From Manis javanica (Eukaryota; Chordata; Mammalia; Pholidota; Manidae), in NCBI RefSeq assembly GCF_040802235.1, contig NC_133167.1, forward strand, positions 40,236,001 through 40,300,000: DNA of 64,000 nt, in the 5' to 3' direction. A program made the translations under genes and the position numbers. The notes beneath the pieces were generated by a model, which did no database searches, was not told the DNA's origin, and worked only from the letters and a program-made list of their open reading frames with translations. Each line of letters begins with the position of its first letter. Position 1 is the stretch's first letter. Of the stretch, positions 1 to 64,000 are shown one piece after another.

Positions 1-126
1 TCTCTGCACCTCAGTTTCCTCATATGTGAAGTAATCCAACTTTGCAGTGCTGTTGAAAGAATTAGAAATGATATATATAAAGGGGCTGCACAGTACCTGA
101 CAAATAAACGTTAAATAAATGTCACT
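1..126 (+). repeat. MIR fragment
   Basis: It begins with the MIR core text CCTCAGTTTCCTCATATGTG and ends with the typical CCTGACAAATAAACGTTAAA-like tail. Ancient mammal-wide tRNA-derived SINE, sense on plus. Confidence 0.8.
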
Positions 127-390
127 ATTAAGAACTGCACATAAAGAGCATACAAGATCTAATTTGATGACTCCCATATGGAACTATGGCAGCTAGAAGT
201 AGGAACAGGATCAGTCCTGACTGTGGCAACTGGCGTCTTTTCATGGAGAAAATTTTGATAACAGAGATATGGCCAGAAGAAGTTACTGAACAAGGATAAA
301 GAAGTAGCAAAAGGGAGGAGATACTCAAAATAAATGTAGGAGCTCAGTTGGCTTGTGTGGCAGACTCTGCTTGTTGCTTCTTTTTATCAC
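127..390. other. Intergenic, nothing recognised
   Basis: Only short spurious open frames. No repeat family, splice-flanked exon or RNA gene was seen. Confidence 0.4.
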
Positions 391-397
391 TTTTGCT

Positions 398-570
398 ATG
401 GACTGAATTGTGTCCCCTCAAAATTCGTATGTTGAAGTCCTAGCCTCCAATCTTTGGCACATTGATTTTGGACTTTCAAGCCTCCATAACTTTGAGAAAT
501 AAATTTCTGTTGTGTAAGCTATCCAGTCCATAGTATTCTGTTATAGCAGCCCAAGCAGACTAACATACAT
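398..570 (+). repeat. Old LTR, ERVL-MaLR (MLT1/MST-like), internally deleted
   Basis: The left part, GACTGAATTGTGTCCCCTCA, and the right part, ending in AATAAATTTCTGTTGTGTAA and a GCAGCCCAAGCAGACTAACA end, match the two extremities of a MaLR-type LTR. The middle is missing. The subfamily was not determined. Confidence 0.6.
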
Positions 571-574
571 TTGT

Positions 575-1120
575 TTCTTAGACATTGTTTAGCATATCAA
601 CATATCCAACTTGAAAACTTGCTTCCACAGCTTCCCTTGCATTTCTTCGTGACCATGTGATATCATTCTGGCCAATGAGCCACCAATGGAAGTCCCTGAG
701 GGTCGGAAAGGGACAAAAGAGAGAGAATCCTTCCCAAATAAAAGGCAGAGCTCCTTTTGTGCCTTCCCTCTCCTTCCTCCTGGAATGGAAATATATTAGC
801 CACCATTTTATTTTGAAAGCCACACATTAAGGATGGAAAATTAATTGGATAGGAGCTTTGGTTCTTGATGATTTCTTGGAGACTTACCCTGGACCCTCTG
901 CTTCGAGATTTGATTGAGCAATTGTCAGGTTTTCTGTTTCTTGCAATCTAGTCCTAACTGTGTGGGGAGGAGATATCTTTGGAAAATGGTAGGGAAGAAG
1001 ACTGGAAATGTAGATTGGTCAAAATGTCAAAGAGTTTGGACTGTATCTTACAGAACATGCAGGTAGATTACAAAGTTTTGGAAGAGTGATAATGCTAAAT
1101 TGCTGTGTAAAAAATGATTA
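575..1120. other. Intergenic, nothing recognised
   Basis: Unique-looking sequence. A short open frame on the minus strand at 578-823 has no recognisable domain. Confidence 0.4.
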
Positions 1121-1128
1121 ATGGGAAT

Positions 1129-1318
1129 ATGTAATATGCATGATAGAAGGGAAGTGGGTGAGCTAGGAAAGGGGAATCATTCATGAAACTGCTATAAAAT
1201 TTGAAATACTAGTAATGACGGTCTAAACTAGGGTGGGAGCCAGAAAGGAGTGAACCAATGCAAGGGTGACCCTGAAGTGCTGGGCTCCCTAGGCTTACCA
1301 ATTAATTGGACATGACAG
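1129..1318 (+). repeat. Inverted-repeat arm A (unidentified, LTR-like)
   Basis: About 190 bp containing TGAACCAATGCAAGGGTGAC. It reappears in reverse complement at 2571-2765 with roughly 85-90% identity by eye. Probably two copies of one unidentified interspersed element, possibly an LTR fragment, in opposite orientation. Confidence 0.7.
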
Positions 1319-1507
1319 GCAAAAGGAGATTATTAAAATGAGTGGATTTTCACCCTGTGTAATTGGGAGGATTTCATAGGAATTTGAAAACTAAAAAGAA
1401 TTGCTAATTAGGGATCAAGAGAAATTATAAAGTTAAATTTCAACAGTGAATTGAAACTGAGTTTGTCTAGTTTGGAGAAAACTAGAGACTGGAGAGCTAG
1501 GAAAGCA

Positions 1508-1690
1508 CCTATCATTTTTGAGCACTTTTTATGTCAGGTGCATTTGTTCCATTATTCCACTTAACCCACCTGCTAGGTTTGTAAGGTAATATTACTAGCC
1601 ATAACTTATGGATAAGGAGTCCTAGCGAAGCTAAATATAGTGCCATTGACTCAGACATTAAGACACGGAACTAAGGGAGCAAGGCTGACT
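1508..1690 (-). repeat. MIR fragment
   Basis: Reads as a diverged reverse-complement MIR: TTTGAGCACTTTTTATGTCA, then ATAACTTATGGATAAGGAG, matching the 'fraction-of-plus' order of a minus-strand copy. Confidence 0.6.
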
Positions 1691-1924
1691 GACTTGGTGA
1701 GTCATCCACCCAGAATAGATCACTGAAGTCACACAGTTAAGAGAAATCTCTGAGGGAAAGTACAGCAGAAGTAAAAGGAAGGCTGGGGAAGATCATTGGG
1801 AAAAAAATTTTTTTTCAAAGCAAGAGGAATAACTAGTATGGTCAGAAAAGATTTTGACAGAGTAGCAAGTGAACTAGTATTGATTACTACATATTGCAGG
1901 TCTTCAGGAAGAACTATTTCTGTG

Positions 1925-2115
1925 CCAATCTGGTTTGAATTCTACTTTAAGCAAATTGCTTCATTTCTTTAACACTATTTCCTTTCTTGTAATGTGATGA
2001 TAACAATCCTCTCTTTAAGGACTTTTGTGGAGAATGAAATGAGAAGCTGAATGTGAATGTGTCTGGCACTGACTCTGGTACAGCAGATACTCAATGAATG
2101 TCTGCTAAAAGGATA
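1925..2115 (+). repeat. MIR fragment
   Basis: Diverged MIR with ATTGCTTCATTTCTTTAACA, GTAATGTGATGATAACAAT and a GTGTCTGGCACTGACTCTGG tail. With the minus-strand copy at 1508 it forms an inverted MIR pair. Confidence 0.6.
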
Positions 2116-2119
2116 AAGC

Positions 2120-2560
2120 ACAGGTGACAAGGCAGTCTAAACACACCCTGTATGGTCTGGAATGTCTATTAAAAGAAATTACTTACAATTCTTAGTTTTC
2201 TTACTTTTTGTCTCTTTTCCTTCAAAATTGAAGTACGGCATGTATGTCTGACAAAAAGTTCCAGTTTGTTGCACTTTAGCACCTAAAGATCTTACTGCAT
2301 CATGGTCAGACTAGAACAATTTGAACTTTTAAAAATAATTTAAAACTGTAAGGTATTGCATTAAGCTGAAAAAAAGAACAAAATGGAGACTCAGAAAACC
2401 CACTCTGCACACTCTCCTTTGTAGTTATAGAACGTAAGATCTTGGGGATAGTGAAAATTAAGATAGGCCATTGGCTGGCAGCATCTTAAGACATTTTAAT
2501 TGTCTCCATATCTTCCACCTCATGGGAGTCAGGTAAGGTGCCAGGCCAAATCTAACTCAG
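2120..2560. other. Intergenic, nothing certain
   Basis: May include the rest of the element whose end forms inverted-repeat arm B, since 2340-2570 adjoins it directly, but no family was recognised. Confidence 0.35.
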
Positions 2561-2570
2561 AGGCTTACCT

Positions 2571-2765
2571 ACCAAATCCAATTAGTTGCTAAGCCTAGGG
2601 AGCCCAGCACTTTAGGGTCACCCTTGCATTGGTTCACAACTTTCTGGTGCCCACCCGAGTTTAGACCATTATTACTAGTATTTCAAATTTTACAGCAGTT
2701 TTGTAAATGATCCCCTCTCCTACCTCACCTACTTCCCTTCTATCCTGCATGTTACATTATTAATA
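2571..2765 (-). repeat. Inverted-repeat arm B (unidentified, LTR-like)
   Basis: Reverse complement of arm A, sharing GGGAGCCCAGCACTTTAGGG with its counterpart. The arms are separated by about 1.25 kb. In orientation and identity this looks like two independent insertions of one family, not a transposon with terminal repeats. Confidence 0.7.
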
Positions 2766-2769
2766 CATT

Positions 2770-4185
2770 TCTAAACACAAAGACTTAACAAACTTCAGTA
2801 TTAGAACTCCCAAATGATGGCTCTACCAGTTTTTCCTACCTACCCTACCCAAAAATTCACAGCTGGAGGATTGTTAAGTCATGACACTAAATTGTCCTAC
2901 TCACTTCATTTGGTCATTAAAGGCTTCCAACAGTAATGCCAGGAGAATGAGAGGCCTTATTTCTGTACCCCATGAAGACTACCAGGGAAACAATGCTTCA
3001 TGAATATTTTCATGTTTCTGCATGGTGTGGTTTCCTGAGCAAAGGAAACTGCATGCTATGAAGATAATGTCTCCTTTCCACAGAAACACTTACCTTCAGT
3101 GCTCTGCTTCCTTTTGCCTCCTGGTTGGTGGAGCCACGTGTTTACATTTTCTGGGGAGACGAACCTGGAGCTATGTTTACATTCAAAAGCATTGTAAAAC
3201 ATCTGAGAGCAAAGGCATCTCTTTCTCTCTCAGGAGGGTAGGAGAGCAGCATGTAGCTTTGTAAAAAAATTCCCAGATTCACAATCTTGGGGTTCCTCTC
3301 CTGTGGTTCAAAATCAAACAAAAAGCCCCTTTTGCACATGCATGGGTCACATGGCCATTCTCACACTGCCCTCAAGGAGGAAGAATGGGGTAAGGGGAAC
3401 TGATGTGATTACTGCTATAAGAAATAATAGTCTGTTCCTCCTCCCCAAACCTCATTTTTGCTTTTGGGTTAATATAAGTAAATATGGATATTAGAAACCT
3501 ATCAGAGACAGCCTCAAAAGGTTACAAAAATATTAACTAAGTCTGCATTCTAATGGTGTGCCAAACCACATTTTGGGATGTGGAAGGAAAACGTACTTCC
3601 TTTTCATGTGCTTAACCTAATATACTGATGTATTAAAATTTTATACATGGATTGATACCAGTGTCCTCATACACACAGTCTTTATCACAACTGGCAACAC
3701 ATAGTATGTGGAATATAGTCTGAGAAGAGTAAAAATTCGACAGCTTGTAGGAGGCAGACAGGGCACCCCAGTAGTTTATTCATTCACTTGTTCACTTTAA
3801 GCATATCATAACATTGTATTGTATGTTAGATGGTTAAAGGATTCATGGATTAAGTTATTAAATATATATTATTCATATACTTAAATGTATAAGTTATATA
3901 TACATTTTATGTATATTTACATACAATAATATATATAATACACGTTATTTAGTTGTAACTAACATAACTATTGTAATCTATTAAAATAAGCCGCTTAAAA
4001 CTGCTCCTAACAAGAAACTACTCCTTTCAACAGAGTTGAAAATAATGCCAGTAATGCAAGCACAAACCAACAAAAGAAAACGCCAGTGTTGACACTTCTA
4101 CCCTTTTGTCAGCCTCATCAGGAATTAAAAACAGTAATTTAATCGGATCTGACAAGAAGTTATTCCTTTCTACAAAAGCCCTGAA
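2770..4185. other. Intergenic; A/T-rich patch at 3840-3960
   Basis: Mostly unrecognised. A TATATA-rich low-complexity stretch runs from about 3840 to 3960. The short open frames at 3022-3494 on both strands have no domain signature. Confidence 0.4.
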
Positions 4186-4189
4186 TAAT

Positions 4190-5780
4190 TAAGGCAATCT
4201 TGAGAAACTAGAACAAAGCAGGAGTATCATGCTCCTGGACTTATAACTATGCTACAAAGCTACATTAATCAAAGCAGTATATAATACTAGAACAAAAACA
4301 GACTCATAGAGCAATGGAATAGAATACGGAGCCCAGAAATAAACCCTTCTATGCTTCTATGGTCAACTAATTTATTACAATGGAGGCAAGAAGATACAAT
4401 GGGGAAAAGACAATCTCTTCAATAAATGGTATTGGGCAACTAGACAGCTACATGCAAAAGAACAAAACCGGACCACTTTCTTACACCATATACAAAAATA
4501 AACTCAAAATTGAATAGACTTAATATATGACCTGAAATCATAAAACTCTTAGACAAAAAACAGGAAGTAAGCTTTTGATATTGATCTTAGTGCTAATTCC
4601 TTGCATCTGTCTCCACAGACAAGGAAAACAAAAGCAAAAAAGAGAAAAGGAAAAAGCAAGCAAGCAAATGCGACTGACTACATTCAACTAAATAGCTTTT
4701 GCACACAGAAAGAAACCATCAACAAAATGAAAAGGCAACCAACTAAATAGGAGAAGATATTCACAAATGATGTATCCAATAAGGGGTTAACATACACAAT
4801 ATATAAAGAACTCATGTAACTCAATATTTTTTTAAAAAAACAATCTGATTAAAAAATGATCAGAGGATGTAAACAGTCAATTATCAAAAGAAGACATTTC
4901 TATGGCCAACAGATACATGAAAAGATAGAGAACTTCACTAACCACCAGGGCACTGCAAATCAAAACCACAGTGAGATATCACCTCACACAGCAGAGTGGC
5001 TACTATCAACAAAACAAGAAATAACAAGTTTGGCAGGGACGTGGAAAAAGGGAACCCTTGTATACTGCTGGTGGGATTGTAAATTGGTGCAGCCACTACA
5101 GAAAACAGTAAGGAGCTACTTCAAAAAATTAAAAAACAAAACAAACAAAAATTGATCCAGCAATTCTCCTTTTGGGTATTTTTCTGAAAAAAATGAAAAC
5201 ACTAACTGGAAAAGACATATGCACCCCTATGTTCATTGCAGTATTATTTACAATAATCAGGATAGGGAAGCAACCTTAAGGTCATTGATAGATTAATGGA
5301 TAAATGGGTTTTTATTACTCAGCTATAAAAAAGAATGAATCTTGCCATTTGTGACAACATGGATGGTCCTAGAGGGCATTATGCTAAATGAAATGAGTCA
5401 GACAGAAAGACAAATACCCTAGGATTCCATTTATATGTGGAATCTAAAAAACAAAGAAACAAAGAAAATGAAATAGAAATAGACTCATAGACACAGAGAA
5501 TAAACTGATGGTTGCCAGAGGAGAGTCGGGTAGGAGGAAGGATGAAATAGGTGAAGGGAATTAAGAAGTACAATCTCCCAGTTATATAATAAATAAGACA
5601 CTGGGATATAATGTACAGTATAGGGAATATAGTCAATAATATTGTGACAATTTTGTATGTCAGATGGTAACTAGATTGTGGTGACCATTTCATAATGTAT
5701 ATAGAATCACTATGCTGTACACCTGAACTAATACAATATTGTATGTCAATTATTCTTCAATAATAAAAGTTACTCTTCAT
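4190..5780 (+). mobile_element. L1 3' end (L1MA/L1MB-like), 5'-truncated
   Basis: ORF2 C-terminal text is recognisable (AATCAAAGCAGTATATAATA, the GTGGCTACTATCAACAAAAC region and TGCTGGTGGGATTGTAAATT). It is followed by an L1 3' UTR ending near TTCTTCAATAATAAAAGTTA. Many stops and indels make it an old, dead copy. Confidence 0.85.
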
Positions 5781-5789
5781 TAAAAATTA

Positions 5790-7135
5790 AGATTATTTTA
5801 AAAATCAATCTAATTCACTATTGCTCTAAATATATTTTCTGCCTTGAGTTATTAGCTATTGCTATTATGAAGCTATTATAATTAGGAAGGCATTAAAATA
5901 TATCATGTCTAAATTTCCTATTTACATATTAGTATAGTAGTGGTATGTTTATTGGGGGAAAGTTTAAACATTTTTTTAATGGTAGGGTGTGCCATCAATA
6001 AAGTTTGGGGATCATGGTCCCAAACAGGCACATTTCCTATTTCAGTAATCTGTGGATCTGTAATTTATAAATGTAACTGAATTTTTTATTACTTCTATTT
6101 AAAAATTAGAACAAAGACTTTTAAATGCAGTGAATGTTACACATATGTAATTTAAAACGCAACCATATTACATACTTTTTTTCTAAAAAGTTTAAACCAA
6201 ATTCCTTTCATCTTTTTTCTCCAGCACATCAAAACCTCTTACAGACTCCCTCCTCTCCCTTCCACCCCAATCTTACATCACCTTTTAAATCTCAACAATC
6301 TCTTTAATGCCCATGATATGAAATGCTGTTATTTACTGAAGCCAGGGAATGAGGAGAATAAATCATCAGGTTTCCTCTTCAAGCATCTTTTAATTAAATC
6401 TTTGCAGTTCCAGAGTGAAGAGCCCTTTGGTTTCAGTTGAATCCTTATATTCCAACCCTTAGATCATTCCAGCTTTATTTCTCATAATCTTCTATAGCCC
6501 TTTCCTGATCAGAATTGCACAATCATTAAAGGTAAAATGCTTGTTGATTTTTTCAGAAATATTTGATACTTAAGGATACACTGATTTACATATACGAAGT
6601 CAAAATGAGCACATACCTGACAAACCTGATGCTTTCTTTCACCGTACACTGTGATATAAGCACTTAGAAAGTATATGAAGTTTAACTCTTTCTCCAAACA
6701 TATTCAAGAGAAGCAAATCACTAGAAGCATTTTTGAAAGCTCAATTTTATATAAATTTCTTGAGTTAGAACCATAACTCTTGACCTATACCCGGTATGAA
6801 ATTTTATCTATTAAGTACAATAAGATGCTTCCATTTACTTGATAAGGCAAACTAATACACTTTCCTTAATTTCAAGCCATATCTGCCAAATCCAAATTCT
6901 GACTGTTCAAAATGAACAAGAACAAAACTATCTTTAATCAAAATCATACACATGTACACATGCAAAACAGCTTAGGAACTGGAGACTGTTTTCTTCTTTC
7001 TAAAAGCTGTTTAAAATTCAAAGAACTGAGAGACTTTTCCTTCACTAAACATTTTATATTTATCAGCTCTTTCAATTAAAACTAGGGTTTAAAATATTAT
7101 GTAAGGATAGCAATTATGAAAAAGACTTCAGTTCC
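5790..7135. other. Intergenic, nothing recognised
   Basis: A+T-rich, with pyrimidine-rich patches near 6230. The short frame at 6509-6697 on the minus strand shows no family. Confidence 0.4.
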
Positions 7136-7141
7136 TTATGC

Positions 7142-7675
7142 ATGGTAAGACTTCTAAAATGGCACCCAAGATTCTTATGCTCTAGGGTACACACCTTGTA
7201 TCATCCATGCCCCTTGAATGTGGGTGTAATTTGTGAGTATGATAGGATTATGATTGTTACTTTACACAACCAAAAAGATTTTGCAGATGTAATTAAGGTT
7301 GACCTCGAGTTAACCTAAAGGGAAGTTATCTCAGGAGATCTGAGCTACTCACAGACTTTTAAATCTGGGACTAAAGGTCAGTAACAGAGAAAAATGTGAG
7401 AGTCCTCCTGCCAGTCTTGAAGGAGCAAAATGCAATATTGTGGAGGGCCCGGCCGCAGAGAATGGCACAGGAAGCTCAGAAAAGACCAGCCCCAGGAAAA
7501 GAACCTCAGCTGTTGACAACCTGAGTGAGTCTGAGGTAGGACAGAAGTCCTGGCTTGATTTCCAAAGTGGGATTCTGAACAGAGAACCCAGTTGGTCTTG
7601 CCCAGACTTCTGACTTCAGAATTGTAAGTAAATAAACTGTGTTGTTATATTTGTAATTTGTTATGTAGCAATAAA
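7142..7675 (+). repeat. Old LTR-type interspersed repeat
   Basis: Contains GATTTTGCAGATGTAATTAA, GAACCCAGTTGGTCTTGCCC and a terminal TGTGTTGTTATATTTGTAAT. This is the familiar layout of an old mammalian ERVL/MaLR-type LTR. The exact family is not certain. Confidence 0.5.
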
Positions 7676-7789
7676 AATACATAAATATTATAGAAAGGCA
7701 GTGAAGATGAGGAGGGAGTTGAAAAATGTGAGAAAAACTAGTGGGAAAGACCTATGCGACTTTCATGTTGTATACTCCAGTGGCAGTTT

Positions 7790-8375
7790 TGTTAGTAAGC
7801 TAATAGCCAGACATGCACTTGGAGGGGGAAGAGGGCCTTCAGCCACTGTTTACATTCAGTTGGATGCTTGTTTACATTCTAAACATTCCATGTAAACTCT
7901 TCTCCTGGGATGTGAGGAGTAGGAATATAGATGATAGACCAGCCAAAACTGACAGTTTCAACATGGAGTTGACCCTGACTGCACCTCAAAATACATTATA
8001 TGCTCATTAGCCTACTAAACATCACTTACCTCCATGACAATTCCAAGGCAGACCATCTAAGGACGAAAAGAGGGCACCACCTTATCTTCCTTAAATCCCC
8101 TCTCTATTCTGAAAAACCACCCGTCTTGATGAATACCCACCCCTTGCTTAAACTCTAGCTATAAGACCACCCAACCTGAACTCCACCAGGTTGCTCTCTG
8201 GAGCATGACTGCACTCCCTCTTTGAGTACGTAATTTTGCTCTACTCAACTACTTTTTGCTTGTAACTGCTTGTCCTGCTCATGAATTCTTTCCTGGTCAA
8301 TCAAGAACCTTCTTCCAGGTTGAGGTCTCACCTAGCATACAGGGAGATCTCCCCAGATTGGATTTACTGGCAACA
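7790..8375 (+). mobile_element. Solo LTR, gammaretrovirus-like (ERV1) with 4-bp TSD
   Basis: The 586-bp element begins TGTTAG and ends GGCAACA, giving perfect TGTT/AACA ends. It is flanked by the direct repeat GTTT (7786-7789 and 8376-8379). A TATA-like TATAAGA lies at 8160-8166. The 3' part, with TTCTTTCCTGGTCAATCAAG, is typical of an R-U5 region. A 4-bp TSD fits class I ERVs. No internal genes are present, so it is a recombined solo LTR. Confidence 0.75.
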
Positions 8376-8399
8376 GTTTCAAGATAATCCTGTAAGTAT

Positions 8400-11300
8400 C
8401 CAAATAAAATATTAAAGCTTGTAGCTGTATTACTTCTCATCTTTTAACATTTATTTTTGGGTATATTTAATAATGTATAGAATATTAATACATGCAGTTT
8501 GTAACTGTTCATACATTTAGAGATGATGATTAAAATGGCTTCAAAAACACTTCTAATCAACATGTAAGAAAGAAGACACTTGTCCTTCAAAAGCTGCCCT
8601 ACCCCATTTTACTCCTTTCATCCATTTTATAATAAAGTTTAGATTATGTAGTGGCCTTTTTGGCATCTAATAATCCTAAAGACAATTTTTAGTTGCTTTT
8701 AGGAGCCCTGCAAATTAATATTACTGACTGAAGCAAAGTTTGAGGCTTATTATTTGGGGTACTTGTTTAAACAGAATCCCAGGTTTCCTCCCCACAGATC
8801 AAATTTAGTAGTTCTAGGGTGACCTGGGAATCTGTCTACAAAAAAATATCTAAATCATCCTCATTCTTATGTAATTTGAGAAACTGAGTACCTAAGAATT
8901 AACATCACGTTAGCATAAGGAAAGTGGAAAGCATGGTCTCTGGGAGAAACCTATATTTGGGAGAGAAATTATAAAATGCCTTAAAATAGAATGTGAACCA
9001 TGAAATGTCCATACAAAAGCATGCTGAAAGCTACAAAATACCAAGTTGGTAAATACTAGAATTTATCTTATTCTCAACATTTACCTGAGCTGTATCTTGT
9101 TTATCATGCCACATGCTTAGGCATTCAAATTTCTGAAATGCTAAACCTGCTGCAAAGAAATAACTAAGTTTTATTTTACTTCAAATGGTATTTTGGTGAG
9201 TATGTGACTGGAAAGCAATCTCTGAACATGTCCTTGTTCACCAAATTTATTGTTGAACATTGTGAACACCAGATTATGACAATTAAAAAGACAGCACCAA
9301 AAGTTGCTACACATTAATACCTGAGCAGAGACTGAAGGCAAATATTCACCTATTAAACCTTACACCCATAATGCTGAAACACAGATTAAAACATTCACAA
9401 CACTACAGAATAAAACAGCACTTTCTGTGAATTACAACCAGTTAAATGTAATGTTAACTATATCATACAAAAATACACACAAAGTCACACATAATGTGTA
9501 TTTAGTACACTGTACATTATACAAAGTACTGGAGAAGATCATGCATGTTTAAATGGAAAAATCTGCAAGGTGACAATCATTTTTCAGTATATGCTATAGG
9601 ACAAGTTCCTTTGCGCTGTTAAGTATTGCTACTATGCACTGCATTTTCTAGATGAGAACAAAATGGTCAATTTGCAAATAAATGATTACTGAGTCTATCT
9701 CAGCATAACATAGTTTGCCCTCTATAAACTTTTAACTATAATATAAAAGATAATACAGGTTGACAGCCATATATTTCATATTATTATATACCTTTGCTCA
9801 AATTATTTCTATCTCAGTTTGACCATGCTTTAAAGAAAGACATGTTTTCTTTCTACATATTTTTAGAGAAACCTTTATTTTTGTCTTTGGGTGAGGTAGT
9901 GGAGGTGAAATTAGAAATAAGAAATGTGTTGCTTTTATGTTCAAAATTGCAATTGAAAAATATTCAAGAAATTCTGAGTATACAGAAACATGGGCATCTT
10001 TTAGCACAGACCATGAATGTCCTGTGAATGGAATAATTTGTTTTAATGGATACTATATCCATTATTTTAAATAAGCACAATACAAATACAAGTCTTTACA
10101 TTAAAATATACCTAGAGTCAGTTCTCTTGATCTTAAAAATAATTAGAAAGAAAAAAAAAGAGAGAGAGAGAAGGTGAACATTAAAAATATACTACATGAA
10201 TCAGTTTATTACTGAAAAATCATATCGGGTAAATAACTTTATTTGATATGTAATACAAGCTTCAGTGATCTGAGGAAAAATAAGTATAGGTCTCAGTACT
10301 TATAGACAGAAATAAATTCATGTCTTTGATTATTCCTTAGAAAGAAAACAAAATTACATTTGAAGATTCATTTTTCCATGTATAATAATTTCAGAACTGA
10401 AGTGCCACCACCTTCTCCTAAAATTAACTATGTTTTCAGAAATTTTAGCCAAACTTAATTTTCTACATCCATGAAATATAATTCAATTTTAATTCAAAAT
10501 GAGAACTCTATAATTAAGGGAGGCCTTTAGAGCATATACAGAGTATATACATATAAATACTAAGAGAAATATTTTAAACTTTTACTTCACCAACTTCAGA
10601 GAAAAGGATTTGGGGCCAATTTGAGAAGACCACCCATAATAAAACATAGAGTTATAAAATTGTAGGGCATTCCTTCATTTTAAGGCACAGTCTGTTTTAG
10701 CCCAAACAACTGTAAGTTCAAGGTCACAGTGATAATATGCATTCAATTTTGGTCTGGTTTCACATGGGTACACTGCTACATTTATATAGTTAGTCATAAG
10801 TTTAAGAAACTGTAATATGATCACTTCAAAATAACATATTTAAGTCACTTATATATTTTTTAAAGTAAATAAGTAAGCCATACAATTTCCTAATTTATGT
10901 ACACTAAACACTGGAGTTTCCTCCCCCTCCACAGTGGAGGAAAAGATGGTTATTTCTACCAATATTCCAACAAATATATATTTGACTATGTTTAGAAAGT
11001 ATGGTTATGTTAAATACAGCATCTCCTACTTGGGATAAAACTATTTAGCACAAAAACAAACTCAGCTCAGAAAATAATGTTCACTGAATTTTTAAGTCTG
11101 TATATCATCTCTACTAATATTACGCAGTCCTCACCTGAAAATAGATAAACTGTCTTTAATTCAAGGCCAAACATTTTAATATTTGGCTTTCTCTGCTGCC
11201 TCTTTACTTCCAAGCTTACTTATGTAAACTGCGTTAACAGTGCTGGTCAGAGAAGCAGTTAAGTGACATTAAGTGGTACGAAAAACTACAATATGAGGAC

Positions 11301-14300
11301 TGAAATTCCCTTTGAGAATTTCTACACGGAGAAATTAAAGAATTTCAACCAGATAAACAGTTTCTGGATCTGTCATAATTTTACATTTCTCTAATGAGTA
11401 TACCACAATATCAATGTTAACACTTTAGCATTAACATCTTGATTGCTTTATATTTTCCTTTAAGATATGCATTTAAAAATGGTTAGTTTGTTGTACTATA
11501 TGTTAGGTTCTAGTGCATAATTTTCCCGTGAAATGCCTGATGTATAAAGGGACTGAAAGGAAATATATAGAAAATTAAACATTTATTAGTAAACTGCATT
11601 ATATAAATGACAGACACCATTACTAAAAGTGTTCTGTGCAACAAATTTAAAATTTTACATCAGAAAGAATCTGAAGCATTACTTCAAATGATTACTTTAA
11701 TTAAGGAAAGATAATTATTAGATAAACTAATTTTTAATAATAAAATCAGAGAACATTATTCAGGAAATCAGATATACTATGGTATAAACTGTACATTTTT
11801 TAAAGAAAAATTTGGGTGTGGAATATAAATTTTGATGAATTACACATTTAATTTCCTAGATGAAAAATACTGAAAAGATTATTTTTATTTTAATTCCAAT
11901 ATGCTAAGAAATGTTCATTGGCACAAATATCTGGAGGTATTTTAGTTTCATTTAGCTTTGGTGGCAAAGTATGTTTTGCTAACCATATGAAGAGTTATAT
12001 TTTCCAATGTAGAGTTTTATGCTAAAAACAATTCAAATGTGTTTTTTCTTCCTAAAAAAGGGATGTAAAAAGTTCAATATGAAACAAAACAAGTGCAACA
12101 TGAATTACAAAATATGCCTATCATTTAGGTTTTGGAAGAGTTAATAGTTCTATGCTTTGTCTATAAATCCTTTACTACAACATTACTATTATATAAATAC
12201 AAAAACCAAAATTAAAAAAAATAGCATATGAACTTTACAAAAATGGCTACTTTCTGACTTCCTAAACTAAGATTAGGATTCAAATACGCAAACAAATTTA
12301 CACTAATCAAAACACATCAACAGATAGCTTTTCATAAGTGTTCAAAGTTACAATATACAGAATCAGTACAGAATACTTATGATTCATATATATCAAGTCC
12401 TATACAAAGCCATCAAAAATTAACTGGTTACTTGGTATTCAAAACATAGTCATTTCTGTGAGCATAACATGCCAAGCACTTTTAGAAAGTACTTGATTTA
12501 AAAATTTTCAACCGTAGACAATGTAATCAAGATATAGCTTAGAATACTAACTTTTGAAAGACATGTTTTCAATTCAAGTTTACTGTTACATTGATACTAT
12601 TAATGAAATAAGTCTATTTTCAAAACTTTATTCCATTTTAAAACTAAGTTATTAATAATATAAAACTCAGTCTTCTGTATTCATAATATATCACAAAAAT
12701 GCGAATTCTTGAGCATTTATAGTACATTTATTCAGATCTGATTACTGACCTATCTTTTCTTACCTTATTACCAATCTTACTAAAAGAACGGGAGTGGCCT
12801 CAAAGACTTTCTATTTTCTCACTCTGTTAAAACTTATTGTACAAAAATGCATGAATAATATATATAAATAAAAGTTTATTACAGAATGTGAAATAGCATG
12901 CTTTGTTCAAAAAGACTGGGATAAAATTTCAGTTCCCAATCATCTCACTATTTTGAAAAAGTATCAACTACATTTACCTTGTGTTGCAAGGAAGTTTTCT
13001 GTCTAGGTATAATTTCACAATACAAAGATACTTTTATTGCTTCCTGAGGAGTGTGCCATGTTCTCCAAATTGACTTCCCCCACAAAACTTCACAAGATAT
13101 CTTGTTTCCTATGGTATGTAAGCTTATAAATCTAAACACTGAAAAAACAAAAAATGTTGATGAGAAATAATCAACTAATGGCCACTCATAGAAGGTCTCA
13201 AAACATTAAATTTTTCCCAAATGATTTTAATAACAAGTTACTCAAATTGCAAATGCAGTAAAGTTTTCATTAAACCTCAAAAATAAAGCATGACATTCCA
13301 CTAATTTAAGCCTAATGCCGAGTGAAAATACAGGGCAATTGAATTATCTGCACATTCAGGAATGAGCCCTAGTTTTCATCTCATAATCTTTGTGTTTCCC
13401 CATTTTCCCCAGAGTTTTCAAGAACTAACCTGGAAATTAAGTTTTACCTCCTTTTATTTTCCCTGATAATCTTCTGCAACAAGTGTTCATGAGTGGTAAA
13501 GTGCAATGAATATACTATGCTTTATGTAAGTGAAAATCTTAAGAGTTGAGAAAAGTATAGGAACTAGATAATGAACAAATCAGATAATCTGCCTCATATT
13601 AAGTATATGTTTGCAGTGGAAATGTGTGCCATCTGCATGAGTGATAGGACAATCAACAACAAACATTACTAGGCCTACCATAATTCTTTATTTTTTCCCT
13701 ACCATGTAGTCATGTAGATATAATAGCGTAGCTCAATCAAGAAAAGGCGTTCCATTATATACAAATAAATTTATCTGCCCAAAACGTGAAAAAAAGATGC
13801 ATCAATTCAGCCTCAAAATCAATGTTAGACAGGCACAAGTGTTTTTTTTTAACCACTGCTTTAAATATTTTCATTCTGATGACAACCAAGAAAAGAGCAG
13901 AACCTGCTTAATTTCTGGCATGAAAAATATCCAGAAAAAAAGAGCATTAATGATTTTCACCATACTATCAGCTCCAAATTATAATACTAGTAACTAGTAA
14001 AAATACTAGTAACTTTTCAAAACACTAAAAGTACTGAGTGTTTTTCCTATCCTATCTAGTCTATATTTGATCTAGTTACTAATAATAGGGTCCAGGGATA
14101 ATTTTCATAAGCAAAAAACATACTTAAAATTCAACAAATTCTAAATAAAAATGTAACAAAACTCTGAATTAGATAATACATAACTGCCAAAAAATAATTC
14201 CATTTTTTAGTAACATTGCTAACTAATAAAGCTGTGTTCTTTTACCAGCTAATGTAGATTGTAAACATAATAGAAACAATTTATAAAGACAAAAGGACTT

Positions 14301-16758
14301 TCCTTTTCTCAAGTGATAGAAACATCTCACTATTCTTCAGACAGAGTCTACTTTTCTTCTTTGGTAGTTTTTTGGGTTTAAAGTGCATCAGGACTTGATG
14401 AAGACCCTGTGAAAATGTTAGTGCATAACACACACATATATATATGTGCTATACACTAATGTGTGTCTATATGTCTGTACATTTATGTATATAATGGCAA
14501 AAGACTCAACTTACTGTTGTTTATAAAATACTTAATTAGAATCTTTTTTGCAGTCCTAAAATAAAGTATTTTGTTGGAATAAGTAAGACTTCAGGACTTG
14601 ATAACCACATTCACATTAAAATATTCTAGTAAGAATTAGTGTACCTAGTTTGCTGCTTTAAAAAGCTAATATACTACTCACAAATGAAAAAAGTTTAGCT
14701 TGTTACATTTTATTCACTAGCAGTACTAACCAGGAGAATTTAGATCACATAAACACAATGCTGTCAATAGAAGGCTGTCAACAGAAGAGCCAAATTAATG
14801 AGTTTTTTCAAGTTCTTGCTGTATAAAGGTCTAAGTTCAAATTCAGAAATAAATGACACATTTAACCTATAACTTGAAATACGATTACAATATCAGTGAA
14901 AAAACAAAAGATAGCCCATGTATAAAAATTGTTTATGGGTACATGTATAGTTAATCACAGGCAGATGCATCATCCTTATTTAAATATGTATGTGATATGC
15001 CATGGGACAAGTGTATAATCTAACAAATATGCTTTCTTTTCAGGTACTGAACACACAAGCATTTTGTATTTGTTCCTTTTGCTACTTCTCTCAAATAAAC
15101 AAGAGCCTGGTATGCCTGCCATGTCCACTATGAGGTTATCACTTCCCTTTAATGGTCTCAGTGTAAGTGAAAATATGAATACTGAACAATACGTATGAAG
15201 TTGGGAAAGACAGCAAAGGAATCAAATGGATTTACCTTTAGGTGATAGCAAGACCCTCTTCAACTGATGCCAAAACAACACGGACTTGAGGAACTACTGA
15301 TAAGTGGGGTCAGTAAAGTGGGGATAACCCACTATGGGCAAAACAGCTGAGAGGTTATAATGGAATCCATATGCAACAGCAGATGAAATGAACCTGGTAT
15401 TCTAGGACATCCCTGGGTACTAACAAGGACAAAATTTACAGGTACAACTGTGAAATTACTAGAACTTAAGAACTCAAGAGGTTTGGGTATTTACAGCATA
15501 CACATCTAAAGGAAGAGCTCTATAAACCAAGTATACCTCAGCTTGTTTATTCGATCTTAAGGCAAAGATACCTCACTCCATTACCTACTTTCTACTCTTC
15601 TGTAGCTAAAAATGAGAGGAAATTGGAAATGAAATAGAAATATTATTACTTTTTCTGTCAAACAGCAATCATTTTGGCAAATTAAGATTCCATTGTTACA
15701 CCTAACAGCTGAAAAGCCTCCAATATATTCAGGTGTTTATATTTATGCTATTAACGGAACAATTTGTCTACTGTTATTCCATTAATAGTATAATTTTAAA
15801 TATCAAATGTGGTACTGCACTTCATCATGTTGACTTTCCACATTAGACAAAAATATGCAAACCTAGAGTTTTTTCTGACAACTGGAATTCAGTTAACAAA
15901 CCATCATGACCTGGGGCTCTTTTGGCAACCATGGTGTCAATGAATTAAATAAAATGGCATAGATTGAACAACTGAACTGCTCCAATGCAAGTAAGTAAAT
16001 ATCTATGAAAAGTTTCTTTACATTTAACAACAGATCTCTACAATGGTCTGCTGATATTCACCAAGACCATAAAATAAGATTTGCATTTAAAAAGTACTAG
16101 AAAATTTCATTAAGTTTTGAATTTGAATTATGTTTCCACCCATTAATTAGTCTTGCTTCAGTTACCAAGAAAACATGTCGCCTTAGAATTTAAAGTTGTA
16201 TTTTTAGAGATGTAAAAAAAGAGAAAAAGATCTACTTAGTTCATTGTGGCTGCCAAAAGTTGACCAGACTCTTCAGGCTATTTCATTTGTGAGAAACCAA
16301 AAGTTGCAAATTTCATCAGTCTTTAAGACTGATTTCTCAGTATGTATACTGAAATAGCAAATACAAAGTAACCACTTTTCAGAAGAAATTTTTATGAAAT
16401 AAGCAGAATGCCTGAGGGGAGATTACAAACTGCCACATTTACTGACTGTGTAGAAGATCACTGCCATGGCCAGTCGGCAGATTCGTTGATGTGAAGAGGA
16501 ATCCTCAAAGACAGTGGCCACTATATCCTTTTACTAATTTTTCAAAAATGACTAGTACACAGATGACACACCACGAAACAAAACCATGCTTCAACTACTT
16601 TCCTCAAGCATTACAAAACTAATTTCCTATTTTTCAATACTGTAAAAATAGACTTGTCTTCTCCAAAGGATCTTGCTGTCCCCATTGATGATGTGTTCAT
16701 TTCATCTTATTACTGACTCTAAAGGCTTAAATCATCTTTAGCATTCCTTAATTCCAGT
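8400..16758 (-). other. PGAP1: Probable long 3' UTR of PGAP1
   Basis: This A+T-rich stretch continues directly from the PGAP1 stop codon and contains no transposon that I can recognise, unlike every other stretch of this size in the window. That fits a long, constrained 3' UTR, which I recall for human PGAP1. Several minus-strand AATAAA motifs occur, for example near 15545, 14709, 13687, 12876, 9249 and 8449. I cannot tell which are used, so the lower boundary is a guess, set where the solo LTR ends. Small features inside are an A-run followed by (GA)n at about 10150-10172 and a short CA/TA tract at about 14430-14446. Confidence 0.55.
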
Positions 16759-16897
16759 TTACATGAAGTTGCATAATGCATGGAGTAAAAGAGGAATGAA
16801 GACAAAGCATGGAACCCTGTATAAATGTGCTGACCCAAAAGCGATCACACCAACAGCCAGTGGAAGTGGAAATTGTGAAGTAGTCTTCAGCAATTTA
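16759..16897 (-). CDS. PGAP1: PGAP1 terminal coding exon, residues ~877-922 and stop
   Basis: The final 139 coding nt begin after AACAG and encode [20 protein letters not shown], then [20 protein letters not shown] and LCNFM. The TAA is at 16759-16761. Two hydrophobic stretches end the membrane bundle. The exon continues into the 3' UTR. Confidence 0.96.
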
Positions 16898-19800
16898 CTG
16901 TTAAGAGACAGAGAAATGTACATTACTATGTAAAATATATGGTGAGCAAAAACAGAATATGTTGATCTTTTATACAGTTTTGTGAAAGTATTCTAAGTGA
17001 TTTTAAATGAAGTAATTTTTCATATAATGAACATAACTGTCCATACTTAAAAAAAAATCAATACAAACAAGCCATATTTTGGAAAGAGAGAAATATTCCT
17101 AATTAAGTAAATAACCAATTTTGCTTAATCTTTAAAATTTTAACAACAGAAAAAGACTAACTGGATTTTTTTTTTTTTTAGCAAGTCTACTTCTAGAAAT
17201 GTGTCCTAACAAAAATAATAATTTTTACTAAGTTGCAGAAGTATTTATTTTGACCCTACTTAAAACAGCAATAAAATCACAACAACATGAAAAAGGAACC
17301 ATCCCTAATTCCTAACGGGAGCATGTAAGGTAAGACACTAAATATATTTAAAAGAAAAAGAGCAGGAAAGACTATCACCTTTTTACTTTGAAAATAGAGA
17401 AATTGAGAATAAGAGCTGTAAGAAACTTGCCTAAGGCCATAGACCTATTAAATGGCAGAGGCAATATTTACGCCTTCCATCTGCCTGATTCTAGAATATC
17501 TGAAAATATCTGCTAGAATCAACAGAAAAGGCTCCCAGAGAGAACAACTAGTAAATGAAAAGTCAAACTTTATTATGGAGAATTTTAAACACACATTTAA
17601 GTAGACAAATAGTAAAATGAACCTCATGTACCTGTCACCCAGCTTCAAAAATTATCGATTCATGACTAATTTTACTTCACCTATAATCCTATTCACTGCC
17701 ACTCCTGAAATTTTGAGAGATAATCTTAGACATCCTATCTTTCAAAAATAGCTTTTTAAAGAAAAAGACATTATTATAATCCTAATAAGTAATACACATA
17801 ATTAAGAAAATAAAAATAATATACTTGCATATGAACTATATCTGCATATAGAACCTTATTACTATTATGGTTTTACCTTTAGGAATAATCAAAGTAATCA
17901 GGACTAAAGAGAGCATTTTTCAGACATAAAAGGGTGACAAAGATCAGGAATAGATGTTATTGAAAGATTAAACTACCATACCTTGATTTTATTGTAACAG
18001 TGTAAGTATTTCCAAGAATTGCCATAGTTGGAATAAGGATAAATGCCAAAGGCTTACATGGATCAGGATTCAGTTTAAAGTAATACCTATGTCAAAGAGA
18101 AAAAAATAAAACATAAGTCAACAAAGCTCACTTGGTTATTTTAAATTATCAGAATCAATCAAATTGAATTTTAAAACATACCAATAGCAATATGGATATA
18201 TGAGGGCTCTAAATGGCTCATGGAATACTTAATAATTTTTGTTCTAAATCACCTTTATACCCAAGGTTGTATATATGGAGAATTATGTTCAGAAACTACT
18301 AAAAGAAATGAAAATATCTAATATGGAAGCACTTCGTTTTTATAATAGGTATATGCTTGAAAGGTCATATATAATTATTTTTATGAAACAAATTATTTAA
18401 AATATATTAAGGTTACTCTATTAAAAATATGAAAAAAGGAAGGTGTGCATGAAATAATTGTCCCTCATCATTTTAAAATCCAAATTCTTATCTCTGGCAT
18501 TCATTGACAATGAGTTACCTATAGCCTTTCATAATTATAAATTTGTCCACCTCAAACAATTTTCTTCCTAAATCTGTGAACAAAAAGCTGTATCTTGACT
18601 AAAATAAGGAACAAAGTAGGGATACTAACATCTATTAACCTGTGATTTATCTAACGTTTTTGGTTCTGCTAACTTTTCAAATAAAAATATTTCCAGTATT
18701 TAGATAATCTGAAAGTTTCATATCATTTCTGAAAACTGTTTTGAGTAGGGGGGGTTCAATTATTACTTAAATTAGGTGGCATTTTTTCTAACATTTACCA
18801 AAACCTAAATATTCTAGAAATAATCTTAGAGGGCATTTTCAAATTATCGTTTAGCCTAAAATACCCAACAAGTAGCAAAGCAAATGAAGGTTTTCAGTAG
18901 TAAAACAGCTGGTCATTTATGTTAGTTCAATGTATTGGAGAAATTAGAAAAGTACACACTTCTCTTGTTACTTGTAGTATTTTTTAAATGCAAATACTTT
19001 TCTTTCCCCCCAATTTAAGAAAACAGGAAATTGATCATGAACTGACAAATACATAAAGCCCTAGCTAATATTATGAATACCTGAAGTCATCAAAATAAAG
19101 CAAATTTCATATTATATCTAGACTCAAAGGTTAAAGGTAAAATATGATTACCTCTTATTATGGCAGATTTTGGGAAACATTATATTCCTAGAGTTTATAT
19201 TCTCATAGTAAGGGAGAAAATGTGAGTGTATTGAAAATAAATTTCAGGTGATATATAGCTTCCTGTTCTTATGGCAGTTTGATGGACCATTAAGGAACCT
19301 AGACAGTTTCTACTTACAGATATTTATTACTTAAACCATATAAACTACATTATATAAATAAAACACACCTAAGATTCTTTAACCAATAAATTAAAGATGG
19401 CATGCTGAGTAATACAATCCACGTTAGTAAGTTAATCACAGTACTGTGCATGCAAAGACTATCTTCAGCATCACTGGCAGATAAATGAAGATGGTGTCCT
19501 GTAGAGTCTTTATGGTGATTGGATTTTTTTTCACTTCTTCTAGAGTGTTTAGGATTCTGTAAAGCAGTAAGGTAAAAATAGTAAGATATTAAAAAGAATT
19601 GAAGTTTATCATTTTATTTAGAATCATATTCAATCACTTAACAGCTAAATAAATACATTTCTATTACCAAACTGATACAAAATACACAAAATACTGAAAT
19701 TATTCTGTTTAAAAGTACTTTCAAGTGGTCATCAGTTACAGAACTTTTATTCCTTTGACTAGCTATTTGCATTGCTGAAAATATATCTTCTAAGTAATTA

Positions 19801-22800
19801 TAAGAAATATTTTTAAAAATTTTCAATAAAAAAATGAGGTAAGTATTGACAAAAATCAAATTACACTTAGACAATCAAGTCTATTTTAATATTCATTAGG
19901 TTCACTTTTCTTAAAGTTTCATAAATTTATAATACCTTTTGAACACTATAAAATCCTAACCCTTTTTTAAAGAAAATGTTGTTCTTCCCCATATTCTTTC
20001 ATAGCAAAGTGATGCAGAATTTTGAAAATAAAACTTACCACAGTCTGCCTATTTTTAAAAGTTGTTAGGCTGGCTTGGAGATGAACAATCTAAGAGAAGG
20101 AAATGATTGTTAAATTTTACTCCTATTTTTAAACAATTTTATTAAAAATGTATCATTTTTATTTAAACTGGCAAGCACTGATTCTCATATATAAAAAATA
20201 AACTACAAATTCATTTAAAAACTTAAAAATACTTTCAGAAAAGGTAGTAATAATTACCACATATTAAATACCATATGCTTGCTATCATGGATTAAAAAGC
20301 CAAAACAAAATAATGTAAACTTACAGAGTATGCTGTGCCCAGAATATATTGCTATACCTTCTAAATTACATGATCCTATGTCTCTTGAGTATACCTTGCT
20401 ATAGCAACTTAAAGTGTCTTGTAAAATATTTGATTATATTCAGTACAGTATAAGGAATTTAACATGTTTTATATATTCTAAATCATTGAATATCTCAACT
20501 CAGTTATATATGGTAGTGAAATGTTTACAAGAACTTGAGAAAGTCTGTAAATTTATTATGTTTATTTAAGCTAGGTAAGTAAGGTCTGCTTATTGTGTCA
20601 GTTGTTTGAAATACCCAATTTAAAAAGCTAAAAATATATTTATAAGTAGCTCTAAACAGTTTTTTCTGATGGACATAAATTTCCTTTGGAAAACTGAAAA
20701 CAATCTATAATGTGCATGGATTAGTGTTAAAAGCAGATGCAAATAAACTTTAATTTAAAGAAAAAAAATTATTATCCATTCTAATATCAACTTCTTTACA
20801 TAAGATTCATGTGGAAAGTATGCGGTGTATAACCTTGATTTTCTTGAAAAGCTGTCAGCCTTCTTGGGAGTGTTTTTTCCTTCCACAGTAAAATTACCAG
20901 CCTTACTATTTTCAATTTTCTGATTCTTCAACATTTGTAATATTCTACATTATCTCAACATGATTGATGTCTTGATCCCACTAATACAATTTTGTTTTGT
21001 CTATTACACATTCAAAGGGAGGTGTGAACATTACTTCCAAGAGCATGAAGCAATGTAAAACAGATTTTATCTTCTCCCTTCCTTTTGTTCTTTAAATTTT
21101 AAAATCTTTTTTTTAAAGTATCATTGATATACAATCTTATGTTTGTCTCAAATATACAACACAGTGATTCAACAGTTGCCCATATTATGAAATCTCTGCC
21201 CCTCTAGTGTTGTCACTATCTATCAGTGTAGTAAGATGTTACAGGAACATTAACTGTGTTCCCCATAACGTACTATCGTACTTGTGACCAACATATATTA
21301 TGATTGTGAATTATTGTGCCTCCCTTTATCCCCTTCACCATCCCCAACAACCCACCCCAAACACTCCTCCTTGGTAACCACCAGTCACTTCTCAGTGTCT
21401 ACAGTCTACTACTGCTTTCTTCCTTATGTTATGCTTTGTTTCTATATACCACAAATAAGTGAAATCATGTGGTATTTGGCTTTCTCTGCCTGGCTTATTC
21501 ACTGAGCATTAATAAACTCTAGATCCATCTATATTATTAAAAATGAGAGGCTTTCTTTTCTTTTTATGGCTGAATAATATTCCATTGCATATATGTACAT
21601 CTTCTTTAGCCATTCATCTACTGATGGATACTTAGGTTGCTTCATTATCTTGGCAATTGCAAATAACATAGGAGTGCATGTCTTTCGAAACAGGGATTTT
21701 GTTTTTTTTTTCAGGTTAATTCCTAGAAGTGAAATTACTGGGTCAAATGGTATTTCTATTTTTTGTTTTTTGAGGAACTTCTGTATTGCTTTCACAATGA
21801 CTGCACCAATTTACATTACCACCGAGTGTAGGAGGAGGGTTCCCATTCCTTCACATCCTTGCCAGCATTTGTTATTTCTTGTCTTTTGGATAGTGACCAT
21901 CCTAACTGGTGTAAGAGGATATTGAATTGTGGTTTTAATTTGCATTTCCCTGATGATTAGTGATATGGAGCATCTTTTCATGTGCCTGTTGGCCACTTGC
22001 ATTTCTTTGGAGAAGTGTGTTTAGAACCTCTGCTTAAACAGGTTATTTGTTTTTTCAGTGTTGAGCCATATGAGTTATTTATATATTTTGGTTGTTAAAC
22101 CCTTATCAGATGAGTCATTTGTGAATATATTCTTCCATACTGTAGGCTGCTTTTGTTCTACTGATGGTGTCCTTTGCTGTACAGAAGTTTTATAGTTTGA
22201 TGTATTGCTATTTGTTCATTTTTTATTCTGTTTCTCTTGCCTGAGATGTGTCCAGGAAAAAGCTGCTCATGCTTATAGTCAAGAAATTTTTGCCTATGTT
22301 TTCTTCTAAGAGTTTTCTGAGTTACATTCATTTCAGGTGTACTTTTGTGTATGGAGTTAGATAATAATCCAGTTTCATTCTCATACATGTAGCTCCATTT
22401 ACAATGTAGCTGTCCAGTTTTGCCAACACCAATTTGTTGAAGAGGCTGTCTTTTCCCCACTGTATATCCATGGCTCCTTTATTGTAAATTATTTGGCCGT
22501 GTATGTGTGGGTTTATATCTGGGCTCTCTATTGTTTCACTGATCTATGGGTCTGTTCTTGTACCAGTATCAAATTGTCTTGATTACTGTGGCTTTACTGT
22601 AGCAGAGCTTGAAATCAGGGAGCGTAATCCCCCCAGCTTTATTCTTCCTTCTCAGGATTGCTTTGGCTATTTGGGGTTCTTTGTGGTTTCATATGAATTT
22701 TAGAACTATTTGTTGTAGTTCACTGAAGAATGTTGCTGATATTTTGATAGGGATTGCATTGAATCTGTATTGCTGGCAAGATGGCCATTTTGACAATATT

Positions 22801-25800
22801 AATTCTTCCTATCCATGAGCATGGTATAGATTTCCATTTATTGGTATCTTCTTCAATTTCTCTCATGAGGGCCTTATAGTTTTCAGAGTAAATGTCTTTC
22901 ACTTCCTTGGTTAGATTAATTCCTAGTTATTTTATTCTTTCTGATGTAATTTTAAATGGAGTTGTTTTCCTGATTCTAGGAATGCAACAGATTTCTATGT
23001 ATCAATTTTATATCCTGCAACTTTGCTGAATTCAGTTGTTAGTTCTAATAGATTTCTGATGGAGTCTTTAGGGTTTTCTATGTATAAGGTGTCATCTGCA
23101 AATAGTGACAGTTTTAATTTCTTCCTTACCAATTTGGATGCCTTTTCTTTGTGTTGTCTCATTGCCAAGGCTAGGACCTCTGGTACTATACTGAATAAAA
23201 GTGGTGAAAGTGGGCATCCTTGTCTTCTTCCTGATCTTAGAGGTAAAGTTTTTCAGCTTTTTATTACAGAGTATGATATTGGCTGTGGGTTCATCATATA
23301 TGGCTATTATTATGTTGATGTACATACCCTCTATACCCATTTGGTTGAGTCTTTATCATGAATAGATGTTGAATTTTGTCAGATGTTTTTTCAGCGTCTA
23401 TTGAGATGACATGATTTTTGTCCTTTTTGTTAATGATATTGATTGATTTATGAATATTGTACCATCCTTGCATGCCTGGAATAAATCCCACTTGGTCATA
23501 ATGGATGATCTTTTTGACATATTTTTGGATTTGGTTTGCGAATATTTTGTTGAGAATTTCTGCATCATCCTGTTCATCAGGGATATTGGTATACAATTTT
23601 CTTTTTGTGTGGTGCTTTTCATTTTGGTATTAGAGTGATGGTGGCCTCATAGAATAGTTCAGAAGTATTCCCCTCTTCTACTTTTTGGAATACTTTAAGA
23701 AGGATGGGTATCAACTCTTCTTTAAATGTTTGATAAAATTTAGCTGCGCACATGAAAAGATGCTCCACATCGCTAATCATCAGGGAAATGCAAATTAAAA
23801 CCACAATGAGATATCACCTCACACTAGTTAGGATGGCCAACATCCAAAAGACAAGGAACAAAAAATGCTGGCAAGGATGTGGAGAAAGGGGAACCCTCCT
23901 ACACTGCTGGTGGGAATGTAAACTAGTTCAAACATTGTGGAAAGCAATATGGAGGTTCCTCAAAAACTAAAAATAGAAGTACCATTTGACACAGGAATTC
24001 CACTTCTAGGAATTTACCCGAAGAAAACAAGTTCACAAATTCAAAGAGACATATGCACCCCTAAATTTATAACAGCACAATTTACAATAGCCAAGACATG
24101 GAAGCAACCTAAGTGTTCATCAGTAGATGAATGGATAAAGAAGATGTGGTACATATACCCTATGTAATACTGTTCAGCCATAAGAAGAAAACAAATCTAC
24201 CATTTGCAACAACATGGATGGAGCCAGAGGGTATAATGCTCAACGAAATAAGCCAGGCACAGAAAGACAAGTACCAGATGATTTCACTCATCTGTGGAGT
24301 ACAACAACAAAGCAAAACCAAAGGAACAAAACAGCAGCAGAATCACAGACTCTAAGGGACTAGCGGTGACCAAAGGGAAAGGGGGTGGGGGCGGCAGGCA
24401 GGCAGGGAGGCAGAAGGGGATTAAGGGGTATTAAGATCAGCACACATAATGTAGGGGGGTCATGGGGAAGGCAAGTGAAGCACAGAGAAGACAAGTAGTG
24501 ACTCTATAGCATCTTACTATGCTGATGGAGTAACTAATGGGGTATGTGGTAGGGACTTGATTATAGGGGGGAATGTAGTAACCACAATGTTGCTCATGTG
24601 AAACCTTCATAAGACTGTATATCAATGATACCTTAATTTAAAAAAAAAGTGAAAAAAAATTCATCCGTGAAGCCATCTGGACCTCAAGTTTCATTTTCAG
24701 GAAGTTTTTTGATTACCAATTCAATTTCATTGCTGATAATTGGTCTGCTCATTTTCTGTTTCTTCCTGGGTCAGTGTTGGAAGGTTGTATTTTTCTAGAA
24801 AGTTGTCCATTTCTTCTAAGTTGCCCAATTTATTGGCATATAACTTTTCATGGTATTCTCTAATAATTCTTTGTATTTCTGTGGTGTCCGTTTCCTTCTT
24901 CCTTTCTGATTTTATGTGCATACTCTTTTTTTCTTGGTAAATTAACCCCCTGGCTAGGGGTTTAACTATTTTGTTTATTTTCTCAAAGAACCAGCTCCTG
25001 ATTCCACTGATATTTTCTATTATTCATTTCTATTTATTTCTGCTCTGATCTTTATTATGTCCCTCTTTCTACTAACTTTGAGCTTCATTTGTTCTTTTTT
25101 AGTTTCTTTAATTTTGAGTTTAGACTATTATTTATTTGGGATTCTTCTTGTTTCTTGAGGTAAGCCTATATTGCTATGTACTTTCCTCTTATAACTGCCT
25201 TTGCTGCATCCCAGATTTTGTAATGTATTGTTCAGTGCCTGTGTTTCCTTACTTATTTTCTGTCTGATCTATTGATGTGAGTATTGTGTTAGGTGTTAGT
25301 CTCCTAAAATTAATGTGTTGCAGTCTATATCCCCATTAATTGTTAGTATTGGTTTTACATATTGAGGTGCTCCTATGTTGGTGCATATGTATCTTCTTCA
25401 ACTGAATCCTTGATCATTATGCAATGTCATCTTTGTCTCTTGTTACTTTGTTTTGAAATTTATTTTATCTGACATAAGTACTGCTACTCCTGCTTTTTTT
25501 CACCTATTATTTGCATGAACTATCTTTTTCCATCCCTTAACTTTTAGTCTGTGTATGTCTTTGGGTCTGAAATGAGTCTCTTTTAGGCAGCATATAGATG
25601 GGTCTTGTTTTTTTTATCCATTCTGTCACTTTACATCTTTTGATTGGTACATTCAGTCCATTTACATGTAAGGTAATTATTGATAGGTATGTACAATTGC
25701 CATTTTATTGTTTTCTGGTTGTTTTCATAGCTCCTCTCTGTTCCTTTTTTTCCTTATACTCTTCTCTTGTTATGTGATGGATTTCTTCACTGTTGCGGTT

Positions 25801-28800
25801 TCATTTTTCTTTCTTTAGTTTTTGAGTATTTCTTGTGGTCTTTAGTTCTCTGGTTACCAAGGGTTTAAGGATGGCTTTCTTACTATATTACAGTGTACCT
25901 TAAATTGCTGATTACTATATTTCAAACACAATCTACAGGTACTTTTTTTCCCTCCTTTTTCTTCCTCCCCCACACTTTATGTATTAATGTCATAATATGC
26001 ACTTTTTGTGTATCCCTTGACTGTTTTGCAAGTAGTTGGTTTTGGTTTTTTTTATTTTGTACTTGTTTGGTAATTAATCAGTCCACTACCTTTATTGTGG
26101 GTTTACTTTCACTGTGCTATTTAGCCTTATGGTAATTTCCATTTACAGCAGTCCCTTTAACATATCCTGTATGGCTGGCTCAATAGTGGTGGTGAAACCT
26201 TCAACTTTTGTTTACCTGAAAATTGATTAATCCCTGCTTCAAATTTAAACAGTAATCTTGCTGGGTAGAAGATTCTTGGTTGAAAGTCCTTCTGTTTCAT
26301 TACATTAAACATGTCATGCCAGCCCCTTATGGACTGTGAAGTTTGTGCTGAGAAGTCTGCTGAGAGCCTGATGGGATTTACTTTATAAGTAATCTTTTTT
26401 TCTCTCTGGCTGCTTTCAGTACTCTCTCCTTAACCTTGATCTTTGCCATTTTAATTACGTCTTGGTGTTTTCTTCCTGAGGTTCCTTTTCTTAGGGGCTC
26501 TCTGTGCTTCAATGACCTGAGTGTATATTTCATTCCCTGGATTGGGGAAGTTTTCTAAAATTATTTCCTCTAAGACTTTCTATCCCTTTGTCTCCCTATT
26601 TTCCTTCTGGTACCCCTATTATGTGAATATTGTTCTGTTTGGATTGGTCACACAGGCCTCTTCTTATTCTTTCATTCCTAGAAATCCTTTTTTCTGTTTT
26701 TTGGCTTCATTGTTTTCCTGTTCCCTAATTTCCATTTCATTTACAGCTTCTTCAACATGTAATAATGTGCTATTAATTCCCTCCATTGTATTTTTCATTT
26801 CAGATACTGTGCTCTTTAGCTCTGTGTGGCTCTTTTGCAGGTCTTCTCTTTTTGCTGAGGTCCTCCCTGAGATCTTGAATATTTTTCTGTAGATCTGTGA
26901 GCACATTTATTACTTACTTTAATCTCTTTATCAAGAAGATTGGTGATTTGTTTCATTCAGCTCTTTTTCTTCCGTTTTTGTCTTGTAGTTTTGTTTAGGA
27001 CATATTCCTCTGCCTCCTCATTTTGTTAGGGTTTCTGTGTTTCTTCTTATGGAGTAATCGCTTTCTGAAAGAGGAGCCCTCCAGTGCCCAGAAGCTCAAG
27101 ACTGTTTACTTTCCAATGCAGGAGCCTGAGCTGTTGGTGTGCAGTGGGCAAGGCTGCCTTTCTGTCTGGCTTATAATGGCCTGATTCTAGGTGGGCAGTG
27201 TGTTTCAGCTACACCTTTTTGATCAGCATAGAAGTCTCTGATGGAATTGCTGTGGTGGGGCCACCCCCTGCCTGCCCACAGCAACAGTAGGGGCTGCAGG
27301 GTAAATGGGTTGGGTGAGCTGATGTGCAGCTCAGCCCAGGCCCATAACATAAGACCTGATGCCCTTGGGGCTGGCTCCTGCAGGCACCTCCCCAGATGAG
27401 GTGAAACAGAGCCAAGAAAGCTGGGAGGGTCTCCCTCTGCCTACCAGGCAGCAACATCTGACACTACTGCCAGGCCAAATGGGTTGTTTGCCAGCTGCAT
27501 GTGCAGGGAGGAGCCTTGGGGCTGCATTGTCAGCAAGGAGAATGGAGCATATGGGTCTCCTGAGAGTTCCTGACCTGCTGGGTCGAGGGTGGGCTGGGGA
27601 GGTATCATCTACTTGCCCTTTTCCCTGGGAAGAGAGCTCCATTTAAAACTTGCCCCTCTGATACCCCTCCCACTGCTGGGAAGTATTTCAAACTGCCCGT
27701 TTTGCTTTTGTCTCTGGAGGCGGGGGGCAGTGGAGCTTCCTGTTCTCCACAAGTGGCTAGAAGCTCAGCCTTCCTGAGTGCTCTACCTGTCTTTGTTGTC
27801 CAGCTCCACTAATCACCAGAACACTATGTAATGTGGGCTTGTGCTCCTGAATAAAATCTCCAGGGCCAGGTGTTCAGCAATCTTGGGCTCCTACCCACTC
27901 CCAACTCTGTTCCTCTTTCTCCCACCTGTAGGCTGGCATTGCAGGATGGATTGGGTCCCACCCGATTGGCTTTGCCACTTCACCCTTCTCTATGAGGCCT
28001 TCTCTTTTTCCCCAGATGTAGGTAATCTGTTCTGCAGTCTTCAGGTTGTTTTCAGGTTTAGTTATATTTCCTGTATCTTCATGTTTTATGTGTTTTTGGA
28101 AAGAGGTTTCCGCCTTGCCTTCCTTCTCCACCATCTTTTCCTCCCCACCCCTCCCTTCCTTTTGTTCTTTTAAACTAACAACTCAGATAAATAATTTCAG
28201 TTCTATATATAACTGTATTTTAAATAACTAAGGAGTTAGAAAACATTTTATACTAAAACCTGTTATATAACAGAAAGTTACTGCAGCAGTAATTAAAACT
28301 TTTGTTAACAGCACCTATAGGCAATTCTATGCAAGCCTGATATAAAGCCCAGCCATTCTAACTTTATTGATTTGACATACCTTAAAGACATAGTAAAGAT
28401 AAGTAAGAAGTATGGCAAATGCTCCACAAGTTGTCCAACTAACTATGATCAGAACAACAGTCAAAAAGGGCAAGTCTGGTGATATCATCTTGATATCTTT
28501 AGGAAGTTCAGAGGGCCTGGAAAAACAAGAATAAAGCTTTTAAAAGAATATTAAGTTATTTATACATCCACATATAAGAAGAAAACAATACAGTACTCTG
28601 CCAGGCTCTCCTGCTTATTAATATGCAAGTACTGTAAGGGAAACAGTAAGGTATTTTTCAATAAAGGCAAGTGGTGATATATTTGACTGTAAATTCTGTA
28701 ATACACTGGGATAGCCCTACTCCTAGTTAGATAGAGCAGATATTTGTACTAAGAAAGAAAAAATGTTGTTAAAGATAATCATTAGGTTTAGGCTCTGTAC

Positions 28801-31800
28801 CATATATTTTTTATCTTGATAAGAGGAAGAATGGTTTTCTATTAAAATCTCAAGATAACTGAGATGCATGACAGTGTTAATATCAGAAACATCTTGAAGG
28901 GTAGATGAAGAAGCACCAAACCATAATCCCTTCTGTGACAATAAATCACAGAAGTAATTTTAAACACGTCTGGTGAAGAGGAGTGGCAAAACCATTAAAT
29001 GAGTGGTTTACCAGAAAAGCCAACTAATAACTTGAAACTATGCCTTTGGCCCTATAACAAAATTCTCAGCAATGTTTTTGGAGCTTATAAACATTTAATC
29101 TAATTTGATCCTAAATATCTTGATTGGGAATGTCTAGTCCTCTGGTTAGGTTGAAAGTCAGCATATAAAAGCATTGCCAGAGATAGACTTCCTCCTTGGA
29201 AAGATTTACTAACAGTGAAATTTAAAAGTACTTGTGTAATCTGTCAAACTATTTTGATAAACTCTTGAGCATTAAGGTCAAAATCAAATGTAGCATTTAA
29301 CTTGCAGTAAATGATTACCTTTGACAAAAACATACCTTTTAACGTTAATCCGTATTTTGCTAGTTATGCACCTTTCCTTAGAAATTACAGTTTAGTGAAG
29401 CAAATTAATTTTAAGGTTCCCTGTCAGAATATGTTTTTCTTAATTAAGAGCAATGAGAAAGCTTTTAGTCACTCATACTTTACCTTTTCAAAGCTAGCCA
29501 CAGTGAAGAAAGGAGTCTCACAGATGTAGAAGAGAATAGGCCACCCCAGTAGGCAATACATGTTCCAAATAGAAAGAGAATCAAGGATACAAGGGGAAAA
29601 CACATGCTCTGACTAGTTAAAACAATGGCATCTAATTCTGGTAACAACAATGCATCCCATAATTCTTTAAACCATTTATACCTGTGGATAAAAGAAAACA
29701 CATAATAAAAGCAAAAAAAACCAAAACAGTAACAAATGACATTAAAGGATTTAATATTTGAGATATCTGACCATTCATGAGAGTCCCCAAAGTTCCATTA
29801 TACTTAATTTGCAATTACACCAAAAAATGAATTTTAATTCCTTGTAGGGAACAAATCATTTATCTTCTAAGTGAGTCTACTTATCTTCAAGGATCTGAGT
29901 CCTGAGTCTCAACACAGATTTTAACTGATCTCTATCGATCCTTTTAATGAAGTGGTAAGTGGTTAAATTTTTAAGCTAAAAAGCCAATAGCTAGTTGGAA
30001 TGACAAGAAAAGAGATAAGTAATGATTCTTAAACAAAAAGCACAAAATAGGAACAAATTAAGAGTGGAATGTTAAGTGGGGTAGAGAAATTTAAATACAC
30101 TTTGTATGAGAAATAAGAATAAGAAAAGCAATTTGAGGCACTGTTTCATCAGTTTTCCTATCATGATTTGTGTTAAAAAATATGTGATCCTTAGAGATAA
30201 TGGACCATATACATCTTTCCAAATGTTACAGACTGGTATATTTACAGTCTAAATTTACATAGATATATATCTAAGTTCAATAATTACTTTTGAAATAGTT
30301 ATACTATTGAGTTAAATGTTAATATACTTATTAGGCCTTTGCCTAAGAGAAAAATCTGATTTAATGAAACAAATAAATTTCCATATTTGTATGAAAATTT
30401 ATATTCCATTCATATGCCAAACATGTTTTATGTATAAAAGAAAATTAAAATCATTATCACAGATAATAAAACTTACCCCAACAGAAACTTAATCATAATT
30501 ACAAAAGGATCAACTTTGTATGGTTTGGCTTCTTTATCCAACATTGTAGCATATTCTAAGCAATGTCCTGGTGATTAAAAAATCCATATGAAGTAGGAAT
30601 TCACAGTAATTAAGTATGAGACATATTAACCCTACGTTGTATGTAAGAGCAACATATTTCATGTCAGAGAAAACAGGGTCTCTTTTACTATCACAGAGAC
30701 TCTCTGAAAGATTAAAAATTTCTATAATTCAATGGTTTTCATGTAAGATTACATACTCAATCACTTGTGAAACAAATTCAGGAAGCCAAAGCTGGGGTTT
30801 CACTATTTGTATTTTCACAAAGCTCTACAGGTAATTTTTTAAACAACTTTATTATAGAGATATAATTCTCATACCATATAATTCATCCATTTAAAATGTA
30901 TATAGTTCAGTGCTTTTTAATACAGTCATAGAGTTGAGCATCCATCACCAAAATCAGTCTGAGTACATTCTTATTTCTCCCCAAAAGAAACTCTGTTCCT
31001 CTTAACTGTCAACTCAAATGCTTCCCCATTCATTCCTAGGCAACCACTAATCTACTTTCTGTTTCAGTAGACTGGTCTCTTCTGAACATTTCATATACAT
31101 GGAATCATATAACATGTGATCCTTTGTGACTGGCTCCTTTCACTAAGCATGTTTCCAAGATTCATCCATGTTGTAGCATTCATCACCACGTTTTATTTGT
31201 CTGTTCATCAGCTGATGCACATTTGGAGTTTCCTGTTCTTGGCTATTATGAGTGGTACTCCTGTGAACATTTAGGTACAAATTTAGTGGTATATGTTTTC
31301 ATTTCTCTTGGGTATATACTTAGGTGTGCAGCTGCTAAGTCATATAGTAACTGTTTAACCATCTGAGGAACTGCCAGACTGCTTTCCAAAGCTGCTATAC
31401 CCACCAGCAGCTTATATCTACATAGTCCAAAGAGACCCCAGGATATATGATACTGGTTAATCTAGAGAATTTAAGTATGGGATTACATCTCAGATTAAAC
31501 AAGTAGTTCTGAAACAAGGGTGCTTATCAAAAACCACCTCTGGATAATACTCAGTAGAAAGACTATAATAAAAAATATAATAATAGGTGTTACCAAGGGT
31601 GTGGAGAAATTGGAAAGTTCATATGCTGCTGGTGGGAATGTAAAATTTCAAACTTTCAAAAAAGACATTTATATTCAAGTATGGTTAATGTCCTATTGCT
31701 AGAATAATCTCTTAATTAAAAGGTTAGATCTTGGCAGATCACAGTGAATGTTGCTTCCTTCTTGGAATACAGGTTAGATCAGGTTAAAATGAAAACTAAA

Positions 31801-34800
31801 GGCAGATGTGAAATTGTAAAATGTCACTGAAAGGGAATAAGTAGCTGAGGAAGGATATGATATATGGCAAGACTGTAATGGTGGAGGGGACTTGAACTGC
31901 TTTTATATATTTTGGCCCCACTCTCTTTTCCCATCTCTTGCCTCCCCTGACTACTGTCTAAGCCCAACAAGTGTGTGAGGGTCTTACAAATTTAGGTTCC
32001 TGGGAAACTGTTCTACTGTTATACTCTAGGGAAGGTTTTGTCCGATGAGCTATATATTCTATGTCTGCCTCTCCAGATCTATTTTCCACCCCTTATTTTT
32101 GCTCTGATTTCTGGGAGTCTGACTTTTATGGACTGGTTTCTTGTTAGGTTCAGTGAATGAGAGGCACTGGAAGATAAGAGGAAATAGGTTAATGTATGTA
32201 TTTCCCTGCCTTTTCCCCTGCTGAGCAGCAGGCTGACAGCGGTTGCAGCTGCAGGAACATTGCCCTCTCCTATTGCTCTTCAGGTTTGTTCCCTCCCTTC
32301 CCTGGTAGCTAGAAGTATCCGATGGCTCCACTACTAAGCTAGCACTTTCTCATTTCTTATTGAATTCCCTTAACCCTACATGTACCTTTGAAATAGCCCC
32401 TTCATTAGACTCTCAATTATTCCATTCAGTGTGTCAGAAGCTGATTCAGCCTATATATTAAACTAAGTGCCTACTATGTGCTTGGCACTATGTTAGGCAC
32501 ATTTCTAACAGAACAGAGAACAAGATCCCTGTCAATGAGCCTCTACCTCCTAAGAGGTCCTCAAAACACAGGGAAGAACTTGAGGCACGACAGTATAAGA
32601 TGGAGAGAACAAGTAAGTAATTTCCTTAGGGATTCTCTTAAAACTTAGAGGATCTCAAACCCTGTAAATTTGGGAGGGATGGGCTGTAAATTTTTAAGAA
32701 ATTGATGTAACTTCACTGGCCACATTAAGGATAAAATAGTAGTAATGAAACAGCCAGGGAGGAAGGTGGGAGGGAGAGAGAGAGAAAGGAATAGAAACAT
32801 TCTTACCTGTTGAGAAAAGGGAGTATAACTGCCCTCCATAAGCAAGAAGGATACTAGATATAACATAAGCAGGAAGAGCTCCACCATGAAATCTAACTAC
32901 CTAGAAAATAGGCAAATCAATTTCTGAATATTCATGTTAATGAAATGAATGTACTTTCACATGAAATAAAAATGTCATTCTTTACTTTCTATCTTTTCTG
33001 ACATGGCCACAAAGTATTTCCAGCAATGGGTATCAAAACTCTTAAGTTAAATAAATGTTAATATATAGCATATTAGAAACATTTCATCTGAATTTTTCAC
33101 CAAAGGCATAATGAAGAGAATATACAATTGAGAAGCATATCCTACAAACCTTTTATGTTTATTGAGTATTTAATATGTTCCACATAAGATAATAAATATA
33201 TTCATTATCTCATGCTTTCTCCCAAAAATTCTTTGAGATAATTCTTATCCCTATTTTACAGATGAAGAAATTCAGGCACAGAGAGCCCAAGTAACCTGCA
33301 TAATTAAAAATGTAATAGACAAGCAAGTTCCTTACTTGCCACCTGTTATGTCCTCATCAGTAAAATGGGGGTAATAACAATACTTACCCTGTGGATGATT
33401 TTAAGGATTAAAGATGTTCATTTGTGTAAAGCATTTAGAATACTCACTTGAACATGAGAAACTATCAGAAAATATTGGCTGCTATTATTAAGCTTTTATG
33501 TCCTTTACTATCTTTGGAGACCTTGTAGAATGGGATTAAACTTGGAGCCTAAGTTCATAACCATTATGTAATAGTGGTTATCAAGTCATTCTATCAGTTG
33601 ATCCAATCTCTGTGAAAACATACATATAACAAAAGTAAAGTGCTAAGTTCTTTTAATGTTAAAGTTTTAAAAGGAAATTACTTTAAAGCATGTTCTCCAT
33701 CCTACAGAACTTTTTAGAAAACTGAAAAAGTATGTCTATTTTTAGACATACTAAAAATACAATGGCATGAATTATTGCCTTATATTTCAAGAGAATTTTT
33801 CTTATTAATTGGTCCCTTATCATTTTAGAGTATCTAAATATTCATGATGCTATTTTCCAACTTATACTAATATTTAATCTTCTCTTTCTAATATAGTATG
33901 AAATTTTTACACATTAACTTAGAATTTTCTTATGTTCACAAATTTAATAATCACAATCTAGCTCTCACCACTTTGTTGTGAGGATCAATGAGATAATGCA
34001 CATTTTTTAAGTTTCTGATTTAATATTGATTTGCGAGTTTTATTAAAATTACAGAATCAAATGATTTAAAATTTAAAAATTCTGCTATGCTGGACTGCAA
34101 AACACAACAGATCAAAAAATAAAGTGAAAGTAATAAAAGACAGAATAAAAATTTTAGTGAATTTTAAAACTATATAATTTATTTGACTAATCAACATTAA
34201 TTATGTTCAGGTTGTACATTCTACAAATTATAATGATGTTGAAAGGCAATAAAATTTAGTAGTTCTACTACCTGACAAATTATTTCTGTAATACTATTTG
34301 CTTAACAATTATAGAAAAATACTCCCCAAATGAATTTAAACTGTTTCAACTTGTTTGTTTAATATAAATTTCCTTTTATCTTTCGTAAACTAAGCATGCA
34401 CAACATAAAAAGTTCTTTGAAAATGACAACACATGTGACAGTCCATAGAAATTTACTGAACTAGAAATTATAGTATAGAATAAGCAACATGAAATCTTAA
34501 CATGACTTTCATTTAACCAAAAATATTAGTTTGCTTGAGAACCAGGAATCAGCTCTTATTTCTAGGAAGTATCAAACACGAAAACATCACCTTAAAGTCA
34601 GTGGTGGCCAACTATGGCCTGCATGCCAAAAATGGCTTTTAGATTTTATTAAAGTGGAAAAAAGAAGAAAAAAAGAAAATGAAGAAGAAAGCAGCAGCTG
34701 CAGTAATGGCAGCAGCAGGAAGTGACTATATGTGGTCTGCTAAAATATTCATTATCTGGCTGTTTACAGAAAAGTTTTGCAACTGTGTCTTACACTATTT

Positions 34801-37800
34801 ATTCATAAGTCAATAAATAATCAACCAAGAGTCTCTCTTACCTGTCCAAGTATTTGTGAAAAGGAAGTCTTAACTGTCACCTAGTTTGAAACAATCATTA
34901 AAAACAGGTTATTTTCCCCAAACTCCTTTAAAAGGTTCACATTTTATTAAATTGAGCACTTCCATATGTCTCTAAACACAATCACTAATTTTTTTTTAAA
35001 TGGTCAACATAAAGGCACTCAAAATCTTAAAAGAATCCTCTGAACCATCAACATTTAATTTGTATTAAGTGTGGTTTTACTTTTTTTCACTCTTTTTCCC
35101 ATATTCTAATTCTTTGAGAACTGGATGAATGTTATGGTATATGTGGTAACCTTTTACTAACTAGAATATTTAATTAACCAGAATATTATTTTACCACATC
35201 ATGCAGCTAATGAACTTATTGAACTGAGTCTAGAAACTTTACATATGTTCGCTGAAAAATTAAGCATAAATTAATCAACCTACTAAAAATCTAGTACTTT
35301 AAGATCTCAAACCTACAATTGTATAGCACTAACTGCAGTTAAGCTAAACCACTTCTAAGAAAATTTAATAAAAACAGGTTTCACATGACATAAGACAAGG
35401 AACAAAGAGCACATTTAGCAAAATTTAAGCCAAAGCAGTATTTTAAAAAGAAACTCATTACTAATTATATCTACCATAAATACACCTGTTTGATATTAGG
35501 AAGTCTGGGAAAAAGACAGAAATCTTTCACAGGAAGTTATAAAATGACTACATTTTGTAAAAAAAAATTTACTTTTTGGAAGTATAACATATTTGTAAAA
35601 AAAATGGACATTTTGAGAGCATATAGTATTTGGAGCCAAATTATTAATATAATTCTTACTATCTCTATAATACTAGAATTGAAGGCACAAATTAAAAAGT
35701 TACAGCCCTACAAAATCCTCCAGTGTTAGAAACAGAAAGCAAACAATTACAACATTAAGAAATTCCATGAAATCTAAAGTAATTCATAATATAGTTCCTA
35801 CTGAAACTTTGCTGTAGAACACATGCTAATCATTTGGACTACCAATCCTAGTTCACTCTAAGAAAGTTAGTTTTATCCAAATAGTTAAGCTTGGTTGAAA
35901 GCACTGAGTAGAAAAAAGATATTTCATATGAACCAGGAACCACCACTGAAACGTATACTTCAACTACTCAAATCTGGAATGTTTAGAACCTGGCATGTTT
36001 TGATACAGAGAGAGATTCTTTTAGTTCTTGAATCCGTAAGTAAATAAAATGTTACTCTTGAGTCTACTTCCCTTCTCTTAGCGGCAAGGAGATCTGTGAC
36101 TGTAAAACAAACACGATAGGCTCTACAATGCACATATTAATGATTAATAGAGCTTAAAATAACTAGCAAAAAGGAAACAAGTTCCTTAAGCTTATCCAGT
36201 AGAGCTGGAAAGCAATATACATCTTGTCAATTACTGTAATAAAGCCATGTCAGCCGATTTCACAATGTTCTTCAGCTTATTGAGGATTCTGGACTTTGGG
36301 CTTCCAAATATAGAAGGTTAATCTACAGTCTTTTTATTTTATTTGCTATTACTTTTTAAAGATATATACTTTGAATGGTCCAGCTATGGAAATACTAACA
36401 TGATGCTAACACGCAAAATAGAGAATATTCAAAGTATCATAAATGTCTATTTTTTTTATTTATAACCTTCCACATCACCATGTATCTGAGGCTAACACAA
36501 AAATATATTTCCAGATTATTTTATAACTAAATTTTAAAAACTAAGCAAACATACAACTTACCTCATATTGACAGTCTGATGATGTGTACATTTTTAATAA
36601 TGCTACATGGCTATCATTTTCTGGTTGAGCAATATGAAGTTTCAGAGAAATTTCTGTGGAAGATGGAACCCTGAAAAAAATAAACATCCATTCTCAAATA
36701 TAATATACTGTTAAACAACCATAGTTAAGTTAATCTTCAACATACACAATGAAATAATGCAAAGAAATCTAGATGCCAGACATGCTGTTATGGATGGATA
36801 CTTTTCCAGTCATATCATAGTTGTTCGGGTACTCCCTCTAGGGTACAGGAGTTGGGTAAGAGGATGGAAAGGAGTTCATGTTTCAAGCAAATAAGGTTTA
36901 AATTCTAAGTCATAAAATAAGAATACTATGCACTATGTTGTTATATTACCTTATGGGCACAATGCTACATAAAGGATGCATGCATTTTACTATGAGGTAC
37001 TTCAATAACTTCACCAAAATTTAGCTGTGTTTTAAAGAAACCAAGTAGAATACATTATTCAAAAGAATATATACCAAAAAGTTAAAGGTGAATTCCATAT
37101 ACTTACTGTGCAATGGTTAGTGAATCTTCATAAGACCAAGGAATATGAAGTTTATAGATACTAGTTATTTCTTCTGTGAAAACATAAAGGAAATATGTAT
37201 TACTAACTAATGTTACACTACATGTTATATAAGATATTACAATACCTAATTACATAACTACCCATTTCATAAAAAATGATTAGTAAGAATTATATCATAT
37301 AATAAGAAATTATGGAGAATTATTAAGTAAAAATGTTTAATTAGACTTACACAGATATTAAAGCATATGGAAAGTACTAATAAACTGGAAAAACATTAAA
37401 CAGCTAATTACTACTATAATAAGCAAGATAAACAGTATTTTTTAAATGTGGATATTTAAAACACATGAAAATGTTTACTACTAAGAAAGGGTCTATAATA
37501 AATCTGTTGGAAGTATAAACAGGTTTTCTGTTACCATATGTTTAATTTTAATTTACATAAATATCTGGAAGAATAAGTATTACAGACAATTCAACAGAAG
37601 ACCTACTAATTCTTCAAATGACAATACTATTTTTCAAGAATACACTTACCTTTGACTCCTGAGCACTTGCTTACTACGTTGATTTTAAAAGCTTGATATA
37701 TCTAACAGAGTTTGACCACAAAAAAAAAAAAAATTTTTTTATTTGTGTGTTTAACTACACAGTAAGATAAAATAAAATCCTTGTTATTCAGGATAATTAC

Positions 37801-40800
37801 CTGTCCAAAGTTCAGAAGCTCTAAATTATAGAACAGGCCACTTGTATTTAATATCACTTTCCTTGAAGACAATCCTGTTGAATTAAAAGTACTGTTATTG
37901 CTTATAATACCGAACAATAAAAAAAAGTACTGATTGCTTGAACAGCATTTAAATATTGCCAACAAACTTTTAATATTAAAAGAGATTTTACAAGTTGTCA
38001 ATTCTGGTATGAAGGAATAAACTCCTAAAAATCTGATCCTCCTCTAATAAACTCTGGACAAAATATACCAATCACTTTCAATCACATGCATGTAGTTTAA
38101 AAAATCAAGCAAATTTTTCCAATTTCAAAAGGTATGTTTTCTTAGTATATCTCTTTTAATCTTGCTATCTTTAACGAGATAAGTGGTTCAGAGTTGTAAT
38201 TTCTGTATTGTTATGAGTATTTTTCTACCAAAAAATAAAAGGGTGCAGAAGGGATAAAAATTGTAAGGAAGTTTCCTCCCCTAAGAAACACAGGTTCTTT
38301 TGTAAATGGAATATAAATTTTAAAAATATTTAAAGGATGAGACATGCCAAAAGAGCACAGGAGCCACATATAAAGAGCTGCCAATTTCCAAAACTGGAAC
38401 AACTTAAGCAAAAAACGTTAACAACAGTATTGGATTATAACCTAATGAATAAAATAAATATCCATGAGTAAACATCGACATAAATAAAAACTGAAAAATA
38501 AATGGGAAAGAAAGGATAATTTTCCCTTAGGAAGAATTCCAATAAATATAGAATACCAGTAACAACTGTTTCAGACTAAAATGAAGCTATGGATGCTAAA
38601 TTAGTAGGTTACTTTGAGGAAAACAGGATACTTTCATATTCCCAAGTATCTCCCCCAAGATAGTTTTTAATTACAAAAAGGAAAGTAGTAGCTTTACAGT
38701 GGGAACATCAAGCAGACACCACTGTAACCAAGTGATCAAGATTAACATCACTAGTAATTACACACAGTGACATCACATGTCCTTGGAGAAAATACAAAAA
38801 AGTACACATTATTTATGTGATACTGTTACTCAAAATGCATAACTTCAATTTAATCATAAGAAAACATTAGACAAATCCACACAGAGGGATATACTATGAA
38901 ATAACTGACCAGTTCTTTTCAAAGGTGTACAAGTTATAAAAGACAAGGGATGACTGAGGAACTGCAAAAGATTAGAGTAGACTAAGTAGATGACAACTAA
39001 ATGCAAGGTGGGAGCCTGGAGAAGAACACTGGTGGAAAAACTCATGAAACCTGCAGATAAAGCCTGTAGTTTAATTAATATGGTACCAATGCTAATTTCC
39101 TAAGAGTTTCAACGATTGTATTGTTTATGTTGAGGTGAGTGTAGGTGATATGGGAACTCTGTACTCTGGTAACTTTTCTGCAATTCTAAAATTATTTCAA
39201 AATAAAATTTAAAAGAACAGTTAGCTATATGTATTTTATCACAATAAAAAAAGGGGAAAATATTGAGAGAAATCTGGAAACTTTCAAAGGGCAGAAATTT
39301 ATACCTTATAATAAACCTTTTATAAAAAAGGGCCAATGTGTAGTATAAATTCATATGAGAACATACAAACATGAACACACAGTTACCTGCAAATATATGT
39401 GATCATGGAGAAATTTCTTTTAAAGTTCACTTCTCAGAAGATGACTGCTAGCTCAGTATTAAATAAGAATCAAACCACTGAACCACATCATACGGTTATT
39501 CTAAGAACTACACTTGAAATACACAATAACATTTAATGTTACAAGGTTCTGCTTTCCTTCAACTGGCAAAATCAGTCAGCACTGTGTTAAAAATAAAGGC
39601 AGTTCTTGAAAATTCCCCAAACTGTGAAATACTTACCAAAGGAAAAAAGATGAGTTACAGGAAGCTGTATGGATCTTGTCTCTTTTTTAAAGAATTCACA
39701 ATCTACAACAAACTGAAATATAAAACATTGACTTATTAGGACAAAATAGAATTAAATTTATAGTAATATTCTTCATTTGACTTTTGAGTGGAATATAAAA
39801 GTTTAAAAAAACTGAAGTCTAACCAGCTTTAGAGAAGGCATTACCTATACACACTCTAACTCTGGCTATACTTAGATCACAAGAATTCTGCAAAGAGAGA
39901 TGCTAAGATAATTAGATGAACAAGCTTAACTTAATTTAATAGATAAATTATTTGAGGGTCATTTCTATAACAAGAGATGTATAGCATTTATTCTAGTTAG
40001 TTTTAGGTGTTTGTAGAAAAAGGACCTTAAAGAACAGATCAAAGCATTAAAAGCCAAAGTCAACTCAAGATGAGTGAGGGACTTAGATAATATATATCTG
40101 AATACTTTGAGTCCAAAGGAAATGTGATTTTGTAACATTCTTTTTTAAATACCACATTTACTACATATCCACAGTCTAATTAGACTACAAAAGCCTTTTG
40201 GAACAGATATTTTGTCATTCATCTACAGATGGCTAATGTTATTTGCATAAGATTTTTTCAGGCTAAACAGTAATTATAGTGAATGGGAAAAAAAAGTTTA
40301 CTATGTATGATGCACAAGAAAGAAATGCTATCTCAAAAAAAGCCTAAAATGTGACATCTGCATCATTACAATTTTTTGTAATGACGTTTCTTTTCTAATA
40401 ACATTTCTGCAACATAATAAGAAACTTTGCTCTCAGTTGCCTACAATAAGAATAGTTTCATTAAAATAATCAGCACAATGCAACGAAGTTACTTTGACTT
40501 AAAGATGCTGAAAAGGAATTAATCTGATGCCTAACTGTAGCTACCAAGTAATTTGCTGTCTACAGAAAGTGGAAAGCCACTGGGGTCTACCCTAGGCCTT
40601 TCCAATAACTACACCTTGGATTGTGTTTGAAGCACTGTTATTTTCTTTGCCTCTTGGGGGGATTTTTTATTGTTTATGAAAGTGAAAAACAGATGCGGCA
40701 AAAGGCTTTTAGACTGCAGTACACACATGATGGAATAAAAGGAAAAACTTTATTAAGTTTTACTTTTGTTTTTCACTCTTTACTTACAAGGCAAAGGACA

Positions 40801-43800
40801 TTGTCAGATGTTTTCATTAGAAAAAGCAGCTGTTACAAGATTAAAGAAATCATTTACTGGGCAGGATTATTTATTATATTTTACAAAGTGCTTTGGATGA
40901 TACATTGAGATAGAGAAGCAATTTTAAATCACTTTGTATAGTTATTTAAAAGAATACAACTGATTTAAAATTTTGATTATTTTTATAGAATAAACCTTTA
41001 TGCAAAAAAGAAAGAATCCAAGGTTCTGTCTCTGAAATATCCAAAGTAAGCAAATTTCTAGTGTACAATTATTTTTGTCATAAAAAATGCAGATAATTGC
41101 ATATTTGCATTTCAAAAATTATATTATCAGTTGACTTAAAAACATTTCAAAACGGCCTATTTAAATATATGTATCCTTCTGATGATGGTTTATAATACGC
41201 ATGCAGAAATTCTGAAGGGCCTAAGTTAACATCCTTGTAAGACTGGATGGGCAACAGTAGAGTCAGGCAGTGTTACTGTCCAAAGAGCATTAATACATAT
41301 AACATATTTATTAGGCTGCTAAAACTGGTTATTTGTGAAAGGCTCATTGATTTCTTGGAATAAGCAGAGAAGGCCTTTCCAAGTTTGGGAAAAATGTTAA
41401 ATTCATTCAAAACCAAATTACCTGACAGAAAAACCCTTAAAGAGAGCTTTTAGAATTGAAGATGCTGAATTACCTCTCACTTGAGCTAAGCAAAACAAAA
41501 CAATGAATCCACTGTAAGGTACTTGTGAGACTCGATCTTTAAGATGACTCCTAACTACACCCCCTTTTTCTTTTTCTTTTAAATTTTGTTAATAATTTTG
41601 GCCCAAAATATCATCAACTTTTTTATTCAAGAGACATTTTTTTGGCACTTCTGAGGTAAGACTAAAAGTTGGGTGTGTAAAGTAGAATACTTTGGTTCTT
41701 ACTCGCAAAGAATTTGCAATATGGTGATGGCAATATGGACATACAGAAATTATAATTCACTGTAATAAATTTCTCAAAGAAGTTATAAATAAAGTATCAT
41801 GGAGTAAGAAAAGTCCAGAAGAGTAAAATAAGGGATACCTTGTCTAGATATCCAAGGATGAGTTTGTTGGGTGAAATGTGGAAAGGGAAGTAGTAGAGGG
41901 TCTTTTTACCTTCATCTTCTTCTTTCCCTCCTGCGACTCTCAAAAATCACCATCCTTTTATTTCTCCTCCCACTTCCCTAGTACAAGTCCTTACAACCCC
42001 TTATGAGGTGCCTAGTCTTTTGTTTCTGATTCATCCTATACCATAAATAGATTCATCTTCCAAAATAAATAGCTTGACCCCATTACTACTATGGTGAAAA
42101 ATCTCTTGGATCCCTACTTACTCCTGAGTTCAATAAAGTCTTGAATCTTCCAAGCAAGGCCCTCCACAACATGGACATGAATTACTTTTCCAGACTTTTC
42201 TTCCACTACTCTTCTACCCATGGTTGTCATTTGTAACCTGTTTACTTATTCACTATTTTCCAAATATACCATATGCTTTCACACTTCCATGCTTGGATTT
42301 TCACTGTTTCTTTGTCTTAACAGTGCTCTGTTCATTATAACTTTCTGCAATGATGTTACTACTGAGCATCTGGAAGGTGGCTAGTACAACTAATGAATTT
42401 TTAATTTTTTTTTCATTTTAATTAATTTAAATTTAAATAGCCACATGTGCTGGTGGCTCCCAATTGGACAGCACAGGTTAATAATGTTTATTCTACCTAT
42501 AAAAACCGTAACTATCCTTTAAAGCAGTTTTAAATATTACCTCATAATAAAGACTTTCTAAATCCCATCAATCAGCGATATCTTCCCCTTTTTATACTTT
42601 TCATGTATTTGCTATATTCTGATTTGTACTATATATTTTAAGGTATTTCTTTTATCCTCACTCTTCCCTTAGCTTCTAAATATTTCTCTCCCTCTACCCT
42701 ACAGTATGTAGATTTTGAGAATGGGTCTATGTCTTCCTCATTGTGTGCCTCCTATAAGTCCTGGCACAGTCTTGCACATAAATGGGTATTCAATGATTAA
42801 TAGATTTTGAAAGATTGATAAAGTAGAACTAGATCCCACTTGGAATAAAGAGACTTGAGTTTATTCTGCTTAATTCAAGTTAGAGTAGAGATGATCCTAA
42901 TGATTTAACAGTCTTAGGTGGATCACCAGACTGGCTATTAGTTTAGAAAAGCCCTCTTTGCTGAAGAATTCATTAAAAAATATTAGCATTTGTAGCCCCA
43001 AAACATTCTGATAACAACCTTAATCCATTCATTACCTTACTTCCATGAACAGATGGTACATAAACAACAAGATGCGACAAAGATGGATAGTCCTGAAGTC
43101 TTAACATCAGAGACTAAAAAAAAATGAAAATAAAAAGCTGATTTTTATTTCTTAGAGTATACAGATCTTAAAGCATGTTATAAATTACAAACATTTCATA
43201 GTTAATAAGTTATAAAAAAACTGATTTCAAACTCTATGTTCAGTACTTCATAAAATACCCATGTTTACATTTTCTGGTTAATAATCCTGCTGAAAGTCAA
43301 ATTCCTAATAATTATGTAAATATAGATTGCCAAAAATATTCCTTGAACTGTATCCCTTTTATTAAAACAAATGACATTTAACACTAAATTATTTTACATA
43401 ATTATTTCCAGGTTTTGTGTCTTCTATACTTTTTCTATTTGTTTTGTATAACGTTACAGTATGACTTTTCCATTTATTTTGTTAGTATATGACAATAGTC
43501 GATGAAGAGTTGCGACTTAATCTCAAATAATTCTGCTATAGCCCAAGTCACAAGGAGTTGCTGGCTAAGATGTATATGAATATCATCCCCAGGAACTTAA
43601 TAAGTGACATGAAGATATAATAAGGCTAATAATGTACTTAACCAAATGAACATCTGTTTTCTTCTCAAAATTAAGACCAGATCCTATAGTCCATATTTTG
43701 AAGAATGAATAAATAGGAGACTGGTATGTTTAATGAAAACACCAAGCAACCAAATACAGTTCTTAAAGTCACTTTTTTCTGGAAGTAGATATGGGGTGAG

Positions 43801-46800
43801 AGTAGTTATATGTTGTTAACAATTTGTAAGCAATTAGAATTTCTGTAGACACTTAATTTTCTCCACTGTTTTTCAGAACCAGCTATGTGACCAAGTGGAA
43901 CAGAGATGCTGCACCTAAAGAACTGTCAATAAATGGCCCTCTAACAACCTGACAAGATTTACCTGGGAGTGGTAGTTAAACTCGTGGGCTCACCTCAATT
44001 TATTAGGAGAAGTCTCTGCAACAAACTTTTATGTTTTAATGTAAATTAAAGGGCCTTAAAAGGGCCATACAAATGACAGCTGTGGCAGCTGAGACCAACC
44101 AGACAGTAGACAGTATGAAAGATAAATTAATTTGAAAGAACCACCACAGTTACTCTGTATAGATGTCTACTCTAATAGTTTTTGTTATTTATTCTCAAGA
44201 ATAATTTTTTAAGAAGTTTTTTTTCAGAATCAGAATACTTAAAAAAGTATCAATGCCAAAATCCATTCCCATATAAAGTTAAGTTCCCATATAGTTATAA
44301 TGTCAATAAGAATTTGACAATACAATAATAGTCATGAGATATTATACTGACAGGTAAGGTTAATACGAAGTTTGGAAATTTTTTAGTGTTTTAAGGGTAA
44401 AATGTCCTTACTGCTGAGGCAACACACACAGAAAATCAAACACCAGCATTAGATATCAGAAACCATTCAAGTTCTGCAGCTCTATGTAGGAACAAAGCTG
44501 TGGTGCTAAAGTATGATTTAGATGAAATAGTGACTGGGTAATTTTTCTCATATAACTTAGATTTCTTTTGAAAGTTAATTTTTTAATTTCTTTTCAGCAA
44601 TAATTCCATTTGGACTTACCAAATTCTTGGCATGCCATGCTGTGTGTGTGTCTTTAGAAACTTCTTCATTGTACCCATGATAGAAAAGTTTCATGTAACT
44701 GGTATTTAAAAATCGAATTTGTGCTTTGCTGGAGGCTTCCATCTACTTATCAACAGTTTCAGTCATCAGAAATGCCAAAAGTGGTATGATTCTCCTCTGA
44801 CATCACTTTTGTTGAGATGATATGAATACAATCCATGAAATTTTTTCATTTTAATCTTTCCTTTCCGCTTCACTTCATGACAAAATAATTTTGTGTGCTT
44901 TTTATAAATGGCTAACACACATTACATATAATTTTGATTTTCACTACAAGTTTATTTAAGCTTACTAATCAAATCTTCTTAAACCAAGAAAACCTGACAT
45001 TGCAGAATATATAATCATTGTTTTCTAAGATTTATTCTTTGTTTCCCCCCTCTAAATTACAGTAGGCTTTTAATGGCGCCTGGAAATCTCTAGCATTCAG
45101 CATGAAAAGTACGTGGCTGAAATACTGTTCTGCTGTTCAGCCAGCTGTTTCTCACATTTAGAATAAACAAGGGGGGGTGAACTAGAATTAGATGAATACA
45201 TTTTTTCATCTTTGAAATTTTAAAAATAAGATTTTATGATTTAATAACTTAAAAAATACAAACAAAGTAACATTTATCAACTTTTTAATCACTTATTTCT
45301 TCCTCTTATAGACTGAGTATGATATCCAAATTGGAAACTCAAGGAAATATTTAACATACTTTATAAAAATTAATTGGTCAGTAAGTATATACTAATACTT
45401 TTGTTTGTTTTTCTCCTGCCTACATGGTTAGGCTAGAACCAGTGAGAGACCTTAAAAATGTTCATGAGTCAAATCACTTCCCTATGATACTCATCTCATA
45501 AATACACTACATCAATGAATATGCACAAAGTAAGACTGACCAAGGTGAAAGAAATAATAATTGCAATCATTCTAAAGTCAAGTGTTAAGTGACCTGGCAA
45601 TTATTCATTCTATAATCATTCCTCTCTGCTAGTATGTTTAGGTTCCTCTCTGTTGGTATAGTACAAAGTTGACTATGTATACAGATAAATATAAATATCC
45701 ATGAGCACAAGTAACTAACAGAATTGAAGTGGGAGATAACTGGGACCAACCAGATGACTTCACTTTCAAGTCTATGAGTCTAGTGTTCATTATGAAAACA
45801 TATTTTCCTTTTAAAGTACAGATTTACTTGAAAACTAAAAACTATCAATTCTGGCATAAGATTATCAGTTATAATAAATACAATTTGGAAATTAGATATT
45901 TTCATCAAGTTTTAGAGTTGTTACATTTTCTCAACAATACATTTTGAGATTATACAACTTAGCCTTTGTAAAAAAGACTTGCTGACCAACCAGAGTTCCT
46001 TAAGGAAATCATTAACAATTATTAAATCCCATGGAGTACTAGATAAAGTAGACAGTTATCCAAGTGCCTGACAACAAGTGATGCTGAGGTTGATATGCAA
46101 AATTACTTTGTGTCTCCTTAAGATGCTCACTTCCCTACAGTAGGCCCTCTCCCAAAATAAATTCTGAGTATACTACTCAGAGCTTACACTTTAAGACAGA
46201 TTATTCCAAACATACTCTCGAATTGAATTAAAAACTTTATCTAGCTCTTGATATAATTCCTCAACATATAGATTTTATATTTAGATGATTTTTAATAGAG
46301 TTTACCTCTGAAAACTAGAAAAAAAAACTACTGTTATTCTCCATCAAATGTATTTCTAGAGAAAATATTTCTAAAATGTATGTTAGCAAACCTCAAGTTT
46401 AATACCTGGATGAATAGAAGAACATATTCTAAAATGCCCATAGGCTCATGTATTTAACTCAGACATTAAAATTCTAAAACCATAATTTACCTTAATTGTA
46501 GGCAGTAATTCAGCTTTCCATGATAAATCAACCCCTTGCCGGCTTTAAAATAAATATAAAATATAATTAAAGGACAAAAATATTAAAGCATTATAAATTG
46601 TAAACAAAGTTCAGAATAAAAAGGAACCATCTTCAGACCCATAAGTCTAATTCAACAAACATACTCTCTCCACAAAGTTCCTTTGGGAACAAAAAAATTA
46701 TTTTTCCTAGCAATGATTTCAATGTTTGCAAAAATTACTGCAATGTTAATTTCCTTTATTTTTAATTTAAGATCAATACTGTAATTTAGTACAGCAGCAA

Positions 46801-49800
46801 AATGAGCTTAAGAATGTATGAAGCCATTCTAAAAATGTGATTTGTGAGTATTGTTCTTATCAAAAAAATTACCAATGGTTCATTTGTCTCAGGTTCAGAA
46901 GACTTACCACATAGAAGTGCTGTTAATGCAGCCAAAAATCCAACTATTTGTATCCTATTAATAACAAAACAAAGCACACTAAATATTATAGCAAATAATT
47001 ATAGAAAATAGGAATCTTCAACATTTTACTGTTATATGATAGGTCAGTAGGCACAATGGAAACAAAATAACAACCTGTTATTTAGAAACTATCCAAGATT
47101 CCCAAAAGTCAAATAGCTCAAAGGTTGGCAAAGAAGTCTAATGTCAATATAAGCCAGTAAACTAGAGCAACAGTATGAGAAAGCATGCCCTGATGGGTAC
47201 CTCTCCACAGCATACTGCCTAAGCAATTCTAATTTTTGAACCAATACTTGCAAAGTTTGGCTATGTCCACATAGGCAGACCTCAGACATATTGCACATTC
47301 AGTTCCAGACCACTGCAATAAAGCTAATATTGCAAAAAAGCAAGTCAAATGAATTTTTTGGTTTCCCTGTGTATATAAAAGTTAAGTGTACATTATATTG
47401 TCGTCTATTAAGTGTGTTATAGCATTATGTCTTAAAATATAAGATATATAACTTAAAAAACTTTATTGCTAAAAATATTGCTACCATCATCTGAGCTTTC
47501 AGTGAATCATAATCTTTGTTGCCATTGGAGGGTCTTGTCTCAATGTTAATGGATGCTGACTGATCAGGGTGCTAGTTGATAAAGGCTGTGGTGGTAGTGG
47601 CAATTTCTTAAAATCAGACAACAATGAAATCTGCTATATTGATTGGCTCTTTCTTTTTACAAGAGATTTCTCTGTACTGTGTGATACTGTCTGGCAGCAT
47701 TTTATCCACAACAGTACTTCTTTCAAAACTGGGAGTCAATCCCTGTAAACCCTGCTGCTGCTTTATCAACAATATCAGTAATATTCTAAATCCCTTGTTG
47801 TCATTTCAACAATCTTTACAGCATCTTCACCAACAGTAGATTCCACCTCAAGAAACCACATTCTTAGTTCCTCCATAAGAAACAACTCCTCATCCATTCC
47901 AGTTTGATCATGAGATTCCAGCAATTCACTTACATCTTCAGGCTCTGTTTCTAATTCCACCACATCTGCAGTTACTTCCTCCACTGAAGTCTTGAGCCCC
48001 TCAAAGTCAACCAAAAGTGTTGGAATCAACTTGTTCCAAACTCCTGTAAATGTTGCTATTTTGACCTCTTCCTACAAATCACGAATATTCTTTTTTTTTT
48101 TTAGCATTTTTTTTTTGAGAGGGCATCTCTCATATTTATTGATCAAATGGTTGTTAACAACAATAAAATTCTGTATAGGGGGGTTATGCTCAATGTACAA
48201 TCATTAATCCATCTCAAGCCTAATTCTTGTCACTCTCCAATCTTCTGAAGCATAACGAACAAGTTCTTACATGGTGAACGAATTCTTACATAGTGAATAA
48301 ATTCTTACATGGTGAACAGTACAAGGGCAGTCATCACAGAAACTTTCAGTTTTGATTACGCATTATGAACTATAAACAATCAGGTTATATATGAATATTC
48401 GTTTAATTTTTATACTTGATTTATATGTTGATCCCACATTTCTCCCTTTATTATTATTATTATTTTTAATAAAATGCTGAAGTGGTAGGTAGATGCAAGA
48501 TAAAGGTAGAAAACATACTTTAGTGCTGTAAGAGGGTAAATGTAGATGATCAGTTGTGTGCCTGTGGACTAAGTATTAATCCAAGCTAGACAAGGGCAGC
48601 AAAACATCCACGGATGCAGAAGATTTCTCTCAAAACAGGGGGGGTGAGGTTCTGAGCCTCACCTCTGTTGATCCCCAATTTCTCACCTGATGGCCCCCCT
48701 GCGACTGTGCCTGTCTTAGGTTGTTCCTCCATTAAGGAATCTTACCCTGAGGAATTTACCCGTCTCTGGCTAACCAGTCATCTTCCGGGGCCATACAGGG
48801 AAATGTAAAGTTGGTAAGTGAGAGAGAAGCCATATTGTTTGCAAAGGTTAGCTTTTTACTTCTTTGCAGATTTATGCCCTGTGGCTTCTATGCCCAGCAC
48901 TTGTCTCGAGGTATCTTTACCACCTGGAGGAATTATGATACTCGGTAAATTTGATATGAGGCACGAATTCTATTTAAGGTTTGTAATTAGGAAGGAAGAA
49001 GAAAAGCTATAGATGTAGCATATGAAGGAAACTTGGGAGGATTGATTATTTCTTTGACATATCTTCTTGTATAGTACCTTAAGTATGTATAGGTTTTAAA
49101 CTACTAACTAATTTGCACACACATATTAACATAATAGGAATACGGTGACATAAACAAAGCAAATCTATAATTACCAGCCATCTGCAGTGAAGCCAAGAAA
49201 ACCATTTAGGCACCCTAGGCATTTGTGAAAATTTGTCTATGATATGATGGATATTGTCCTACTGTACTTGAACAGTCTGAGAGAAATCAGACAAATTAAA
49301 GCAGCCCATTTCTGGGATCTGTTCACATCCCATATATTCTTTTAACCATAGATAGTCTATAGTCATAACATTTTGGAGTGCTACAACCTGCACCCCTCCC
49401 AACTCCTGGTTGAGTTCCAACAGTACATATCCGGTCAAATTCGTTGTCTCACTGTATGCACATGCCAGCCTAGACATCTCCCTCCTCATTCCAATGGCAA
49501 GTCCAGGAAACGGTGGGGTGGATGCAGCCACAACCGCAGCATCGCCCAGATCCCTGTGGAGGCTTTTTGATGATCATCCCCTGGCACAAGTCCTCCAGAG
49601 AGTGCTGATGCCGGAAGCTCCTCCTCATATCGTATCTTAGTTCATTTTCTGGGTATCCAAGCTAGGCCTTGATCTTCTGCACAGAAACAAACAGACCCTT
49701 TGCCCACACTTTGACATGCCCTCTATACCACTGTGCAGAACTCATTGGAGGTCAGCACACAGGAACTGTTTTTTGTTTTTTTTTTTATTAAGAGAAAGGA

Positions 49801-52800
49801 ATATTATCAGAAAAGAGTACCTCCATAGCTGATCATCTGACACCCTTTAAGTGATCAACATTAAGGATATTTAAAGCATGCGTTGATCTTTGATTTACCA
49901 ATAGTTTTATCCTATCAAGGAGTAATCCCCCTTTTTTTCATTCTTTCTTTTTTTCTTTTTTTTTTTTAATCTTTAATCTACACTTACATGAAGAATACTA
50001 TGTTTACTATGCTCTCCCCTATATCAGGTCCCCCCTAAAAACCACATTATGGTTACTGTCCATCAGCTTAGCAAAATATTGTAGAATCCCTACTTGTCCT
50101 CTCTGTGTTGTATAGCCCTCCCTTCCCTTTCTCCCTCCCCCCCCATACATGCTAATCTTAATACCCCCCTTCTTCTTCCCCCCCCTTATCCCTCCCTGCC
50201 CACCCATCCTCCCCAGTTCCTTTCCTTTGGTACCTGTTAGTCCATTTTTGGGTTCTGTAATTCCGCTGCTGTTTTGTTCCTTCAGTTTCTCCTTTGTTCT
50301 TATACTCCTCAGATGAGTGAAATCATTTGGTATTTCTCTTTCTCCGCTTGGCTTATTTCACTGAGCATAATACTCTCCAGCTCCATCCATGTTGCTGCAA
50401 ATGGTTGGATTTTTCCACTTCTTATGACTGAGTAGTATTCCATTGTGTATATGTATCACATCTTCTTTATCCATTCATCTACCGATGGACATTTAGGTTG
50501 CTTCCAATTCTTGGCTATTGTAAATAGTGCTGCGATAAACATACGGGTGCATCTGTCTTTCTCAAACTTGATTGCTGCTTTCTTAGGGTAAATTCCTAGG
50601 AGTGGAATTCCTGGGTCAAATGGTAGGTCTGTTTTGAGCATTTTGATGAACCTCCATACTGCTTTCCACAATGGTTGAACTAATTTACATTCCCACCAGC
50701 ACTGCAGGAGGGTTCCCCTTTCTCCACAGCCTTGCCAACATTTGTTGTTGTTTATCTTTTGGATGGCAGCTATCCTTACTGGTGTGAGGTGATACCTCAT
50801 TGTAGTTTTAATTTGCATTTCTCTGATAATTAGTGATGTGGAGCGTCTTTTCATGTGTCTGTTGGCCATCTGTATTTCTTTTTTAGAGAACTGTCTGTTC
50901 AGTTCCTCTGCCCATTTTTTAATTGGGTTATTTGTTTTTTGTTTGTTGAGGCGTGTGAGCTCTTTATATATTCTGGACGTCAAGCCTTTATCGGATATGT
51001 CATTTTCAAATATATTCTCCCATACTGTAGGGTTCCTTTTTGTTCTATTGATGGTGTCTTTCGCTGTACAGAAGCTTTTCAGCTTAATGTAGTCCCACTT
51101 GCTCATTTTTGCTGTTGTTTTCCTTGCCCGGGGAGATATGTTCAAGAAGAGGTCACTCATGTTTATGTCTAAGAGGTTTTTGCCTATGTTTTTTTCCAAG
51201 AGTTTAATGGTTTCATGACTTACATTCAGGTCTTTGATCCATTTTGAGTTTACCTTTGTATATGGGGTTAGACAATGGTCCAGTTTCATTCTCCTACATG
51301 TAGCTGTCCAGTTTTGCCAGCACCATCTGTTGAAGAGACTGTCATTTTGCCATTGTATGTCCATGGCTCCTTTATCAAATATTAATTGACCATATTTGTT
51401 TGGGTTAATTTCTGGAGTCTCTAATCTGTTCCACTGGTCTGTGGCTCCGTTCTTGTGCCAGTACCAAATTGTCTTGATTACTATGGCTTTGTAGTAGAGC
51501 TTGAAGTTGGGGAGTGAGATCCCCCCTACTTTATTCTTCTTTTTCAGGATTGCTTTGGCTATTTGGGGTCTTTGGTGTTTCCATATGAATTTTTGAATTA
51601 TTTGTTCCAATTCATTGAAGAATATTGCTGGTAATTTGAGCGGGATTGCATCAAATCTGTATATTGCTTTGAGCAGGATGGCCATTTTGACGATATTAAT
51701 TCTTCCTAGCCATGAGCATGGGATGAGTTTCCATTTATTAGTGTCCCCTTTAATTTCTCTTAAGAGTGACTTGTAGTTTTCAGAGTATAAGTCTTTCACT
51801 TCTTTGGTTAGGTTTATTCCTAGGTATTTTATTCTTTTTGATGCAATGGTGAATGGAATTGTTTTCCTGATTTCTCTTTCTATTGATTCGTTGTTAGTGT
51901 ATAGGAAAGCTACAGATTTCTGTGTGTTAATTTTGTATCCTGCAACTTTGCTGTATTCCGATATCAGTTCTAGTAGTTTTGGGGTGGAGTCTTTAGGGTT
52001 TTTTATGTACAGTATCATATCATTTGCAAATACTGACGGTTTAACTTCTTCTTTACCAATCTGGATTCCTTGTATTTCTTTGTTTTGTCTGATTGCCATG
52101 GCTAGGACCTCCAGTACTATGTTAAGTAACAGTGGGGAGAATGGGCATCCCTGTCTTGTTCCCGATCTCAGAGGAAATGCTTTCAGCTTCTCGCTGTTCA
52201 GTATAATGCTGGCTGTGGGTTTATCATATATGGCCTTTATTATGTTGAGGTACTTGCTCTCTATTCCCATTTTGATGAGTTTTTATCATGAATGGATGTT
52301 GAATTTTGTCAAATGCTTTTTCAGCATCTATGGAGATGATCATGTGGTTTTTGTCTTTCTTTTTGTTGATGCGGTGGATGATGTTGATGGATTTTCGAAT
52401 GTTGTACCATCCTTGCATCCCTGGGATGAATCCCACTTGGTCACGGTGTATGATCCTTTTGATATACTGTTGAATTCTGTTTGCTAATATTTTATTGAGT
52501 ATTTTTGCATCTACATTCATCAGGGATATTGGTCTGTAATTTTCTTTTTTGGTGAGGTCTTTGCCTGGTTTTGGTATTAGGGTGATGTTGGCTTCATAGA
52601 ATGAGTTTGGGAGTATTCCCTCTTCTTATATTTTGTGGAACACTTTAAGGAGAATGGGTATTATGTCTTCTCTGTGTGTTTTGTTCTTGGGTAGTTTTTT
52701 GATTACCGTTTCAATTTCTTTGCTTGTAATTGGTTTGTTTAACTTTTGTGTTTCTTCCTTGGTCAGTCTTGGGAGGTTGTATTTTTCTAGGAAGTTGTCC

Positions 52801-55800
52801 ATTTCTTCTAGGTTTTCCAGCTTGTTGGCATATAGGTTTTCATAGTAGTCTTTAATAATTCTTTGTATTTCTGTGGAGTCTGTCATGATTTTTCCATTCT
52901 CATTTCTGATTATGTTGATTTGTGTTGATTCTCTTTTTCTCTTAATAAGTTTGGCTAGAGGCTTATCTATTTTCTTTATTTTCTCAAAGAACCAGCTCTT
53001 GGTTTCGTTGATTTTTGCTATTGTTTTATTCTTCTCAATTTTGTTTATTTCTTCTCTGATCTTTATTATGTCCCTCCTTCTGCTGACTTTAGGCCTCATT
53101 TGTTCTTCTTTTTCCAGTTGCGATAATTGTGATGTTAGACTATTCATTTGGGATTGTTCTTCCTTCTTCAAGTGTGCCTGGATTGCTATATACTTTCCTC
53201 TTAAGACTGCTTTCGCTGCGTCCCACAGAAGTTGGGGCTTTGTGTTGTTGTTGTCATTTGTTTCTGTATATTCCTTGATATCTATTTTGATTTGTTCATT
53301 GATCCATTGATTATTTAGTAGCATGTTGTTAAGCCTCCATGTGTTTGTGAGCCTTTTTGTTTTCTTTGTAGAATTTATTTCTACTTTCATACCTTTGTGG
53401 TCTGAAAAATTGGTTGGTAGAATTTCAATATTTTGGAATTTACTGAGGCTCTTTTTGTGAGCTAGTATGTGGTCTATTCTGGAGAATGTTCCATGTGCAC
53501 TTGAGATGAATGTATATCCTGTTGCTTTTGGATGTAGAGTTCTATAGATGTCTATTAGGTCCATCTGTTCTAGTGTGTTGTTCAGTGCCTGTGTGTCCTT
53601 ACTTATTTTCTGCCCAGTGGATCTATCCTTTGGGGTGAGTGGTGTGTTGAAGTCTCCTAAAATGAATGCATTGCAGTCTATTTCCCTCTTTAGTTCTGTT
53701 AGTATTTGTTTCACATATGCTGGTGCTCCTGTATTGGGTGCATATATATTTAGAATGGTTACATCCTCTTGTTGGACTGACCCCTTTATCATTACGTAAT
53801 GTCCTTCTTTATCTCTTGTTACTTTCTTTGTTTTGAAGTCTATTTTGTCTGATATTAGTACTGCAACCCCTGCTTTCTTCTCACTGTTGTTTGCCTGAAA
53901 TATGTTTTTCCATCCCTTGACTTTTAGTCTGTGCTTGTCTTTGGGTTTGAGGTGAGTTTCTTGTAAGCAGCATATAGATGGCTCTTGCTTTTTTATCCAT
54001 TCTATTACTCTGTGTCGTTTGATTGGTGCATTAAGTCCATTTACATTTAGGGTGACTATTGAGAAATATGTACTTATTGCCAGTGCAGGCTTTGGATTTG
54101 TGGTTACCAAAGGTTCAAGGTTAGCTTCTTTAGTATCTTACTGCCTAACTTAGCTCGCTTATTGAGCTGTTATATACACTGTCTGGAGATTCTTTTCTTC
54201 TCTCCCTTCTTATTCCTCCTCCTCCATTCTTCATATGTTGTGTTTTGTTCTGTCCTCTTTTAGGAGTACTCCCATCTAGAGCAGTCCCTGTAGGATGCCC
54301 TGTAGAGGTGGTTTGTGGGTAGCAAATTCCCTCAGCTTTTGCTTGTCTGGGAATTGTTTAATCCCGCCATCATATTTAAATGATAGTCGTGCTGGATACA
54401 GTATCCTTGGTTCAAAGCCCTTCTGTTTCATTGCATTAAGTATATCATGCCATTCTCTTCTGGCCTGTAGGGTTTCTGTCGAGAAGTCTGATGTTAGCCT
54501 GATGGGTTTTCCTTTATAGGTGACCTTTTTCTCTCTAGCTGCCTTTAAAACTCTTCCCTTGTCCTTGATCCTTGCCATTTTAATTACTGTGTGTCTTGGT
54601 GTTGTCCTCCTTGGATCCTTTCTGTTGGGGGTTCTGTGTAATTCCATGGTCTGTTCGATTATTTCCTCCCCCAGTTTGGGGAAGTTTTCAGCAATTATTT
54701 CTTCAAAGAGACTTTCTATCCCTTTTCCTCTTTCTTCTTCTGGTACCCCTATAATACGAATATTATTCCTTTTGGCTTGGTCACATAGTTCTCTTAGTGT
54801 TGTTTCATTCCTGGAGATCCTTTTATCTCTCTCTATGTCAGCTTCTATATGTTCCTGTTCTCTGGTTTCTATTCCTTCAATGGCCTCTTGCATCTTATCC
54901 ATTCTGCTTATAAATCCTTCCAGGGATTGTTTCACTTCTGTGATCTCCTTCCTGACATCTGTGATCTCCCTCCGGACTTCATCCCATTGCTCTTGCATTT
55001 TTCTCTGCATCTCTGTCAGCATGTTCATGATTTTTATTTTGAATTCTTTTTCAGGAGGACTGGTTAAGTCTGTCTCCTTCTCAGGTGTTGTCTCTGCTTT
55101 GTCTGCCTGTAGTTTTGCCTTTTCATGGTGATAGAGATAGTTTGCAGAGCTGGTACGAGTGACCGCTGGAAGAACTTCCCTTCTTGTTGGTTTGTGGCCT
55201 TCCTGTCCTGGGAGAATAGCGACCTCTAGTGGCTTTTGCTTGTCAGCTGTGCACAGACAGGGCTTCTGCTACCTGCCCATTTGCTATGGAGTTTATCTCC
55301 GCTGTTGCTGTGAGCGTGGCCTGGCTGGGGCTGCTCCTCCAAAATGGTGGAGCCCCATTGGAGGGGGAGCGGCTGGGAGGCTACTTATCTCCGTAAGGGG
55401 CCTCTGTGCTCCCTGTTGCCCAGGGGGTTAGAGTGCCCAGAGATCCCCAGATTCCCTGCCTCTGGTCTAAGTGTCCTGTCCTGCCCCTTTAAGACTTCCA
55501 AAAAGCACTCTCCAAACCAAAACAACATCAGCAACAATGAGAGAGGAAACAGAAAAAAAAAAAAAAAAAAGGAAAAAACGCGATTTTTTTTGTCCTCAGG
55601 CACCGGTCCCAGGCACCCGCTCACTGGTCCTGCTGCCCTGCCTCCCTAGCACCGGGGTCCCTGTCCCTTCAAGAGTTCCAAAAAGCACCTGCCAAAAAGA
55701 AAAAAAAAAAAAGGGAAAAACACGCGATATTGTTTGTCCTCAGGCGCCGGTCCCAGGCACCCACCCACCGGTCCTGCCGCCCTGCCTCCCTAGCACTGGG

Positions 55801-58800
55801 GTCTCCGTCCCTCCAAGGCCTCCAAAAAACACTCGCCAAAAAGAAGGTAGAAACGCGCGACCCTCTCCATCCCCAGGTGTCGGTCCCAGGCACCTGCTCA
55901 CTGGCCCTGCCGCCTTGCCTCCCTGGCACTGGGGTCCCTGTCCCCCTAAGGCCTCCAAAAAGCACTTGCAAAAAAGAAAAAAAAAATGGGAGAAACGCGC
56001 GATTTTCTTTGTCCTCAGCCACCAGTCCCAGGCACCCGCCCATCAGTCTTGCTGCCCTGCCTCCCTGGTATTGGGGTCCCCGTCCCTCCAAGGCTTCCAA
56101 AAAGCACTCGCCAAAAAGAGAAAAAAAAAAAGGGGAAAAACGCGCGATTTTGTCCATCCTCAGGCGCCGGTCTCAGGCACCTACCCACCGGTCCCGCAGG
56201 GAAAAACGCGCGATATTCTTTGTCCTCAGGCGCCGGTCCCAGGCACCCGCTCACCGGTCCAGCCGCCCTGCCTCCCTAGCTCTGGGGTCCCTGTCCCTTT
56301 AAGGCTTCCAAAAAGCACTCGCCAAAAAAAAAAACCGCTCCGGTCTCTTTCCTCCCGCCGGGAGCCGGGTGGAGGGGCGCTCGGGTCCCGCCGGGCTGGG
56401 GCTTGTATCTTACCCCCTTCGCAAGGCGCTGGGTTCTTGCAGGTGTGGATGTGGTCTGGATGTTGTCCTGTGTCCTCTGGTCTCTATTTTAGGAAGAGTT
56501 TTCTGTTATATTTTCATAGATCTATGTGTTTTTGGGAGGAGATTTCCACTGCTCTACTCACGCCGCCATCCTGGCTCCGCCTTGAAATCACGAATATTCT
56601 TAATGGCATCCAGAATGGTGAATCTTTTCCAGAAGGTTTTCACTCTACTTTGCCCATTTCCATGAGAGGAACTACTATCTCTAGCAGTTATAGCCTTACA
56701 AAATGTATTTCTTCAATAATAAGACTTACGAGTTGAAATTAGTCCTTGATCGCTGAGCTGCAGAATAGATGTTGTGTTAGCAGGTATGAAAACAACATTA
56801 ATCTCATTGTGTATCTCTATCAGAGCTCTTGAGTGATCTGGTGCATTATCAAAGAGCAGTAATATTTTGAAAGGAATCTTTTTCTGAGCAGTAAGTTTCA
56901 AAAATGGGCTTAATATATTCAGTAAGGTATATATAGATGTGCTGTCATCTAGGCTTTATTATTCCATATTTAGAACACAGGCAGAGTAGATTTAGCATGA
57001 TTCTTAAGGAAGGGCCCTAGGATTTTCAGAATGGTGAGTGAGTACTGCCTTAAACTTAAAGTCATCCATTGCATTAGCTCCTAACAAGAGAGTCAGCCTG
57101 ACCTTGAACTTTGAAGCCAGTCATTGACTTATCCTCTCTAACTATGAAAGTCCTAGATGGCATCCTCTCCTAGTAAAAAGTTTTTTTCATCTACACTGAA
57201 AATCTGTCATTTAGTGTAGCCACCTTCATTAATTGTCTGAGCTAGATCTTCTGGATAACTTGCTGCAGCTTCTACACCAGCACTTAATGCCTCACCTTGT
57301 GTTTTTAATGTTATCGAGATGGCTTTCCTTAAAATTTCCAACTTTCCTTCTGCAACTTCCTCACCTCTCTCACCCTTCACAGAATTAAAGAGAGTTAGGG
57401 TCTTGCTCTGGATTATGGTTTTGGCTTACGGAATGTTGTGGCTAACCAATCTAGACCACTAAAACTTTCTCAGTATCAACAATAAGAATACACACAATAT
57501 GTATCAATTACGTTCACCATCTTATAGGAGAGCAGTTCATGAAGCCCCAAAACAATTACAGTAACAACATAAAAAAATCACTAATCACAGATCACCATAA
57601 TAAGTATCATCAAAATAATGGAAAAGTTTGAAATATTGCAAGAACTACCAAAACATGACACAGAGACACATACACAAATGCTTTTAGAAAAATGGTGCTA
57701 ATAGACTTGCTCAACACAGGGTTGCCACAAACCTTCAATTTGTAAAAATCACATTATCTATGAAGTGCAATAAAACTAGGTATGCCTATACTCTAATTAG
57801 GTATTTACTTATTAAGTAAACTACATTTTAACAAAAGTAGAATAATGAACTACAGGTGGACTTTCATACAAATAGAAAAAATATTCAGAGGCAAGTAACT
57901 GAAAATAACAATCGACAATTAATACATGATCAAGGAGGCAAGAATACAAATGGGAAAAAGAGTCTTTTCAATAAATGATGCTGAGAAAACGATGTTGGGA
58001 CAGCTACATGCAAGAGAATGAAAGTGGATCACTGTCTTATGCCATTCACAAAAATAAATTTAAAGAGGATTGAAGACCTAAACATAAAACCTGAAACCAC
58101 AAAACCCCTAGAAGAAAACATAGGCAGTAAATTCCTGAACATCACCATTTGCAATTCTTTTCTGGATAAGTCTCCCAAAGCAAGGGAAACAAAAGCAAAA
58201 ATAAACAAGTGAGACTACATCAAACTAAAAAGCTTCTGCATGGCAAAGGAAACCATCAACAAAGTGAAAAGGCAACCTACTGCATGAAAGAATATATTTG
58301 CAAATATCTGATTAGAGACTAATATGCAAAATACATTAAGAATTCATATAACTCAACACTAAAAAAACAAATAATCTGAATAAAAAATGGGCAGTGCACC
58401 TGTCTATTCAGATAGATATTTTTCCAAAGAAAACAAACAGATAGCCAACAGATACATGAAAAGATGCTCAACATCACTAATCATTGGGGAAATGCAAATC
58501 AAAACCACAATGAAATCTCACACCAGAGTGCCTAACATCAACAAGATAAGAAGTAACAAGTGTTGGCAAGATGTAGAGAAAATGGAACATCTGTGCCTTG
58601 CTGGTGGAATTGCAAATTGGTGCAGCCTTTATGGAAAGTAGTATGGAGGTTTCTCAAAAAACTACAAATAGAAATGCCATATGACCCAGCAAATTCCACC
58701 CGTAGAAAATCAAATCACTAATCTGAAAAGATACATGAACTCCTATGTTTACAGAAGCATTATTTACAATAGCCAAAAGATGAACAATCTCAATGTCCTT

Positions 58801-61800
58801 TGACAGAAAATAGACACAAAAGATGTAGTACATGTATACACAGTGGAATATTACTCAGCCATAAAAAAGAATGAAATCTTGCCATTTGCAACAACATGGC
58901 TGGACCTAGCAGGTAGTTACGCTAAGTGAAATAAGTCAGACAGAGAAAGATAAAATGCCATATGATCTCACTTTTATGTAGAATCCAAAAAACAAATGAA
59001 AAAAACTAAAATAGACTCTTAAACAGAGAACAGGTTACCATAGGGGAAGGTGAGGAAATAGGTGAATGAGGTGAAGAAAAAAAAGTAAGAATGTTTGATA
59101 TCTTGATTTGGGCAATAGTTACATGAGTGTATACACATATCAAAATTCATTAAGCAGTACACTAAGATTATGCTTTTATTATATGTACCTCAATATTACA
59201 AAAAAATTTTTTTAATCTAAGTATGACTTTTTAGTTTACCATTTGAGTTCTCATTTCATTACCAGGCAGATAACTTCTATGCCACTAAGAATGTGTTTTG
59301 ATTGATGCACAATTCCAAGGGCTTAGGACTGAAGCTAGTCGTTACTTTTTCAGCACAGCATAAGAATACTACAGAGGTGGGAATGATATTTTAAATTTAT
59401 GTATTTAGCTTCAGTCATATAGGAGCTGTATGAGCTAAGATTTTTACTTCAACTTTTAAGGAAGAAGAAGAGCAATGTTCCAAGATATGATGATCCAACT
59501 ACTGAAATCCTACCAGAGCATAAGACAATGAGAAACTACATAAATAGCTCAGATAGTTACATAAATTTTTCCTTAAGATACAAATAGGGCAATGAATAAA
59601 ATCAATCCTTTTATTGAACTATATTTATAAAATCTACTCTAGGGCCAAGGTATTATGCTAAGCCCTCAAAGAAAATGATGAATCAAGCATAGTCTCTAGC
59701 CTCATGGAGCTCAAATAAAATCTTAAGAAATCTTTTAAGAATATGAAAACGAAGCTGAAAAGAAACAAAAAACGTTGTGATATATCTCTGCTCTCCACTG
59801 CTGGCAAAATACTTATGTGACTTCTGTATCAGTTACCTGTGCTTCTCAGAAAAATAACATGGCATTATAAAGCAAGGTAACATTATAAAGCACAGTTACC
59901 TGTGCTTCTCAGAAAAATAACATGGCATTATAAAACAAGCTGGCAAATGCTCAAGATCCAAACCACTTTTGAAATGGGTTTTTGTAGTTACTAAGGGAAC
60001 CCATCTTCAAAGATAGCTCTTATGAATATTACCAATATTGCACACTACTTACACTTTAGTGTACGGAGAATTCTGACTCATTCATGAACAGATTGAATAC
60101 AGTATTATTCAAGCCTACCCTAAAACACCATGTTGATATAACCTAAAAGTATCAAAAGAACAATTTTAAATCATCTAGTAAATATTCTTAACTAGTTACA
60201 AAAATAGTACTGTAAATCTTAGAAAAAGTCACTCAGAAATTGTTGACTAATGTCTGAAGTACACAGAAAAGAAAAAGCTACTTGATCATAAAATTCATAG
60301 ACCTTAACGAAAACCTATCTACAGTAAAAAATGATACCCTCAATGGCTGCTAATTCATTAGGTAAAAACCTTAGTTAGGAACTTTATAAGGTGTGAGTCA
60401 TGCTAATATCACCTGAGTCCATTGATAAGTCATTCTGTCACTACAAGTAGAGCAACCAGATACCAAATACTTTCTGAAGTGAATATACAGCTTTACTTGT
60501 AAAACATTCTTACCAAAAAAATTAATCTGACTCGAATGAGGATTCTAGATCTAACTACCAGATTGCAGAAAACGTAAAAAACAGAAATACATGTTTAAAG
60601 TTATTGTAATACAGTCAAACCCAGAATGTGGGAAATTCTGTAGAAAATAAAACTCCCTTTCTTGAAACAAATGGCATTGGGGAGTAATGGAGGATAGGCT
60701 GTTTTATAAAAGAGACTTAAGATCCATGAATCAAATGCAATGTATGTACTTTTTGGACTCTGATTCAAATAAATCCACTTAAAATTTAATTAAACAGAGG
60801 AAAACTGAACATGGACTGTATACCATATGATATTAAAGAATCAGTAATTAATTTTGCTGGATGAAATAATGGTTTGGTAATGTGCAAAATTTTTATCTGT
60901 TAGAAAAATATATTGATGTTTTTATGGATGAAATGATAAAATGCCTAGAATTTGTTTTAAAAATGTCAGAAAAATATAAATGAAGTAGGAATGGCAGTGC
61001 TGATAACCATTAAAGCTGGGTGACAGTTATACGAGAATTCATTATCATATTCTCTCTCTACTGTTACGTTTGAAAAATTCTATTTAAAAAAATTGAAAAG
61101 ATTTTTTAAAAATTCACATGACCTTATGTTAATTAATACCCATGAGCCTTGATTACTAAAAGGAATCCCCCAATAAGCCAAATAGATAATTTGCACTTTG
61201 GCAAGGATTTTTCTCAATATTAATCTTGATGATCTGATTTGGAATTTAGTATTACGGGAGTGAATACTTGAAACCATCATTTTTGGAGCTAGATTCTCTT
61301 GGGATAAACTGTCCATCCAGATTTTAGGCTGAGAGATGCTAGTTTCTATATGAGATGCAAAACTCTGATAATCCCACTAAAATTAGTACTAATACCTTGC
61401 CCACAATGCCTATCTACCTTTTCTAAGGAGTTTTCTATATATCAAATGGCAGTATCTACCAACTAAGTAATATATTAGACCCTAGCTCTAAAAAATACAA
61501 ATAAAAGGGAGAAGAGGGAACTTAAAGTATGAAATAGTCAAGTATAAAGTGAAATATATCCTAGAACATGCCAAAAAAAAATCAGAAGAGAGGGAAAAGA
61601 ATACAAATTGGGAAACAAACTCCTGAAAGCAAGAAATGCTGGCAAATTATTATTATTTAAACATTCCAAATATAAAAAAAGCATGCTATAGCTTTTTTTA
61701 CAATACCTAGCTTAATAAGTACTCATTGAAAAGAAATATATAAAATCATCACTCTGATACTATAACTCTAGATGACACTGTGACAAAAATACTACACTAT

Positions 61801-63592
61801 TTTAGAGAAGTATTTGCAAACTTTAGTATGGAAGCCAAAAGAAAAAAGGCATTACTTTATAAAATTCCTACAGAATAGCTTTGCTAAATATATTTATTCT
61901 TTAAAGTACTAACAGAATTTTAGAATTAAAGGAGTTTTAATTGAATTCCTTCATCCTAAACACACTGAAACTTAGGTAGAAAGACAGGGTGGAAAGAGCT
62001 AAAACTAGTGCCAGAGGTACAACTTAACAGTATAATATCAGTAACAGAAACATTTTGATGAATTATTTTCAATAAAAACTCTCTTGCAGACAAATATTTC
62101 TCAACTAATTAGATTTCATAATAGTTCATGGCTTAAGATGAGATCTACTAGATATCAGTTGAACTTTAAAAATGAACAATAGTTAGCCTTTTAAATTTAT
62201 ATAAAATATGCCAATTATCTTACCAGCATAGTGCTCTGACAATAGACATGAGTGTAGATTTTTCTATGATTTGCAAGAGGAAATGTGAAATATATCTTAT
62301 CAGATTCCTAAAAAAAAAAGAGGGAAAATACAATAAAACCATGAGAGTGGAAAACATCACTCAAATAAATATCCAGATAAAGCAATGAGTAATTATTCTA
62401 TCATTCTTAGATTTGTTGAGACCTAATATTCCAGGAGTGAGAAGACAACACAGATATAAGATAAAGATCAAGTATAAGCCCTGTAGTCCTGAATCTGTCT
62501 TGGAAGAATTGATATGAATGCATGTTTTTTTTGTTTGGGTTTGGTTTTGGGGCTTATCATCAAGATAAAATATGTTTCTTGTGCCTAGAAAATGCTAACC
62601 CATTGGCCATAAACATCTCTAGTGCCCAAATGATGGTTTTTAGATACCACTTCTCAAATAATAGGAAGAGCTAGCTCCTTAGAGGAAAAAGCTGATTAAA
62701 TAAAGGTCTAGGGTAGGAAAGGTACAAAATTAGCTGAAGTATCTTCTCTACTGGATAGAGAGGAAACTACCAAAGACAACTGAAGGGCAGCCATATCAAC
62801 AAGATTCAGGAGCCTAACCTGAAACGGCTTCCACTGGTCAAAGATACGACAATTTTAGTATCAAAGATAGAAAAATTTACTATTTTAGTTTAGACAGAAG
62901 GTCACTGCTGTAGGATGTTTGTGAGCCAACTCACTATTCTGAAAACCAGTAAATACATGATTCAAAGATACAGCAATTATCTTTTTTCCTTTTATGATTT
63001 GTCTCACTTTTGATAGATGAGATTTTCTTCATTGTGTTCCAGTTAATAAATGAAGGAATAATCAAATTACAGTATCATTTTTGAATCCCCCCTACATGAA
63101 TTAATGACTAGACAGTCTTCATCAATAGTTGTTAACATCACAAAAAGACAGTCTAGCAAAAACAAAAACAGAAAACATGAATCTGATCAAGCACCTAGAT
63201 GCCAACTACCAAGTCACAGGAAAGGAGTATGTTGAATGACACTATAGGAATATAATCAGCACAAGACTGTATGAAATTATAGAACAAATGAGTTGTTTTC
63301 TCAACAGATAAACTGTAGGAAGTATTAGAGATTAAAAGAGGATCAAAGACATATCAATAAATAACAGTAGGTAGACCCTGTTTGTATCTTGATTTAAATA
63401 AACTGAAAAAGAACAAAAAATTGTTTTAATATGTGAAATAACATGTGGTTATCTTTTTTAAGACTCTTGAATTTTTAAAGATAAAAACTAAAATACTTTC
63501 AAAGAAAAGGAAAAAATCCATTGGAGGTATACTTACATTGTAAGCCACATAGGTCCATTTGGACACTTTTACTGGAACCCACATAGATGTCC
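16759..63592 (-). CDS. PGAP1: PGAP1, GPI inositol-deacylase: C-terminal 19 coding exons (5' part outside the window)
   Basis: PGAP1 is an ER multi-pass membrane hydrolase that removes the acyl chain from the inositol of GPI anchors soon after they are attached to protein, which allows ER exit. I joined 19 exons by eye. All have AG acceptors and GT donors, phases match at every junction, and they sum to 1736 nt including TAA, about 577 codons. Counted back from the stop and assuming human length (922 aa), the window covers residues about 345-922. Visible parts are a lumenal beta-rich region (exons 63537 to 36562) followed by a membrane bundle: hydrophobic stretches in the exons at 32807, 30477, 29484, 28381, 19369, 17982 and 16759. 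The protein ends in HALCNFM. The catalytic lipase Ser motif lies upstream, outside the window. No frameshift or stop was found, so this looks like a functional gene. The family call rests on close agreement with remembered mammalian PGAP1. Confidence 0.96.
16898..17981 (-). other. PGAP1 intron, with a MIR at 17385-17500
   Basis: The last intron of PGAP1 (1084 bp). It contains a diverged minus-strand MIR (AATAGAGAAATTGAGAATAA and AACTTGCCTAAGGCCATAGA). A T-tract lies at about 17168-17180. Confidence 0.55.
17982..18086 (-). CDS. PGAP1: PGAP1 coding exon, residues ~842-877
   Basis: A 105-nt exon encoding [20 protein letters not shown] and [14 protein letters not shown]. It includes a membrane helix beginning at PLAFILIP. 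Acceptor ACATAG, donor GTATGG. Confidence 0.95.
18087..19368 (-). other. PGAP1 intron, nothing else recognised
   Basis: A+T-rich intron sequence of 1282 bp with no repeat family or extra exon that I could support. Confidence 0.5.
19369..19556 (-). CDS. PGAP1: PGAP1 coding exon, residues ~780-842
   Basis: A 188-nt exon. It opens with a basic, histidine-rich loop ([18 protein letters not shown]), then encodes a membrane helix ([20 protein letters not shown]) and KNL plus a split Arg. The acceptor is TTTACAG and the donor is the less common GTGTGT. Confidence 0.95.
20039..20089 (-). CDS. PGAP1: PGAP1 coding exon, residues ~763-779
   Basis: A 51-nt exon (17 codons) encoding [17 protein letters not shown], a polar loop following the preceding membrane helix. 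Acceptor CTTAG, donor GTAAGT. It can be skipped in frame. Confidence 0.94.
20090..21073 (-). other. PGAP1 intron, nothing else recognised
   Basis: Unique-looking A+T-rich sequence between the exon at 20039 and the left TSD of the old full-length L1. Confidence 0.5.
21074..21093. repeat. Target-site duplication of old L1, left copy
   Basis: CTCCCTTCCTTTTGTTCTTT, identical to 28151-28170. The junction TTCTTT/AAA suits L1 endonuclease. Confidence 0.9.
21094..28150 (-). mobile_element. Full-length older L1, minus strand, carrying a nested L1
   Basis: Reading from the high end: a GC-rich 5' UTR (about 27080-28150) starting with an AAGATGGTGGAGAAGG-like element; a coiled-coil ORF1 remnant around 26664-26906; ORF2 endonuclease and RT remnants (about 26100 down to 22000); then 3' UTR and A-rich end at 21094. 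A perfect 20-bp TSD flanks it. ORF2 is broken in many places. About 340 bp of the endonuclease region is missing at about 25221, compared with the younger L1 at 53225-53585. A plus-strand L1 fragment interrupts it at 23743-24656. Confidence 0.9.
23743..24656 (+). mobile_element. 5'-truncated L1 3' end nested inside the older L1
   Basis: The minus-strand L1 text stops at 23742 and resumes at 24664. Between them is a plus-strand ORF2 C-terminus (ATGAGATATCACCTCACACT, CTGCTGGTGGGAATGTAAAC), a G-rich 3' UTR and a terminal A-tract. The probable short TSD is AAATTTA / AAATTCA (one mismatch) at 23736-23742 and 24657-24663. Confidence 0.88.
28151..28170. repeat. Target-site duplication of old L1, right copy
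   Basis: Exact copy of 21074-21093, directly abutting the L1 5' end. Confidence 0.9.
28381..28516 (-). CDS. PGAP1: PGAP1 coding exon, residues ~717-762, transmembrane
   Basis: A 136-nt exon encoding [20 protein letters not shown], then a membrane stretch [20 protein letters not shown] and YYVFK. Acceptor TTCCAG, donor GTATGT. This exon gave the first secure identification. The next exon lies 8.3 kb away, past an old full-length L1. Confidence 0.97.
28517..29483 (-). other. PGAP1 intron, nothing else recognised
   Basis: A 967-bp intron with no identifiable repeat. Confidence 0.5.
29484..29681 (-). CDS. PGAP1: PGAP1 coding exon, residues ~651-717, transmembrane
   Basis: A 198-nt exon, the longest here. 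It begins [20 protein letters not shown], contains the membrane segment [20 protein letters not shown] and ends LWLALK plus a split Arg. Acceptor ATCCACAG, donor GTAAAG. Confidence 0.96.
29682..30476 (-). other. PGAP1 intron, nothing else recognised
   Basis: A 795-bp A+T-rich intron. Confidence 0.5.
30477..30567 (-). CDS. PGAP1: PGAP1 coding exon, residues ~621-651
   Basis: A 91-nt exon encoding [20 protein letters not shown] followed by the start of a hydrophobic helix, [10 protein letters not shown]. Acceptor TCACCAG, donor GTAAGT. Confidence 0.94.
30833..31415 (-). mobile_element. L1M (L1ME-like) 3' end fragment
   Basis: Antisense of an old L1 3' region: CAACTTTATTATAGAGATAT at the 3' terminus, CATTCATTCCTAGGCAACCA, then GGAGTTTCCTGTTCTTGGCT up to CCCACCAGCAGC. 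Highly diverged. Confidence 0.8.
31558..31670 (+). mobile_element. Short L1M ORF2-end fragment
   Basis: Contains GTGTGGAGAAATTGGAAAG and TGCTGCTGGTGGGAATGTAA, the conserved L1 ORF2 C-terminal text, in plus orientation. Confidence 0.65.
32040..32460 (+). repeat. Old interspersed repeat, family uncertain
   Basis: Segments such as TATTTTCCACCCCTTATTTT, GAGGCACTGGAAGATAAGAG and CCTTCATTAGACTCTCAATT recall a known mammal-wide element (LTR or hAT type), but I cannot name it. It is followed at 32460-32560 by a MIR-like GTGCCTACTATGTGCTTGGC stretch. Confidence 0.4.
32807..32900 (-). CDS. PGAP1: PGAP1 coding exon, residues ~590-621, first C-terminal membrane helix
   Basis: A 94-nt exon encoding [20 protein letters not shown] and on to LYSLFST. 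It holds the first hydrophobic helix of the C-terminal bundle. Acceptor TTCTAG, donor GTAAGA. Confidence 0.94.
33155..33310 (-). repeat. MIR
   Basis: Reverse-complement MIR: TTTATTGAGTATTTAATATG at the tail, then CCCTATTTTACAGATGAAGA and CAGGCACAGAGAGCCCAAGT. Confidence 0.8.
33325..33490 (+). repeat. MIR
   Basis: GTCCTCATCAGTAAAATGGG, then GGTAATAACAATACTTACCC and AAAGCATTTAGAATACTC. It lies 14 bp from a minus-strand MIR, giving a tail-out inverted pair. Confidence 0.8.
33491..34590 (-). other. PGAP1 intron, nothing else recognised
   Basis: A+T-rich intron sequence. No exon or repeat call supported. Confidence 0.45.
34598..34785 (+). repeat. Non-autonomous DNA transposon fragment (hAT-type, tentative)
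   Basis: Begins TCAGTGGTGGCCAACTATGG and ends TATCTGGCTGTTTACAGAAA / AGTTTTGCAA, the two ends of a well-known MER-type element. The centre is replaced by a purine-rich GAA and GCAGCAGC low-complexity stretch. Confidence 0.5.
34842..34880 (-). CDS. PGAP1: PGAP1 short coding exon, residues ~577-589
   Basis: A 39-nt exon encoding [13 protein letters not shown], flanked by ACTAG and GTAAGA. It keeps frame on both sides, so skipping it would remove 13 residues in frame. Confidence 0.92.
34881..36561 (-). other. PGAP1 intron, nothing else recognised
   Basis: A 1681-bp intron. Short open frames only. Confidence 0.45.
36562..36670 (-). CDS. PGAP1: PGAP1 coding exon, residues ~540-576
   Basis: A 109-nt exon encoding [18 protein letters not shown] through SSDCQYE. 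The acceptor is a long T-tract ending CAG and the donor is GTAAGT. The alternating hydrophobic pattern is typical of a beta-sandwich. Confidence 0.94.
36671..37106 (-). other. PGAP1 intron, nothing else recognised
   Basis: A 436-bp intron with no repeat. Confidence 0.45.
37107..37173 (-). CDS. PGAP1: PGAP1 coding exon, residues ~518-540
   Basis: A 67-nt exon encoding [20 protein letters not shown] and ending within a Gln codon. Acceptor TTCACAG, donor GTAAGT. Both ends fall inside codons, and both match the adjoining exons. Confidence 0.93.
37174..37649 (-). other. PGAP1 intron, nothing else recognised
   Basis: A 476-bp intron with no repeat. Confidence 0.45.
37650..37701 (-). CDS. PGAP1: PGAP1 coding exon, residues ~501-518
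   Basis: A 52-nt exon encoding [17 protein letters not shown] plus one base. The acceptor is TTAG after an A/T-rich short intron, and the donor is GTAAGT. Confidence 0.93.
37801..37874 (-). CDS. PGAP1: PGAP1 coding exon, residues ~476-500
   Basis: A 74-nt exon encoding [20 protein letters not shown] through NFGQ after a split Gly. Acceptor CAACAG, donor GTAATT. The following intron is only 99 bp. Confidence 0.94.
38440..39215 (+). mobile_element. L1M-type 3' UTR remnant
   Basis: GCAAGGTGGGAGCCTGGAGA, TTAATATGGTACCAATGCTA, AGTGTAGGTGATATGGGAAC and a final TATTTCAAAATAAAATTTAA follow the order of an old L1M 3' end. Very diverged, and the 5' limit is approximate. Confidence 0.6.
39637..39712 (-). 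CDS. PGAP1: PGAP1 coding exon, residues ~451-476
   Basis: A 76-nt exon encoding [20 protein letters not shown] through HLFSF, plus one base of the next Gly codon. Acceptor TTTCAG, donor GTAAGT. Confidence 0.93.
39713..41920 (-). other. PGAP1 intron, nothing certain
   Basis: Mostly unique A+T-rich sequence. The 41600-41860 part vaguely resembles an old mammalian interspersed repeat, but this is too weak to call. A 95-codon open frame at 40621-40908 (plus) has no recognisable domain or gene context. Confidence 0.4.
41925..42815 (+). mobile_element. L2 3' end, interrupted
   Basis: CAAGGCCCTCCACAACATGG, ACCATATGCTTTCACACTTC and then GTGTGCCTCCTATAAGTCCT / GGTATTCAATGATTAATAG follow the L2 3' consensus. 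At 42350-42475 it is interrupted by a different A/T-rich element that ends in TTGGACAGCACAGG. Confidence 0.7.
42350..42475. repeat. Small DNA-transposon-like insertion in L2 (tentative)
   Basis: TCTGGAAGGTGGCTAGTACA and CCCAATTGGACAGCACAGG resemble the two ends of a MER-type non-autonomous DNA transposon. The family was not determined. Confidence 0.4.
43036..43113 (-). CDS. PGAP1: PGAP1 coding exon, residues ~425-450
   Basis: A 78-nt exon (26 codons) containing [18 protein letters not shown] and ending GSK. The acceptor is a run of T ending TAG and the donor is GTAATG. The beta-strand-like LVVYVPS stretch fits the lumenal domain. Confidence 0.93.
43114..46490 (-). other. PGAP1 intron, nothing recognised
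   Basis: A 3377-bp intron that is A+T-rich with no repeat family I could support. A slightly GC-richer patch lies at 45060-45180. The 72-codon frame at 45729-45947 (plus) has no signature. Confidence 0.45.
46491..46542 (-). CDS. PGAP1: PGAP1 coding exon, residues ~407-424
   Basis: A 52-nt exon that completes the split Cys and then encodes [17 protein letters not shown]. The acceptor is AAAG and the donor is GTAAAT. The intron to the preceding exon is 365 bp. Confidence 0.92.
46908..46954 (-). CDS. PGAP1: PGAP1 coding exon, residues ~392-407
   Basis: A 47-nt exon encoding [15 protein letters not shown] plus the first two bases of a Cys codon. Acceptor AATAG, donor GTAAGT. It contains an N-S-T sequon-like motif consistent with a lumenal glycoprotein segment. 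It lies only about 300 bp from the Tigger1 terminus. Confidence 0.93.
47775..48029 (-). pseudogene. Tigger transposase remnant, acidic C-terminal region
   Basis: An acidic 84-codon frame ([21 protein letters not shown] composition) collinear with the DDE fragment at 56713-56901. The L1 insertion separates the two parts. Confidence 0.75.
48076..48092. repeat. Target-site duplication of L1 chimera, left copy
   Basis: AAATCACGAATATTCTT, identical to 56585-56601. The site reads TTCTT/AATGG, a good L1 endonuclease target. Only one copy is expected in Tigger1, so this is a true duplication. Confidence 0.93.
48091..48116 (-). other. Compound poly(A) tail A10-TGCT-A12
   Basis: On the minus strand the LTR R region is followed by ten A, TGCT, then twelve A, and then directly by the TSD. 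It marks the 3' end of the retrotransposed RNA. Confidence 0.9.
48117..48438 (-). mobile_element. ERV LTR, U3-R only
   Basis: Starts TGTGGGATCAACAT just after a polypurine tract and ends at CCCTCTC followed by poly(A). An AATAAA lies at 48135-48140, about 18 bases before the poly(A), so the sequence stops where R would be polyadenylated and U5 is absent. This shows it derives from an RNA, not from a proviral DNA copy. Four 19-bp direct repeats occur inside (48250-48318). Confidence 0.8.
48250..48318 (-). repeat. 19-bp tandem repeats in U3
   Basis: Three full units and a partial one with period 19. Plus-strand units are GCATAACGAACAAGTTCTT, ACATGGTGAACGAATTCTT, ACATAGTGAATAAATTCTT and ACATGGTGAACA. 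Direct repeats in U3 often act as enhancers; here this is inference only. Confidence 0.85.
48439..48449 (-). promoter_or_regulatory. Retroviral polypurine tract
   Basis: AAAGGGAGAAA on the minus strand, immediately before the TGTGGG start of U3. It is the expected primer site for plus-strand DNA synthesis in a retrovirus. A (TAA)n run precedes it. Confidence 0.8.
49079..49531 (-). pseudogene. ERV env transmembrane subunit remnant
   Basis: The frame from 49531 to the TAA at 49079-49081 reads as a retroviral fusion subunit of about 150 residues, broken by one in-frame TAG (49259-49261). In order: a hydrophobic fusion-peptide-like start; a heptad region with [19 protein letters not shown] followed by an immunosuppressive-domain-like stretch; a Cys loop CEQIPEMGC, in which the first Cys of the usual CX6CC is Gly; a second helix; WFSWL; and a hydrophobic anchor with [10 protein letters not shown]. 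The Cys loop and following NLSD resemble alpharetrovirus-type TM. It is not functional as it stands. Confidence 0.8.
49532..49768 (-). pseudogene. ERV env surface-subunit tail remnant (5'-truncated)
   Basis: Continuous with the TM remnant and starting abruptly after the A-tract at 49769. Several stops occur. I infer it is the end of SU from its position only. Confidence 0.45.
49787..49930 (-). other. 143-bp module between two A-tracts
   Basis: Minus-strand sequence from GGGGGATTACTCCTTGATAG to TCCTTTCTCTTAATAAA, followed by A12CA5-type tract. It is neither ordinary L1 3' UTR nor recognisable env. It may be a transduced flank with its own polyadenylation signal (TTAATAAA). Confidence 0.6.
50456..54110 (-). 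pseudogene. L1 ORF2 (endonuclease / reverse transcriptase), multiply disabled
   Basis: The N-terminal AP-type endonuclease looks complete ([43 protein letters not shown]), giving an open frame of 494 codons from 54110. A TAA at 52626-52628 then interrupts it. The frame continues to about 52280, where a 2-nt deletion shifts it, and a 604-codon frame (52270-50456) carries RT motifs [11 protein letters not shown] and a changed catalytic box, FANDM in place of FADDM. The Cys-His knuckle has Gln for His ([13 protein letters not shown] region, codon 50702-50704). A TGA at 50456-50458 replaces a conserved Trp near the C-terminus. No activity is expected. Confidence 0.93.
54276..55028 (-). pseudogene. 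L1 ORF1 (RNA-binding trimer protein), probable N-terminal frameshift
   Basis: A 250-codon frame. First a long heptad/coiled coil (residues about 1-75, rich in E, K and R); then an RRM-like part with [18 protein letters not shown] (about 90-110); then a basic C-terminal domain with [18 protein letters not shown] sequence. Family members normally start further upstream with MKRQ. That ATG is present at about 55124-55126 but in another frame, so an indel probably separates it from the main frame. An intact internal start could still make a shortened protein. Confidence 0.88.
55446..56335 (-). repeat. Tandem monomers of the L1 5' UTR
   Basis: Units of about 130-145 bp begin at about 55570, 55712, 55843, 55988, 56133 (a 67-bp short unit) and 56200. 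A partial unit lies at 55446-55535. Each has an A-run, then ACGCGCGAT or a variant, TTTGTCCTCAGGCGCCGGTC, CCTGCCTCCCT and TCCAAAAAGCACTCGCC. GC- and CpG-rich. On the L1 sense strand these are the promoter array, much as in mouse L1. Confidence 0.92.
56561..56573 (-). promoter_or_regulatory. YY1-like site at L1 5' end
   Basis: Minus-strand CAGGATGGCGGCG, within 25 bp of the L1 start. It matches the GATGGC core of the YY1 site that fixes start-site choice in human L1. Confidence 0.65.
56585..56601. repeat. Target-site duplication of L1 chimera, right copy
   Basis: Exact copy of 48076-48092, next to the L1 5' end. Tigger1 sequence resumes directly after it. Confidence 0.93.
56713..56901 (-). 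pseudogene. Tigger transposase remnant, DDE region
   Basis: The open frame contains [14 protein letters not shown] and [16 protein letters not shown], the second-Asp and following motifs of the pogo/Tigger DDE integrase fold (as in TIGD and JRK-like proteins). No complete ORF survives. It is a fossil of the cut-and-paste transposase. Confidence 0.88.
57880..59215 (+). mobile_element. L1 3' end (L1MA/L1MB-like), 5'-truncated
   Basis: Plus-strand ORF2 C-terminal text (AAATAAATTTAAAGAGGATT, ACCATTTGCAATTCTTTTCT, CTAATCATTGGGGAAATGCA), then 3' UTR and an A/T-rich end near 59215. Open frames of 64 and 84 codons at 58018 and 58387 are pieces of the same decayed ORF2. Confidence 0.85.
59220..60685 (-). 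other. PGAP1 intron with a 63-bp-period direct repeat
   Basis: Largely unrecognised. The stretch at about 59640-59720 (TATTATGCTAAGCCCTCAAA, CCTCATGGAGCTCAAATAAA) is a very old mammal-wide repeat remnant. A recent local duplication lies at 59831-59934. Confidence 0.45.
59831..59934. repeat. Local direct duplication, 41 bp identical, period 63
   Basis: The 41 bases from 59831 to 59871, starting AGTTACCTGTGCTTCTCAGA, recur without change at 59894-59934. Perfect identity implies a recent event or gene conversion. Confidence 0.95.
60690..61100 (+). mobile_element. L1M-type 3' UTR remnant
   Basis: AACATGGACTGTATACCATA, TGATATTAAAGAATCAGTAA and TTCATTATCATATTCTCTC, followed by TACGTTTGAAAAATTCTA, have the order of an old L1M 3' end. 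Diverged, and the boundaries are approximate. Confidence 0.5.
61101..62223 (-). other. PGAP1 intron, nothing recognised
   Basis: A+T-rich. No repeat or exon supported. Confidence 0.45.
62224..62307 (-). CDS. PGAP1: PGAP1 coding exon, residues ~364-391
   Basis: An 84-nt exon (28 whole codons) beginning [11 protein letters not shown] and ending QSTML. The acceptor follows an uninterrupted T-tract ending TTAG, and the donor is GTAAGA. The next exon lies 15.3 kb away across the transposon-filled intron. Confidence 0.93.
62308..63536 (-). other. PGAP1 intron, nothing recognised
   Basis: A 1229-bp intron. A short T/G-rich patch lies at about 62525-62555. Confidence 0.45.
63537..63592 (-). CDS. 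PGAP1: PGAP1 coding exon, residues ~345-363
   Basis: A 56-nt exon, the most 5' one in the window. It encodes [18 protein letters not shown] after a split Gly codon. The acceptor is a pyrimidine-rich TTTACCTTAG and the donor is GTAAGT. It belongs to the lumenal beta-rich part of the protein. The preceding exon was not found before base 64000. Confidence 0.93.
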
Positions 63593-64000
63593 CTAAGGTA
63601 AAGGAAATTAATTAGTTTGGCTTGTTTTTTTTGGTTTGTTTTGGTTTTTTTATATATTAAAACAATTTCTTTTATTGAATGCTGGTGAAATATTTATCAA
63701 TCATAACAGGTTTTGAAAAACAAGTTTTCTGAGTATTGGCTATTTTAAAATAGACAATCTAGTGAGATGTTTTCTATATACCCATCACAAACTAGCAGTG
63801 ACAGCAAGTAAAACATTTTAAGTCTACTTGGTGTATTTAACTCTAAGGAATATTTATAAAATGAAATAAATATTTCATTTTCCAAACTAAACAGAGTATG
63901 ACAGAACTTCCCAGCTTGATCCAAAAGAAAACTGAATAGCTGATACTGAGAAACTAAATCAAGAATAATTACAGCATTTATTTTATGTGACTGTCAGAAA
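63593..64000 (-). other. PGAP1 intron running out of the window
   Basis: Contains a TTTGG/TTTTGG-rich stretch at about 63619-63652. No upstream coding exon was found before the window ends. Confidence 0.5.

Follow-up and report, generated by a model that had tools for sequence, protein, structure and literature searches.

An L1 family of Manis javanica with a retroviral env-U3-R segment at its 3' end

The stretch of DNA analysed here, hereafter the window, comprises 64,000 nucleotides of contig NC_133167.1 of Manis javanica. On its minus strand we read a near-full-length L1 (5' end at 56584), beyond whose 3' end lie 1.65 kb of apparently class II retroviral sequence: env with a transmembrane part (TM) like that of ASLV, a polypurine tract (PPT) and the U3-R part of a long terminal repeat (LTR). 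This element almost certainly belongs to a large pangolin L1 family in which the L1 and retroviral portions moved as a unit. The mobile unit is defined here as the L1 (5' UTR, ORF1, ORF2 and 3' UTR) together with the env remnant, the PPT, U3-R and the poly(A). Open ORFs in some copies, the common 3' end and an older subfamily that shares the junction therefore point to a long-lived L1 lineage, probably still mobile, that uses a retroviral 3' end.

Structure of the element

A single 17-bp target-site duplication, AAATCACGAATATTCTT, encloses the whole L1-env-U3-R unit (48076-48092 at the 3' end of the element and 56585-56601 at its 5' end, identical at 17/17 bases), as a previous sequence-only reading of this DNA had claimed. 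All features inside it are on the minus strand. The 5' UTR (55269-56584) contains around 4.5 tandem units of ~142 bp (55553-56194) and a putative splice donor near 56410-56414. The ORF1 frame (54276-55268) spans 330 aa from stop to stop and 250 aa from the first Met, compared with 307 aa in copies where both ORFs are open, while ORF2 (50456-54137), with endonuclease and reverse transcriptase, is broken in the window copy. Pfam searches with the L1 proteins matched PF02994, PF17490, PF03372 and PF00078, corresponding to RBD-like and dsRBD-like domains in ORF1p and to endonuclease and reverse transcriptase in ORF2p, and the closest ORF1p carries the name Manis javanica (93% identity over 84%). 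With an RRM/dsRBD ORF1 and an endonuclease-reverse transcriptase ORF2, the L1 part is a mammalian LINE-1.

The L1 3' UTR (49969-50455) includes a G-rich tract and a candidate splice donor, CAG/GTACC, at 50234/50233. It is followed by a first internal A-run (49944-49968) and by a further 155-bp stretch of L1 3' UTR (49789-49943), neither of which had been noted in the sequence-only reading. Four old L1 copies, 75-82% identical (one at window position 24599, plus L010, L012 and L014), end near this first A-run, with no extension and no env. A second A-run at the L1/env junction (49769-49788) is likely the fossil of a former 3' end. In most of the 22 junctions compared a G precedes CAG (AAAG/CAG), the window copy having AAAA-CAG, and this site may act as a splice acceptor, with CAG/TT adjoining it.

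The env remnant (49079-49768), interrupted by stops, comprises TM and presumably the end of SU. An open piece of 104 aa (49259-49573) had only two PDB matches at E values up to 10, both to ASLV TM (4jpr, E 8.4e-7; 5h9c, E 9.5e-7), and this TM similarity places the ERV in class II with an alpha-like env, an assignment made from TM because gag and pol are absent at the window locus. The same piece matched 39/44 candidate short metagenome proteins (E up to 0.01) and had one 19-residue match in IMG/VR contigs, whereas no Pfam family was found for three pieces of the env region, a 27-mer of U3-R had 0 matches in IMG/VR contigs and Rfam had 0 in the window. The PPT, AAGGGAGAAA (48439-48448), is followed by TG, with which U3-R (48117-48438) begins. 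U3-R contains 3.3 copies of a 19-bp repeat (48257-48318) and the AATAAA polyadenylation signal of the R region (48135-48140). The terminal poly(A) (48093-48116), interrupted by TGCT, starts 18 bases past this signal and U5 is absent, in agreement with the earlier proposal that the ERV part was polyadenylated at the LTR.

Copies in the genome

When a 351-bp probe across the junction was used, 40/40 scored places matched (670 first-look candidates), with 100% identity in the window and 96-98% at the other 39, so the junction is not private to this locus. Its exact pattern was counted 6,182 times genome-wide (0 for the reversed-pattern control), as anticipated in the sequence-only reading, which had proposed that many copies might share it; the first part of that reading's refuting condition, a lack of further loci with the junction, is thereby false. 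The U3-R-poly(A) end occurs 27,100 times at up to two mismatches, again with 0 for the reversed pattern. Copies were compared in a sample of 21 (20 fetched loci and the window copy). Both junction flanks were identical in kind in 22/22 junctions, and the 3' end falls at the identical base, followed by A, in 21/21 copies. Duplications flanking the whole unit, whose presence in each copy had been put forward as a check, scored at least 9 in 15/21 copies, versus 17/420 mismatched control pairs, and exceeded the control maximum of 11 (420 pairs) in 11/21; six of the 21 lacked a convincing duplication and a seventh (L013) had only a low-complexity one. The common junction and end, along with the duplications outside the whole unit, uphold the claim that L1 and ERV were moved together by L1.

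Mean pairwise divergence was 3.4% in a piece of ORF2 and 3.6% in the 3' UTR (20 copies each), and 4.0% in env, 3.9% in env-PPT and 3.7% in U3R (21 copies each). A longer ORF2 piece gave 2.7% (19 copies), versus 4.0% in the ERV part, and selection on ORF2 could be the reason for the lower value. Both ORF1 (307 aa) and ORF2 (1271 aa) are open in 3/21 copies (L023, L028 and L029), and ORF2 of L023 and L029 differs by 0.05% over the part compared. Tandem duplications of U3R were seen in L041 (three ends) and L042 (two ends), a likely cause being a jump between A-rich stretches within the same unit.

Older copies and spliced-looking forms

An identical junction is found in an older subfamily, whose ERV part differs by 11.5% and which often continues into a further L1-like tail. 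The 155-bp stretch is missing in 7/30 of the older composites examined, which is compatible with more than one order of the 3' additions. After the ERV part, A's and a classical L1 3' tail follow in 7/7 older copies without the 155-bp stretch and in ~12/19 of those with it. Repeated extension of the 3' end is suggested by the two internal A-runs and this extra tail. In addition, five loci join CAG/GTACC to AG/CAG or CAG/TT, and two join the 5' UTR to env. At the DNA level, some copies thus look like SpIREs, spliced into the L1/env junction, although for the joints of the TT form a jump at CAGTT microhomology would be an alternative to splicing. Neither the further tail nor the spliced-looking copies figured in the sequence-only reading.

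Origin of the family

The explanation that we find reasonably probable as a whole combines a unit-mobile L1-ERV family with the following steps. The entire unit would be transcribed from the L1 5' UTR, the transcript polyadenylated at the LTR signal, and the copy inserted in cis by L1 target-primed reverse transcription. Originally, an L1 would have landed in sense orientation in the env of a class II provirus with alpha-like env, and a transcript passing the L1 signal into the 3' LTR would have given the product that founded the family by 3' transduction, an event to which we give somewhat better than even chances. As in a 3' transduction, the duplication encloses the carried ERV sequence, which finishes with a poly(A) of its own. 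Neither a parent provirus nor a source locus with an L1 in env turned up among the genome search matches inspected. An env-start pattern excluding A-runs had 320 matches, and the 13 loci fetched from ~100 listed showed no repeated proviral context, being L1 contexts, spliced forms or unique DNA (L103, L104, L108). R ends without three A's after them had 681 matches (some double-counted), and the nine distinct places read showed no common U5; what follows R there is either a degenerate, A-rich tail or the L1-like tail that copies share. Because no provirus with the env-LTR was found among these matches, we regard read-through from an L1 located within an ERV as the favoured, not the proven, origin.

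It is unlikely, in our opinion, that a 5'-truncated ERV retrocopy (env-U3-R-poly(A)) entered the A-tail or a 3' UTR A-run of an L1 that then spread. A-runs are favoured L1 targets, which fits this route, and the classical L1 tail that follows the ERV part and A's in the older copies counted above resembles the outcome of an insertion inside the 3' UTR. However, the expected empty site, with the L1 3' UTR joined straight to that tail, had 0 exact matches genome-wide (a search by exact matching, which an ancient form could escape and within whose reach an insertion in the terminal A-tail does not fall), and a later addition at the 3' end accounts better for the tail. An ERV insertion inside the L1 3' UTR ahead of the classical tail was demoted on account of this missing empty site.

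Template switching would likewise yield L1-A-run-env-U3R-poly(A) within one duplication: reverse transcription would have taken a polyadenylated ERV RNA as its first template, proceeded through U3-R and a portion of env, and then switched to an L1 RNA at its poly(A) end, copying the L1 next. The U3R tandem duplications, if caused by A-rich jumps as proposed above, speak in its favour, but the switch would have to be internal and land exactly at the terminus of a full-length L1 RNA, and nothing specific to that route was observed, which leaves it improbable. Finally, separate insertions at the window locus only, with the L1 first and an env-LTR copy later in its A-tail, have the junction A-run as their sole point in favour and are refuted, practically beyond doubt, by the 6,182 exact junctions, the duplications outside the whole unit and the similar divergence of both parts.

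Significance

A pangolin L1 with a retroviral tail, copied thousands of times, means that a retrotransposon can swap its terminus for viral sequence and prosper. Swaps of the 5' end are known in L1 lineages; here the 3' end has been replaced too, by an ERV, in a coding L1. We tentatively propose, as a possibility that falls somewhat short of even, an autonomous L1 lineage of more than 20 million years (at an assumed substitution rate) in which the captured retroviral terminus works as a 3' UTR that supplies the LTR polyadenylation signal and, at the joint, a splice acceptor, and that has received further additions repeatedly. Such a lineage would shed spliced, ORF-less leader-env-LTR derivatives, and might be the main or only young pangolin L1. 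If this is true, the captured terminus would correspond, at the 3' end, to the exchanges of 5' UTR by which L1 evolution is driven. The pangolin family also makes testable the idea that an LTR poly(A) signal helps L1, through fewer premature ends or escape from silencing. Through its copies, U3-R sequences have been scattered in their thousands across a mammalian genome, and env or LTR matches in surveys of pangolin repeats or ERVs may be L1 ends and not proviruses.

Comparison with known systems

In L1 3' transduction, read-through past the L1 signal takes downstream sequence to new sites, with the internal A-run kept. SVA elements have an Alu-like/VNTR/SINE-R order and no L1 ORFs, SINE-R deriving from env-LTR sequence. 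The pangolin family shares with 3' transduction the presumed read-through, the carried sequence inside one duplication and the retained internal A-run; its cargo, however, is ERV env-U3-R, now an invariant 3' terminus in a family whose junction is present in thousands of copies. Like SVA, it is an L1-mobilised composite with an ERV-derived 3' end, but it is not an SVA: those elements are non-autonomous and lack the L1 ORFs present here, where the ERV end arose independently on a coding L1. Mention of L1 3' transduction is made in the available part of PMC6500023, and the LTR fusion of SVA is stated in that of PMC13174262.

The portion of PMC13174262 at hand, in which none of the terms pangolin, Manis or Pholidota appears, also describes human L1 chimeras with other RNAs; L1 is recombined with another RNA in both cases, but the human transductions are at the L1 5' end and the pangolin ERV is at the 3' end. 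SpIREs are spliced integrated retrotransposed elements (PMC5860796, available text) and, as such, copies of spliced L1 RNA. The pangolin forms, judged from DNA, would be similar, differing in that the putative acceptor coincides with the L1/ERV junction and that env can follow directly on the 5' leader. ARTenvV, in the extract available of PMC9604959, is an L1-mediated retrocopy of an ERV env mRNA, and likewise an L1-inserted ERV env sequence with a duplication and an A-tail, but it is a single env gene retrocopy with no L1 attached. ERV-Alpha-Mpen is the ERV of PMC12584738. At a published pangolin gamma-ERV locus, as given in the accessible portion of its report, an L1 also adjoins env and an LTR; this is one locus with a gamma ERV, versus the alpha-like env found here, and offers a comparable type of source with no relationship implied. 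Among the papers listed in literature searches, judged by titles and the beginnings of abstracts, no L1/ERV family of this kind was found. Mammalian L1 lineages recruit new 5' UTRs, according to the section available of PMC5872511. As in that process, an active lineage has swapped a regulatory end for unrelated sequence, but in the pangolin the end is the 3' one and the donor a retrovirus.

Structure of the window copy

The minus strand carries the composite unit at 48093-56584, flanked by two perfect copies of a 17-bp target-site duplication, AAATCACGAATATTCTT (48076-48092 and 56585-56601), and the single duplication postulated from the sequence alone does bracket both the L1 and the retroviral part. 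Read in its own sense, the unit comprises a 5' UTR, ORF1 and ORF2 (both LINE-1), an L1 3' UTR that includes a G-rich tract, two A-runs (49968-49944 and 49788-49769, minus strand) separated by a 155-bp stretch, and a non-L1 part of 1.65 kb whose first bases are CAGTTCC. The env in this part is broken, with a TM part that matches ASLV TM (PDB, E 8.4e-7), and leads into a polypurine tract (PPT) and the LTR start TGTGGGATC; poly(A) starts 18 bases past AATAAA and U5 is absent, in line with the env-PPT-U3-R structure initially described. The window has no second copy of the ERV part, as judged by blastn. ORF2 is also broken, and the ORF1 frame has 250 aa from the first Met, versus 307 in copies whose two ORFs are open; its closest protein carries the name Manis javanica (93% over 84%). 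The L1 5' UTR contains about 4.5 tandem units of 142 bp (55553-56194), reminiscent of the tandem-repeat promoters of mouse and horse L1, and element length varies among copies.

A family that moves as one unit

The L1-env-U3-R composite is a family and not a one-off accident. With a 351-bp junction probe, all 40 places scored of 670 first-look candidates matched, namely the window itself plus 39 other loci at 96-98%. Genome-wide there are 6,182 occurrences of the exact junction pattern (reversed control, 0), the many-copy case raised in the sequence-only reading. With up to 2 mismatches allowed, the R-poly(A) end has 27,100 occurrences (control, 0), a count of ends and not of insertions, as some elements carry two or three. 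Fewer junctions than ends are predicted by 5' truncation, and exact matching likewise depresses the junction count.

The window was compared with 10-kb sequences from 20 of the 39 other loci. All 21 units have the same terminal base followed by A, and the two flanks of the A-run are identical at 22 of 22 junctions (locus L013 has two). Duplications outside the whole unit, searched for with one mismatch allowed, scored 9 or more in 15 units (the one of L013 being low-complexity) versus 17 of 420 mismatched pairs; in 11 of the 21 the score exceeded the control maximum of 11, which extends to other loci the duplications looked for on the strength of the sequence-only reading. Scores below 9 were obtained in six units (L014, L015, L017, L022, L026, L028). 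Mean pairwise divergence was alike in the L1 part (ORF2 piece 3.4%, 3' UTR 3.6%; 20 copies each) and the ERV part (env 4.0%, env-to-PPT 3.9%, U3-R 3.7%; 21 copies each), and 2.7% in a longer ORF2 piece (19 copies), in a sample that is young because loci were picked for likeness to the window.

Variants at the 3' end were also seen. Five loci (L010, L012, L024, L025, L027) have extra or complex A-rich sequence beyond R-poly(A), some of which is likely to represent further 3' transductions. L041 and L042 end in three and two tandem (AAT)n-PPT-U3-R units, respectively, of ~370 bp; every unit has a separate A-rich end, and the arrays probably arose by jumping between the poly(A) tail and the A-rich sequence upstream of the PPT. 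At L080, the U3-R poly(A) of another copy is followed immediately by an env start, as if one composite had inserted in, or been joined to, the tail of another.

Origin and history of the 3' end

The simplest founding route is one in which an L1 would land in env and then carry off the remainder of the provirus 3' end, favoured because the A-run, the sense orientation and the LTR end fit. Template switching and insertion of a retrocopy into an A-tail are less probable alternative founding events. Neither a parent provirus nor an L1-in-env source locus was found in the places inspected. In a pangolin study (PMC12584738), the ERV of a locus with an L1 next to env and LTR is of gamma type, and ERV-Alpha-Mpen is placed between alpha and beta; by that description, the latter is a plausible relative of the env-LTR donor.

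Four old L1s (window 24599, L010, L012, L014; 75-82% identical) end near the first A-run. An older subfamily (L030/L040) shares the env joint of the window group, from which it differs by 11.5% in env-U3R, 16.2% in the L1 3' UTR and 7.4% in ORF2 (based on a single old copy). Its env probe matched all 40 places scored of 2,297 candidates at 96-100%, itself included. Among 30 of these places read upstream, env is joined straight to the first A-run in seven, the 155-bp stretch is present in 19 (17 identified by script, and L081 and L084 by visual inspection), and L055, L061, L078 and L080 show other arrangements; the stretch may have been either gained or lost. U3-R-A(n) is followed by what we take to be a classical mammalian L1 3' tail, matched at 75% by positions 5591-5767 of the window, in 7/7 places without the stretch and 12/19 with it, rows scripted as 'noRend' being assigned by reading; carriers include L030, L031, L032, L063, L066, L067, L069, L070, L072 and L074. 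This tail, present in none of the 21 window-group units, is probably a further 3' addition, and a direct joint between it and the older-subfamily L1 3' UTR gave 0 exact matches genome-wide. We read the 3' end of the composite as one that would have been built by repeated 3' additions.

Possible splicing at the joint

Judging by the copies, the joint sequence would act like a splice acceptor. There are 320 matches to env starts lacking the A-run; among about 100 of these listed and counted by eye, 16 of the 22 perfect matches have the form TGGACTAACAG/TTCC and nine of the one-mismatch ones the form ACTAACAG/CAGTTCC. In five fetched loci (L111-L115) the 3' UTR is joined exactly after the CAG of CAG/GTACC. 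Splicing is inferred because donor and acceptor positions are exact; as a rival, the TT form could have arisen by a CAGTT microhomology jump. The window copy has no G before CAG at the joint. In L106 and L107, which lie on separate contigs, roughly 170 bases from the start of the L1 5' UTR are joined to env and both ORFs are skipped, as if by splicing; such copies possibly form a small non-autonomous group.

Activity and age

Both ORFs are open (307 and 1271 aa) in three of the 21 units, L023, L028 and L029, and L023 and L029 differ by 0.05% over part of ORF2, which suggests, at the level of sequence, recent activity of the family. The L1 AATAAA at the joint is ATTAAA in 6/22 junctions (L019, L023, L027, L028, L029 and one of the two of L013), including all three copies with both ORFs open; this internal polyadenylation signal may have been weakened.

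At a substitution rate of 2.2e-9 changes per site and year, corrected divergences of 4.1% in the young sample and 12.5% between subfamilies correspond to ~9 and ~28 million years. The unit should also be present in the Chinese pangolin, since the subfamily age exceeds the ~16.4 million years given in PMC12584738 for the divergence between the two Asian species.

Comparison with known systems

Both 3' transduction and ERV-derived composites, such as SVA, are known. Literature searches listed no coding L1 family whose 3' end derives from an ERV env-LTR; the sequence could have an unnamed entry in a repeat database. As for the other end of the element, L1 lineages are described in PMC5872511 as often recruiting new 5' UTRs, and a 2026 study surveying chimeric L1s of the human genome (PMC13174262) describes 5' fusions and speculates that L1 chimeras drive L1 evolution.
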